Notes under the pieces: model-generated
What the model was told of the DNA's origin: nothing
The model's database searches: none
Seen by the model: the letters and a program-made list of their open reading frames with translations, nothing else
Made by a program: the position numbers and the translations under genes
Source of the DNA: Bacteroidetes bacterium GWA2_40_15
GTDB lineage: Bacteria; Bacteroidota; Bacteroidia; Bacteroidales; VadinHA17
NCBI GenBank assembly: GCA_001768195.1
Contig: MENI01000059.1
Span: 1-41,263 of the forward strand
Direction of reading: 5' to 3'
DNA length: 41,263 bases
Part shown: positions 1-41,263 of the stretch, in pieces
How the letters are laid out: every line of letters starts with the position of its first letter
Numbering within the stretch: the stretch's first letter is position 1

Positions 1-1
1 T

Positions 2-586
2 AAGGATATTACCCATACCCCTAATACAAATGCAGCCCCGGGCAGTCAGCAAAAGGGAACTGGTTGTGTAGCTTTTACCCAGACTACACCTCTTCCTGCA
101 GATTATGCCGATGTGGTTAAACAGATCGTTGACATGCTCAACAAAGGTTTTAATACTTCTGCTTTTGTTACCGGTGACCTTTCAACAGTCCCATTGTTTG
201 AAACCGGTATTCAAAAAGGAAATCCCGACTGGCTTAAGCATGGAGAACCATTAGTAGTTACCGTTTATGCCGGAGGTACATATAATGTTAATAATGTGGG
301 CCTTATGGGTGAGGTTAAGCTCTCCAATAACCTTAATATAAATTCAGGTATTGGAATATATGCCATAATCGATGGTAAATTAAAAGCACAGTCAGTAAAA
401 AACCTGGGGGCAGTTAATTCACCGGCAATAGAGTCAAAAACTTGTGCTGACTACGACTATTTCGTGAAGAATTTCCCGCTGGCTGACTTTTATGATAAGT
501 TTAAAACTTCATTTGAAAGTAAAACTGCTGATTTTACTCAAAAGGAAATGGAAAGCTATGAAAAAGCAATGAAGAAGAAAAAATAA
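2..586 (+). CDS. Unknown protein, 5' end outside window
   Basis: The frame is open from the first bases of the window, so the true start lies upstream; the GTG at 113 is only an internal codon. I do not recognise the family. The visible 194 residues have no membrane segment and end in a lysine-rich tail (YEKAMKKKK). A Cys sits near the visible N-terminus (GTGCVAF) and another in TCADYDYFVKNFP. A second, broken copy of the same domain follows directly (607-1128). The two share LLNKGFNT/MLNKGFNT, the GDF/GDL step, DYxYFVKNFP and the KEMxxYEKAMKKKK tail, so this is a tandem duplication. Neighbouring genes encode signal-peptide proteins, which suggests an exported or envelope location, but the signal peptide itself cannot be seen here. 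Confidence 0.75.
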   Translation, partial: KDITHTPNTNAAPGSQQKGTGCVAFTQTTPLPADYADVVKQIVDMLNKGFNTSAFVTGDLSTVPLFETGIQKGNPDWLKHGEPLVVTVYAGGTYNVNNVGLMGEVKLSNNLNINSGIGIYAIIDGKLKAQSVKNLGAVNSPAIESKTCADYDYFVKNFPLADFYDKFKTSFESKTADFTQKEMESYEKAMKKKK

Positions 587-606
587 AATCCGCAAACATC
601 TAATGA

Positions 607-1128
607 TCAGGTTGTGAAAATTTTACTGAGACTACCCCCCTTTCATCAGAGTATGTTGAGGCTGTTCAGCAGATAACAGATCTTCTTAATAAAGGTTTTA
701 ACACAACAGTTTTTATTGCCGGCGACTTTTCGGAGATTAATAATCTGCCCTTTAATTCCTCCGGAGAACTCAACTGGCTCAGGCTTGGTAAACCTTTAGC
801 AGTTTATATTTCTACCTCGGGAGGCTATTTCACCAGAAGACAAACCGGCTCATTTGTCAGGGACAATTCCCTGGAAGTGCAATCATACCTTTATATTTAC
901 TCAGTCACCGAAGGCAAACTTAAAACGCTTGAATCTAAAATGCTTGCATCGGTAAAAACACCTGATTTAAAGTCAGATAAATGTGAAGACTATGCATATT
1001 TTGTAAAGAATTTTCCTGCCGAAATATTAGCTGAACCCTTCAGAAAGGAGATATTTGAAAATACTTCGGGATTAATTGAGAAGGAGATGGGGAAATATGA
1101 AAAGGCAATGAAGAAGAAAAAATCTTAA
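607..1128 (+). pseudogene. Truncated tandem copy of the upstream unknown gene
   Basis: The frame is open from 607 to the stop at 1126-1128 and its translation aligns end to end with the visible part of the preceding gene (for example SGCENFTETTPL against GTGCVAFTQTTPL, then LLNKGFNTTVFIAGDF, and DYAYFVKNFP near the end). Two stops (601-606) lie immediately upstream in this frame, and no ATG, GTG or TTG occurs until a GTG at 877, inside the conserved domain. The bases before 607 resemble the first copy's linker (PQTSNDQ against PNTNAAPGSQQ) but in a different frame. This points to an indel near position 610 after the duplication. Either the copy is decayed, or it was once part of a two-domain protein that broke. 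I see no upstream signal peptide for it. Confidence 0.65.
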
Positions 1129-1130
1129 CT

Positions 1131-1301
1131 ATGAACGACTCTTTAAAATTCTTCATAATCATCCTTCATCTGTTAATACCTTTCTCATTAAAAGGACAAA
1201 TGGAATCCTTTCCCTGCAGGAACAGTAATCCTGAGTTGAAGATTCTGTTCAACGGAGATGTAATTAATGAATATGAAATTAATGTTCAACTGCGTGATTA
1301 G
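1131..1301 (+). CDS. Small putative secreted peptide (56 aa) or gene remnant
   Basis: ATG at 1131 begins two bases after the stop of the duplicated copy. The 56-residue product starts with a convincing signal peptide: MNDSLK, a hydrophobic run FFIIILHLLIPFSL, then KGQ as a likely cleavage region. About 33 residues follow, with one Cys, ending in NVQLRD before TAG. It could be a genuine small exported peptide or the surviving 5' end of a longer gene; no homologous continuation is visible in the next 80 bases. I recognise no family. Confidence 0.3.
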   Translation: MNDSLKFFIIILHLLIPFSLKGQMESFPCRNSNPELKILFNGDVINEYEINVQLRD

Positions 1302-1325
1302 TCCAACTTTGCGCCTTTACGGCTA

Positions 1326-1333
1326 TAATTTTG
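1326..1333 (+). promoter_or_regulatory. Candidate -7 element for the secreted protein at 1379
   Basis: TAATTTTG matches the Bacteroidota -7 consensus TAnnTTTG exactly and lies 45 bases before the ATG. A TTTG at 1308-1311 is too close (14 bases) to be an ideal -33 box, so only the -7 part is well supported. Confidence 0.4.
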
Positions 1334-1378
1334 AATAATAAACAATGGGGAAAAATGTCAAACTAAATCTTAATAATT

Positions 1379-2017
1379 ATGAAAAAACTATTGACTTTCC
1401 TGCTCTCATTTATCATGCTAACCTCTTTTGCTCAGACCAGCAGGTTTAATCCGACTGATCTGGGTAAGAATTTCAAGGGTTTTCGTATCGATGAAAAACA
1501 TGATACAATTCAGGGTTCATTCGTACAGTTTATTCAGTTTATAATGCAAACTGGCTGCCAGATGAGCGATGTCAACGGCAAAGAACTATATGGAAATACC
1601 TGGGACAACACAATTTATTATGAAATGGAGAACGGATTAAAGTGGTATTCAACAAAGTTTACAACTTTAACACCACCTGCTGATAAAATAAGAATAGGTG
1701 ATGAATGCTTTATGCATGTAATGGAAGCAGGTCCGATAACACTCTATGATTACAACTTCTATGATGCAGGAGCTACTCCTGAAATAAATGAAGTTAAGAC
1801 TTATATACAGCTGCCAAATATAGAAGTCGTTGATGTTTCCGGGATGCTGATAGGCTTTCCAAAGAAAATGAGTGCTTATGTAAAGGATTTTCCTGAACTG
1901 GCAGCTAAGATTACAAACAAGGAAAAGGGGTACGGTTTTACAAACATTAACAGCATAGTAAGAGAGTATAATACCTGGTATATGAGTCAGAATCCTGGCT
2001 TTACGATAATGGAATAA
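1379..2017 (+). CDS. Secreted protein of unknown function
   Basis: 212 residues with a classical signal peptide: MKK, hydrophobic core LLTFLLSFIMLTSF, then AQ as the cleavage site. The mature part has no other membrane segment and looks like a small globular periplasmic or secreted protein; Cys occurs at TGCQ and DECF. I do not recognise a named family. The C-terminal segment (FPELAAKI, GYGFTNI, IVREYNTW) loosely resembles the end of the convergent neighbour at 2023-2745 (KELADCP, then LLAIEDYNNNC), and both have an xIxLYxxF strand in the middle, so the two may be distant paralogs; this is inference. It is transcribed from its own promoter and its stop lies only five bases from the stop of the opposing gene. 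Confidence 0.8.
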   Translation: MKKLLTFLLSFIMLTSFAQTSRFNPTDLGKNFKGFRIDEKHDTIQGSFVQFIQFIMQTGCQMSDVNGKELYGNTWDNTIYYEMENGLKWYSTKFTTLTPPADKIRIGDECFMHVMEAGPITLYDYNFYDAGATPEINEVKTYIQLPNIEVVDVSGMLIGFPKKMSAYVKDFPELAAKITNKEKGYGFTNINSIVREYNTWYMSQNPGFTIME

Positions 2018-2022
2018 TGGAT

Positions 2023-2745
2023 TTACCTGCAATTATTATTATAATCTTCAATCGCTAAAAGACGAACTTGTTCTCTATATACACTATTGTTGATAAGCTT
2101 ATTAATAAAGGAACTTCCATTAACTTTTCCGACAACCTGATATTCTCCTTTTCTTTGTTTTTCTGTTACATAGGGACAGTCGGCAAGTTCCTTTTCAATA
2201 TTAAGGAATTTAACTAATTTAACTATGCCATCATTATCTTTCTGATATACCAGGTTTGGCTTACTGCATTCAATAAACACAGGTTCAAAACCTTCCGGTC
2301 CTGAAACAGCCGGAGGCGGAAAATTAAAATGATAGTAGAGAGATATTTTCCCTTCCAGGGCGCTTTGAACAAACATAGTTTTGGGGATAACATCTGATAC
2401 ACCGAGATATTTGACCGATTCAAAAACCAATGTGTCATATCTGTAACCCTCAATATCTTTTGCGCCATACTTCTCAAACAACTTATTTTTAATTTTCCCT
2501 GGTTTCTCAAAAATATCTTTGGCAATAAATTTAATATCTGATTGAAATTGCCACGGAGCAGGGAAAAATTTTCCGTTTGTATAGGCAGTTCCTGTCTCTT
2601 TAATATATCCTTGTATCTCTTTACCTCCCCTTGTAATGGATCCGGCAACCACACCTTCCTCCTTTAACTTCTCTTCAAATTGCGAATAAGCGCCCGATGA
2701 AAGAAATATAAGTGCCATAAACAAACCTGAAAAACTTTTTCTCAT
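2023..2745 (-). CDS. Secreted protein of unknown function
   Basis: 240 residues beginning MRKSFSGLFMALIFLSSGAYSQ, a clear signal peptide with cleavage after AYS. The mature protein has no further hydrophobic segments, is lysine-rich in the first third, has Cys at IECSK and LADCPY, and ends in NNNCR. No catalytic motif is recognisable. It converges tail to tail with the secreted protein at 1379-2017 and may be a distant relative of it. It belongs to the cluster of lineage-specific exported proteins at the left of the window. I found no good TAnnTTTG match upstream of its start. Confidence 0.8.
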   Translation of the reverse strand: MRKSFSGLFMALIFLSSGAYSQFEEKLKEEGVVAGSITRGGKEIQGYIKETGTAYTNGKFFPAPWQFQSDIKFIAKDIFEKPGKIKNKLFEKYGAKDIEGYRYDTLVFESVKYLGVSDVIPKTMFVQSALEGKISLYYHFNFPPPAVSGPEGFEPVFIECSKPNLVYQKDNDGIVKLVKFLNIEKELADCPYVTEKQRKGEYQVVGKVNGSSFINKLINNSVYREQVRLLAIEDYNNNCR

Positions 2746-2862
2746 TTTTACCAGTTGTCAATCTTCAGCTAAGTTGGACATAATTTAAGAAAAAATAAAG
2801 AGTTACCTTCTCATTTTTATTAAAAGTCCGTGATATGAGTACTTTCCTGAATAAAAATCCTT

Positions 2863-2870
2863 TAGGTTTG
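2863..2870 (+). promoter_or_regulatory. Candidate -7 element for panC
   Basis: TAGGTTTG is an exact TAnnTTTG match 11 bases before the panC ATG, which would give a very short leader. A TTTC at 2843-2846 could serve as a poor -33 box (16-base spacing). Confidence 0.4.
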
Positions 2871-2881
2871 TATTAAAAAAA

Positions 2882-3739
2882 ATGCAAGTCATCAGTACAG
2901 CAAAGGAACTCCGCTACATAAACGGGAAATTGAATCTTTCACCTGTTGGCCTTGTACCAACAATGGGTGCTCTTCATGAAGGCCATATTTCATTGGTAGA
3001 AAAAGCTTTGTCACTATCCCCCCTGGTAATAGTCAGTATATTTGTCAACCCAGCGCAGTTTAACGATAAAAACGACCTGAAAAATTACCCCAGAACTCCT
3101 GAGGATGATCTGCTGCTGCTGGGAAAAGTTCTCAGGGAAAACGACATTGTCTTTACACCGGAAGTAAAAGAAATTTATCCTGAGACGGATACGCGGAAAT
3201 TTAGTTTCGGGAATCTCGATAATGTAATGGAGGCACTTCACCGTCCCGGCCATTTTAACGGAGTAGGCCAGGTTGTGAGCAGGTTATTCGATATAGTAAA
3301 ACCTGATATTGCCATTTTCGGGCAGAAAGATTTTCAGCAACTTGCAGTGATTAAGGAACTTGTAAGACAAACCGGGGACAAAGTAAAGATTATTGGCAGT
3401 CCGATTATCCGCGAAAATGACGGCCTTGCCATGAGTAGCAGGAATATGCTCCTCGAACCTGAAATCAGAAAAAATGCCCCGGTGATTTTTAAGACACTCT
3501 CAGCTGCTGCAGAAATGATTACCGGTCATGATATTCCTGAAATAAAAACCTTTGTCGGAAAACAGATAAATAATGTCCCCGGATTCGATATCGAATACTT
3601 TGATATTGCGGACGATACAGAGTTGATTCCGGTCAGTTCCAGGAATGAAATGCAAAAAGGTAAAAGGTACTTCGGTTGTATTGCAGTAAGAGCAGGAAAG
3701 ATAAGGCTTATAGATAATATTGAAATCGGGTTGGTCTGA
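2882..3739 (+). CDS. panC: Pantothenate synthetase
   Basis: Joins pantoate and beta-alanine using ATP to give pantothenate, in the cytoplasm, on the way to coenzyme A. At 285 residues it has the normal family length. Visible hallmarks are PTMGALHEGH (residues 26-35, the HIGH-type nucleotide-binding motif with His32 and His35), VSIFVNPAQF, YPRTPEDD, FGQKDFQQ and the KMSKS-like AMSSRN loop. The next gene on the strand is panD, which makes the beta-alanine substrate, so the two final steps are co-located, 54 bases apart. Each gene appears to have its own -7 element. Nothing is missing or unusual in the enzyme. Confidence 0.97.
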   Translation: MQVISTAKELRYINGKLNLSPVGLVPTMGALHEGHISLVEKALSLSPLVIVSIFVNPAQFNDKNDLKNYPRTPEDDLLLLGKVLRENDIVFTPEVKEIYPETDTRKFSFGNLDNVMEALHRPGHFNGVGQVVSRLFDIVKPDIAIFGQKDFQQLAVIKELVRQTGDKVKIIGSPIIRENDGLAMSSRNMLLEPEIRKNAPVIFKTLSAAAEMITGHDIPEIKTFVGKQINNVPGFDIEYFDIADDTELIPVSSRNEMQKGKRYFGCIAVRAGKIRLIDNIEIGLV

Positions 3740-3761
3740 TTCAAAAGGTTAATTACCTTTG
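3731..3761 (+). promoter_or_regulatory. Promoter for panD
   Basis: TTG at 3731-3733 and TACCTTTG at 3754-3761 are separated by 20 bases, a good fit to the Bacteroidota primary sigma consensus (TTTG-N19/20-TAnnTTTG). It lies 32 bases before the panD ATG, so panD can be transcribed independently of panC. Confidence 0.55.
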
Positions 3762-3793
3762 TACTTTATTTTCCCGATATTATTCAAAGTGTC

Positions 3794-4144
3794 ATGCTCA
3801 TAGAAGTACTGAAATCAAAAATTCATAAAGCCTCAATAACAGGGGCAAACCTGCATTATGTCGGAAGTATTACAATTGATGAGGATCTTATGGATGCTGC
3901 AGGCCTCATTCAGAATGAAAAAGTGCATGTTCTGAATATTAACAATGGCGAACGTCTCGAAACATATGTTATAAAAGGATCCAGGGGATCAGGAGAGATA
4001 TGTCTTAACGGAGCTGCTGCAAGGAAAGTAATTGTCGGGGATGTAATTATTATCATGTCATTCGCCATAATGGACTCAGAGGAGGCTAAATCCTTCACCC
4101 CCAAAATTATTTTCCCCGATACTAACACAAATAAACTTATCTGA
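3794..4144 (+). CDS. panD: Aspartate 1-decarboxylase
   Basis: Converts L-aspartate to beta-alanine for pantothenate synthesis. The 116-residue proenzyme shows the self-cleavage site Gly24-Ser25 (in HYVGSITID); Ser25 becomes the catalytic pyruvoyl group. The conserved Tyr58 (in LETYVIKG), the [13 protein letters not shown] segment and [11 protein letters not shown] are all present, so the protein looks fully active. It lies just after panC with its own promoter. The flippase-like gene that follows starts two bases after the panD stop and is probably co-transcribed. Confidence 0.96.
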
Positions 4145-4146
4145 TC

Positions 4147-5160
4147 TTGAAAAGGGGAATTCTCCAGACGCTTAAGTTTATTGCTTTCCTCATTGTCGGA
4201 CTGGCATTGATGTGGCTGGCATTCCGGTCTGTGGATTTTGACAAATTGGCAAACGAACTTAAGAAAGCAGACTTTTCATGGTTATTTCTGTCTGTTTTCT
4301 TCGGGTTAGTGGCATTTCTAAGCAGGGCAAGAAGATGGGTTCTGCTGGTAAATCCCCTCGGGTATAATCCATCATTCATGAATTCATTCTATGCCCTTAT
4401 GACCGGTTACCTGGCAAACCTGGCCCTTCCCAGGGTCGGGGAAATAACAAGGTGCGTGGCACTTGGTAAAAAGGAAAAAATCCCTGTCGATCAACTTATT
4501 GGCACCGTGGTAATTGAAAGGACAATTGATTTCATATGCCTTCTTTCCATTATGATCGGCCTGATCTTTATCAGCGGCGACCAGATTGGCATGTTTATGA
4601 AGGAGAGCATACTCATACCCATTGAGCAGAGTGTTGTTTCATTATTCGGCTCGACATGGATTCTCTGGGCCTCCCTGTTTACCATCGGAACAGTTTCCCT
4701 TGGTTTTATGATTGGTTACAGGCACAGTCTCAGTAAAATCAGGTTCTTTGCTAAAATGTTCAACCTTGCCAGGGGAATAATTAACGGATTGAAAACAATT
4801 ACCAATCTCAAAAGAAAATGGGAGTTTATCTTTCATTCTGTATTTATCTGGATCAACTATGCACTGATGACCTGGGTTGTTGTATTCTCACTTGAAGCAA
4901 CATCAGGAATTTCATTTGGTGAAAGTATATTCCTGCTTGTTATTGGCGGACTGGCAATGTCAGCACCTGTACAGAGCGGGCTTGGAGCATTTCATTACAT
5001 TATTTCAAGGGGACTTCTTATAGTTGAAGATATCCCTCTCGAAGACGGACTTGTTTATGCCCTTCTTACACATGAATCTCAATTGATTTTTGTTGTAATT
5101 GTGGGGGCCATATCATTTTTCATGATTTTCAGAAGACATTCAAAGGACGAAACTTCCTGA
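4147..5160 (+). CDS. Flippase-like integral membrane protein (LPG synthase TM family)
   Basis: 337 residues with about eight hydrophobic segments spread over the whole length (for example LKFIAFLIVGLALMWLAFR near the N-terminus and LIFVVIVGAISFFMIF near the C-terminus). The pattern, with SRARRWVLLV, LANLALPRVGEITRC, VVIERTIDF and APVQSGLGAFHY, is that of the lysylphosphatidylglycerol-synthase transmembrane-domain family (PF03706, UPF0104/YbhN-like). These are inner-membrane proteins thought to move or modify lipid-linked substrates. No synthetase domain is attached, so the substrate is unknown. Translation most likely starts at TTG 4147, directly after the panD stop, because that start gives the basic N-terminus typical of the family. 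Operonic with panD. Confidence 0.8.
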   Translation: MKRGILQTLKFIAFLIVGLALMWLAFRSVDFDKLANELKKADFSWLFLSVFFGLVAFLSRARRWVLLVNPLGYNPSFMNSFYALMTGYLANLALPRVGEITRCVALGKKEKIPVDQLIGTVVIERTIDFICLLSIMIGLIFISGDQIGMFMKESILIPIEQSVVSLFGSTWILWASLFTIGTVSLGFMIGYRHSLSKIRFFAKMFNLARGIINGLKTITNLKRKWEFIFHSVFIWINYALMTWVVVFSLEATSGISFGESIFLLVIGGLAMSAPVQSGLGAFHYIISRGLLIVEDIPLEDGLVYALLTHESQLIFVVIVGAISFFMIFRRHSKDETS

Positions 5161-5168
5161 AAATCCTT

Positions 5169-5302
5169 GCCCCCTGGGGGCTGTTGAAAAAGTCCTTTGT
5201 GAACCTTTGTGTTAACCTTTGAGTACCTTCGTGGTAAAAAACAAAGCATTGAACCACAAAGGATCACAAAGTAAAGCACAAAGTAACACTAAGGTAAAAA
5301 CT
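5169..5302 (+). repeat. Inverted-repeat intergenic element before radA
   Basis: Begins with an odd palindrome, five C, T, five G (5170-5180). Three plus-strand CTTTG-type units (CCTTTGTG, CCTTTGTG and AACCTTTGAG, about 5193-5222) follow, and then the complementary units ACCACAAAGG, CACAAAG and CACAAAG at about 5252-5281. Read as RNA the two arms can fold into a long imperfect hairpin ending just before the radA ATG. The same vocabulary (CACAAAG/CTTTGTG) recurs near 29060-29110. Confidence 0.6.
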
Positions 5303-6664
5303 ATGGCAAAAAATAAATCGGTATTTGTCTGCCAGAACTGCGGGGCCGAATCCCCGAAATGGATCGGACGATGCCCCTCATGTAAAGAATGGAACAGTTA
5401 CCATGAAGAGATAATTGCCGCATCAGGCTCACGCGACACGGCTTTCGTTATAACACAGGAAAGAAGGAAACCCGAACTCCTCGATAATATTAAATCCGAT
5501 GAATTCGGACGCCAGAAATCAGGCATAGCGGAACTTGACCGTATCCTTGGCGGGGGAATTGTTTCAGGATCCCTGATCCTACTTGGTGGTGAACCCGGTG
5601 TCGGAAAATCGACGCTTGCACTTCAGATTGCCCTCGCCCTGAAGGGAAAAAGAATCCTTTATGTTTCAGGTGAAGAGAGTGAGGAGCAGATCAGCCTGAG
5701 GGCGAAGAGAATGAAGAATTCAAACCCCGAATGTTATATCCTCAGCGAGACTGAACTCGAGAGGATCCTGGTACATGCTGAAAATATTAAACCCGGACTT
5801 ATAATCATCGACTCAATTCAGACGATAAACACCACTGCCCTTGAATCATCGGCCGGAACGGTTTCGCAGGTCAGGGAATGTGCCGCACAACTGCTTAAAT
5901 ACTCAAAAATCACCGGCATACCCGTCTTTCTTATAGGTCATATTACAAAAGACGGTACACTTGCCGGACCAAAAGTGCTTGAGCATATTGTCGATGTTGT
6001 TCTCTATTTCGAAGGTGATAATAACTATGTATACAGGATACTGCGTTCGGTCAAGAACAGGTTCGGATCAACATCGGAGATTGGAATATTTGAAATGGTT
6101 GAAAAGGGACTGAGAGAGGTGGATAATCCTTCGGAATTGTTCATCAATCAGCATGATGAAGCGCTTAGCGGAATTTCAATAGCTGCAACTGTTGATGGTC
6201 TTCGTCCGTTTCTCATTGAAACGCAGGCCCTTGTCAGTACAGCTGTGTACGGCACTCCGCAGAGAAGTTCAACAGGTTTTGACACCCGAAGGTTGAATAT
6301 GCTGCTCGCCGTGCTTGAGAAAAGAGCCGGTTTCAAACTCGGCACAAAAGATGTGTTCCTCAATATTGCAGGAGGCATAAAAGTTAATGACCCGGCAATC
6401 GATCTGGCAATTATAAGCTCGGTTCTCTCATCAAACCTCGATATTCCCATAGGTCGTGAGACATGCTTTGCAGGAGAAGCAGGCCTGTCGGGCGAAATAA
6501 GACCTGTATCGCGTATTGAGCAGAGGATCAGGGAGGCTTCAAAAATGGGCTTTACAAAAATCTATATCTCAAAATATCACAGGAATGTTATGCTTAACGG
6601 ATTAAATATAGAAGTTATAGCTGCAGGCAAAATAGAACATCTTGTAAGATCCCTGTTTGCCTGA
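5303..6664 (+). CDS. radA: DNA repair protein RadA
   Basis: RecA-like ATPase that promotes branch migration and processing of recombination intermediates. Domains in order: a four-Cys zinc finger (Cys10, Cys13, Cys24, Cys27), Walker A GEPGVGKST at residues 96-104, the RadA-specific KNRFG motif at 251-255, and a C-terminal Lon-protease-like domain (AGGIKVNDPAIDLA onward). I chose ATG 5303 rather than upstream in-frame starts. It gives MAKNKSVFVC, the usual RadA beginning, and a 453-residue protein of normal length, whereas the extension would translate the repeat element. It stands alone, with repeat-rich DNA on both sides. Confidence 0.96.
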   Translation: MAKNKSVFVCQNCGAESPKWIGRCPSCKEWNSYHEEIIAASGSRDTAFVITQERRKPELLDNIKSDEFGRQKSGIAELDRILGGGIVSGSLILLGGEPGVGKSTLALQIALALKGKRILYVSGEESEEQISLRAKRMKNSNPECYILSETELERILVHAENIKPGLIIIDSIQTINTTALESSAGTVSQVRECAAQLLKYSKITGIPVFLIGHITKDGTLAGPKVLEHIVDVVLYFEGDNNYVYRILRSVKNRFGSTSEIGIFEMVEKGLREVDNPSELFINQHDEALSGISIAATVDGLRPFLIETQALVSTAVYGTPQRSSTGFDTRRLNMLLAVLEKRAGFKLGTKDVFLNIAGGIKVNDPAIDLAIISSVLSSNLDIPIGRETCFAGEAGLSGEIRPVSRIEQRIREASKMGFTKIYISKYHRNVMLNGLNIEVIAAGKIEHLVRSLFA

Positions 6665-6719
6665 AATGGCGCAGAACGCAGGGCTCAGAAAATAAAAGCT
6701 TTTAGCTCTACACCTTTAG

Positions 6720-6747
6720 CCTTGTGCCCTGCGCCTTGCGCCTTGTA
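6720..6747 (+). repeat. Degenerate heptamer tandem repeat
   Basis: Four consecutive 7-base units CCTTGTG, CCCTGCG, CCTTGCG, CCTTGTA (consensus CCYTGNG) lie between the convergent ends of radA and the penicillin-binding protein. The same heptamer family occurs at 29189-29230. Confidence 0.6.
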
Positions 6748-6752
6748 CCTTT

Positions 6753-9101
6753 TTAATATCTGTACCGTCTTGTGTTATCCCTGCTCGAATTCTGCCTCCT
6801 TATTTTTTCGCAGTCGAGATCCATGCTGAATTCAGGTGGTCGTTCGAACTCATCAGCCTCCATTATGCCAAACTGCGGATCGGAGTACACTTTTCTCAGA
6901 AAGAGTGCGAATACCGGAAGAGCCATGTTTGCTCCCTGCCCCTCTCCAAGTGTTTCAAAATGGATAGCCTGGTCTTCCCAGCCGCTCCATACTCCGCCGA
7001 CAAGGTTCGGGGTAATGCCCATAAACCATCCGTTGGAATGGTTCTGGGTTGTACCTGTCTTGCCTCCTATCTGGTTCATAAGGTTATATGGTTCATTTCT
7101 CATCCTTCTTCCTGAGCCTGTAAGAACAACATTCTGAAGAAGGTTAACCATCAGATAGGAATGTTCTTCACTTAATACTTCCTCTATCTTAGGGGTGAAC
7201 CTTGAAATAATATTTCCATTCTTATCCTCAATCCTGGTAACATACATGGGGCGGGTATAAACACCCTTATTCGCAAATGTTCCGTAAGCGCCAACCATCT
7301 CTTCAAGCTTAATATCAGAGGTGCCCAGGAATATGGAAGGAACCGGATCAATAAAGCTCCTGATTCCCATCTTGTGCATCAGGTCGGTAACTGCGGAAGG
7401 CCTGAATTGTTGCATGAGCCATGCTGAAATATAGTTTTCCGACTGTGCGAGCCCCCACTTCAGGGTGACCATCTTGCCATGGTAAGCTTTCGGGCCGGAA
7501 CTCTTGGGAGTATAGGGAATGGAATCACCAACATCAAAAGATCTTGGGATATTCTCAACCTCATAGCAAGGCGAATAGCCGTTCTGCATCGCTATTGTGT
7601 AAAGAAATGGTTTTATTGTACTGCCGACCTGTTTTTTCTGCTGCGTTACTGCATCATACTTGAAATATCTGAAATCAGGTCCTCCCACATATGCTTTCAC
7701 ATATCCGTTGTGCGGGTCTTCAACCATGAATGCGGATCTGATGAAAAACTTATAATACCTTACAGAATCAAGAGGAGTCATAACCGTATCAATATCTCCT
7801 CTCCACGAAAATACTCTCATCGGAACCTTTGTGTTAAAAGCAAGCCATATTGAATCATCAGGAGCATCTGCCCTTCTCATCGAATAATATCTGTCCGACT
7901 GCTTAACAGATGCCATTATCAGTTCATCTATCTGTTGCTTTGAAAGATCATTAGAGTAAGGAGGATTCTTAAACCCTTTAGCTCTCCTGTAAAAGTCAGG
8001 CTGTACTTCTTTGGAAAGATGCTCCGTTAAAGCCTCTTCTGCATACTTCTGCATCTTCGAGTTTATGGTTGTATAAATTTTAAGCCCGTCCTTGTAAAGA
8101 TCGTATGGTGTACCGTCAGGTTTTTTAGACTTGTTGCACCAGCCATACAAAGGATTGTTTTCCCATTCCCAGAGAGCATCCTCGTACGATGACTGCCTCA
8201 CATATTTGTTCCTGTCAGGTTCAGGTCTCCTCATTATATTCCTTAAGTACTCCCTGAGATACGTTGCCAGACCGGTATTATGGTCTTCAATTCTGAAATT
8301 CAGCTCAATAGGAAGTTTCTTCACGGAATCGGCAGTTGCAGGAGCTAAATATCCATATTTGGCCATCTGGGATATAACAACATTTCGTCTCTGCATCATC
8401 AGATCATAGTTCCTGACCGGATTATACCTGGTTGATGCCTTCAGCATTCCCACAAGGACTGCAGATTGCTGGATATTGAGCGAATCAGGTGTTGTATTGA
8501 AATAAACTTTTGCTGCAGATCTTATACCAACGGCATTATAACTGTAATCAAATTTATTTAGGTACATGGCAATGATCTCTTCCTTGGTATAGCTCCTTTC
8601 AAGCTTAACGGCAGTCTGCCACTCCTTGAATTTTGATACGGCCAGCTTGACTTTTCTCATAACTGCTGAAGTCCTTGTAGTATCTCTTGGATATAATTGT
8701 TTTGCAAGTTGTTGAGTAATTGTACTTCCTCCTCCTGTATTCTGTCCAAGCAATACAGATTTTATGGCAGCCCTTCCAAGACCCCTTATATCTATTCCGG
8801 AATGTCTGTTATACCGTATGTCTTCAGTTGCAATAAGGGCACCTGTGATCCAGGGAGAAAGATCCTTATATTCAGTCCATGTAAGATTCTCAATACTTAT
8901 CTTGCCCAGCAGTACGCCGTCTTCCGAATAGACCTCAGCAGCAAGTAAATATTCAGGATTTTCAAGTTCACTGAAAGATGGCATGGGTCCGAGCTTTTCC
9001 TTTGATATAAGGACAAACAGAATTATGACCAGTACAAATGGAAAAACAAACAGTGTCCAGAACCAAATCAGATATTTTGTGTTATCTGTAAAGCGTTTCA
9101 T
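6753..9101 (-). CDS. Class A penicillin-binding protein (PBP1A-type)
   Basis: Bifunctional murein synthase: it polymerises lipid II and crosslinks the peptides on the outer face of the inner membrane. The 782-residue protein has one N-terminal membrane anchor (residues 10-33). The glycosyltransferase-51 domain has Glu93 in ATEDIRYNRHSGID and the GGGSTITQQLAKQLYPR motif. The transpeptidase domain has the SxxK nucleophile at Ser494 (GSTIKPF), SEN in AQSENYISAW and KTGT starting at Lys681. All catalytic motifs are intact. The tail is short and Arg-rich. It is a single-gene unit on the minus strand, divergent from topA and convergent with radA. Confidence 0.95.
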   Translation of the reverse strand: MKRFTDNTKYLIWFWTLFVFPFVLVIILFVLISKEKLGPMPSFSELENPEYLLAAEVYSEDGVLLGKISIENLTWTEYKDLSPWITGALIATEDIRYNRHSGIDIRGLGRAAIKSVLLGQNTGGGSTITQQLAKQLYPRDTTRTSAVMRKVKLAVSKFKEWQTAVKLERSYTKEEIIAMYLNKFDYSYNAVGIRSAAKVYFNTTPDSLNIQQSAVLVGMLKASTRYNPVRNYDLMMQRRNVVISQMAKYGYLAPATADSVKKLPIELNFRIEDHNTGLATYLREYLRNIMRRPEPDRNKYVRQSSYEDALWEWENNPLYGWCNKSKKPDGTPYDLYKDGLKIYTTINSKMQKYAEEALTEHLSKEVQPDFYRRAKGFKNPPYSNDLSKQQIDELIMASVKQSDRYYSMRRADAPDDSIWLAFNTKVPMRVFSWRGDIDTVMTPLDSVRYYKFFIRSAFMVEDPHNGYVKAYVGGPDFRYFKYDAVTQQKKQVGSTIKPFLYTIAMQNGYSPCYEVENIPRSFDVGDSIPYTPKSSGPKAYHGKMVTLKWGLAQSENYISAWLMQQFRPSAVTDLMHKMGIRSFIDPVPSIFLGTSDIKLEEMVGAYGTFANKGVYTRPMYVTRIEDKNGNIISRFTPKIEEVLSEEHSYLMVNLLQNVVLTGSGRRMRNEPYNLMNQIGGKTGTTQNHSNGWFMGITPNLVGGVWSGWEDQAIHFETLGEGQGANMALPVFALFLRKVYSDPQFGIMEADEFERPPEFSMDLDCEKIRRQNSSRDNTRRYRY

Positions 9102-9120
9102 CTGTATTGGATATCTGCGG

Positions 9121-9128
9121 CAAAAATA
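9121..9128 (-). promoter_or_regulatory. Candidate -7 element for the penicillin-binding protein
   Basis: Read on the minus strand this is TATTTTTG, an exact TAnnTTTG match, 19 bases before the start codon. No clear -33 box is visible. Confidence 0.4.
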
Positions 9129-9222
9129 GTAAATAATAAAGAATCTTGAAGGTTTATTTTGAAGATTGCCACCTAATTGATTTACTTTGTCGTGTTTTAT
9201 AAAAAATTAATTTCAACTTGAA

Positions 9223-11526
9223 ATGATCGAAAATCTGGTAATTGTTGAGTCTCCTGCTAAAGCGAAAACTATTGAAAAGTTTCTGGGTAAAGATTTCCGT
9301 GTTATATCAAGCTTCGGGCATATAAGAGATCTTGCAAAGAAGAATCTGGGTATTGATATAGAGAATAATTTCACTCCCACTTATGAAATACCCAAAGAAA
9401 AGAGCAGAGTAGTAAGTGAATTACGAAAACTAGCAGCAGAGTCAAAAAATGTATGGATAGCATCTGACGAGGACCGCGAAGGAGAAGCTATTGCCTGGCA
9501 TCTCATAAGTGTTCTGAACCTCGACCTGGCAACAACCAGAAGAATTGTGTTTCATGAAATTACAAATGAGGCTATTAACAGTGCCATTCAGAATCCGCGG
9601 CAGGTTGACATGAATCTTGTCAATTCCCAGCAGGCCAGGCGGATACTCGACAGGCTGGTTGGCTTTGAGATTTCACCCGTACTATGGAAGAAAGTACAGC
9701 CTTCTCTTTCTGCAGGCAGAGTACAGTCAGTTGCCGTAAGGCTTATAGTAGAAAGAGAAAGGGAGATCTTCGCTTTCGAAACTGAATCATCATTCCGTGT
9801 CACTGCCGTATTTGAGATAAGTTCACCCGGATCTGAAAATGCAATAATCAAGGCAGAGGCTTCAAAAAGGTTCGGCGATGAGAAGGAGGCTTTGAAATTC
9901 ATTGATATCTGTAAGGATTCTGCCTATTCTGTCGGAAGCATAACTATTAAACCCGGGACAAGGTCGCCGGCTCCTCCGTTTACAACCTCCACACTTCAGC
10001 AGGAGGCTTACAGGAAACTCGGTTTCTCCGTTGCACAGACAATGGCTGTAGCTCAGAAGCTATATGAAGCAGGAAGGATCACCTACATGAGGACCGATTC
10101 CACAAATCTTTCCGGGCTGGCTCTCACCAAAGCAAGAGAGACCATTGTGTCGGAGTTCGGAGAGAAGTATTCAAAAACCCGTCAGTTCAAGACAAAATTG
10201 AAAGGAGCCCAGGAGGCTCATGAGGCAATCCGGCCTGCATATCCTGACAAACATGATACAACCGGCACGCTTAATGAAAAGAAGCTTTATGATCTGATCT
10301 GGAAAAGAACGATAGCCTCGCAGATGGCAGATGCTGTGATTGAAAAAACCAGTATCACAATCGATATGAGCAACTCCCCTGTAATCTTCCAGGCTAACGG
10401 AGAAGTGATAAAATTTGACGGATTCCTTAAAGTATATGCTGAATCTACCGACCAGGATAACGGTGATGAGGAGAGATATGTCATTCCTCCCGTAAAAAAG
10501 GGAATGCCTCTTATATATAATAATATATCAGCTTCACAGAAATTCACAATTCCTCCGCCAAGGTATACCGAAGCGAGCCTTGTGAAAAAACTTGAAGAGC
10601 TTGGAATAGGACGGCCATCCACTTATGCCCCTACAATATCTACAATACAAAACCGCGGATACGTTTCAAGGGAAGACAGACCGGGTGAAAAGCGCAATAT
10701 AAAAATCATAACCCTGGTGAAAGGAAAGGTTTCGACCTCTTTAAAAACAGAGATCGCAGGGAAGGAAAAATCCAAACTGTTTCCTCAGGATATCGGGATG
10801 ATAGTAAATGATTTTCTTATCGACAATTTTTCGGAAATTGTCGATTACCATTTCACTGCTGAAGTTGAAGAACAATTTGACGAGATAGCTGTCGGAAATC
10901 TTAAATGGACAGGAATGATAGATAAGTTCTATAAACCTTTTCATAAAACTGTCACCAGCACTTTGGAGAAAACAGAGAGAAAAACAGGAGTCCGTATGCT
11001 TGGAAATCATCCGGAGACCGGTGAGCCTGTTACAGTAAGAATGGGACGGTTTGGACCGGTGGCCCAGATAGGGGAATCTGCAAACAATACAAAACCGAGG
11101 TACGCGAGCCTTTCAAAGAATCAGCTTCTGGAAACTATTACCCTTGATGAGGCATTGAACCTGTTCCGTTTGCCACGCTCCCTGGGAGAACATGAAGGAT
11201 CGGAAATGATAGTCGGAATCGGAAGATTTGGTCCTTTCATAAGATATCAGAGCAAATTCTACTCTTTGAAAAAGGGAACTGATGATCCATATACAGTAAC
11301 TTTTGACAGAGCAGTTGAAATCATCAATGAGAAGAACGAGAGTGATAAGAAGAAGGTGCTGAAAGACTTCGGAGATATCATGCTCCTGAACGGAAGATAT
11401 GGGCCATACCTGGTGAAAGAAAAACAAAATTTCAGGCTCCCGAAGGGCACTGATGCAGAAAAACTGACACAGGAAGATTGTATTAAGATTATAGAAAACA
11501 GCGAAAAAACAAAAAAGAATTCCTGA
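9223..11526 (+). CDS. topA: DNA topoisomerase I (type IA)
   Basis: Relaxes negatively supercoiled DNA by cutting one strand. The Toprim domain starts IVESPAKAKTIEKFLG and carries the acidic metal triad Asp82/Asp84/Glu86 in SDEDREGE. The active-site tyrosine is Tyr288 in ITYMRTDSTNLS. Further landmarks are AHEAIRPAYP and GIGRPSTYAPTI. The C-terminus lacks four-Cys zinc ribbons and instead has repeated small domains with the GRFGPVAQIG, GRFGPFIRYQ and GRYGPYLVKE pattern (topoisomerase C-terminal repeats). Its length of 767 is normal for the phylum. The arginase-like gene starts nine bases after the stop, so the two are likely co-transcribed and link topA to the secretion operon. Confidence 0.97.
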   Translation: MIENLVIVESPAKAKTIEKFLGKDFRVISSFGHIRDLAKKNLGIDIENNFTPTYEIPKEKSRVVSELRKLAAESKNVWIASDEDREGEAIAWHLISVLNLDLATTRRIVFHEITNEAINSAIQNPRQVDMNLVNSQQARRILDRLVGFEISPVLWKKVQPSLSAGRVQSVAVRLIVEREREIFAFETESSFRVTAVFEISSPGSENAIIKAEASKRFGDEKEALKFIDICKDSAYSVGSITIKPGTRSPAPPFTTSTLQQEAYRKLGFSVAQTMAVAQKLYEAGRITYMRTDSTNLSGLALTKARETIVSEFGEKYSKTRQFKTKLKGAQEAHEAIRPAYPDKHDTTGTLNEKKLYDLIWKRTIASQMADAVIEKTSITIDMSNSPVIFQANGEVIKFDGFLKVYAESTDQDNGDEERYVIPPVKKGMPLIYNNISASQKFTIPPPRYTEASLVKKLEELGIGRPSTYAPTISTIQNRGYVSREDRPGEKRNIKIITLVKGKVSTSLKTEIAGKEKSKLFPQDIGMIVNDFLIDNFSEIVDYHFTAEVEEQFDEIAVGNLKWTGMIDKFYKPFHKTVTSTLEKTERKTGVRMLGNHPETGEPVTVRMGRFGPVAQIGESANNTKPRYASLSKNQLLETITLDEALNLFRLPRSLGEHEGSEMIVGIGRFGPFIRYQSKFYSLKKGTDDPYTVTFDRAVEIINEKNESDKKKVLKDFGDIMLLNGRYGPYLVKEKQNFRLPKGTDAEKLTQEDCIKIIENSEKTKKNS

Positions 11527-11534
11527 AATAAGCT

Positions 11535-12704
11535 ATGGTAGACCTGAACGATTATTTCAACCCGGTGTGCATTGAGAGCGCTGACTATAAACACCTTACA
11601 GGACAGGCAGTTTTTCCCCATACCATATCAGTGCATACTGAGAACTCTCCGCTGAAAGAGATAAACAGATATAAAATTGCCCTTTTTGGAGTGCCTGAGA
11701 GCCGGAATTCTCCAAATGCCGGTTCCGTTAAAGGACCTGATAAGGTAAGGGAACAGCTTTACACTCTGGCAAAAATCCCCGGCAAAACAAAAATAATTGA
11801 CCTTGGGAACATGAAACAGGGTACGACATTCAACGACACAGTTGCCGGCCTTACCGACATTCTCACTTACCTTCTGAACGAGAATGTTTTCCCTGTGGTG
11901 ATAGGAGGGAGCAGTGCAGTTGTAACTGCTTTTGACAAGGCTCTCTCCCTACAGAAAAACAGATATACCCTTGCTGCAATCGATTCAAGAATTGATTATA
12001 GCAATGAAAAGAAAGAGCCTGATTCATTTAACTATCTTAACAGTGTCGTCAATAACCATAAAAGTACATTCAGTCATTATATAAATATAGGGTATCAGAC
12101 CTACCTGAATGATCAGCAGGTCATAAACAGGTTCCTGAAACGACGCTCGGATATTGTGAGGATAGGTGATGTAAGGCAGGCAATATATCTTACGGAACCC
12201 CTTCTCAGGGATTCGGATATTGCAGTATTTGATATTTCCGCAGTAAGACAGTCTGATGCTCCGGGAACAATAAGCCCCTCCCCGAATGGATTCTATGGTG
12301 AAGAGATTTGCCTTCTTGCCAGGTATTCAGGCATTTCCGACAAGCTTAAAATATTCGGATTATTTGAGGTAAATCCCGATCTGGATATACGCAATCAGAC
12401 TTCAGGTCTTGCAGCCCAGATCATCTGGTTCTTCCTCGAAGGTTTTTCCCAGAAACAGTATGAAACTCCGTCGCTGGGATTGAGCAATACCGGCAGGTTC
12501 ATAAAGTATCATGTAAGGATTACCGATCTGGAGGATGATCTGATTTTTGTAAAAAGCAATCTTACTGACAGGTGGTGGATTGAAATTCAGATAGAAAAAG
12601 ATCAGAACATTTATATTTCCTGCTCACATGAAGATTATCTGAAGGCAAATCAGAATGAAGTTCCTGAAAGATGGGTAAGGGCTGTTGAAAGACTTAAGAA
12701 CTGA
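11535..12704 (+). CDS. Degenerate arginase/formimidoylglutamase-like protein
   Basis: The 389-residue fold is of the ureohydrolase (arginase/agmatinase) superfamily, but the manganese site is broken. The motif GGDHS is GGSSA (residues 124-128, His lost). DAHxD is DSRID (150-154, both Asp kept, His replaced by Arg). The DxDxxDP motif is DISAVRQ (233-239, second Asp replaced by Ser, DP by RQ). The later FEVNPDLD segment is kept. With three of the six classical metal ligands gone, ordinary hydrolase activity is unlikely; databases tend to label such proteins formimidoylglutamase. It follows topA by eight bases and precedes porP-gldKLMN, and there are no histidine-degradation genes nearby. A structural or regulatory role is more plausible than hydrolysis, but its function is not known to me. 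Confidence 0.8.
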   Translation: MVDLNDYFNPVCIESADYKHLTGQAVFPHTISVHTENSPLKEINRYKIALFGVPESRNSPNAGSVKGPDKVREQLYTLAKIPGKTKIIDLGNMKQGTTFNDTVAGLTDILTYLLNENVFPVVIGGSSAVVTAFDKALSLQKNRYTLAAIDSRIDYSNEKKEPDSFNYLNSVVNNHKSTFSHYINIGYQTYLNDQQVINRFLKRRSDIVRIGDVRQAIYLTEPLLRDSDIAVFDISAVRQSDAPGTISPSPNGFYGEEICLLARYSGISDKLKIFGLFEVNPDLDIRNQTSGLAAQIIWFFLEGFSQKQYETPSLGLSNTGRFIKYHVRITDLEDDLIFVKSNLTDRWWIEIQIEKDQNIYISCSHEDYLKANQNEVPERWVRAVERLKN

Positions 12705-12823
12705 TTCCCTCGTCACATTGCAGGATCAGTTAATCAAATAATTATTGTGAAATTTGTTTGCGAACCGGAATTTTATTTATTTTACTGGTTCAACTATTGT
12801 GAAGCACACCCTTACAACAATTA

Positions 12824-13768
12824 ATGAAAAAGCTATATAGTATATTCCTTTTTTTCATTATTGCATTTATGCCCGGGCTCTCGCAGCAGGATCCGTTATC
12901 GAGTCATTATATGTTCAACACCTTAACATATAATCCCGGTTATTCAGGCATTTCGGGTATGATCTGTGCAACAGCACTGAACCGCCAGCAATGGGTGGGT
13001 TTTGAAGGCGCTCCAACCACTACAGTATTCAACATAAGTGCTCCGCTTCCGATTTTTAAGGGAAACAGCGGTGCAGGGCTGCTTATTGAAAGTGACAACA
13101 TCGGGTTTGACAACGATATAAATCTGTCAGGAGCATATTCTCATCATTTCGACGTTGGCCAGGGTAAACTGGGAATTGGTTTGAGCCTGGGAATGTTGAA
13201 TAAGAAACTTGAGCCTTCATGGGAGATCCCTTCCGGGGATATCCATACTCCCGCTTCGGGCGATCCGCTCATTCCGGAGAATAAGGAGAGCTATGTAGCA
13301 TTTGATGCAGGACTGGGGATGTATTACAAGACTGAAAAATATTATGCTGCTGCTTCAGTAACACATCTTAATCAGCCTGAAATTAAATATACCAAAGGAA
13401 TCACCTACGTAAGCAGGCATTATTATCTGACTGCAGGGTATAACCTTCAGCTGAGAAATCCTTCGCTTGAACTGATACCCTCGGTGTTTGCTTTCAGCGA
13501 CGGTAAGGTAATGCAGTTTACAGTAACATCATTATTGCGATACAATAAAAAACTGTGGGGAGGCGTTTCATACAGAGCCGGTGATGCCCTGATCGGTATG
13601 ATCGGACTGGAGTTGTATAACGGGCTCAAACTTGGATATGCTTATGATTTCACGCTTTCAGATATGAGCAAGAGCAGCAGCGGATCGCATGAGTTTATGG
13701 TTAACTACTGTTTTGATCTCAATCTTGGGAAAAGCCCGATGAAATATAAAAGTATTAGATTTTTATGA
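12824..13768 (+). CDS. porP: Type IX secretion system membrane protein, PorP/SprF family
   Basis: Outer-membrane beta-barrel of 314 residues, with signal peptide MKKLYSIFLFFIIAFMPGLSQ and family features QQDPLSSHYMFNTLTYNPGYSG and NRQQWVGFEGAP. It ends in amphipathic strands (HEFMVNYCFDLNLG). PorP/SprF proteins work with the type IX translocon and attach or assemble exported proteins at the surface. It sits 47 bases upstream of gldK, the order seen for porP-porK-porL-porM-porN in Bacteroidales, so I name it porP. Because this family is multicopy in many genomes, the specific partner cannot be settled from sequence alone. Confidence 0.88.
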   Translation: MKKLYSIFLFFIIAFMPGLSQQDPLSSHYMFNTLTYNPGYSGISGMICATALNRQQWVGFEGAPTTTVFNISAPLPIFKGNSGAGLLIESDNIGFDNDINLSGAYSHHFDVGQGKLGIGLSLGMLNKKLEPSWEIPSGDIHTPASGDPLIPENKESYVAFDAGLGMYYKTEKYYAAASVTHLNQPEIKYTKGITYVSRHYYLTAGYNLQLRNPSLELIPSVFAFSDGKVMQFTVTSLLRYNKKLWGGVSYRAGDALIGMIGLELYNGLKLGYAYDFTLSDMSKSSSGSHEFMVNYCFDLNLGKSPMKYKSIRFL

Positions 13769-13815
13769 TTATTAAAAAAAAATAACTTACTTGCATTATA
13801 AAATACTTTCGTAAT

Positions 13816-15162
13816 ATGAAAAAGGTAATATTATCTGCTCTGATCATAATAATTTTATTATCTGGTTGCGGATCATCAAATACCGGAGAGCTGACTGGCG
13901 TGCAGGGACGAAAAAAATTCTTTGAACCGGAACCTCTTGAGATGGCATTTATACCTGCCGGAAGTTTTGTGATGGGACCCAGCGATCAGGATGCTGTTTT
14001 TGCAATGAACAGCTTATCAAAAACAGTTACGGTAGATGCCTTCTGGATGGACCAGACAGAAATTACAAATAATAAATATCGTCAGTTCGTATTCTGGGTA
14101 CGCGATTCAATCCTCCGCACAAAACTTGGAGAAGCAGGGATAGCTGACAGGGAATACTTCATGGTTGATGATGAAGGAAATGTACTTGAACCGAACATTA
14201 TAAACTGGGAGGAAAAAATTGATCCCGAAGAGGAAACAACCATTGGGATAATTGAAGAGATGTATTACCCGCCTGAAGAGAGATTTAACAGTAAAAAGGA
14301 AGTCGATGTGAGGAAGCTTAATTATTCTTACTACTGGGTTGATTACCAGCAGGCTTCCAAATCAACTTACGTTTATGATAATTTTGAAAAAACATCAGGA
14401 AAATATACCGGACAGGTGACTAACCTCGATGGCTCACGCAGCGATATCAAAGACCGCTCATCATTCATCAAACATAACATTATCAATGTTTATCCCGATA
14501 CATTATGCTGGATCAGGGATTTTACATACTCATTCAACGATCCTCAGGCATCACTCTATTTCTGGCACCCATCTTATGATGACTACCCTGTTGTAGGCCT
14601 GACCTGGGTTCAGGCTACTGCATTCAGTATCTGGAGAACCGATTATATGAATAGTTCATTAAGGAAGAGCGGTATTCCGGATGTGCATAATTACCGCCTG
14701 CCACTCGAAACAGAATGGGAATATGCAGCAAGGGGAGGTCTTGATCTTTCAATGTACCCATGGGGAGGCCCCTATACCCGTAACTACAGTGGCTGCTTCC
14801 TCGCTAATTTCAAACCTCTGAGAGGTAACTATGTCGACGACGGTAGTGTATATGCCGCTAAAGCCGGTTCGTATGAACCTAATGAATATGGCCTGTATGA
14901 TATGGCAGGAAACGTTGCAGAATGGACATGCTGCGCATACCACCCGTCTGCTTATATCTTCCAGCACGATCTGCAGCCCAATTATGAGTACAATGCAAAA
15001 CCACAGGATCCCCCTGTAATGAAAAGAAAGGTTATCCGTGGCGGATCCTGGAAGGATATCGCCTATTTCCTTCAGACAAGTACAAGAGACTATGAATACC
15101 AGGATTCTACAAAACCATATGTCGGATTCCGTAATGTAAGATCTTATATTGGAGTAAACTAA
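13816..15162 (+). CDS. gldK: Type IX secretion/gliding lipoprotein GldK (PorK)
   Basis: Outer-membrane lipoprotein that forms, with GldN/PorN, the periplasmic ring of the type IX secretion system. The signal peptide ends in lipobox LSGC with the lipidated Cys18. The mature part is a formylglycine-generating-enzyme (FGE-sulfatase) fold: FIPAGSFVMGPSD, FWMDQTEITNNKYRQF, RLPLETEWEYAARGG, YDMAGNVAEWT, VIRGGSWKD and GFRNVRSY. The copper-binding cysteines of true formylglycine-generating enzymes near the C-terminal RGGS motif are absent, as expected for GldK, so it is structural. Length is 448. It is second in the operon, 31 bases before gldL. Confidence 0.94.
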   Translation: MKKVILSALIIIILLSGCGSSNTGELTGVQGRKKFFEPEPLEMAFIPAGSFVMGPSDQDAVFAMNSLSKTVTVDAFWMDQTEITNNKYRQFVFWVRDSILRTKLGEAGIADREYFMVDDEGNVLEPNIINWEEKIDPEEETTIGIIEEMYYPPEERFNSKKEVDVRKLNYSYYWVDYQQASKSTYVYDNFEKTSGKYTGQVTNLDGSRSDIKDRSSFIKHNIINVYPDTLCWIRDFTYSFNDPQASLYFWHPSYDDYPVVGLTWVQATAFSIWRTDYMNSSLRKSGIPDVHNYRLPLETEWEYAARGGLDLSMYPWGGPYTRNYSGCFLANFKPLRGNYVDDGSVYAAKAGSYEPNEYGLYDMAGNVAEWTCCAYHPSAYIFQHDLQPNYEYNAKPQDPPVMKRKVIRGGSWKDIAYFLQTSTRDYEYQDSTKPYVGFRNVRSYIGVN

Positions 15163-15193
15163 TTATTGAAATAACTTTAAAATCATCAGCTAT

Positions 15194-16066
15194 ATGAGCC
15201 TAGCAGAATTAGTACAAAGCAGCGGATGGAAAAACTTCATCGCAAAACTTTACGGTTTAGGAGCTTCCGTCGTTATCATTGGTGCATTGTTTAAAATACA
15301 GCACTGGCCACTTGCAGGAACCATGCTTACTATTGGTCTTCTCACCGAAGCGGTGATATTCTTCTTTTCAGCTTTTGAGCCTCTCCATGAAGAGATCGAC
15401 TGGTCTCTTGTCTATCCTGAACTCGCAGGGATTCCGGAAGACGAACCTGTAGGAGTTCAATCTCACGGTAAGCAGGGTGCTGTTTCCGGAGGTTATGGCG
15501 GCGGAGCTGGTGCCGTTGCTCTGGCAAAATTTGACGAGATGCTCGAAAAAGCGGAGATATCACCTGAACTGTTCCAGAAGCTTGGAGGCGGAATGAAAAA
15601 GCTTGGTGAAGCAACTGCTAACATGAGTGTCATGGGAGATGTTTCTGCTGCATCTGCTAAATACATGAGCACTATTAACACAGCAAATGATTCGCTGTCG
15701 AAACTCTCGGAATCATATCAGACAACAACTAAAGCTATAAATGATACTGGTGCAACTTACAAGAATATGGCTGACTCACTTGCTGTGATTGAAGTTGGAG
15801 GAAAATCATATCAGCAGCAACTTGAAGTACTCAATAAAAACCTCTCTGCCCTGAATGCAGTATATGAATTGCAGAAAAAAGGTGCAGATGATCATATAAA
15901 GGAATCAGAATCGCTCTATAAGGGAATCCAGGTGATTATGAAGGACCTTACAGATTCAGCAGGTGACACAAAAAAATACCGCGAACAGATAACAAAACTC
16001 AACGACAACCTGTCGGCATTGAATAATGTCTATGGAAATATGCTTGCCGCTATGAATGTTAAATAA
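15194..16066 (+). CDS. gldL: Gliding/type IX secretion motor protein GldL (PorL)
   Basis: Inner-membrane part of the proton-driven motor that powers type IX secretion and gliding. Two membrane helices lie near the N-terminus (about residues 15-35, with FIAKLYGLGASVVIIGALFK, and about 40-61, with MLTIGLLTEAVIFFFSAF); Glu52 in the second lies in a position consistent with the proton-path glutamate reported for GldL. A Gly-rich linker follows at about 97-106, and then a long helical, coiled-coil-like cytoplasmic tail with repeated KLNDNLSALN/VLNKNLSALN units. Length 290 is within the range of the family. Tight operon position between gldK and gldM. Confidence 0.94.
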   Translation: MSLAELVQSSGWKNFIAKLYGLGASVVIIGALFKIQHWPLAGTMLTIGLLTEAVIFFFSAFEPLHEEIDWSLVYPELAGIPEDEPVGVQSHGKQGAVSGGYGGGAGAVALAKFDEMLEKAEISPELFQKLGGGMKKLGEATANMSVMGDVSAASAKYMSTINTANDSLSKLSESYQTTTKAINDTGATYKNMADSLAVIEVGGKSYQQQLEVLNKNLSALNAVYELQKKGADDHIKESESLYKGIQVIMKDLTDSAGDTKKYREQITKLNDNLSALNNVYGNMLAAMNVK

Positions 16067-16100
16067 CATGGCTTTTTTAACTAATTAAACTTCCAAGAAA

Positions 16101-17699
16101 ATGGGTCACGAGAAGCTATCTCCACGGCAAAAGATGATCGGTATGATGTACCTGGTGCTTACCGCCATGCTTGCACTTAACGTATCGAAGGAAGCCGTTG
16201 AAGCATTTAAAAAAGTTGATAAAGGTCTTACGCAAACAATTGCAAATTATACAGTCAAAAATGACCTGATTTATAAAGAATTCGACAGAGCAGCTGCTGA
16301 GAATCCCGCCAAAGCCGGGAAATACAAGAGTATAGCATTACAGGTTAAGGAGAGAGCAGATGAAGCTTTCGTCTTTATACAGGGCTTGAAGATTGAGATC
16401 ATTAATACTGCTGAAGGTCCTGAAAACACAGCTGTTCAGGGGGATGAAGTTATTGTGGAGAATGTACAGAAAATAGATGATAATAACATTCCTTCTGAGA
16501 TCCTTATCGGAGCTAATGAAAACGGTAAAGCAAATGACCTGAAAGCTATTCTGATTGAATATCGCGAATTCCTTATTACAACTCTTGAAGGTAAAAATCC
16601 CACAATAGAAGAAGGCTTAAGGAGCAGCCTTAGTACTGATGATGGTAAAAATGAAGATGGCGAGACAGAAAGATGGGAAAACCTCAACTTCCAGACCTTG
16701 CCCCTTGTTGCAGTTATCTGTATCCTTTCGGAACATCAGCTCGCTGTAAGAAACGCCGAGACTGAAGTGCTGAACTATCTCTATTCACAGATTGATGCCT
16801 CTTCATTTAAATTCAATAAACTAATTCCTATTGTAATTCCCACTTCATCAAACTATGTTACACTCGGAAGCGATTATGAAGCACAGGTTTTCATCTCTGC
16901 AACCGATACAACACAACAGCCCACGATAAGCGTTGGTACTACCGAACTCCCTCTCGATGAAACCGGAAAAGGTATATATAAGGTCCGTGCTTCTTCACTG
17001 GGAGCAAAAAAATGGGGAGGTGTTATTGCCCTCAAGGCTCCCGACGGAACCAATATGGAATATCCTTTCGACGCCTCTTATTTTGTTGGCGAACCGAATG
17101 TCATTGTTTCTCCAACAGCTATGAACGTAATGTATATGGCTATTGATAATCCAATCGATGTATCTGTACCAGGAGTAAGCCCTGATAAAATAAAGATCAG
17201 GGTTGTTAATGGCTCCTTTTCGACGGGGAAAATTAAAAACCCTAAAGGTGATTTTTTCAAAGGCAGCTGGTCGGTTAAACCTGCTGAGGTAGGTAAGAAT
17301 GTACAAGTAATTGTAACTGCCGATATGAGCGGTAAGCCGCTTCAGTTTGCACCATATGAATTCAGGGTAAAACCTCTTCCTCCTCCTATTGCAATCTTTG
17401 CCCAGAAAAGTACCGGAAGTGTGCCAAGGGCTACAGCTGCCGCCCAGCAGGGTGTGTTTGCAATACTGCCTGACTTCGACTTTGACCTTCAGTACAATGT
17501 TACAGGTTTCTCAGTGCTTTATTCCGACAGGGGAAATGATTATGAAGAAACCAGTACCGGCAGTAACCTGACACCGAAACAAAAGGAACTTATAGGAAGG
17601 CTCACAAGAGGTAAAAATTTAATTATTAAAGATATAAAAGCAGTTGGTCCCGACGGCAGAACAAAAGATCTGTCACCAATAATTTTAAAAATTGATTAG
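16101..17699 (+). CDS. gldM: Gliding/type IX secretion motor protein GldM (PorM)
   Basis: Partner of GldL: one N-terminal transmembrane helix (about residues 11-28, in MIGMMYLVLTAMLALNVSKEAVEAF) and a large periplasmic part that passes motor force to the GldK/GldN ring. The 532-residue protein has the expected layout: a helical domain D1 with many charged residues, then beta-rich domains (VIPTSSNYVTLGSDYEAQVFISATD, YPFDASYFVGEPNVIVSPTAMNVMY) and a C-terminal domain with a PLPPPIA linker. Nothing is truncated. Starts 34 bases after gldL. Confidence 0.94.
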   Translation: MGHEKLSPRQKMIGMMYLVLTAMLALNVSKEAVEAFKKVDKGLTQTIANYTVKNDLIYKEFDRAAAENPAKAGKYKSIALQVKERADEAFVFIQGLKIEIINTAEGPENTAVQGDEVIVENVQKIDDNNIPSEILIGANENGKANDLKAILIEYREFLITTLEGKNPTIEEGLRSSLSTDDGKNEDGETERWENLNFQTLPLVAVICILSEHQLAVRNAETEVLNYLYSQIDASSFKFNKLIPIVIPTSSNYVTLGSDYEAQVFISATDTTQQPTISVGTTELPLDETGKGIYKVRASSLGAKKWGGVIALKAPDGTNMEYPFDASYFVGEPNVIVSPTAMNVMYMAIDNPIDVSVPGVSPDKIKIRVVNGSFSTGKIKNPKGDFFKGSWSVKPAEVGKNVQVIVTADMSGKPLQFAPYEFRVKPLPPPIAIFAQKSTGSVPRATAAAQQGVFAILPDFDFDLQYNVTGFSVLYSDRGNDYEETSTGSNLTPKQKELIGRLTRGKNLIIKDIKAVGPDGRTKDLSPIILKID

Positions 17700-17720
17700 C
17701 TTAATTACAACTATCATATC

Positions 17721-18545
17721 ATGATAAAGAAATTTCTTTTAGGATTACTCACTGTTTCTCTCTCAGGCTTCCTGAGCGCACAGAGTTTCGGTGATATATA
17801 CCAGAAATCTATCCCGGATGCCAAAAAGATTGATTACCCTTACCTCAGGGAGGCTGATGTTATCTGGTCAAAACGAATATACAGAACAATCGATCTTCGT
17901 GAAAAGATCAATCAATCATTATATTATCCGACAGGTACAACATTTGACGGAAGGAGAAGCTTCATAATGGTACTCCTTGATGAAATTAAAGCAGGAAGGG
18001 TAACAGCTTATGACCCTCTCAGCATAAATGTCAATACCACATATTCGGATATTGAGGTTAAAATGGGAGCAGTTGAAACTACACAATCAATTACAATAAA
18101 TGCTGCAGGAGCAACCCGCGATACTGTAATCAAGCAGGATTCCAAACCTCAGGAGGTAAAGCAATTAACCCTCTATGAAGAATGGTTTTTCGATAAGAAA
18201 CTCGGAAAACTCGATGTCAGGATCATTGCTATACAGCCTACATACATGGGATATGATGATCAGCTGGGCAGGATTGCAAAAAAGCCGCTTTTCTGGGTTA
18301 AATATGATGATATTAGAGATGCCCTTTCAAAACAGGAAGTTTTTGTCACCAGTAATGATGCACAGAGGATCTCATTCGATGATCTTTTTATGCAGAGAAG
18401 GTTCGGAAGCGTGATAATAGGTGAATCAAATGTTCAGAATGACAGGTTTATCTCAGATTATCAGACCGGTAAATATACCTTGTTTGAAGCAGAACGAATC
18501 AAAAACGAATTATTTAATTTTGAGCACGATCTTTGGGAATACTAG
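17721..18545 (+). CDS. gldN: Gliding/type IX secretion protein GldN (PorN)
   Basis: Periplasmic partner of GldK in the type IX secretion ring. It has signal peptide [21 protein letters not shown] and a mature domain of about 250 residues with the family landmarks [51 protein letters not shown] and [12 protein letters not shown]. Length 274 is typical. It is the last gene of the porP-gldKLMN operon and is followed after 12 bases by a strong intrinsic terminator. Confidence 0.94.
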
Positions 18546-18557
18546 GATATGGTAATT

Positions 18558-18593
18558 AAAAAAGAGGCTGGAAATTTTCCAGTCTCTTTTTTT
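18558..18593 (+). terminator. Intrinsic terminator after gldN, probably bidirectional
   Basis: GAGGCTGGAA pairs with TTCCAGTCTC (one G-T pair) around a three-base loop, flanked by an A-run on the left and a long T-run on the right, so the stem can extend to 16 pairs. It sits between the convergent ends of gldN and manC, and both strands provide a U-tract, so it can end both transcripts. Confidence 0.9.
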
Positions 18594-18603
18594 GTCACCC
18601 CTG

Positions 18604-19689
18604 TTACAAATATTTCTCCTTGGAGGACTTCTTCAAATCTTCAAGATACTTCTTGATATTCTGCTCTTCCTCTTTCCTGACAATCAGCAGTACATCATCG
18701 GAATCGACCACAATATAGTCTTTAAGCCCTTGTATAACTGCTACTTTGCCTTCAGAAATATTAAATATGCTGCCTTTATTTTCATATGACATGACATCAC
18801 CCCGTATCACAGCATTTCCTTTCTTATCGAGTGAAGAATGTTCATACAGGGAACTCCATGTCCCAAGATCGGACCATCCTATATCAGCACACTTAACATA
18901 AACATTGTCGGCCTTTTCCATGATGCCATAGTCGATTGATATGCTGCGGCATACTGCATAAGCTTTCCCGATAAAGTTTTTCTCCTGCTTCGTTCCGAAC
19001 AACTCCCTTCCCTCTTCAAAAACTGAAAAGGTCTCAGGCATATATTTTTCAAAAGCCGCAAGAATGGTTTTTATATTCCAGATGAATATCCCTGAATTCC
19101 AGTAGAAATCCCCGCTCTCTATAAATTTTCTGGCAAGATCAATATCGGGCTTTTCCGTAAATGTCTTTACCTTGAGTAGTTTATCGAAACCTTTAACCGG
19201 TTTCTTCTGATCAGCCTGAATATAGCCATAACCTGTTTCAGGCCTGTCAGGTTTTATTCCAAGAGTTACCAGGGCTTCATGCTCCTTCGCAAAGTCGAAA
19301 CATTTGCCTATCTCTTCACGGAATTTATCCTCCTTAACGATCAGGTGATCGGCAGGAGTAACTGCAACTATGGCATCTTGATTATCCTTTAATATGCGGA
19401 ATGTACCATAAGCCAGGCAAGGTGCAGTATTGCGACGGAAAGGCTCGCCCAGCACCCTTGATGGTTCAATCCTGAGCTGTTCAATAACCAGATCGCTCTG
19501 CCCTGCACTTGTTACAACGAAAATATTCTCTTCAGGACAAATTTCTTTAAATCTCCTGAATGTCTGTTGTAAGAGGGTTTCACCTGTTCCGAGTATATCA
19601 AGAAACTGTTTTGGCCTGCTATTCCTGCTCAATGGCCAGAAACGGCTTCCGACGCCACCAGCCATTATTATTACATACCTGTTATCCAT
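18604..19689 (-). CDS. manC: Mannose-1-phosphate guanylyltransferase
   Basis: Makes GDP-mannose from mannose-1-phosphate and GTP, feeding fucose/mannose-type surface polysaccharides and lipopolysaccharide. The N-terminal nucleotidyltransferase motif IMAGGVGSRFWPLSR (residues 8-22) and RPKQFL are intact, followed by PADHLI, GYGYIQ, FTEKPD and NSGIFIW. At 361 residues it is the monofunctional form without the C-terminal phosphomannose-isomerase cupin. It is a single-gene unit convergent with the type IX operon; surface glycans may be relevant to anchoring type IX cargo, but that link is only inference from adjacency. Confidence 0.93.
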   Translation of the reverse strand: MDNRYVIIMAGGVGSRFWPLSRNSRPKQFLDILGTGETLLQQTFRRFKEICPEENIFVVTSAGQSDLVIEQLRIEPSRVLGEPFRRNTAPCLAYGTFRILKDNQDAIVAVTPADHLIVKEDKFREEIGKCFDFAKEHEALVTLGIKPDRPETGYGYIQADQKKPVKGFDKLLKVKTFTEKPDIDLARKFIESGDFYWNSGIFIWNIKTILAAFEKYMPETFSVFEEGRELFGTKQEKNFIGKAYAVCRSISIDYGIMEKADNVYVKCADIGWSDLGTWSSLYEHSSLDKKGNAVIRGDVMSYENKGSIFNISEGKVAVIQGLKDYIVVDSDDVLLIVRKEEEQNIKKYLEDLKKSSKEKYL

Positions 19690-19715
19690 AAGTGAAGTAT
19701 TTCCTGCATTTTCTG

Positions 19716-19723
19716 CAAAGATA
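19716..19723 (-). promoter_or_regulatory. Candidate -7 element for manC
   Basis: Minus-strand TATCTTTG is an exact TAnnTTTG match, 26 bases before the manC start. A weak TGTGA lies at about the right -33 distance. Confidence 0.45.
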
Positions 19724-19785
19724 TAATTAATAATTACGCAGTCACATTTCAGAAACTATGATAAGGGAAATCAGACAAATATTAG

Positions 19786-19793
19786 TAATTTTG
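19786..19793 (+). promoter_or_regulatory. Candidate -7 element for the MlaE/MlaF pair
   Basis: TAATTTTG is an exact TAnnTTTG match, 18 bases before the permease start. It faces away from the manC element about 70 bases upstream, so this is a divergent promoter region. Confidence 0.45.
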
Positions 19794-19811
19794 AGCTGAA
19801 AAAAACAGAAA

Positions 19812-20555
19812 ATGATCAGGTTCCTGACTCAGGTAGGACTTTATTTCCAGTTTCTTAAAAAGGTCTTTTCAAAACCGGAAAAGGCTTCTGTGTATTACAG
19901 ACAGACAATGACAGAATTTGTATCACTTGGACTGACTTCAGTAGGGATCATTTCAATTGTTTCGTTTTTTATGGGAGCTGTAATAACGCTTCAGACAGCA
20001 TATAACACTGAGAATCCGATATATCCTACATATCTGATCGGACTGGGCTGCCGCGATTCAATCATACTGGAGTTTTCATCAACCGTTGCGGCACTGATAC
20101 TGGCAGGGAAAGTAGGGTCAAATATTGCAGGGGAAATAGGAACCATGAGAGTCACAGAACAGATAGACGCCCTCGAGATAATGGGTATCAATTCTGCTTC
20201 TTACCTTGTTCTGCCAAAAATTATTGCAACTCTCCTGTTCAATCCAATACTGACTCTCATTTCAATCAGCATAGGTATTTTCGGAGGATGGGCCGCAGGT
20301 ACATTATCAGGAGTTGTTACATCCGAGAATTTCATTTATGGAATCCAGTATGCCTTTATTCCTTACTATATAACCTATTCTCTGATTAAAACACTGTTTT
20401 TTGCCTTCATCATAACCAGTGTATCATCATTCCAGGGCTATTATGTTAACGGAGGTTCGCTTGAGGTAGGAAGGTCAAGTACCAAAGCAGTCGTTTACAG
20501 CAGTGTACTGATCCTGATGTTCAATGTAATCCTTACTCAACTCCTGCTGTCATGA
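19812..20555 (+). CDS. MlaE-family ABC transporter permease
   Basis: Inner-membrane permease of the MCE/Mla-type lipid transport system, which moves phospholipids between inner and outer membranes. The 247 residues contain an amphipathic N-terminal helix and about five membrane segments. Family landmarks are ILEFSSTVAALILAGKVGSNIAGEIGTMRVTEQIDALEIMGIN and the LVLPKIIATLLFNPIL stretch. The ATPase gene overlaps its stop by four bases (ATGA), showing translational coupling. No substrate-binding MlaD/MCE gene is next to the pair, so that subunit must lie elsewhere in the genome. Confidence 0.92.
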   Translation: MIRFLTQVGLYFQFLKKVFSKPEKASVYYRQTMTEFVSLGLTSVGIISIVSFFMGAVITLQTAYNTENPIYPTYLIGLGCRDSIILEFSSTVAALILAGKVGSNIAGEIGTMRVTEQIDALEIMGINSASYLVLPKIIATLLFNPILTLISISIGIFGGWAAGTLSGVVTSENFIYGIQYAFIPYYITYSLIKTLFFAFIITSVSSFQGYYVNGGSLEVGRSSTKAVVYSSVLILMFNVILTQLLLS

Positions 20556-21307
20556 TAAGAGTTAAAAATCTTGATAAAGCATTTTACGGAAAAAGTGTAC
20601 TTACTGACATATCCGTTGAATTTGAACCAGGCATAACAACCCTGATAATAGGCCAGAGCGGATCAGGTAAAACTGTTCTTTTAAAGTCAATTGTTGGTCT
20701 TTATGATATTGATAAGGGAGAGATATGGTATGAAGATACCCTTTTTAATAAACTTGCCTTTGCAGATAAAAAGAAGATCCGCAGCGAGATAGGAATGCTT
20801 TTTCAGGGAAGTGCATTGTTCGATTCACTTACCGTCGAACAGAATGTTCGCTTTCCCCTTGATATGTTTACCGAAAAAAGCCCTGAGGAAAAAAGCGACA
20901 GGCTAAATTTCTGCCTTAAGAGAGTTAACATTATTAATGCAAACAGTCTGTTCCCTTCAGAGTTATCGGGAGGTATGAAAAAAAGAGTTGCCATTGCCAG
21001 AGCTATTTCGCTGAATCCCAAATACCTCTTCTGTGATGAACCCAATTCAGGCCTCGATCCGGTAACTGCAATAGTTATCGATGAGCTTATCAGGGAGCTG
21101 ACAGAAGAATATTCGATGACAACAATAGTAAATACTCACGACATGAATTCAGTGATGGAGATAGGTGAGAAAATTGTTTTCATAAGTGAAGGAAGGAAAT
21201 GCTGGGAAGGAGATAAAAATGAAGTGCTGAACTCCGACTGTAAGCCGCTGAATGATTTTGTCTTTGCTAATTCACTTGCCAAAAAGATAAAAGCAGATGC
21301 AGGCTGA
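20552..21307 (+). CDS. MlaF-type ABC transporter ATP-binding protein
   Basis: 251-residue ATPase for the adjacent MlaE-type permease. Walker A is GQSGSGKT (residues 34-41), the signature is LSGGMKKRVAIARA, Walker B is YLFCDEPNSGLDP and the switch His lies in NTHDMNS. The LFQGSALFDSLTVEQNV stretch (Q-loop region) is characteristic of MlaF/Ttg2A-type proteins. Its start codon overlaps the permease stop, so it is co-translated. The next gene is convergent and begins at the following base, so no terminator separates the two. Confidence 0.92.
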   Translation: MIRVKNLDKAFYGKSVLTDISVEFEPGITTLIIGQSGSGKTVLLKSIVGLYDIDKGEIWYEDTLFNKLAFADKKKIRSEIGMLFQGSALFDSLTVEQNVRFPLDMFTEKSPEEKSDRLNFCLKRVNIINANSLFPSELSGGMKKRVAIARAISLNPKYLFCDEPNSGLDPVTAIVIDELIRELTEEYSMTTIVNTHDMNSVMEIGEKIVFISEGRKCWEGDKNEVLNSDCKPLNDFVFANSLAKKIKADAG

Positions 21308-21496
21308 TCAGTGATTATCTTTCTTAATTTCCTCGAAATCTACATATTCTCCGATACTTTTTGAGACTTTCTTAGTGTCACCGGGGTCATACTGCTCTTT
21401 TTGCTTTCCGGGTTCATTCTCCCTCCCGAATCTCATAAACGACCTTATTATGAGATATACAATAAGAGTTATTAAGAAAATCCTTATCAAGATCAT
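21308..21496 (-). CDS. Small membrane peptide, DUF4834-like
   Basis: 62 residues: an N-terminal membrane helix (ILIRIFLITLIVYLIIRSFMRF) followed by a charged tail with KKVSKSIGEYVDFEEIK. That tail is typical of the small Bacteroidota DUF4834-type proteins, although I am not certain of the family name. Function unknown. It starts three bases after the stop of the DUF5723-like barrel gene and is therefore the last gene of the four-gene envelope operon. Its stop abuts that of the MlaF gene. Confidence 0.6.
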   Translation of the reverse strand: MILIRIFLITLIVYLIIRSFMRFGRENEPGKQKEQYDPGDTKKVSKSIGEYVDFEEIKKDNH

Positions 21497-21499
21497 CTT

Positions 21500-22972
21500 T
21501 TATAATGTTTGGTCATTCTTAATCAGTGGCTTGTTATCCTTTTTCTTAACCTTGTTCCCGAATGAGAGATTCATTCCAAGCCGTAAATTAACAGTATTCC
21601 AGTTTGCAGGAACAACTATATTACTGTTTGAATCAGTTTTAAGCCTGTCCCATGAGACAGGGATCCTGTCACTGACAAAGTAAAATTGGAATATTGACGC
21701 CCTGAATGCAATTCCTGCTCCAAAGTTGTCAGCTCTATGATTCTGCAAAGAATATCCCAGGCTGAATGAAAATGCATTTGTGAGATTCATATTAGCTGAC
21801 AATGTCAAAGATTCTCTCATCTGTCTGCCAATAAATCTGGTATATGATAATAAACCAAATGAGATGCTTTTATTCAGATTATAGCTCCCTCCAAGTGTCA
21901 GGCCCGGAGCCAGCCATGTGGTGAACGGCTCATTAGTGTCAGTCAGATTAAAAGAATTTTTCAGTGAATCAAGTAGTTCATTGCCAACATCCTCTACCTC
22001 TTTTGTCCCATTAATAACATCTGTCATATCCAGTCCGTTAAAAACAAAATTGCCTTTCGCAGTAAGGTTTGTTACATCCCTGTTCCATCTTATATAGCCT
22101 ATATCAGTCAATGCTGCTGAAACAATAACTTTGTTGTTAAGCAGCTTATATGTTGCCCCCAGATCAAGACCAAGCCCTCTGTTCTGAATACTTGTAAGTG
22201 TATTGAAACTGAACCATGAATCGTCATATGTAATACTGTCAAGATTTTGATCATTACCAATATATGTATCAAAAGGCCCGCTGAGGCTTACAGTAAAGTC
22301 GGCATCCAGAGTATGTGTATAATCATCACTCACCTGAATTCCTAGAGACCTGTTCTTAAACCGGGTTGCCACTATGCCGGTAAATATTTTAGGCCTTACT
22401 CCGATAGTTAGTTTATTTGAGAACTCCCTGGAGACAGTAAAACCAAACTCACGGAAATACCTCAAATCCATTCTTAAAGATGAGAGATCTATTTTATCTC
22501 CAACAAATGCTTCGTTTCCCTTAAGAGCAAGCTTTATAATATCTCCCGGAAAAACAGCATTTGCTTCAATCCTGTCATTGATATCAATGAAAAAGTAAAG
22601 CCCCTTTGGACCTTTAAATCCAATTCCCAATACCGGAAGGGTAACCTGCGGAGAAAAAGAATTCTTCTTATTTACCCTGTCCAGAAACTCATCTGTAGCG
22701 GACTCTGAACTAAGAAAAGAATAGACAGAATCAGAGGTAGCACTCTTTGAAAAGAGATCGGAATAATTGATGAAATTATTATTGACACCCAAATACATTC
22801 CGGAAATAACCGGCAGACCGATATAAGAGGAGTTTGAAGGATGCATTGCAGGATTCATCAGATGATTCTGTGGCAGGTTCATGTAGTACAAGACCTGTCC
22901 TGTTTGCGCTGTTACCTTACCGGTAAGTATCACGAGGCAAACAACCAGTATATACTTGATTCTGTAAAACAT
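21500..22972 (-). CDS. Outer-membrane beta-barrel protein, DUF5723-like
   Basis: 490 residues with signal peptide ending VTAQ, then VLYYMNLPQNHLMNPAMHPSNSSYIGLPVISGMYLGVNNN, the N-terminal signature of the Bacteroidota DUF5723 barrel group. Many alternating hydrophobic strands follow (for example FGFTVSREFSNKLTIGVRPKI, RGLGLDLGATYKLLNNKVIVSAALTDIGYIRW, FSFSLGYSLQNH), and a final strand VNLRLGMNLSFG precedes a short Lys-rich tail. Function is unknown; general architecture resembles PorP/FadL-like barrels. It lies in an operon with a large lipoprotein and a beta-propeller protein, suggesting a joint surface complex. Confidence 0.75.
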   Translation of the reverse strand: MFYRIKYILVVCLVILTGKVTAQTGQVLYYMNLPQNHLMNPAMHPSNSSYIGLPVISGMYLGVNNNFINYSDLFSKSATSDSVYSFLSSESATDEFLDRVNKKNSFSPQVTLPVLGIGFKGPKGLYFFIDINDRIEANAVFPGDIIKLALKGNEAFVGDKIDLSSLRMDLRYFREFGFTVSREFSNKLTIGVRPKIFTGIVATRFKNRSLGIQVSDDYTHTLDADFTVSLSGPFDTYIGNDQNLDSITYDDSWFSFNTLTSIQNRGLGLDLGATYKLLNNKVIVSAALTDIGYIRWNRDVTNLTAKGNFVFNGLDMTDVINGTKEVEDVGNELLDSLKNSFNLTDTNEPFTTWLAPGLTLGGSYNLNKSISFGLLSYTRFIGRQMRESLTLSANMNLTNAFSFSLGYSLQNHRADNFGAGIAFRASIFQFYFVSDRIPVSWDRLKTDSNSNIVVPANWNTVNLRLGMNLSFGNKVKKKDNKPLIKNDQTL

Positions 22973-22991
22973 ATTCTGAACATTTAAAACA

Positions 22992-25094
22992 TTAGTTAAA
23001 GACTATATCGGGTTTAACAATCAAAGCAGCTTTGAAATCTATCCTGTAATCGGAATAGATCTTAACATCAGTTGCACCAGATGATGTGGTATTAAGTGTG
23101 AACCATACAATTATTTTATCGGAAGTTTTTACAGCATCGAAAAATTCCCTGGTCAATTTAAGGTTTGTTGTTGTTTCCTTTGTTCCGTTTGCTTTCCCAT
23201 TAGCATCAACAGGAGCCGGACCAAGGAGTGATGATGCATCAATTGTGTGCCTGATTGTTTTAGTAATTTCGTCATAAAGACTCATTTTGACTGAAACACC
23301 CAGTGGAAATCCGTTTTTAGCTATGAAATCGAGCTGCAGCAATTCAAAATTTTCCGGTTTGATGGGATTATCACTCTCCTCACCTTCTTTAAGAAAGTTA
23401 TCCAGGGTATCGGTAAATTGCAGGTTGTTCATCCTGAATTCCATCGGTACCTCAATTTCAACCGATCCGAGAAAACGGCTGACACCAAAAACATAATTAT
23501 CCCTCAGCCCTGTATTGCCTGAAGGGTTCATAGTGGCCGCTCCTGAAAAAATAACATTAGCAGGTGGAAGTGAAATAAGCTCGGGTAGTTCTGAATTGTT
23601 CTTATCAATAACAATTGAAGAAGATACATCCCGGGTGGGGTACAGGGGTGATGCAATAACTATCGGGTCCAGCCCGAGATTCCTGCTTTCAGTTCCTCTT
23701 CTGCCTGTTGCCTGAAAGTCGATTTTCAGAGGAATTGCAAAGGAATTTGAATATTTAATTTTTATTGACGGACTTGAAATAAGAAAATCACCGGTAAGAT
23801 TACTTAAGATATCATCAATACCGAGGTCAATGGTATCAGGTTCAATCGATTCAGACTGCTGTCCGAAATATCCCTTTACATAACCAAACTCCGGATTTGC
23901 AAGTCTAAGATCAATTTCCACCTTATCAGCACTGTTATAATTTACAAGCACTGTTGAACCGACCTCAATGCCATATTCAAGCGGGATTGAATTATATGGC
24001 TGAGCCGGATTGCTCCCCAGGTCAATCAATGTATTATCGAATGAAACCGTTCCGTTGAACTGGTTACCTGTACCGGTATTTATAGTATGGGTAACAGTGT
24101 CCTGCCCTCTTGTTACTGAAGGTAGTGTAATACTCATAGATACTGCCAGCGCAGTTCCTGATTGAAAATGATAAGTGAGGTCTCCGTCTGTGACATTTAT
24201 TTCATCAAGTTCTATTCCATAACCCGGATCGAAAGTTACCATATCTTTATTATTGAGGCCGGCTACTTTTTGTAAAGGAATAACTATCCTTCCTGATCTG
24301 ACAATAAGATCCCTTGCCCTGGCAGTGATCTGAATATTACTGTTGTTCAGGCTTATAATGACCGGGGTTGCCGTACCAGGACTCCCCTGAAGGACTATGG
24401 CAGCAATAATTGTATTGGTCAGTCTCTTGTCTGTAAGATCAATTGATGATATATGAGTCTGGCCTGGTTGCACCGGAGGAATTTCTATAATGCCTACCTG
24501 TGAACGATCGACGCTGTTTACCAGACTGATATTGATGCCCGATAGTGGAGTTGTAAGGTTATTTGTCAGCGATACATCAAGGTAACCGGAATGGAATACA
24601 GCATTATCAAACCCGGGAAAAGCACCGAAGGTCCTTTCTCCGAGATTAACAGATGGAAACTCAGGAAAAAGATGGGTAACACCATCATCAAGAGCGTTAA
24701 TCTGGTCTCTCAATGGTGATACCATATTCTGTGTTATCTGATTAAGCGGTACACTTAAAGATCCCTGGAATGAGCCGATGGATAATACTCCCAGCTGATA
24801 TGACTTTTTGAATGATACCATATCGTCGAGATCAAAAAAATCTTTCAGCCTTAAGTAAATAACTGAGTCTTTCCTGAATATGACCTTTACAAATTTGTTC
24901 TCATCAAATATTATTGTATCTCCTGCTTTTACAAGGTCGCTGAAAGAGACACTCCCCTTTACTGCCGCGAAGGCAAAAGTGGGAGAAAAATGCACCTTTC
25001 CCGAGAGCTTGTTCATATCATAGGTTTCCTTAATACAACCATTTACCAGAAACAGAGCCAGTACCAGGTTTATTATGAGAACTTTTTTTATCAT
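22992..25094 (-). CDS. Large surface or periplasmic lipoprotein of unknown function
   Basis: 700 residues. MIKKVLIINLVLALFLVNGC provides a lipoprotein signal with the lipidated Cys20, followed by IKETYDMNKLSG. The rest is beta-rich, with repeated strand-turn patterns (SINISLVNS, TVSFDNTLIDLG, IEVPMEFRMNNLQFTDTL) and no membrane helix. It resembles the hypothetical lipoproteins found next to DUF5723-like barrels in Bacteroidales, but I cannot assign a domain name. It lies 12 bases downstream of the beta-propeller gene and 19 bases upstream of the barrel gene, in one operon. Confidence 0.75.
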   Translation of the reverse strand: MIKKVLIINLVLALFLVNGCIKETYDMNKLSGKVHFSPTFAFAAVKGSVSFSDLVKAGDTIIFDENKFVKVIFRKDSVIYLRLKDFFDLDDMVSFKKSYQLGVLSIGSFQGSLSVPLNQITQNMVSPLRDQINALDDGVTHLFPEFPSVNLGERTFGAFPGFDNAVFHSGYLDVSLTNNLTTPLSGINISLVNSVDRSQVGIIEIPPVQPGQTHISSIDLTDKRLTNTIIAAIVLQGSPGTATPVIISLNNSNIQITARARDLIVRSGRIVIPLQKVAGLNNKDMVTFDPGYGIELDEINVTDGDLTYHFQSGTALAVSMSITLPSVTRGQDTVTHTINTGTGNQFNGTVSFDNTLIDLGSNPAQPYNSIPLEYGIEVGSTVLVNYNSADKVEIDLRLANPEFGYVKGYFGQQSESIEPDTIDLGIDDILSNLTGDFLISSPSIKIKYSNSFAIPLKIDFQATGRRGTESRNLGLDPIVIASPLYPTRDVSSSIVIDKNNSELPELISLPPANVIFSGAATMNPSGNTGLRDNYVFGVSRFLGSVEIEVPMEFRMNNLQFTDTLDNFLKEGEESDNPIKPENFELLQLDFIAKNGFPLGVSVKMSLYDEITKTIRHTIDASSLLGPAPVDANGKANGTKETTTNLKLTREFFDAVKTSDKIIVWFTLNTTSSGATDVKIYSDYRIDFKAALIVKPDIVFN

Positions 25095-25106
25095 TACCCG
25101 AATAGT

Positions 25107-27779
25107 CTAATCTGTTTCCATCTTATAATTGTACAGAAATCTGTCGGTGCCACCAACTATCAGATGCCAGCCGCTTTTATCCGAAAGTTTCCCTATTGAA
25201 AACATTGATGCTCCCCTTAAAGGAAACCCTTTTGCAGTTTCTCCGTTTTTTTCAACCAGATAAATCAATTTCCTTTTCCCATCAAAAACCCCAATTTTTC
25301 TGTCAGATGATGAGAATACAAAATTTATCGGACCTCCTGATAGGTCTGAATCAAAATCACGGACAAAGATCTCCGATTTATCATGGTCGTAAAGATACAA
25401 TATACCCTTCTCAATAAAAATGTATTCACCAAAGCCATCTCCATCTACGTCAAAAAAATCAAATGAATGGTCAACAGAGAAGCTCCTCAGACTGAATTTT
25501 TTAACTTCACCGTTAAAATAGATATGCTGAACCGTTCCATCGGGTGAGGAGCAAACCACAGATGGATCAGAACCCTGGTTGAGCCTCATTGCTGATCCTT
25601 TTGCCCTTGTAACAGGCTCTCTTACGGTGAGCCGTTTATTCCCCTGGCGGTCGAGAAAATATAATGAAGATTCATCAGAAGCAACAATGTAGTCTTTGCC
25701 CGATACTTTAAAATAGCAAATTTCAGTATTTACGATACCTGATGTCCTGAATGGCTTCCATCCTTTTATTGTACTGCCGCGTATATCATAAGAATATATC
25801 ATTTTGTCCTCACCTGCAATAAAAAGCCTGTAGTTCCTGCTATTATCATAATCAAAAAGAGCAAGTGAGTTTGTTGAAGGCGATCTGAGTCTGACAGGGT
25901 ACCTTTCAACATAATTACCGTTTCTGTCAAGAATATGGATATGATTTTTTCCGGAAAACAGCAGCTGGTATTTTCCATTTCTGAAATAGTCAATCATAAA
26001 AACAGATCCCGTGATTCTTTCCCTCACCGGCACTTTCCAAAGAACACGTCCTGCCGTATTAATCAGGTATGTATTGTTATTCAGGTCCTGGATAAATATC
26101 TCCTTTGCTCCTGTAGTATGATTAGTAAAGAAGAATGGTTTTATTGCCGCTATGGTATCGAGCAGTGTTTCCCATTCTGTTGTTGATTCCTCCCTTTCCT
26201 TTTCCTTAAAACTTACTGACAGGCTGTTATATATCATGTCGTTGCTTGAAGCCAGCTGATACCCTATAGCCTGAAGTTTATTTAGTGAATTTCTGTTCGA
26301 CTTTAAAGCAGTTATGATCTCCTCATTCAGAAATCCGGCCAGGTACTCCAGTATCCTTGAAGGAACACAATAAAAATAATACCCTGACCTGCTTGGCAGA
26401 GAGCTTTCAAAATCTCTGTACAGCAAATCATTGGAAAGTGTTTTATTCAATAAATTATCATATAACAACCTCGATATTGTAGCATAAGAGCTCCCGGTTA
26501 TCATGAACTTATCATAAAAAGTTATAAAAGTCTCCTCCACACCCGGAGCAAAGCCCGGAAGAATTGTTCCGGTAAGTCCTTTAAGCTGAATATTATAAAC
26601 GGGTTGTTTAGTTACCTCATCGGGTGTAAAATAGAGTGTTTCACAATCCTTTCCCAGCTGATCAAGAAAAAGCTGTTCAGCCTGGGTCCTGTCTGAAAGT
26701 TCATAAATAATCAGAGAGTTCTCTTTCATTGGCCGGCCTCTTAAATCGAGGTATACCCTCGAAATTTCATTCCCAAGGTAAGACTTAACCTTATTACAAA
26801 AATCTGTAATAGTTACTCTACCGGCATTTCCTCGGGATAATCTGGCGCCATCCGCCGGAAGTAAAGTTGTTTCAAACAGAATTGTTGATGCAGGAAGTAT
26901 TTTATATGTGATAAACTCCTTTGGAGAAGCCGATTTATACCTGTGAACGATCTGATCTGATGCAAGGCTCTCAGTATACCCGCTCAGTACTATTCCACCT
27001 TCGTTTATGTAGATGTCTCCTGCGGCAACGTCAGCAAGCTTCGAAATTTTTTCTGAAATACCCTTCCCCTCTTTTGTAAGCAGTGAATCAAAAAGAGGTA
27101 TTAAATTCTTAAATACCACGAACAGCTTATCTTCCCGTTTTCCTGATGCCAGGAACACTCTCGAAAATCCATCCGAATTTCTGATATCATTCCCGCTGAT
27201 GGCAGTAATGCAGGCTTCCCGGATGAGTGATTCGGAGGTGCTGCACAGTAAAAGACCGGAATAGACTGAAATAAATACTGTGTCGTTAAGTTCATTATTA
27301 AGAAATGGTATCTTAAGCATTTTGCTGTTTCCGGAACTGGTCTCAATTATTTCCCTGACGCCTGTGGACCTCAATAATTCCTTTATCTGCCTTATCTTCA
27401 GAGTACCAGGTACCACAGCAGAAAGCAGTGGCCGGAGTCTGTGATTCTGATCAGGTTGCAGCGATATTATAGCGCTGCCTTCACTTAATAAATGTTTATA
27501 CTCAGGTTTGTTTACCTGATCGGCGAGGAACTTTAATTTTCTGTTAAAGTTCTTTAGCTCTTTGAAACTGGTAAGCTCTCCGAATAATCCCTGACCACTT
27601 GTAAGCGTGTTCAGAAAGCTCTTCAGATCAACTGTCTCAATAATTAAGCAAGCCCCGGGGCTCACTGCTTTGTATGGATCTGTAAGGAAGCTTTTCCCGG
27701 ATTGATAAAAAAGATATCCCAGCACAGCAATAGCTGAAATGAGTATAAAAAGTACCACTATTACCAGACGTTTTCCCAT
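25107..27779 (-). CDS. Membrane-anchored protein with C-terminal beta-propeller
   Basis: 890 residues. One N-terminal helix (about 4-26) anchors it, probably with the body outside the cytoplasm. Residues of about 35-520 form an unrecognised mixed alpha/beta region with segments such as GACLIIETVDLKSFLNTL and GYYFYCVPSRILEYLAGFL. From about 545 to the end, blade-like repeats appear, each with a DxxGxxxxGxP-type turn: DRNGNYVERYPVRL, DIRGSTIKGWKPFR, DRQGNKRLTVREPV, EKNGETAKGFPLRG. A DVDGDGFGEYIFIE loop resembles calcium-binding FG-GAP motifs. This predicts a PQQ/FG-GAP-like propeller, often used for protein contacts. First gene of the envelope operon; function unknown. Confidence 0.75.
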   Translation of the reverse strand: MGKRLVIVVLFILISAIAVLGYLFYQSGKSFLTDPYKAVSPGACLIIETVDLKSFLNTLTSGQGLFGELTSFKELKNFNRKLKFLADQVNKPEYKHLLSEGSAIISLQPDQNHRLRPLLSAVVPGTLKIRQIKELLRSTGVREIIETSSGNSKMLKIPFLNNELNDTVFISVYSGLLLCSTSESLIREACITAISGNDIRNSDGFSRVFLASGKREDKLFVVFKNLIPLFDSLLTKEGKGISEKISKLADVAAGDIYINEGGIVLSGYTESLASDQIVHRYKSASPKEFITYKILPASTILFETTLLPADGARLSRGNAGRVTITDFCNKVKSYLGNEISRVYLDLRGRPMKENSLIIYELSDRTQAEQLFLDQLGKDCETLYFTPDEVTKQPVYNIQLKGLTGTILPGFAPGVEETFITFYDKFMITGSSYATISRLLYDNLLNKTLSNDLLYRDFESSLPSRSGYYFYCVPSRILEYLAGFLNEEIITALKSNRNSLNKLQAIGYQLASSNDMIYNSLSVSFKEKEREESTTEWETLLDTIAAIKPFFFTNHTTGAKEIFIQDLNNNTYLINTAGRVLWKVPVRERITGSVFMIDYFRNGKYQLLFSGKNHIHILDRNGNYVERYPVRLRSPSTNSLALFDYDNSRNYRLFIAGEDKMIYSYDIRGSTIKGWKPFRTSGIVNTEICYFKVSGKDYIVASDESSLYFLDRQGNKRLTVREPVTRAKGSAMRLNQGSDPSVVCSSPDGTVQHIYFNGEVKKFSLRSFSVDHSFDFFDVDGDGFGEYIFIEKGILYLYDHDKSEIFVRDFDSDLSGGPINFVFSSSDRKIGVFDGKRKLIYLVEKNGETAKGFPLRGASMFSIGKLSDKSGWHLIVGGTDRFLYNYKMETD

Positions 27780-27816
27780 AGAAGAATCTGTTAATGACAG
27801 TGCCTTTCAGGAATAG

Positions 27817-27824
27817 CAAATATA
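27817..27824 (-). promoter_or_regulatory. Candidate -7 element for the envelope operon
   Basis: Minus-strand TATATTTG is an exact TAnnTTTG match, 37 bases before the start of the beta-propeller protein gene. No good -33 box is visible. Confidence 0.4.
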
Positions 27825-27936
27825 AAATTACCCCTGCTATTCTCCTAATTATATTGGCCGTCCATATTGAAGACCAGAAAGCGATGCCGGATGTTGCAAT
27901 ACTGAATTAATTAAATATGAACCCATATTGATATTT

Positions 27937-27953
27937 TTGGCACGCAATTTGTT
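27937..27953 (+). promoter_or_regulatory. Candidate sigma-54 (-24/-12) promoter
   Basis: TTGGCACG-CAAT-TTGTT matches the sigma-54 consensus (YTGGCACG-N4-TTGCW) at every defined position except the -12 C, which is T. GG at 27939-27940 marks -25/-24, and the -13/-12 pair is 27951-27952, exactly 12 bases on, predicting a start near 27964. An AATATG/CATATT inverted repeat (27914-27929) lies immediately upstream. No protein-coding gene follows on this strand, but a two-hairpin RNA with a terminator does. The same bases overlap a TAnnTTTG match (TATTTTTG, 27932-27939), so a primary-sigma promoter is an alternative. Confidence 0.5.
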
Positions 27954-27963
27954 TTAATATAGT

Positions 27964-28032
27964 TACAAGGCAATCCCAATCATATCCCTGATCCTTCAGG
28001 GCAGCCAGGTCAAAAGCCTGGCTTTCTTTTTT
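27964..28032 (+). ncRNA. Candidate small RNA with two hairpins
   Basis: About 69 bases from the predicted sigma-54 start to the end of a T-run. The first 22 bases look unstructured (CAATCCCAATC). Then come a perfect hairpin CCCTGA-TCCT-TCAGGG (27986-28001) and, one base later, the terminator hairpin AGCCAGG/CCTGGCT (28003-28023) followed by T-rich sequence to 28032. No open reading frame of meaningful size fits. The terminator has its U-tract only in the plus direction, where no upstream protein gene exists, so something short must be transcribed here. I recognise no known RNA family. Confidence 0.45.
28003..28032 (+). terminator. Intrinsic terminator, plus strand
   Basis: Seven-pair stem AGCCAGG (28003-28009) with CCTGGCT (28017-28023), loop TCAAAAG, then CTTTCTTTTTTT-type sequence. 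On the minus strand, coming from trpS, no U-tract follows the stem, so it acts in the plus direction. Confidence 0.8.
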
Positions 28033-28034
28033 TA

Positions 28035-29024
28035 TCAGAATGGTTTATACCCGATTATCTCCCTGACTTCACGTACAGTTTTTGATGCGCTTTGCCTGGC
28101 TTTTTCTGCTCCCTGTGAAACTACATTTGAAAGGTATTTATCATCGGCAAGGATATTGTTTATACGTTCTCTTATCGGTTCGGTGAATTTTACTATATCT
28201 TCAGCCAGCTGTTTTTTCATATCACCGTACCGTATTTCGCATGATGCAAATTTATCTGTGAAATAATTAACAGTAGAAGGATCTGAAACAACATTCATGA
28301 TTGTGAAGAGGTTTTTGACAGGTTCCGAAGGTTCCTGTCCCGGAGCTGTAGGTCCGGTATCAGTTACAGCTTTCATCACCTTTTTTTTAATCTCCCGGGG
28401 GGTATCTGCCAGAAAGATCCCGTTGCCCTCACTTTTCCCCATTTTTCCCGTCCCGTCAAGTCCGGGTATTTTTACCAGCTGTTTGCCGAAATTGTATGCA
28501 TCCGGTTCAGGAAAATAATTTACATCGTACATCATGTTAAACCTTCTGGCGAATCTCCGGGTCATCTCGAGATGTTGTTCCTGGTCTTTACCTACAGGAA
28601 CTTTATTGGCTTTATGAATGATTATGTCTGCAGCCATCAGAACGGGATATGTAAGTAATCCTGCATTTATATTATCAGGTTGTTTCCTTATTTTCTCCTT
28701 GAATGAAGTTGTCCTTTCCAGCTCTCCCACATAAGCATTCATATTTAGCAGTAGATATAACTCCGACACCTCGGGTACATCGCTCTGGATAAAAACTGTT
28801 GCAATGTCAGGATCAATTCCGCATGCCAGATATTCAGCAAGTACCTGCTTAATGTTGCCATGAAGGTCTCCTGGTTTGGGATGGGTGGTAAGTGCATGAT
28901 AATCTGCAATAAAGAAATAGCAGTTATTCTCGTGCTGCATTTTAAGAAAGTTCTTTATGGCACCGAAATAATTACCAAGGTGAAGGTTGCCCGTTGATCT
29001 GATACCACTTACTACTGTATCCAT
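28035..29024 (-). CDS. trpS: Tryptophan--tRNA ligase
   Basis: Class I aminoacyl-tRNA synthetase charging tRNA-Trp. 329 residues, the usual length. N-terminal signature SGIRSTGNLHLGNYFGA (residues 6-22, HIGH-type motif at LHLGNY), VPVGKDQEQHLEMTRRFARRFN, and the KMSKS loop as KMGKS (194-198, in GTGKMGKSEGN). The C-terminal anticodon-recognition helices follow. Single-gene unit on the minus strand; its promoter -7 element borders the repeat-filled region shared with rbfA. Confidence 0.97.
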   Translation of the reverse strand: MDTVVSGIRSTGNLHLGNYFGAIKNFLKMQHENNCYFFIADYHALTTHPKPGDLHGNIKQVLAEYLACGIDPDIATVFIQSDVPEVSELYLLLNMNAYVGELERTTSFKEKIRKQPDNINAGLLTYPVLMAADIIIHKANKVPVGKDQEQHLEMTRRFARRFNMMYDVNYFPEPDAYNFGKQLVKIPGLDGTGKMGKSEGNGIFLADTPREIKKKVMKAVTDTGPTAPGQEPSEPVKNLFTIMNVVSDPSTVNYFTDKFASCEIRYGDMKKQLAEDIVKFTEPIRERINNILADDKYLSNVVSQGAEKARQSASKTVREVREIIGYKPF

Positions 29025-29045
29025 TATCTACTTTTATAATTCCTG

Positions 29046-29076
29046 CAAATGTAGTAAAAAAGGCGCAAAGGCACAA
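29046..29076 (-). promoter_or_regulatory. Promoter for trpS
   Basis: On the minus strand TTG (29076-29074) and TACATTTG (29053-29046) are separated by 20 bases, fitting the phylum consensus, 21 bases before the trpS start. The -33 part falls inside the octamer repeat array. Confidence 0.5.
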
Positions 29077-29109
29077 CGGAACAATGGCACAACGGCACAA
29101 AGGCAAAAA
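29062..29109 (+). repeat. Degenerate octamer tandem repeat
   Basis: Six consecutive 8-base units: GGCGCAAA, GGCACAAC, GGAACAAT, GGCACAAC, GGCACAAA, GGCAAAAA (consensus GGCACAAM). A complementary set CCGTTAAA, CCGTTGCG, CCGTTGAT lies at 29231-29254, so the two arms flank the region as an imperfect inverted repeat. Confidence 0.65.
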
Positions 29110-29163
29110 GGGAAAATGATCATCCCATTGTGCCGCTTCGCCTTTTATCTAACCCACCCCCCG

Positions 29164-29179
29164 CCCCTCCGAGGAGGGG
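29164..29179 (+). repeat. Short GC-rich palindrome
   Basis: CCCCTCC-GA-GGAGGGG, a seven-pair hairpin with a two-base loop, of the CCCC/GGGG type common in Bacteroidota intergenic DNA. It lies between the octamer and heptamer arrays and has no T-run on either strand. Confidence 0.55.
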
Positions 29180-29188
29180 AGCCAAAAG

Positions 29189-29230
29189 CCCTGAGCCCTG
29201 TGCCCTGAGCCCTGAGCCCTGAGCCCTGAG
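29189..29230 (+). repeat. Heptamer tandem repeat (CCCTGAG)
   Basis: Six units in a row: CCCTGAG, CCCTGTG, then four CCCTGAG, ending directly at the CCGTT octamers. The near-identical copies suggest recent expansion by slippage. It belongs to the same CCYTGNG family as 6720-6747. Confidence 0.8.
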
Positions 29231-29241
29231 CCGTTAAACCG

Positions 29242-29272
29242 TTGCGCCGTTGATGCATTTTTATTACCTTTG
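29242..29272 (+). promoter_or_regulatory. Promoter for the rbfA operon
   Basis: TTG at 29242-29244 and TACCTTTG at 29265-29272 with 20 bases between, 17 bases before the rbfA start. The -33 box lies within the CCGTT repeat units. Confidence 0.6.
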
Positions 29273-29289
29273 TGCTTCCAATATAAAAT

Positions 29290-29634
29290 ATGGCCATGGA
29301 ATCAACCAGACAGAAAAAAGTAGCGCGACTGATCCAGAAAGAACTGGCCGATATCTTTCTGAAAAAAGGGAATGAATTAGCTCATGGTAAACTGATTTCA
29401 ATTACAAAGGTCCGGGTGAGCCCCGATCTCTCCTTTGCCAAAGTATATATAAGCATCTTCCCTGCAATTAATCAGGAGGATGTGTTGAAATCAATTGAGG
29501 AACACACCTCCAGGATAAGATTTGATCTTGGCCAGAAAGTCAGAACACAGCTCAGGATCGTTCCTGATATTGCATTTCATATTGATGACAGCCTTGATTA
29601 TATTGACAAAATAGACAAGCTGCTCAAATCCTGA
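29290..29634 (+). CDS. rbfA: 30S ribosome-binding factor RbfA
   Basis: Small KH-fold protein (114 residues) that binds the immature 30S subunit and helps 16S rRNA 5'-end maturation, important in cold growth. The sequence has the family pattern: STRQKKVARLIQKELADIF at the start, ITKVRVSPDLSFAKVYISIFP (the KH strand region) and LRIVPDIAFHIDDSLDYIDKIDKLL at the end. Two ATGs compete (29290 and 29296); both give a normal protein. First gene of a five-gene plus-strand operon with LolC/E, a pairing common in this phylum. Confidence 0.93.
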   Translation: MAMESTRQKKVARLIQKELADIFLKKGNELAHGKLISITKVRVSPDLSFAKVYISIFPAINQEDVLKSIEEHTSRIRFDLGQKVRTQLRIVPDIAFHIDDSLDYIDKIDKLLKS

Positions 29635-29639
29635 TATTT

Positions 29640-30449
29640 ATGCAATACGACCCGATCAAAAAAATGCTGGGCAGATTCTTTTCAGGATCACTCTTCATGA
29701 GAAAAACCTTTTATTCACTGCTCGACCTTTTACTGCTCAGGACATGGCATGTAAAAAAAGCCCTGAAGAAAGCTGCCGGTCACTTTGAAGGTGAAACCCT
29801 GGTGCTTGATGCAGGGTGTGGATTTGGTCAGTACTCATGGCGTATGGCAAATATGAACAGAAGGTGGAAAATAGAGGCAATTGACATCGACAGTGAACAT
29901 ATTAAGGATTGCGCCTCCTTCTTTGAAAAAGCAGGATTATCTGAAAGAACAAGTTTCCGGACCGGGGACCTGACTCTTCTGTCAGAAAAGGACCGATATG
30001 ATTTAATCCTCTCTGTTGATGTAATGGAACATATCGGGGAAGATACAAGGGTTTTTGAGAATTTCCATAAAGCATTGAAAGCTGATGGCACTCTGATAAT
30101 TTCGACTCCATCCGACAAGGGAGGTTCTGATGTGCATAATGAGAATGATGATTCCTTCATAGGAGAGCATGTACGCGACGGGTACAGCATAAATGATATT
30201 ACAGGTAAATTATCATCGTCCGGTTTCAGTAATGTTGAAGTTGCATATACTTACGGAGTTCCGGGTACCATCTCCTGGAGATTATCGATGAAGTATCCCA
30301 TAAAGATGCTCAACTTTTCCTCTCTCTTCTTTATATTGATCCCGTTCTGGTACCTGATTTTCTTCCCGTTTTCTTTTTTGCTCAATTTTGCTGATCTTTC
30401 AATGAAACATAAGGAGGGTACCGGACTGCTTGTAACTGCACGGAAATAA
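29640..30449 (+). CDS. Class I SAM-dependent methyltransferase with C-terminal membrane segment
   Basis: 269 residues. The SAM-binding motif LDAGCGFGQYSW lies near residue 59, the acidic loop IEAIDIDSEHI follows, then DLILSVDVMEHIGED (post-motif I/II region). A strongly hydrophobic stretch near the C-terminus (FSSLFFILIPFWYLIFFPFSFLL) suggests membrane attachment. The substrate cannot be told from sequence; membrane attachment points to a lipid, quinone or envelope substrate rather than RNA, but that is inference. It lies five bases after rbfA and five bases before the LolC/E-type permease, clearly co-transcribed. Confidence 0.8.
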   Translation: MQYDPIKKMLGRFFSGSLFMRKTFYSLLDLLLLRTWHVKKALKKAAGHFEGETLVLDAGCGFGQYSWRMANMNRRWKIEAIDIDSEHIKDCASFFEKAGLSERTSFRTGDLTLLSEKDRYDLILSVDVMEHIGEDTRVFENFHKALKADGTLIISTPSDKGGSDVHNENDDSFIGEHVRDGYSINDITGKLSSSGFSNVEVAYTYGVPGTISWRLSMKYPIKMLNFSSLFFILIPFWYLIFFPFSFLLNFADLSMKHKEGTGLLVTARK

Positions 30450-30454
30450 CCATA

Positions 30455-31678
30455 ATGAAACTCTCATTATACATATCAAAAAGGTACCTCTTCGCTAAGA
30501 AATCGCGAAATGCAATAAACATCATATCAGCTGTTTCCGTTGCAGGAGTTGCTGTCGGAACCATGGCGCTCATTATTATTCTGTCGGTCTTTAACGGACT
30601 GGAAAAGATGGTAAGCTCCATCTTCAATACTTTCGATCCCGATATAAAGATTTCTGCAGCAGCAGGGAAAACTTTTGTTGCCGATACCACCCGGTTAAAG
30701 CTGCTTGCAGAAATTGATGGCATATCATGCTATTCACTTACTATTGAGGAAAATGCCCTGCTTAAATACGGGGAAAGACAATATATTGCAACGATTAAAG
30801 GGGTTGACAGAAATTATATAAATGTTACCGATATTGACAGTTCCATATGGGAAGGCGAGTTCATCCTTCAGGCTGAAAACGGGAGGCCATACGCAGTTCC
30901 GGGATTAGGAGTCTCGCAATATCTGGGTATCAGGGTGAATTTTATCACACCTCTTAATATCTATGTGCCTCGTAAATCGGGTGCCTCAGGTCTGGATGCA
31001 GAAAATGCCTTCAACAGAAAATTTATCTTCCCGTCGGGTATTTTTGAAGTTGAAAAGGAATATGATTCAAAATATATTTACCTGCCGATTGGATTTGCTC
31101 AGGAAATAACTGAAAATGAAGATGCTGTAAGTGCCATTGAAGTTAAATTCAGGGATAAGGCTGAGCCGGGAACTTTAAAGAAAAGAATAACAAAGATCTA
31201 TGGAGATGAATTTCTTGTTCAGACCAGGTATGAACAACAGGAGATATTTTATAAGGTAATGCGCTCGGAAAGGCTTGCAATATTTTTAATACTTACACTT
31301 ATCCTGATAATTGCATCATTTAACATTATCGGGTCCCTTACAATGCTTATCATTGAAAAAGAGCGCGATATTGAAATACTCAGGAGTCTCGGAGCGGATA
31401 ATGACCTGATACGAAAAATATTCATTTTTGAAGGCTGGCTGATCTCAATAATAGGAGCATCAACCGGATTAATCCTTGGCTTTCTGGTTTGCTGGCTTCA
31501 GCAGACATTCGGCCTTGTAAAGCTTCAGAGCGAATCGCTTATTATGGAGGCATACCCTGTAGTGATGAAAATAAAGGACTTCATTATCGTACCGGCAACT
31601 GTGCTTCTGATCGGTTACTGGGCTGCGTGGTATCCTGTACGCTATCTTACACGAAAATTCCTCAGAAAGAATGTCTGA
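30455..31678 (+). CDS. Lipoprotein-releasing ABC transporter permease, LolC/LolE family
   Basis: FtsX-type permease (407 residues) of the Lol system that extracts mature lipoproteins from the inner membrane. It begins ISKRYLFAKKSRNAINIISAVSVAGVAVGTMALIIILSVFNGLE, with the first membrane helix, then a periplasmic MacB-like domain (about 50-270). Three more helices follow in the C-terminal part (LAIFLILTLILIIASFNIIGSLTMLI, WLISIIGASTGLILGFLVCWL, IIVPATVLLIGYWAAW). Bacteroidota often use one such permease as a homodimer. The ATPase (LolD) is not next to it. It fits a window with several lipoproteins, including GldK. Confidence 0.9.
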   Translation: MKLSLYISKRYLFAKKSRNAINIISAVSVAGVAVGTMALIIILSVFNGLEKMVSSIFNTFDPDIKISAAAGKTFVADTTRLKLLAEIDGISCYSLTIEENALLKYGERQYIATIKGVDRNYINVTDIDSSIWEGEFILQAENGRPYAVPGLGVSQYLGIRVNFITPLNIYVPRKSGASGLDAENAFNRKFIFPSGIFEVEKEYDSKYIYLPIGFAQEITENEDAVSAIEVKFRDKAEPGTLKKRITKIYGDEFLVQTRYEQQEIFYKVMRSERLAIFLILTLILIIASFNIIGSLTMLIIEKERDIEILRSLGADNDLIRKIFIFEGWLISIIGASTGLILGFLVCWLQQTFGLVKLQSESLIMEAYPVVMKIKDFIIVPATVLLIGYWAAWYPVRYLTRKFLRKNV

Positions 31679-31754
31679 TCAGTTATTATCTTTACCGGAG
31701 AAAACTGAATCAAAAAGTGATCCGGAAGGAACAGATAAAATTAAGTCGGGTAAT

Positions 31755-32528
31755 ATGACAGGCCGAAACCTTATTTTAATATTAATATCAGCAATGATGC
31801 TGCTGTCTTGTTCCGGGAAGGAGGAGAAACCTGACAGGACAGGACTGATCCCTGAGAAGGAACTAATACCAATTCTTACAGAAATCCATATTGCCGACGG
31901 CCTCATGCTTAATCCCAGGATTAAGGATTGGGTATTATCTGTCGATTCCATTTCAACTTATTACTATATAATTGAAAAACATGGCTATACAAAGGAATTG
32001 TTCGATAAAACAATGCACTATTATTTTGTCAGAAAACCCAAACAACTGATCCGCATTTATGACGGTATTCTTGCAAAATTAAGTGAAATGGAATCCCTTC
32101 TTGAAAAAGAGGTGAAGCTTGAACGGGATCATGCTTCCAATTTATGGCCCGGAGAAAGGTATTATTACTTCCCTGATACGTCCGGCACTGAATCAGTCGG
32201 TTTTGAATTATCACTTACCGGAAGCCTTTTTTATACACTGAGATTCACCGTAACAATCTTCCCTGATGACCAGTCTGTTAACCCCAGGGCAAGTATTGTT
32301 GCATATGATGCCGATAGTGTTCTGACCGGGAAACCTCAAAATTTCGAAACTCTTAAGTTCTTAAAAGATGGCCATCCGAATACATATTCCATACGACTGA
32401 GGGCAATCTCTGGTAAAACCTTAAAAGTCAAAGGGTCCCTCTATGAAACAGATAACCATCCGGAAGAATGGCAGAAACATGTAAGGTTTGATAACATCAC
32501 ATTTACCACACCTTCGGCTGAGTTATGA
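31755..32528 (+). CDS. DUF4296 lipoprotein
   Basis: From ATG 31755 the product starts MTGRNLILILISAMMLLSC, a textbook lipoprotein signal with lipobox LLSC. An in-frame ATG at 31671 overlaps the permease stop and would add 28 hydrophilic residues before the signal, so I prefer the internal start (257 residues). The following region LIPEKELIPILTEIHIADGLML and YYYIIEKHGYTKELFDKTMHYY matches the DUF4296 pattern, which is confined to Bacteroidota; a beta-rich C-terminal part follows. Function unknown. It follows the permease and overlaps the next gene by four bases. Confidence 0.78.
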   Translation: MTGRNLILILISAMMLLSCSGKEEKPDRTGLIPEKELIPILTEIHIADGLMLNPRIKDWVLSVDSISTYYYIIEKHGYTKELFDKTMHYYFVRKPKQLIRIYDGILAKLSEMESLLEKEVKLERDHASNLWPGERYYYFPDTSGTESVGFELSLTGSLFYTLRFTVTIFPDDQSVNPRASIVAYDADSVLTGKPQNFETLKFLKDGHPNTYSIRLRAISGKTLKVKGSLYETDNHPEEWQKHVRFDNITFTTPSAEL

Positions 32529-33700
32529 AACAGTATTCAGCCCAGTATATCTTCACAAATTCAGGTCAGCCTCTTAAAAGAGGTATAGTAACTACTGACA
32601 ATGAGGGAGTTATAATAACCGTTGAAGATACCGGGGGGCTCCCTGTTGAAAGACATTCAGTTGAATTCTATAACGGAATAATAATTCCGGGATTCATCAA
32701 CTCCCATTGCCATCTGGAACTTTCGCATCTGAGGGGTAAAACAGAAAGAGGAAAAGGATTGGGCAGTTTTATAGAAAAGGTAAGAAGTAGCAGGGATACC
32801 GGTACTGATAGTATATTAAGTCATTCAGAAAAAGCCGATAATGAAATGTACAGGGAGGGAATAGTATTATGTGCTGATATATGCAACACCTCCTCTTCAT
32901 TTGGGCTAAAAGCTGCCAGCCGCATCAGGTATATAAATCTTCTTGAAGTATTTGGTATTGACCCGGCCAAAGCACGGAAGAGAATAGATGAAATTATGAA
33001 GGTGGCTGATTCCTGCAGCAAAATGGATCTTCCTTATTACATTGTACCTCACGCTGTATACTCAACTTCACTTCCCCTGTTCAGGCTTATCAGAGAGATC
33101 GGATCAGGCAATAAAGTCACATCGGTACATTTCATGGAGAATGAAGGGGAAAGAGAATTTCTGAATGATAATTCAGGCCCAATCGCTGCTTCCTACCTGA
33201 AATCAGGACTTATGCCCTCTGTACCCGAAACTGTTGTCAGCCATTCGGATGCAATACTGAATGAGATGACATTATCCGGTAATCTCATACTTGTACACAA
33301 TACATTTTCTGACAGGGAGACCATTGAAAGGGTTATAAAAAGAGGTAACACTTTCTGGTGCCTGTGTCCGGGGTCAAATCTTTTTATTGAAGACAAACTT
33401 CCTCCTGTATATATGCTCAGGGAAGCTGGTTGTGATATTGTTATCGGTACAGACAGCCTTGCCTCCCGTGAGAATCTGAGCATTATGGGAGAGCTTAAAA
33501 CGTTACAGGATAATTTTCCCCTGGTATCGCTTTATGAACTTATAGTCTGGGCTACCATTAACGGGGCAAGGGCGCTTGGAGAAACCGCTTACTATGGAAG
33601 CATTGAGCCGGGTAAGAAACCCGGCCTGCTCCTGATCAGCGACATTGATCTGATAAACCTCAGGCTCCTTCCACAGAGTTCAGTCACAAGATTGATATAG
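32525..33700 (+). CDS. Amidohydrolase-family metal-dependent deaminase/hydrolase
   Basis: 391-residue member of the amidohydrolase superfamily, in the subgroup with chlorohydrolase/cytosine-deaminase-like and aminofutalosine-deaminase enzymes. Metal and catalytic residues are all in place: His61 and His63 (SHCHLELSH), His176 (VPHAVYS), His202 with Glu205 (VHFMENEGE) and Asp310 (GTDSLASREN), with the C-terminal beta-sandwich segment IEPGKKPGLLLI. The substrate is uncertain; the HCHLELSH motif is compatible with deamination of a nucleoside-like substrate such as aminodeoxyfutalosine, but no menaquinone genes are near. Its start overlaps the DUF4296 stop (ATGA). Last gene of the rbfA operon. Confidence 0.82.
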   Translation: MKQYSAQYIFTNSGQPLKRGIVTTDNEGVIITVEDTGGLPVERHSVEFYNGIIIPGFINSHCHLELSHLRGKTERGKGLGSFIEKVRSSRDTGTDSILSHSEKADNEMYREGIVLCADICNTSSSFGLKAASRIRYINLLEVFGIDPAKARKRIDEIMKVADSCSKMDLPYYIVPHAVYSTSLPLFRLIREIGSGNKVTSVHFMENEGEREFLNDNSGPIAASYLKSGLMPSVPETVVSHSDAILNEMTLSGNLILVHNTFSDRETIERVIKRGNTFWCLCPGSNLFIEDKLPPVYMLREAGCDIVIGTDSLASRENLSIMGELKTLQDNFPLVSLYELIVWATINGARALGETAYYGSIEPGKKPGLLLISDIDLINLRLLPQSSVTRLI

Positions 33701-33739
33701 AAAACCATGATCCTGTGTTTCAGCCTCTTTAATTAATGT

Positions 33740-33747
33740 TAATTTTG
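33740..33747 (+). promoter_or_regulatory. Candidate -7 element for the radical SAM gene
   Basis: TAATTTTG is an exact TAnnTTTG match, 20 bases before the start at 33768. A TTTC at 33718-33721 lies 18 bases upstream as a possible -33 box. Confidence 0.45.
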
Positions 33748-33767
33748 GAAGTGTAAAAATCCGGGTA

Positions 33768-34550
33768 ATGTCTACATTCCTTTTTGATGAAATAATTTTT
33801 GGTCCTGTCAGAAGCAGAAGGCTGGGCGTTTCGCTTGGCATCAACCTCCTGCCGACAAAAAGGAAGATCTGCAATTTCAACTGCATCTATTGTGAATGCG
33901 GATGGACAGATGATCCCGGGAAAATCTCAGACCGTCTGCCCCGACGCGAAGAGGTTTATACTGCTCTTGAACGGAAGCTCTTTTCGATGAAGGGGAAAAA
34001 TCAACATCCTGATGTACTTACCTATGCAGGGAACGGTGAACCGACACTTCATCCTGAATTTCCGGGGATCATCGACGACAGTATTGAACTGCGGAACAAA
34101 TATTTTCCGGATGCCAGGATTGCTGTACTGTCAAATGCAACTACAATAAGAAACCCCGTAATCAGGGAAGCCCTTTTAAAAGTGGATCAGAATATACTGA
34201 AGCTCGATTCGGCATGCGACAAAACAATACAGATACATAACCAGCCTCATCGCAGGATAAATGCTTCAGAGCTGATAGATGATCTGAAAGAATTTAACGG
34301 CAAACTGATAGTACAGACGCTTTTCCTGAGAGGAAAATATAAAAGCTCTGTCATTGACAATACATCATCTGAAGAACTTAAGGAGTGGCTTAAGGCTATC
34401 GATAAAATAAGACCCGAAGAGGTAATGATCTATACTATCTCAAGGGATACTCCTGCTGGCAGCCGGCTCGATAAAGTACCTCTTAAGGAGTTGAATGCAA
34501 TAGCAAAAATGGTAAACGCCCTCGGCATTAAAACACATGTTTCAGGCTGA
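33768..34550 (+). CDS. Radical SAM protein (COG0731-like)
   Basis: 260 residues. FGPVRSRRLGVSLGINLLP is followed by the cluster-binding cysteines Cys35, Cys39 and Cys42 (CNFNCIYC, CxxxCxxC), then LTYAGNGEPTLHP, VLSNATT, LKLDSACD and IQTLF-like barrel strands (IVQTLFLRGKY). This is the COG0731 group of small radical SAM proteins, related to the wyosine-biosynthesis TYW1 catalytic domain. The bacterial members have no firmly assigned reaction known to me. It is followed after two bases by the glycosyltransferase-like gene, so they are probably co-transcribed. Confidence 0.85.
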   Translation: MSTFLFDEIIFGPVRSRRLGVSLGINLLPTKRKICNFNCIYCECGWTDDPGKISDRLPRREEVYTALERKLFSMKGKNQHPDVLTYAGNGEPTLHPEFPGIIDDSIELRNKYFPDARIAVLSNATTIRNPVIREALLKVDQNILKLDSACDKTIQIHNQPHRRINASELIDDLKEFNGKLIVQTLFLRGKYKSSVIDNTSSEELKEWLKAIDKIRPEEVMIYTISRDTPAGSRLDKVPLKELNAIAKMVNALGIKTHVSG

Positions 34551-34552
34551 AA

Positions 34553-35755
34553 TTGGAAAAACCCAAAAATATTCTGATATGCCCCATTGAATGGGGACTT
34601 GGCCATGCAACCCGCATGATCCCGGTTGCTTCGGAACTGCTCAGACATAACCATAATGTAATTTTTGCTTCCGGGAAAGAACATCTGTCACTTATACGCA
34701 ATGAATTGCCTGAATGTGGGTTTCTGAGTTTCCCGGGATTTAAACCGGGGTACTCACGCTATCTGCCCCAGTATATTTCAATACTGCTAAAGCTACCTCT
34801 GCTTTTATATCACATAGCTCTGGAACATATCAGGCTGAGTAAAATTATACGGAAATATTCAATTGATATTGTAATAAGTGATAACCGGTTCGGCTTATGG
34901 AACAGAAACGTAAAAACTGTTTATGTAACCCATATGCTGCTGATCCCCTTCCCGGGAAAAATGAAATTCCTTGAACCTGCAGGAGCATTCATTCACAGGC
35001 AGATAATAAAGAGATATGATTTTTGCTTTATACCTGATCTTCCGGGAGGAAATAATCTCTCCGGCAGATTGTCTCATGGCATGATTATCCCACGAAACGT
35101 AAGGTACATAGGGATTCTCTCCCGCTTTATTAACCCCCAAACCCCCCAGGGGGTCCCGATAGCTCCCGATAGCTATCGGGACGGGATAGGGGTGGATTTA
35201 AGAAAGCAGACTTTTGAGACATCCTCGCCTGACTTTAAGTACAATATTGTGATACTATCGGGGCCGGAACCTCAGAAAGAGATCCTGAAACAAAAACTCA
35301 TCTCTATCTTTAAGGATAGGGACCCGGTTACAATTATCCTTGAAGGAAAACCGGGAGAATCAATGGAAACGGGAAGGATCGGAAATATCATTCTGTACAG
35401 TCATCTTTCTTCTGTTGATATGAGGAAGACAATCCTCAACAGTGAAGGTATCATATCGAGGTCGGGTTATACTACGGTGATGGATCTTATGAGCCTTAAC
35501 TGCAGTGCATTGCTTATACCAACTCCCGGACAGACCGAGCAGGAATATCTGGCTGAATATCTTACCGGACAGGGATTATTCCTGAATATTTTGCAGAAAG
35601 ATCTGAAATCCGGAGTGCAATTCCCCCCAAAGGAATCTTTAAACACTTCTGATCTGATTGAAGAGAGCCGGAAACTTCTCACTCTTGCTTTAAGAGAGCT
35701 GTCAGAAGAACCACATCACGAGACCAAGGCCAAAAAAACCCAGAAAAAATCCTAA
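34553..35755 (+). CDS. GT-B glycosyltransferase, MurG-like, with inserted repeat
   Basis: 400 residues starting at TTG 34553, needed to keep the first Rossmann strand (KNILICPIEWGLGHATRMIPVASELL). The N-terminal domain resembles MurG/GT28 acceptor domains; the C-terminal nucleotide-sugar-binding part has YNIVILSGPEPQKE, IISRSGYTTVMDLM and LIPTPGQTEQEYLAEYL. Between the two domains, residues of about 193-216 are encoded by a palindromic repeat (35131-35200) that keeps the frame and adds a Pro/Gly-rich linker. The substrate is unknown. Its 3' end overlaps the convergent PAP2-like gene by 54 bases. Likely co-transcribed with the radical SAM gene. Confidence 0.78.
   Translation: MEKPKNILICPIEWGLGHATRMIPVASELLRHNHNVIFASGKEHLSLIRNELPECGFLSFPGFKPGYSRYLPQYISILLKLPLLLYHIALEHIRLSKIIRKYSIDIVISDNRFGLWNRNVKTVYVTHMLLIPFPGKMKFLEPAGAFIHRQIIKRYDFCFIPDLPGGNNLSGRLSHGMIIPRNVRYIGILSRFINPQTPQGVPIAPDSYRDGIGVDLRKQTFETSSPDFKYNIVILSGPEPQKEILKQKLISIFKDRDPVTIILEGKPGESMETGRIGNIILYSHLSSVDMRKTILNSEGIISRSGYTTVMDLMSLNCSALLIPTPGQTEQEYLAEYLTGQGLFLNILQKDLKSGVQFPPKESLNTSDLIEESRKLLTLALRELSEEPHHETKAKKTQKKS
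35131..35200 (+). repeat. Palindromic dispersed-type repeat inside a coding sequence
   Basis: Contains CCCCCAGGGGG (35143-35153), a partial unit TCCCGATAGC (35154-35163) and the perfect 18-base palindrome TCCCGATAGCTATCGGGA (35164-35181), followed by GGGATAGGGGTGG. The same type of sequence is common between genes in Bacteroidota genomes. Here it is translated without a stop. Confidence 0.75.
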
Positions 35756-36337
35756 CCAGACCTCTGCCGGATTATGTACATTAAGTTTCAGCCTCGAGGA
35801 AAGGATCAATCCTGCTGAAACAATAACAATCAGCAGGGGCCAGAGCAGTGGTGAATTCATTTTAAAAGAGAGTACAATTACAAGAGCTGCTAATGCACCG
35901 GCTGCCGTGGAATGAATTGAAATCTTCCACCACATATTCAAGGTTGTGACAGAAAGTGATATGATAAAGACACCAAAGATAAAGGTCTTAATGAAAGCAG
36001 GTACAGGGTACCTGATAATAATATATGAAGTGGCAGCATAGAGAATTGTGGTAATAAAAAGAGGAAGCATCCTCTCTCTCCTGTTGTCAATCGTCCATGA
36101 TGTGATGTGATTTCTGTAACGCAGATAAGGCAGCAGGGAGATTGGCAGGAATACATTATTTATCATAATAATCAGGAAAAGCAGTCTTTTGACGGAAAAA
36201 GGAAGATAACCGAATAGGGTCGGGGTAGAAAATATTATAACAATACCGTATAAGGGCATAAACAGAGGATGAAAAGCAACCGAGATTGCTTTTGCCATGA
36301 GAGTAAGAATATTGTCTGTTTTGCCTGTATCCATCAT
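35702..36337 (-). CDS. PAP2-like polytopic membrane protein
   Basis: 211 residues with about five to six membrane helices (AFHPLFMPLYGIVIIFSTP, LFLIIMINNVFLPISLLPYL, TFIFGVFIISLSVTTLNMWW, LLWPLLIVIVSAGLILSS and others). The segment ISIHSTAAGALAAL stands where PAP2 enzymes have their SGH motif, and SSRLKLNVHNPAEVWLG where they have SRxxxxxHxxxD; the final acid is Glu rather than Asp. It therefore looks like a member of the PAP2 superfamily with divergent active-site motifs, perhaps acting on lipid phosphates in the inner membrane. It starts eight bases after rpoN and is the last gene of the asnS-rpoN operon. Confidence 0.65.
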   Translation of the reverse strand: MMDTGKTDNILTLMAKAISVAFHPLFMPLYGIVIIFSTPTLFGYLPFSVKRLLFLIIMINNVFLPISLLPYLRYRNHITSWTIDNRRERMLPLFITTILYAATSYIIIRYPVPAFIKTFIFGVFIISLSVTTLNMWWKISIHSTAAGALAALVIVLSFKMNSPLLWPLLIVIVSAGLILSSRLKLNVHNPAEVWLGFFLGFFGLGLVMWFF

Positions 36338-36345
36338 TAGTATGC

Positions 36346-37803
36346 TTATATCTCTTTTCTTAACCTGGCAACCGGAATATTCAACTGCTCCCGGTATTTG
36401 GCAACGGTTCTTCTTGCGATCTGGTATCCTTTTTCCTGCAGTATCTCAGTCAGCCTCTCATCCGTTAAGGGCTTTCTTTTTTGTTCGTTGTCGATGCAGT
36501 CCTGCAATATGCGTTTTATCTCTCTTGTAGAAACTTCCTCCCCTGTGTCAGTCTGCAGCCCCTCTGAAAAGAAATATTTAAGTGGTAAAATGCCGAAATG
36601 TGTCTGAATGAACTTACTGTTCGCTACTCTCGAAACAGTTGAGATATCGAAACCTGTCATTTCAGCAACATCTTTAAGTATCATAGGTCTTAGTCTGGTT
36701 TCATCTCCGTCGATAAAATACTCCTTCTGGTATTCAAGAATTGCATTCATGGTAAGGAGTAAAGTATTCTGTCTCTGTCGTATAGCATCAATGAACCATT
36801 TAGCCGAATCTATTTTTTGCTTGACAAACTGTACTGCATCCTTCATCTCCTTTTTCTGGTTTTTATCCTTGCTGTAGGAACGCAGCATTTCGTTGTAGGC
36901 AGAGCTGAGCCTCAGTTCAGGAAGGTTGCGTGAGTTCAGATGAAGGTCAAAACCATCTTCTGAAAGTTCCAGGATGAAATCCGGTATGATCGGTTGTGAT
37001 GATTTACTGAAAGGATCATTGTACACTCCTCCCGGCTTTGGATTCAGCTTAAGCACCTCATCAATGGCAGCTTTAAGATCACTCTCTTCTATATCGAGCC
37101 GCGCAATGATTTTATCATAGTGTCTTTTACTGAATTCTTCAAAGTACGAATCCAGTATAGTATATGCAAGCCTGACTGCAGGGAGCGATTTATCCCGTTT
37201 ATCAATCTGGAGAAGAAGACATTCTTTGAGTGTTCTTGCTCCTACTCCGGCAGGTTCAAGGTCTTGTATTATTTTCAGAACCACTTCAAGCTCTTCCTCT
37301 GTAGTTTCTATATTCTGGAGGAATGCCAGATCATCAACAATATTGATCAGTTCGCGTCTCAGGTAACCGTCTTCATCAATATTACCTATTATATATTGTC
37401 CGAGGATCTCCTGTTTATCTGTCAGATCCCTCAGGCCAATCTGAGACTCGAGATGTTCATGAAAAGAAAAACCTACCGAAAATGGTATTTCAGCCCTTCG
37501 CTCCTCATCCTTTGTGGTATTCTTAGCCTGTAACCTGTAGTCTGGAATATCATCATCCTCTATATAATCATCGAGTGTAAATTCATCCTGATCTTTATCA
37601 TCCTCTTCAAACTGATCCTCCTCCTGTGTCTCCTGACTTACCTCTTCCTCCTCAGTTCCCTCTTCGAGGGCAGGGTTTTCCTCGAGTTCTTTTTTAATAC
37701 GCTCTTCTATCTGTAATGTAGGAACTTCCAGCAGTTTTATCATCTGAATCTGCTGTGGGGAAAGCTTCTGAAGCATTTTCTGCTGAAGTTTTTGCCTTAA
37801 CAT
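36346..37803 (-). CDS. rpoN: RNA polymerase sigma-54 factor
   Basis: 485 residues. Region I is typical (LQQKMLQKLSPQQIQMIKLLEVPTLQIEERIKKELEENPALEE), then a very acidic region II (about 49-82, nearly all Glu/Asp/Gln), the core-binding domain (GVGARTLKECLLLQI) and the DNA-binding part with DISTVSRVANSKFIQT (helix-turn-helix). The RpoN box ARRTVAKYRE lies at residues 463-472. The protein is complete, so the cell can read -24/-12 promoters; activators are not encoded in this window. Co-transcribed with asnS upstream (36-base gap) and the PAP2-like gene downstream. Confidence 0.96.
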   Translation of the reverse strand: MLRQKLQQKMLQKLSPQQIQMIKLLEVPTLQIEERIKKELEENPALEEGTEEEEVSQETQEEDQFEEDDKDQDEFTLDDYIEDDDIPDYRLQAKNTTKDEERRAEIPFSVGFSFHEHLESQIGLRDLTDKQEILGQYIIGNIDEDGYLRRELINIVDDLAFLQNIETTEEELEVVLKIIQDLEPAGVGARTLKECLLLQIDKRDKSLPAVRLAYTILDSYFEEFSKRHYDKIIARLDIEESDLKAAIDEVLKLNPKPGGVYNDPFSKSSQPIIPDFILELSEDGFDLHLNSRNLPELRLSSAYNEMLRSYSKDKNQKKEMKDAVQFVKQKIDSAKWFIDAIRQRQNTLLLTMNAILEYQKEYFIDGDETRLRPMILKDVAEMTGFDISTVSRVANSKFIQTHFGILPLKYFFSEGLQTDTGEEVSTREIKRILQDCIDNEQKRKPLTDERLTEILQEKGYQIARRTVAKYREQLNIPVARLRKEI

Positions 37804-37839
37804 TCCTTTCTGATTACATTAACTAATAAGAAAAACACC

Positions 37840-39228
37840 TTAAAATTCTGCATTCTTCGGAGTCCGGGGGAACGGGATCACGTCACGGATATTTGACATT
37901 CCTGTTACAAACAGTATCAGTCTTTCGAATCCCAGCCCGAATCCGCTGTGAGGAGCAGTACCGAATCTTCTGGTATCGAGATACCACCAAAGATCCTTTT
38001 CAGGCATTTTCATTTCCCTTATCCTGGTAATCAACTTGTCATAATTCTCTTCCCTTTGAGAACCACCTATAATCTCTCCTATTCCGGGGAAGAGAACATC
38101 CATAGCCCTGACAGTTTTACCATCATCATTCTGCTTCATATAGAAAGCTTTAATTTCTTTCGGGTAATCGGTCAGTATTACAGGACGTTTAAAATGCTTC
38201 TCAACAAGATATCTCTCGTGCTCTGCCTGAAGGTCGCGGCCCCAGCCAACAGGATATTCCCACTTTTCCGATGAAGCTTTAAGTATTTCAACAGCCTCAG
38301 TATAGGTCATTCTCACGAAGTCATTGCCCAGCACAAAATTCAGTCTCTCCAGCAGGGCCTTATCAATCATATTATTAAGGAATTCCAGATCTTCCCTGCA
38401 GTTTTGCAGCGCATACCGTATGAGATATTTTACAAAATCCTCAGCGAGATCCATATTGTCATCCAGGTCATAGAAAGCCATTTCAGGTTCAATCATCCAG
38501 AACTCGGAAAGGTGCCGTGGTGTATTTGAATTCTCAGCCCTGAAGGTCGGACCAAAAGTGTAAATCTCACCCAGTGCAAGAGCTCCAAGTTCGCCTTCCA
38601 GCTGACCGGAAACAGTAAGATTGGTCTCTTTACCATAAAAATCTGTTTTGAAATCGACTGTTCCGTCATTATTGCGAGGTATATTCTTCAGATCCATAGT
38701 GGTAACATGAAACATCTCACCGGCGCCTTCGCAATCACTGCCGGTAATAATAGGTGTATGCAGGTAAAAGAATCCCTTTTCGTTGAAATAGTTATGAATG
38801 GCAAATGCCATGGCATGCCTGATCCTGAATACAGCCCCGAAGGTGTTTGTCCTGAAACGGAGATGGGCATTCTCCCTGAGAAACTCCATTGAGTGGCCCT
38901 TCTTCTGAAGAGGATATGTCTCAGCATCGCTCTTACCATATAATTCTATTTCAGATGCATTTATTTCAACATGCTGGCCCTGACCCTGCGATTCAACAAG
39001 CCGGCCCTTTACTGCAATGCATGATCCGGTTGATATATCTTTCATCAGGTTCTCATCAAATAAAGCGGTATCAGCCACCACCTGGATGTTGTTTATTGTA
39101 GAACCGTCATTTACTGCAATAAATGCAATATTCCTGTTCCCCCTTTTTGTTCTCACCCAGCCCTTTACCAATACATCCGACCCCAGTTTTGGTGTGATTA
39201 ACAATTCCTTAATCTTGGTTCTTTTCAT
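37840..39228 (-). CDS. asnS: Asparagine--tRNA ligase
   Basis: Class IIb synthetase charging tRNA-Asn; 462 residues from ATG 39228 ([10 protein letters not shown]). A TTG seven codons upstream is in frame but an ATG start matches the family. It has an N-terminal OB-fold for the anticodon ([25 protein letters not shown]), motif 2 [21 protein letters not shown] and motif 3 [16 protein letters not shown]. The presence of asnS suggests direct Asn-tRNA charging, although an amidotransferase could coexist. First gene of the asnS-rpoN-PAP2 operon, divergent from the universal stress gene. Confidence 0.95.
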
Positions 39229-39259
39229 ATTATGGAAATTTTCATTCAAAATTGCAGCG

Positions 39260-39267
39260 CAAAAATA
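39260..39267 (-). promoter_or_regulatory. Candidate -7 element for the asnS operon
   Basis: Minus-strand TATTTTTG is an exact TAnnTTTG match, 31 bases before the ATG at 39228; TTG about 16 bases further upstream may be the -33 box. Confidence 0.45.
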
Positions 39268-39298
39268 ATAAAATGTTGAGTGCCAAGTTATATATTGG

Positions 39299-39329
39299 TT
39301 TGAAATTTGTTAAAATCTGAATACCTTTG
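39299..39329 (+). promoter_or_regulatory. Promoter for the universal stress protein
   Basis: TTTG (39299-39302), 19-base spacer, TACCTTTG (39322-39329): the best match to the Bacteroidota consensus in the window, 28 bases before the start codon. Confidence 0.7.
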
Positions 39330-39357
39330 AAATGATTAACGAAAATGGTTAGATGAT

Positions 39358-40209
39358 ATGGAACAAAATAAGAAATTAATAGTTGTGCCATGGGATTTTA
39401 CTCCCGTTGCAGAGCATGCGCTGGCTCACGCAGTAAAGATCAGCCGAATGGTTGGAAATGACATCTGCCTTTTGCACATTGTTGATAGAGGTATCAAGGC
39501 TGCCGAAGAAATTGACAAAAAGAAGAAACTGCAGAAGATCATCGAAGAAACCAGTGCAAAGTATAATGCTGTTATCACCTGGCATATTTCAAAAGGGAGC
39601 ATCTTCACAGCTATAGCTGATTTTGCAAATGACAAGGAAGCAAGCCTTGTTGTTATGGGAACACACGGGATGAAAGGCATGCAAAAGCTCACAGGCAGCT
39701 GGGCCCTCAAGGTTATCGTTAAATCAAAGATCCCGTTCATAGTAGTACAGGATCCTCCTGCAGACCAGGAGAGATACCACAATATTGTTTTCCCGATCGA
39801 TTTCAGAGCCGAAAATAAGGAAAAGCTGAAGATGGCTATTTTTATGGGGAAATATTTTGATTCCAAAGTTCATCTGCTTGTTGCCACAACTAGCGACAAA
39901 AGTCTTACCAAGAAGACAAAAACAAATCTGAATTTCGGCGTTAAATATCTGATACAAAATAATATAGAATACGAAATTCATGAAGTTGCCAAGGGTGACT
40001 TTGCACAACAGACCCTTGATTTTGCACTGAAGATGAATGCTGACCTGATAGTGATTGTAACGACAAAAAATATCACCTTTGCCGATTATGTTGTAGGAGC
40101 ATCTGAACAGTATATGATTGCCAACAGCTCAAAGATTCCGGTATGCTGTGTGAATCCCATGACATCTTTTGCCAATGTTGGTCAGTTCATGGGTGGATGG
40201 GGAGCTTAA
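39358..40209 (+). CDS. Tandem universal stress protein
   Basis: 283 residues made of two UspA domains. Domain 1 (about 5-140) starts KLIVVPWDFTPVAEHALAHAVKIS and has the ATP-binding pattern GTHGMKGMQKLTGS, so it can probably bind nucleotide. Domain 2 (about 150-270) starts HNIVFPIDFRAENKEKLKMAIF; its loop (VTTKNITFADYVVGASEQYMI) lacks the full GxxG pattern and may not bind ATP. Such proteins are induced by starvation or stress in other bacteria. It has a strong promoter of its own, and gldA follows 24 bases downstream, probably on the same transcript. Confidence 0.9.
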   Translation: MEQNKKLIVVPWDFTPVAEHALAHAVKISRMVGNDICLLHIVDRGIKAAEEIDKKKKLQKIIEETSAKYNAVITWHISKGSIFTAIADFANDKEASLVVMGTHGMKGMQKLTGSWALKVIVKSKIPFIVVQDPPADQERYHNIVFPIDFRAENKEKLKMAIFMGKYFDSKVHLLVATTSDKSLTKKTKTNLNFGVKYLIQNNIEYEIHEVAKGDFAQQTLDFALKMNADLIVIVTTKNITFADYVVGASEQYMIANSSKIPVCCVNPMTSFANVGQFMGGWGA

Positions 40210-40233
40210 GAATGTGTATAGAATAATTGATTT

Positions 40234-41145
40234 ATGTCAATTGTAATCCATGGCGTTACAAAACTTTTCGGAAAGCAGAAAGCTCTCGATAATGTATCCT
40301 TTGAAGTAAACACCGGCGAAATCGTCGGATTTCTTGGACCAAATGGTGCCGGGAAATCCACCATGATGAAGATTATTACAGGATTCATACCCGCTTCTTC
40401 AGGAAAGGTTTATGTGAATGGCCTCGAAGCAGGAACAGATAACCTGGAATTAAAAAGACAAATAGGATATCTTCCGGAAAATAATCCCCTGTACCCTGAA
40501 ATGTATGTAAGGGAATACCTTGGATTTGTAGCCTCCATTTACAATTCAGCGAGGTTCAGAAAGAATCAGATCAATAATATAATTGAACTTACCGGTCTTG
40601 CTCCCGAGCAGAATAAAAGAATCGGTTCCCTTTCCAGGGGTTACAGGCAAAGAGTCGGATTGGCCCAGGCTCTGATACATAACCCTGCTGTACTTATTCT
40701 CGACGAGGCAACAACCGGACTTGACCCAAACCAGATTGTTGAGATACGGAATCTGATCCGTGAAACAGGCAGGGAAAAAACAGTGCTTCTGTCAACTCAC
40801 ATAATGCAGGAGGTGGAAGCGATCTGCGAAAGGGTGATCATTATTGACAAAGGCATTATTGTGGCAAACGAGGAAAAAAGCTATATATATTCTGTAATCA
40901 AACGGGCAAAACAGATAATAGAGGTAGAGTTCGACAAAGAGGCAGATGTTTCTAAACTGTCTGATATTCAGAACATAAGTAATATCAGAATTCTCAGGAA
41001 CAATATCTGGCAAATTGAGGGTGAGGGTGATGAGGATATTCGTCCTGCCATTTTCAATTTTGCAGTCAGCAATAACCTCACTGTATTATCACTGCAGAAA
41101 CGTCAGAGCAACCTTGAAGAGGTTTTCAGACATCTTACAAGCTGA
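40234..41145 (+). CDS. gldA: ABC transporter ATP-binding protein GldA
   Basis: 303-residue ATPase of the GldA/GldF/GldG transporter type linked to gliding motility in Bacteroidota. Walker A is GPNGAGKST (residues 35-43), the signature LSRGYRQRVGLAQAL, Walker B VLILDEATTGLDP, and the switch His is in STHIMQEVE. The C-terminal extension ends in LQKRQSNLEEVFRHLT, as in GldA. GldF and GldG, the membrane subunits, are not in the window and may follow after its end. In species that do not glide, the same transporter has a wider envelope role, so gliding itself cannot be concluded. Confidence 0.85.
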   Translation: MSIVIHGVTKLFGKQKALDNVSFEVNTGEIVGFLGPNGAGKSTMMKIITGFIPASSGKVYVNGLEAGTDNLELKRQIGYLPENNPLYPEMYVREYLGFVASIYNSARFRKNQINNIIELTGLAPEQNKRIGSLSRGYRQRVGLAQALIHNPAVLILDEATTGLDPNQIVEIRNLIRETGREKTVLLSTHIMQEVEAICERVIIIDKGIIVANEEKSYIYSVIKRAKQIIEVEFDKEADVSKLSDIQNISNIRILRNNIWQIEGEGDEDIRPAIFNFAVSNNLTVLSLQKRQSNLEEVFRHLTS

Positions 41146-41223
41146 CAGGGTCAACGCATTTAAATTTTAATGATTATCCGGCATAATGCACATAAACTCT
41201 TTGATTTTTTTATGCGAGGTGAG

Positions 41224-41263
41224 ATTCCTCACTACTCCGCCTGTCGGCGGATCCATTCGGAAT
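41224..41263 (+). repeat. Nested palindromic repeat cut by the window edge
   Basis: Outer arms ATTCC (41224-41228) and GGAAT (41259-41263) enclose the inner hairpin TCCGCC-TGTC-GGCGGA (41236-41251). The sequence (GATTCCTCACTACTCCGCC and so on to ATTCGGAAT) is of the GAGATTCCTCGC...GGAATGAC type often seen dispersed in Bacteroidota genomes. It has no T-run and is not an obvious terminator for gldA. Confidence 0.6.

Follow-up and report, generated by a model that had tools for sequence, protein, structure and literature searches.

The locus beside trpS

The window analysed here comprises the 41,263 nucleotides of contig MENI01000059.1, from the uncultured Bacteroidales bacterium GWA2_40_15. Beside trpS it contains a short locus (27936-28033) where a sequence-only reading had described a -24/-12 element followed by a unit of about 69 bases, consisting of an unstructured stretch, a perfect 6-bp hairpin and a plus-strand terminator. 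We found all three parts at the predicted coordinates, with the +1 predicted at 27964, 12 bases 3′ of the promoter element (Table 1). There was no plus-strand ORF of at least 60 aa between the divergent gene and trpS, in agreement with the earlier statement that no protein gene lies on this strand. The same reading had noted RpoN in the window; the gene, ∼8.3 kb from the small RNA locus, indeed encodes three Sigma54 Pfam domains.

Table 1. Features of the window and related sites elsewhere in the source genome
Feature	Position	Strand	Remarks
Divergent upstream gene	25107-27779	-	Bounds the RNA locus on the other side from trpS
Sigma-54-type promoter TTTGGCACGCAATTTG	27936-27951	+	-24 (TTTGGCAC) and -12 (TTTG) at exact spacing
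Small RNA gene	27964-28033	+	Predicted +1 to end of T run, ∼70 nt
Unpaired conserved 5′ region	27964-27985	+	∼22 bases; likely pairing region (predicted)
Hairpin 1, CCCTGA-TCCT-TCAGGG	27986-28001	+	Perfect 6-bp stem
Intrinsic terminator and T run	28003-28033	+	Hairpin 28003-28023, 8 pairs, T run behind
trpS	28035-29024	-	PF00579; convergent neighbour, outside the RNA unit
rpoN (sigma-54)	36346-37803	-	PF00309, PF04963, PF04552; presumed sigma factor
Second sigma-54 orphan RNA	G000:C97:149024-149125 (= L266 3525-3627)	+	Strict promoter; relatives L206-L235
Third strict promoter site	C127:40972		Inside a reading frame of the opposite strand; a lipoprotein-like ORF follows after 137 bases
Sigma-54 activator candidate	L311 774-2015 (G000:C97)		From motif scan; by eye, starts directly with the AAA+ part, no receiver domain

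The sequence TTGGCACGCAATTTG at 27937-27951 is an exact match to TTGGCAYNNNNTTTG, and it is the sole match in the window even when up to one mismatch is allowed. As 2.2 matches would be expected by chance at this stringency, the rarity of the match within the window, taken alone, proves little. Searching the 4.77-Mb genome with a stricter pattern, TTTGGCAYNNNWTTTG, gave three sites compared with none for the reversed control pattern. A laxer pattern gave 23 sites against 16 for the control; the lax matches are therefore mostly noise.

Conservation of the promoter and RNA

A 321-base DNA query including the promoter and the end of trpS was used to search 61 genomes. It matched 38, of which 35 were among the 37 genus genomes, with a few matches falling in the trpS part only; promoter and RNA could be aligned in 30 loci. 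To avoid circularity, we built a model (R1) from the RNA alone, without the promoter. R1 detected one strong copy each in 53 of 59 genus genomes (E<1e-6), any further matches having E values of 0.03 or worse. Outside the genus, it detected two genomes (G247 and G189) among 295 of the order. An exactly spaced promoter was present in 54 of these 55 genomes, and the remaining one (G344) has Ns there.

Mean pairwise identity within the genus was 0.888 for the promoter (30 loci) and 0.744 for the RNA. The corresponding values were 0.427 for the spacer, 0.256 for the upstream sequence and 0.459 for trpS third codon positions (25 genomes). Since both elements exceed the spacer, the upstream sequence and the trpS third positions, the comparison marks promoter and RNA out as two selected elements within freely changing sequence. 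Losses were also seen. One genome (G017, L047 656-720) keeps a terminator remnant without a promoter, and in another (G020, L046) the stretch has gone altogether; with near-identical flanks, this reads as loss in two steps.

Taking all loci together, a TGGCAY-N4-TTGC-like -24/-12 element was readable at identical spacing in 91 of 92 (77 tabulated and 14 of 15 more), the exception having Ns at this place. The -12 element was TTTG in 90 of the promoter-bearing loci and ATTG in one (G078).

Structure and covariation

The terminator shows seven pairs across the 30 aligned loci, with 100% of cells paired and a double change at two pairs in one locus. Hairpin 1 carries a compensatory change, with C-G in 15 and U-A in 14 of the 30 loci, and its closing pair is C-G in 18, A-U in 7, U-A in 1 and an A-G mismatch in 4. 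When the loci are aligned with MAFFT, 98.6% of cells are paired, and double changes occur at three pairs. None of 500 shuffles of this alignment scored as high on four of five covariation measures; the fifth, the count of further pair types, was equalled by 49 of the 500. A control in which the pairs were slid by +1 gave a covariation score of 0.097 against 0.108 for the real pairs, with just 63% of the control cells paired. RNAalifold, run unguided, recovered both helices and gave five pairs with double changes. An alignment fitted to the model (A3) gave eight, to which we attach little weight because hairpin 1 is out of register in many of its rows. Counting G-U pairs in A3 as proof of the strand was abandoned on account of the same register shift. 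Folding of single sequences produced hairpin 1 in 38 of 41 members, with a G-U pair in 21 of the 38 hairpins, and the fold z was below -2 in 39 of the 41 family and order members. The sequence-only reading had named a lack of conservation of the -24/-12 bases and the pairings across relatives as grounds for refutation; the promoter is kept and the helices covary.

Total fold energy does not discriminate between the strands, the plus strand being lower in 20 of 41 members. The plus-strand direction is taken from the promoter and the U run, both of which point that way. This bears on the idea that, on the minus strand, the conserved hairpins serve trpS as its terminator or 3′ untranslated region. 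Their position and the alike fold energies of both strands would speak for it. The minus strand, however, has no U run, a conserved promoter stands at the far end and some members lie away from trpS, making this explanation extremely unlikely.

It is just as hard to credit that the promoter is an ordinary Bacteroidota sigma-A promoter (TTTG / TAnnTTTG), or that the RNA encodes a small peptide. TTTG is common to both promoter types and 7 of 41 members contain an ATG. However, TA is found at the TAnnTTTG place in none of the 41 members and none of the 30 genus loci, whereas TGGCA is present in all 30 aligned genus loci; there is no conserved reading frame, and 15 of 41 members lack any ATG, GTG or TTG.

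The locus has the make-up of an independent short noncoding unit with its own promoter and terminator. The suggestion of a stand-alone RNA behind a sigma-54-type promoter is supported by comparative genomics, promoter and pairings being kept with no gene 3′ on the strand. Comparison of sequences shows selection on promoter and RNA, a paired structure, a single copy per genome and a spread over seven families. We consider it very probable that this conserved RNA gene with its sigma-54 promoter is a genuine transcription unit.

Distribution beyond the genus

Two further models (R2 and R3) include the promoter and contain no trpS sequence. Within the family, 85 of 118 genomes had the RNA at E<=0.1. 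One clade of 22 genomes (g195) is without it apart from a single marginal match. Co-loss with rpoN was considered and is ruled out, as this clade retains rpoN (21 of 22 genomes) yet lacks the RNA.

Across the order at E<=0.1, R2 matched 21 of 295 genomes and R3 matched 28 of 393. We accepted as members those having the promoter and a matching RNA, and these fall in seven families (f1, f8, f15, f43, f44, f65 and f118). Outside the original family the terminator stem often differs in sequence; the promoter, a CAUAU-like core and the hairpin persist. Among the weak R2 matches with E above 0.02, L092 and L094-L098 have no promoter at the match, and among the weak R3 matches L244 and L246-L249 have none in the locus; neither group was counted. 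Two of these loci, L244 and L247, could be diverged members, since they come from f65, the family of member G894. Neither L153 nor L154, which have a promoter and CUCAACAUAU and no trpS match, was assigned either way, nor was L250. The f33 loci L090, L243 and L245 have a promoter with a different RNA and were left uncounted.

Sampling 395 genomes of the phylum with strict filters gave no further convincing member; one match (G677) was rejected as having no promoter. A DNA pattern search returned 26 named records, 25 of them Bacteroidales, Bacteroidia or Bacteroidota/Bacteroidetes MAGs and many, judged by name, from fens and lakes. The remaining record has promoter and RNA at L062 2152-2200 (JACTVG010000037.1), a contig of 4.8 kb from a MAG that bears the label Methanoregulaceae archaeon; this is probably a binning error.

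The trpS neighbour

The RNA is convergent with trpS in 69 of the 77 tabulated members, and in 64 of these the two are within about 130 nt. In five of the 77 trpS is 0.6-2.4 kb away, and for eight there was no trpS match in the fetched stretch. The link between RNA and trpS is old: outside the family, 13 of 14 loci have trpS as neighbour, although R2 and R3 are free of trpS sequence. In three f43 genomes (L146/G188, L237/G886 and L242/G078) the TrpS adjoining the RNA is just 39-40% identical, which looks like an in-place replacement of trpS. In G338 (L176) the TrpS is 37-38% identical, and there is no RNA.

Such frequent close convergence, and its persistence in f43 beside so different a TrpS, would be understandable if the RNA were a local antisense regulator of trpS, acting via read-through or transcription interference. 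We regard this as very unlikely: the RNA ends before trpS, its 5′ region is conserved despite having no overlap with trpS, and there are the members with a distant or unmatched trpS. We instead take the adjacency to have been inherited, and keep local control of trpS as a minor alternative.

Sequence upstream of the promoter

A 16-base inverted repeat directly upstream had been put forward as a possible regulator site. The repeat is present in the source genome (AATATG-N4-CATATT, 27914-27929), but its being a conserved regulator site is not supported: just 3 of 29 genus loci, the query locus included, have a 6+6 inverted repeat of whatever sequence within the 39 bases 5′ of the promoter, and the element is not shared among them. 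No shared activator site or motif was found in 66 upstream regions, close relatives included, where the commonest words are A/T-rich. These regions hold 128 inverted repeats of 6+6 bases, compared with a mean of 64 and a maximum of 79 in 20 shuffles, and no common position or sequence was seen among them.

A second sigma-54 RNA

The genome has three strict consensus promoters, and two of them stand in front of conserved orphan RNAs. The second RNA has the consensus AUAGAGGUUUUUUUCAUAGGUUAGGUUAGUUUUAGGGUUAUCAAAA (a shorter form in the source genome) and a nearly invariant core of ∼45 nt; the terminator that follows varies in sequence. When a DNA query including its promoter was used, 94 of 118 family genomes gave matches at E<=0.01, the weakest being short and maybe chance matches, and the promoter was present in all 30 loci returned. 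The second RNA was also matched in clade g195, where the first is missing. It resembles the first in being an orphan with the same promoter type, a conserved unpaired 5′ part and a terminator; its core sequence, however, is unrelated. Pairing between the two RNAs was no better than in shuffles in each of the eight genomes tried.

Gene starts of the CCUAUGAAAAAA type are complementary to the core of the second RNA. Complements of its 9-mers occurred 85 times at gene starts, against a shuffle maximum of 30, an excess that arises mainly because Met-Lys-Lys starts are common.

Family f33 contains a third sigma-54 candidate RNA. In three genomes (L090/L155 in G276, L243 in G821 and L245 in G882) a promoter is followed by a common AGUUUCUCUUCAUGUUGUUUUGGUUAAUGGA core and a G+C-rich terminator. 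Separately, six loci (L251, L252, L253, L256, L258 and L265) have related, UUUUUUCAUGGAUUUAGGUUUAGGGU-like sequences followed by a hairpin, with no strict sigma-54 promoter in the bases shown; these are possible paralogues or leaders.

The existence of the second RNA points to a small RNA regulon rather than an isolated case. More speculatively, sigma-54 in this branch of the Bacteroidales might chiefly drive sRNAs, forming an envelope or protein-stress arm like the enterobacterial sigma-E sRNAs. In this arm the second RNA, with a core that complements UAUGAAAAAA, would dampen the translation of numerous secreted proteins whose sequence begins Met-Lys-Lys. We think this improbable as a whole.

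RpoN, activator and proposed action

A match to rpoN was found in 107 of 118 family genomes. RNA carriers such as G011, G003 and G408 have no rpoN match, which incompleteness or loss may explain. Sigma-54 promoters require an activator, and a motif scan of a 795-kb sample of the genome gave one match (Table 1). The genes after this candidate read, by eye, as lptE, a hypothetical gene, secG, groES and groEL (L311 774-6048). The activator-lptE-groEL stretch lies ∼8.5 kb before the second sigma-54 RNA.

The sigma-54 regulon of Flavobacterium psychrophilum covers protein quality control and envelope stress: genes for chaperones and the envelope lie behind sigma-54 promoters, as does a putative regulatory RNA, Rfp36, and a single promoter is listed for lptE together with a probable sigma-54 regulator (PMC9723704). 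By analogy, our guess is that the likeliest signal here would be envelope or protein stress. Together with the activator neighbourhood, the parallel makes a stress-induced RNA that base-pairs through its 5′ end the most economical reading.

We infer transcription, dependence on RpoN, an activator, base pairing and targets as follows. Once opened by an activator of the AAA+ enhancer-binding type, sigma-54 RNA polymerase would start at about 27964 and run as far as the terminator; the product would be a noncoding RNA of ∼70 nt. Hairpin 1 and the terminator would stabilise this RNA and make its 3′ end, and the conserved 5′ stretch, which is left unpaired (genus sequence ACAGGCAAUCUCAAUCAUAU), would most likely pair in trans with mRNAs.

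Target tests were confined to 612 ORF starts of the source genome. Complements of the first RNA's 7-mers numbered 231 at these starts, against a shuffle maximum of 215, and 379 inside genes. For 8-mers and 9-mers the counts were within those of the shuffles (64 against a maximum of 71, and 19 against 24, respectively). Duplex energies at gene starts were uninformative, with windows inside genes scoring still lower. Neither duplex energies nor k-mer complements thus gave a signal specific to gene starts for the first RNA over the 612 ORFs.

That no target signal was obtained would also fit a sigma-54-driven sRNA that binds or sequesters a protein instead of pairing with mRNAs, and a conserved unpaired motif with a hairpin suits a protein site equally well. 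Nothing direct speaks against this, but bacterial sRNAs that are short, finish in a terminator and have a free 5′ end mostly act by pairing with mRNAs, and we consider protein binding rather unlikely. The full reading, a stand-alone trans-acting base-pairing sRNA of ∼70 nt belonging to the RpoN regulon, is in our judgement probable. A compact RNA gene under selection across seven Bacteroidales families, whose promoter type points to its sigma factor, makes the role of sigma-54 in these bacteria directly testable.

Comparison with known systems

No match to Rfam 15 was found at the gathering score in the window or in the loci of eight relatives; the best sub-threshold match was Hrs12, at 22.5 against 70 bits. 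What is known of RNA regulators in the Bacteroidota comes mostly from Bacteroides and a small number of flavobacteria, and we noticed no sigma-54 sRNA in Bacteroidales among the matches listed in the open-licence literature. The sigma-54-dependent sRNAs of the Proteobacteria include Qrr1-5, GlmY/GlmZ, CrcZ and NrsZ. Like the present RNA, these are orphan genes behind a -24/-12 promoter that end in a terminator. They differ from it in size and structure and belong to another phylum, and the present RNA has no Rfam match to any of them.

A closer parallel by phylum is Rfp36 of F. psychrophilum, which is described as an independent RNA with a -24/-12 promoter (the sigma-54 SM4 promoter; PMC9723704). 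The comparison with Rfp36 is by description rather than by sequence, and homology looks unlikely because there was no further convincing member of the family among the 395 phylum genomes sampled. The RNA is therefore a new family, absent from Rfam 15, of a kind already known from the sigma-54-driven sRNAs of Proteobacteria and from one flavobacterial candidate.
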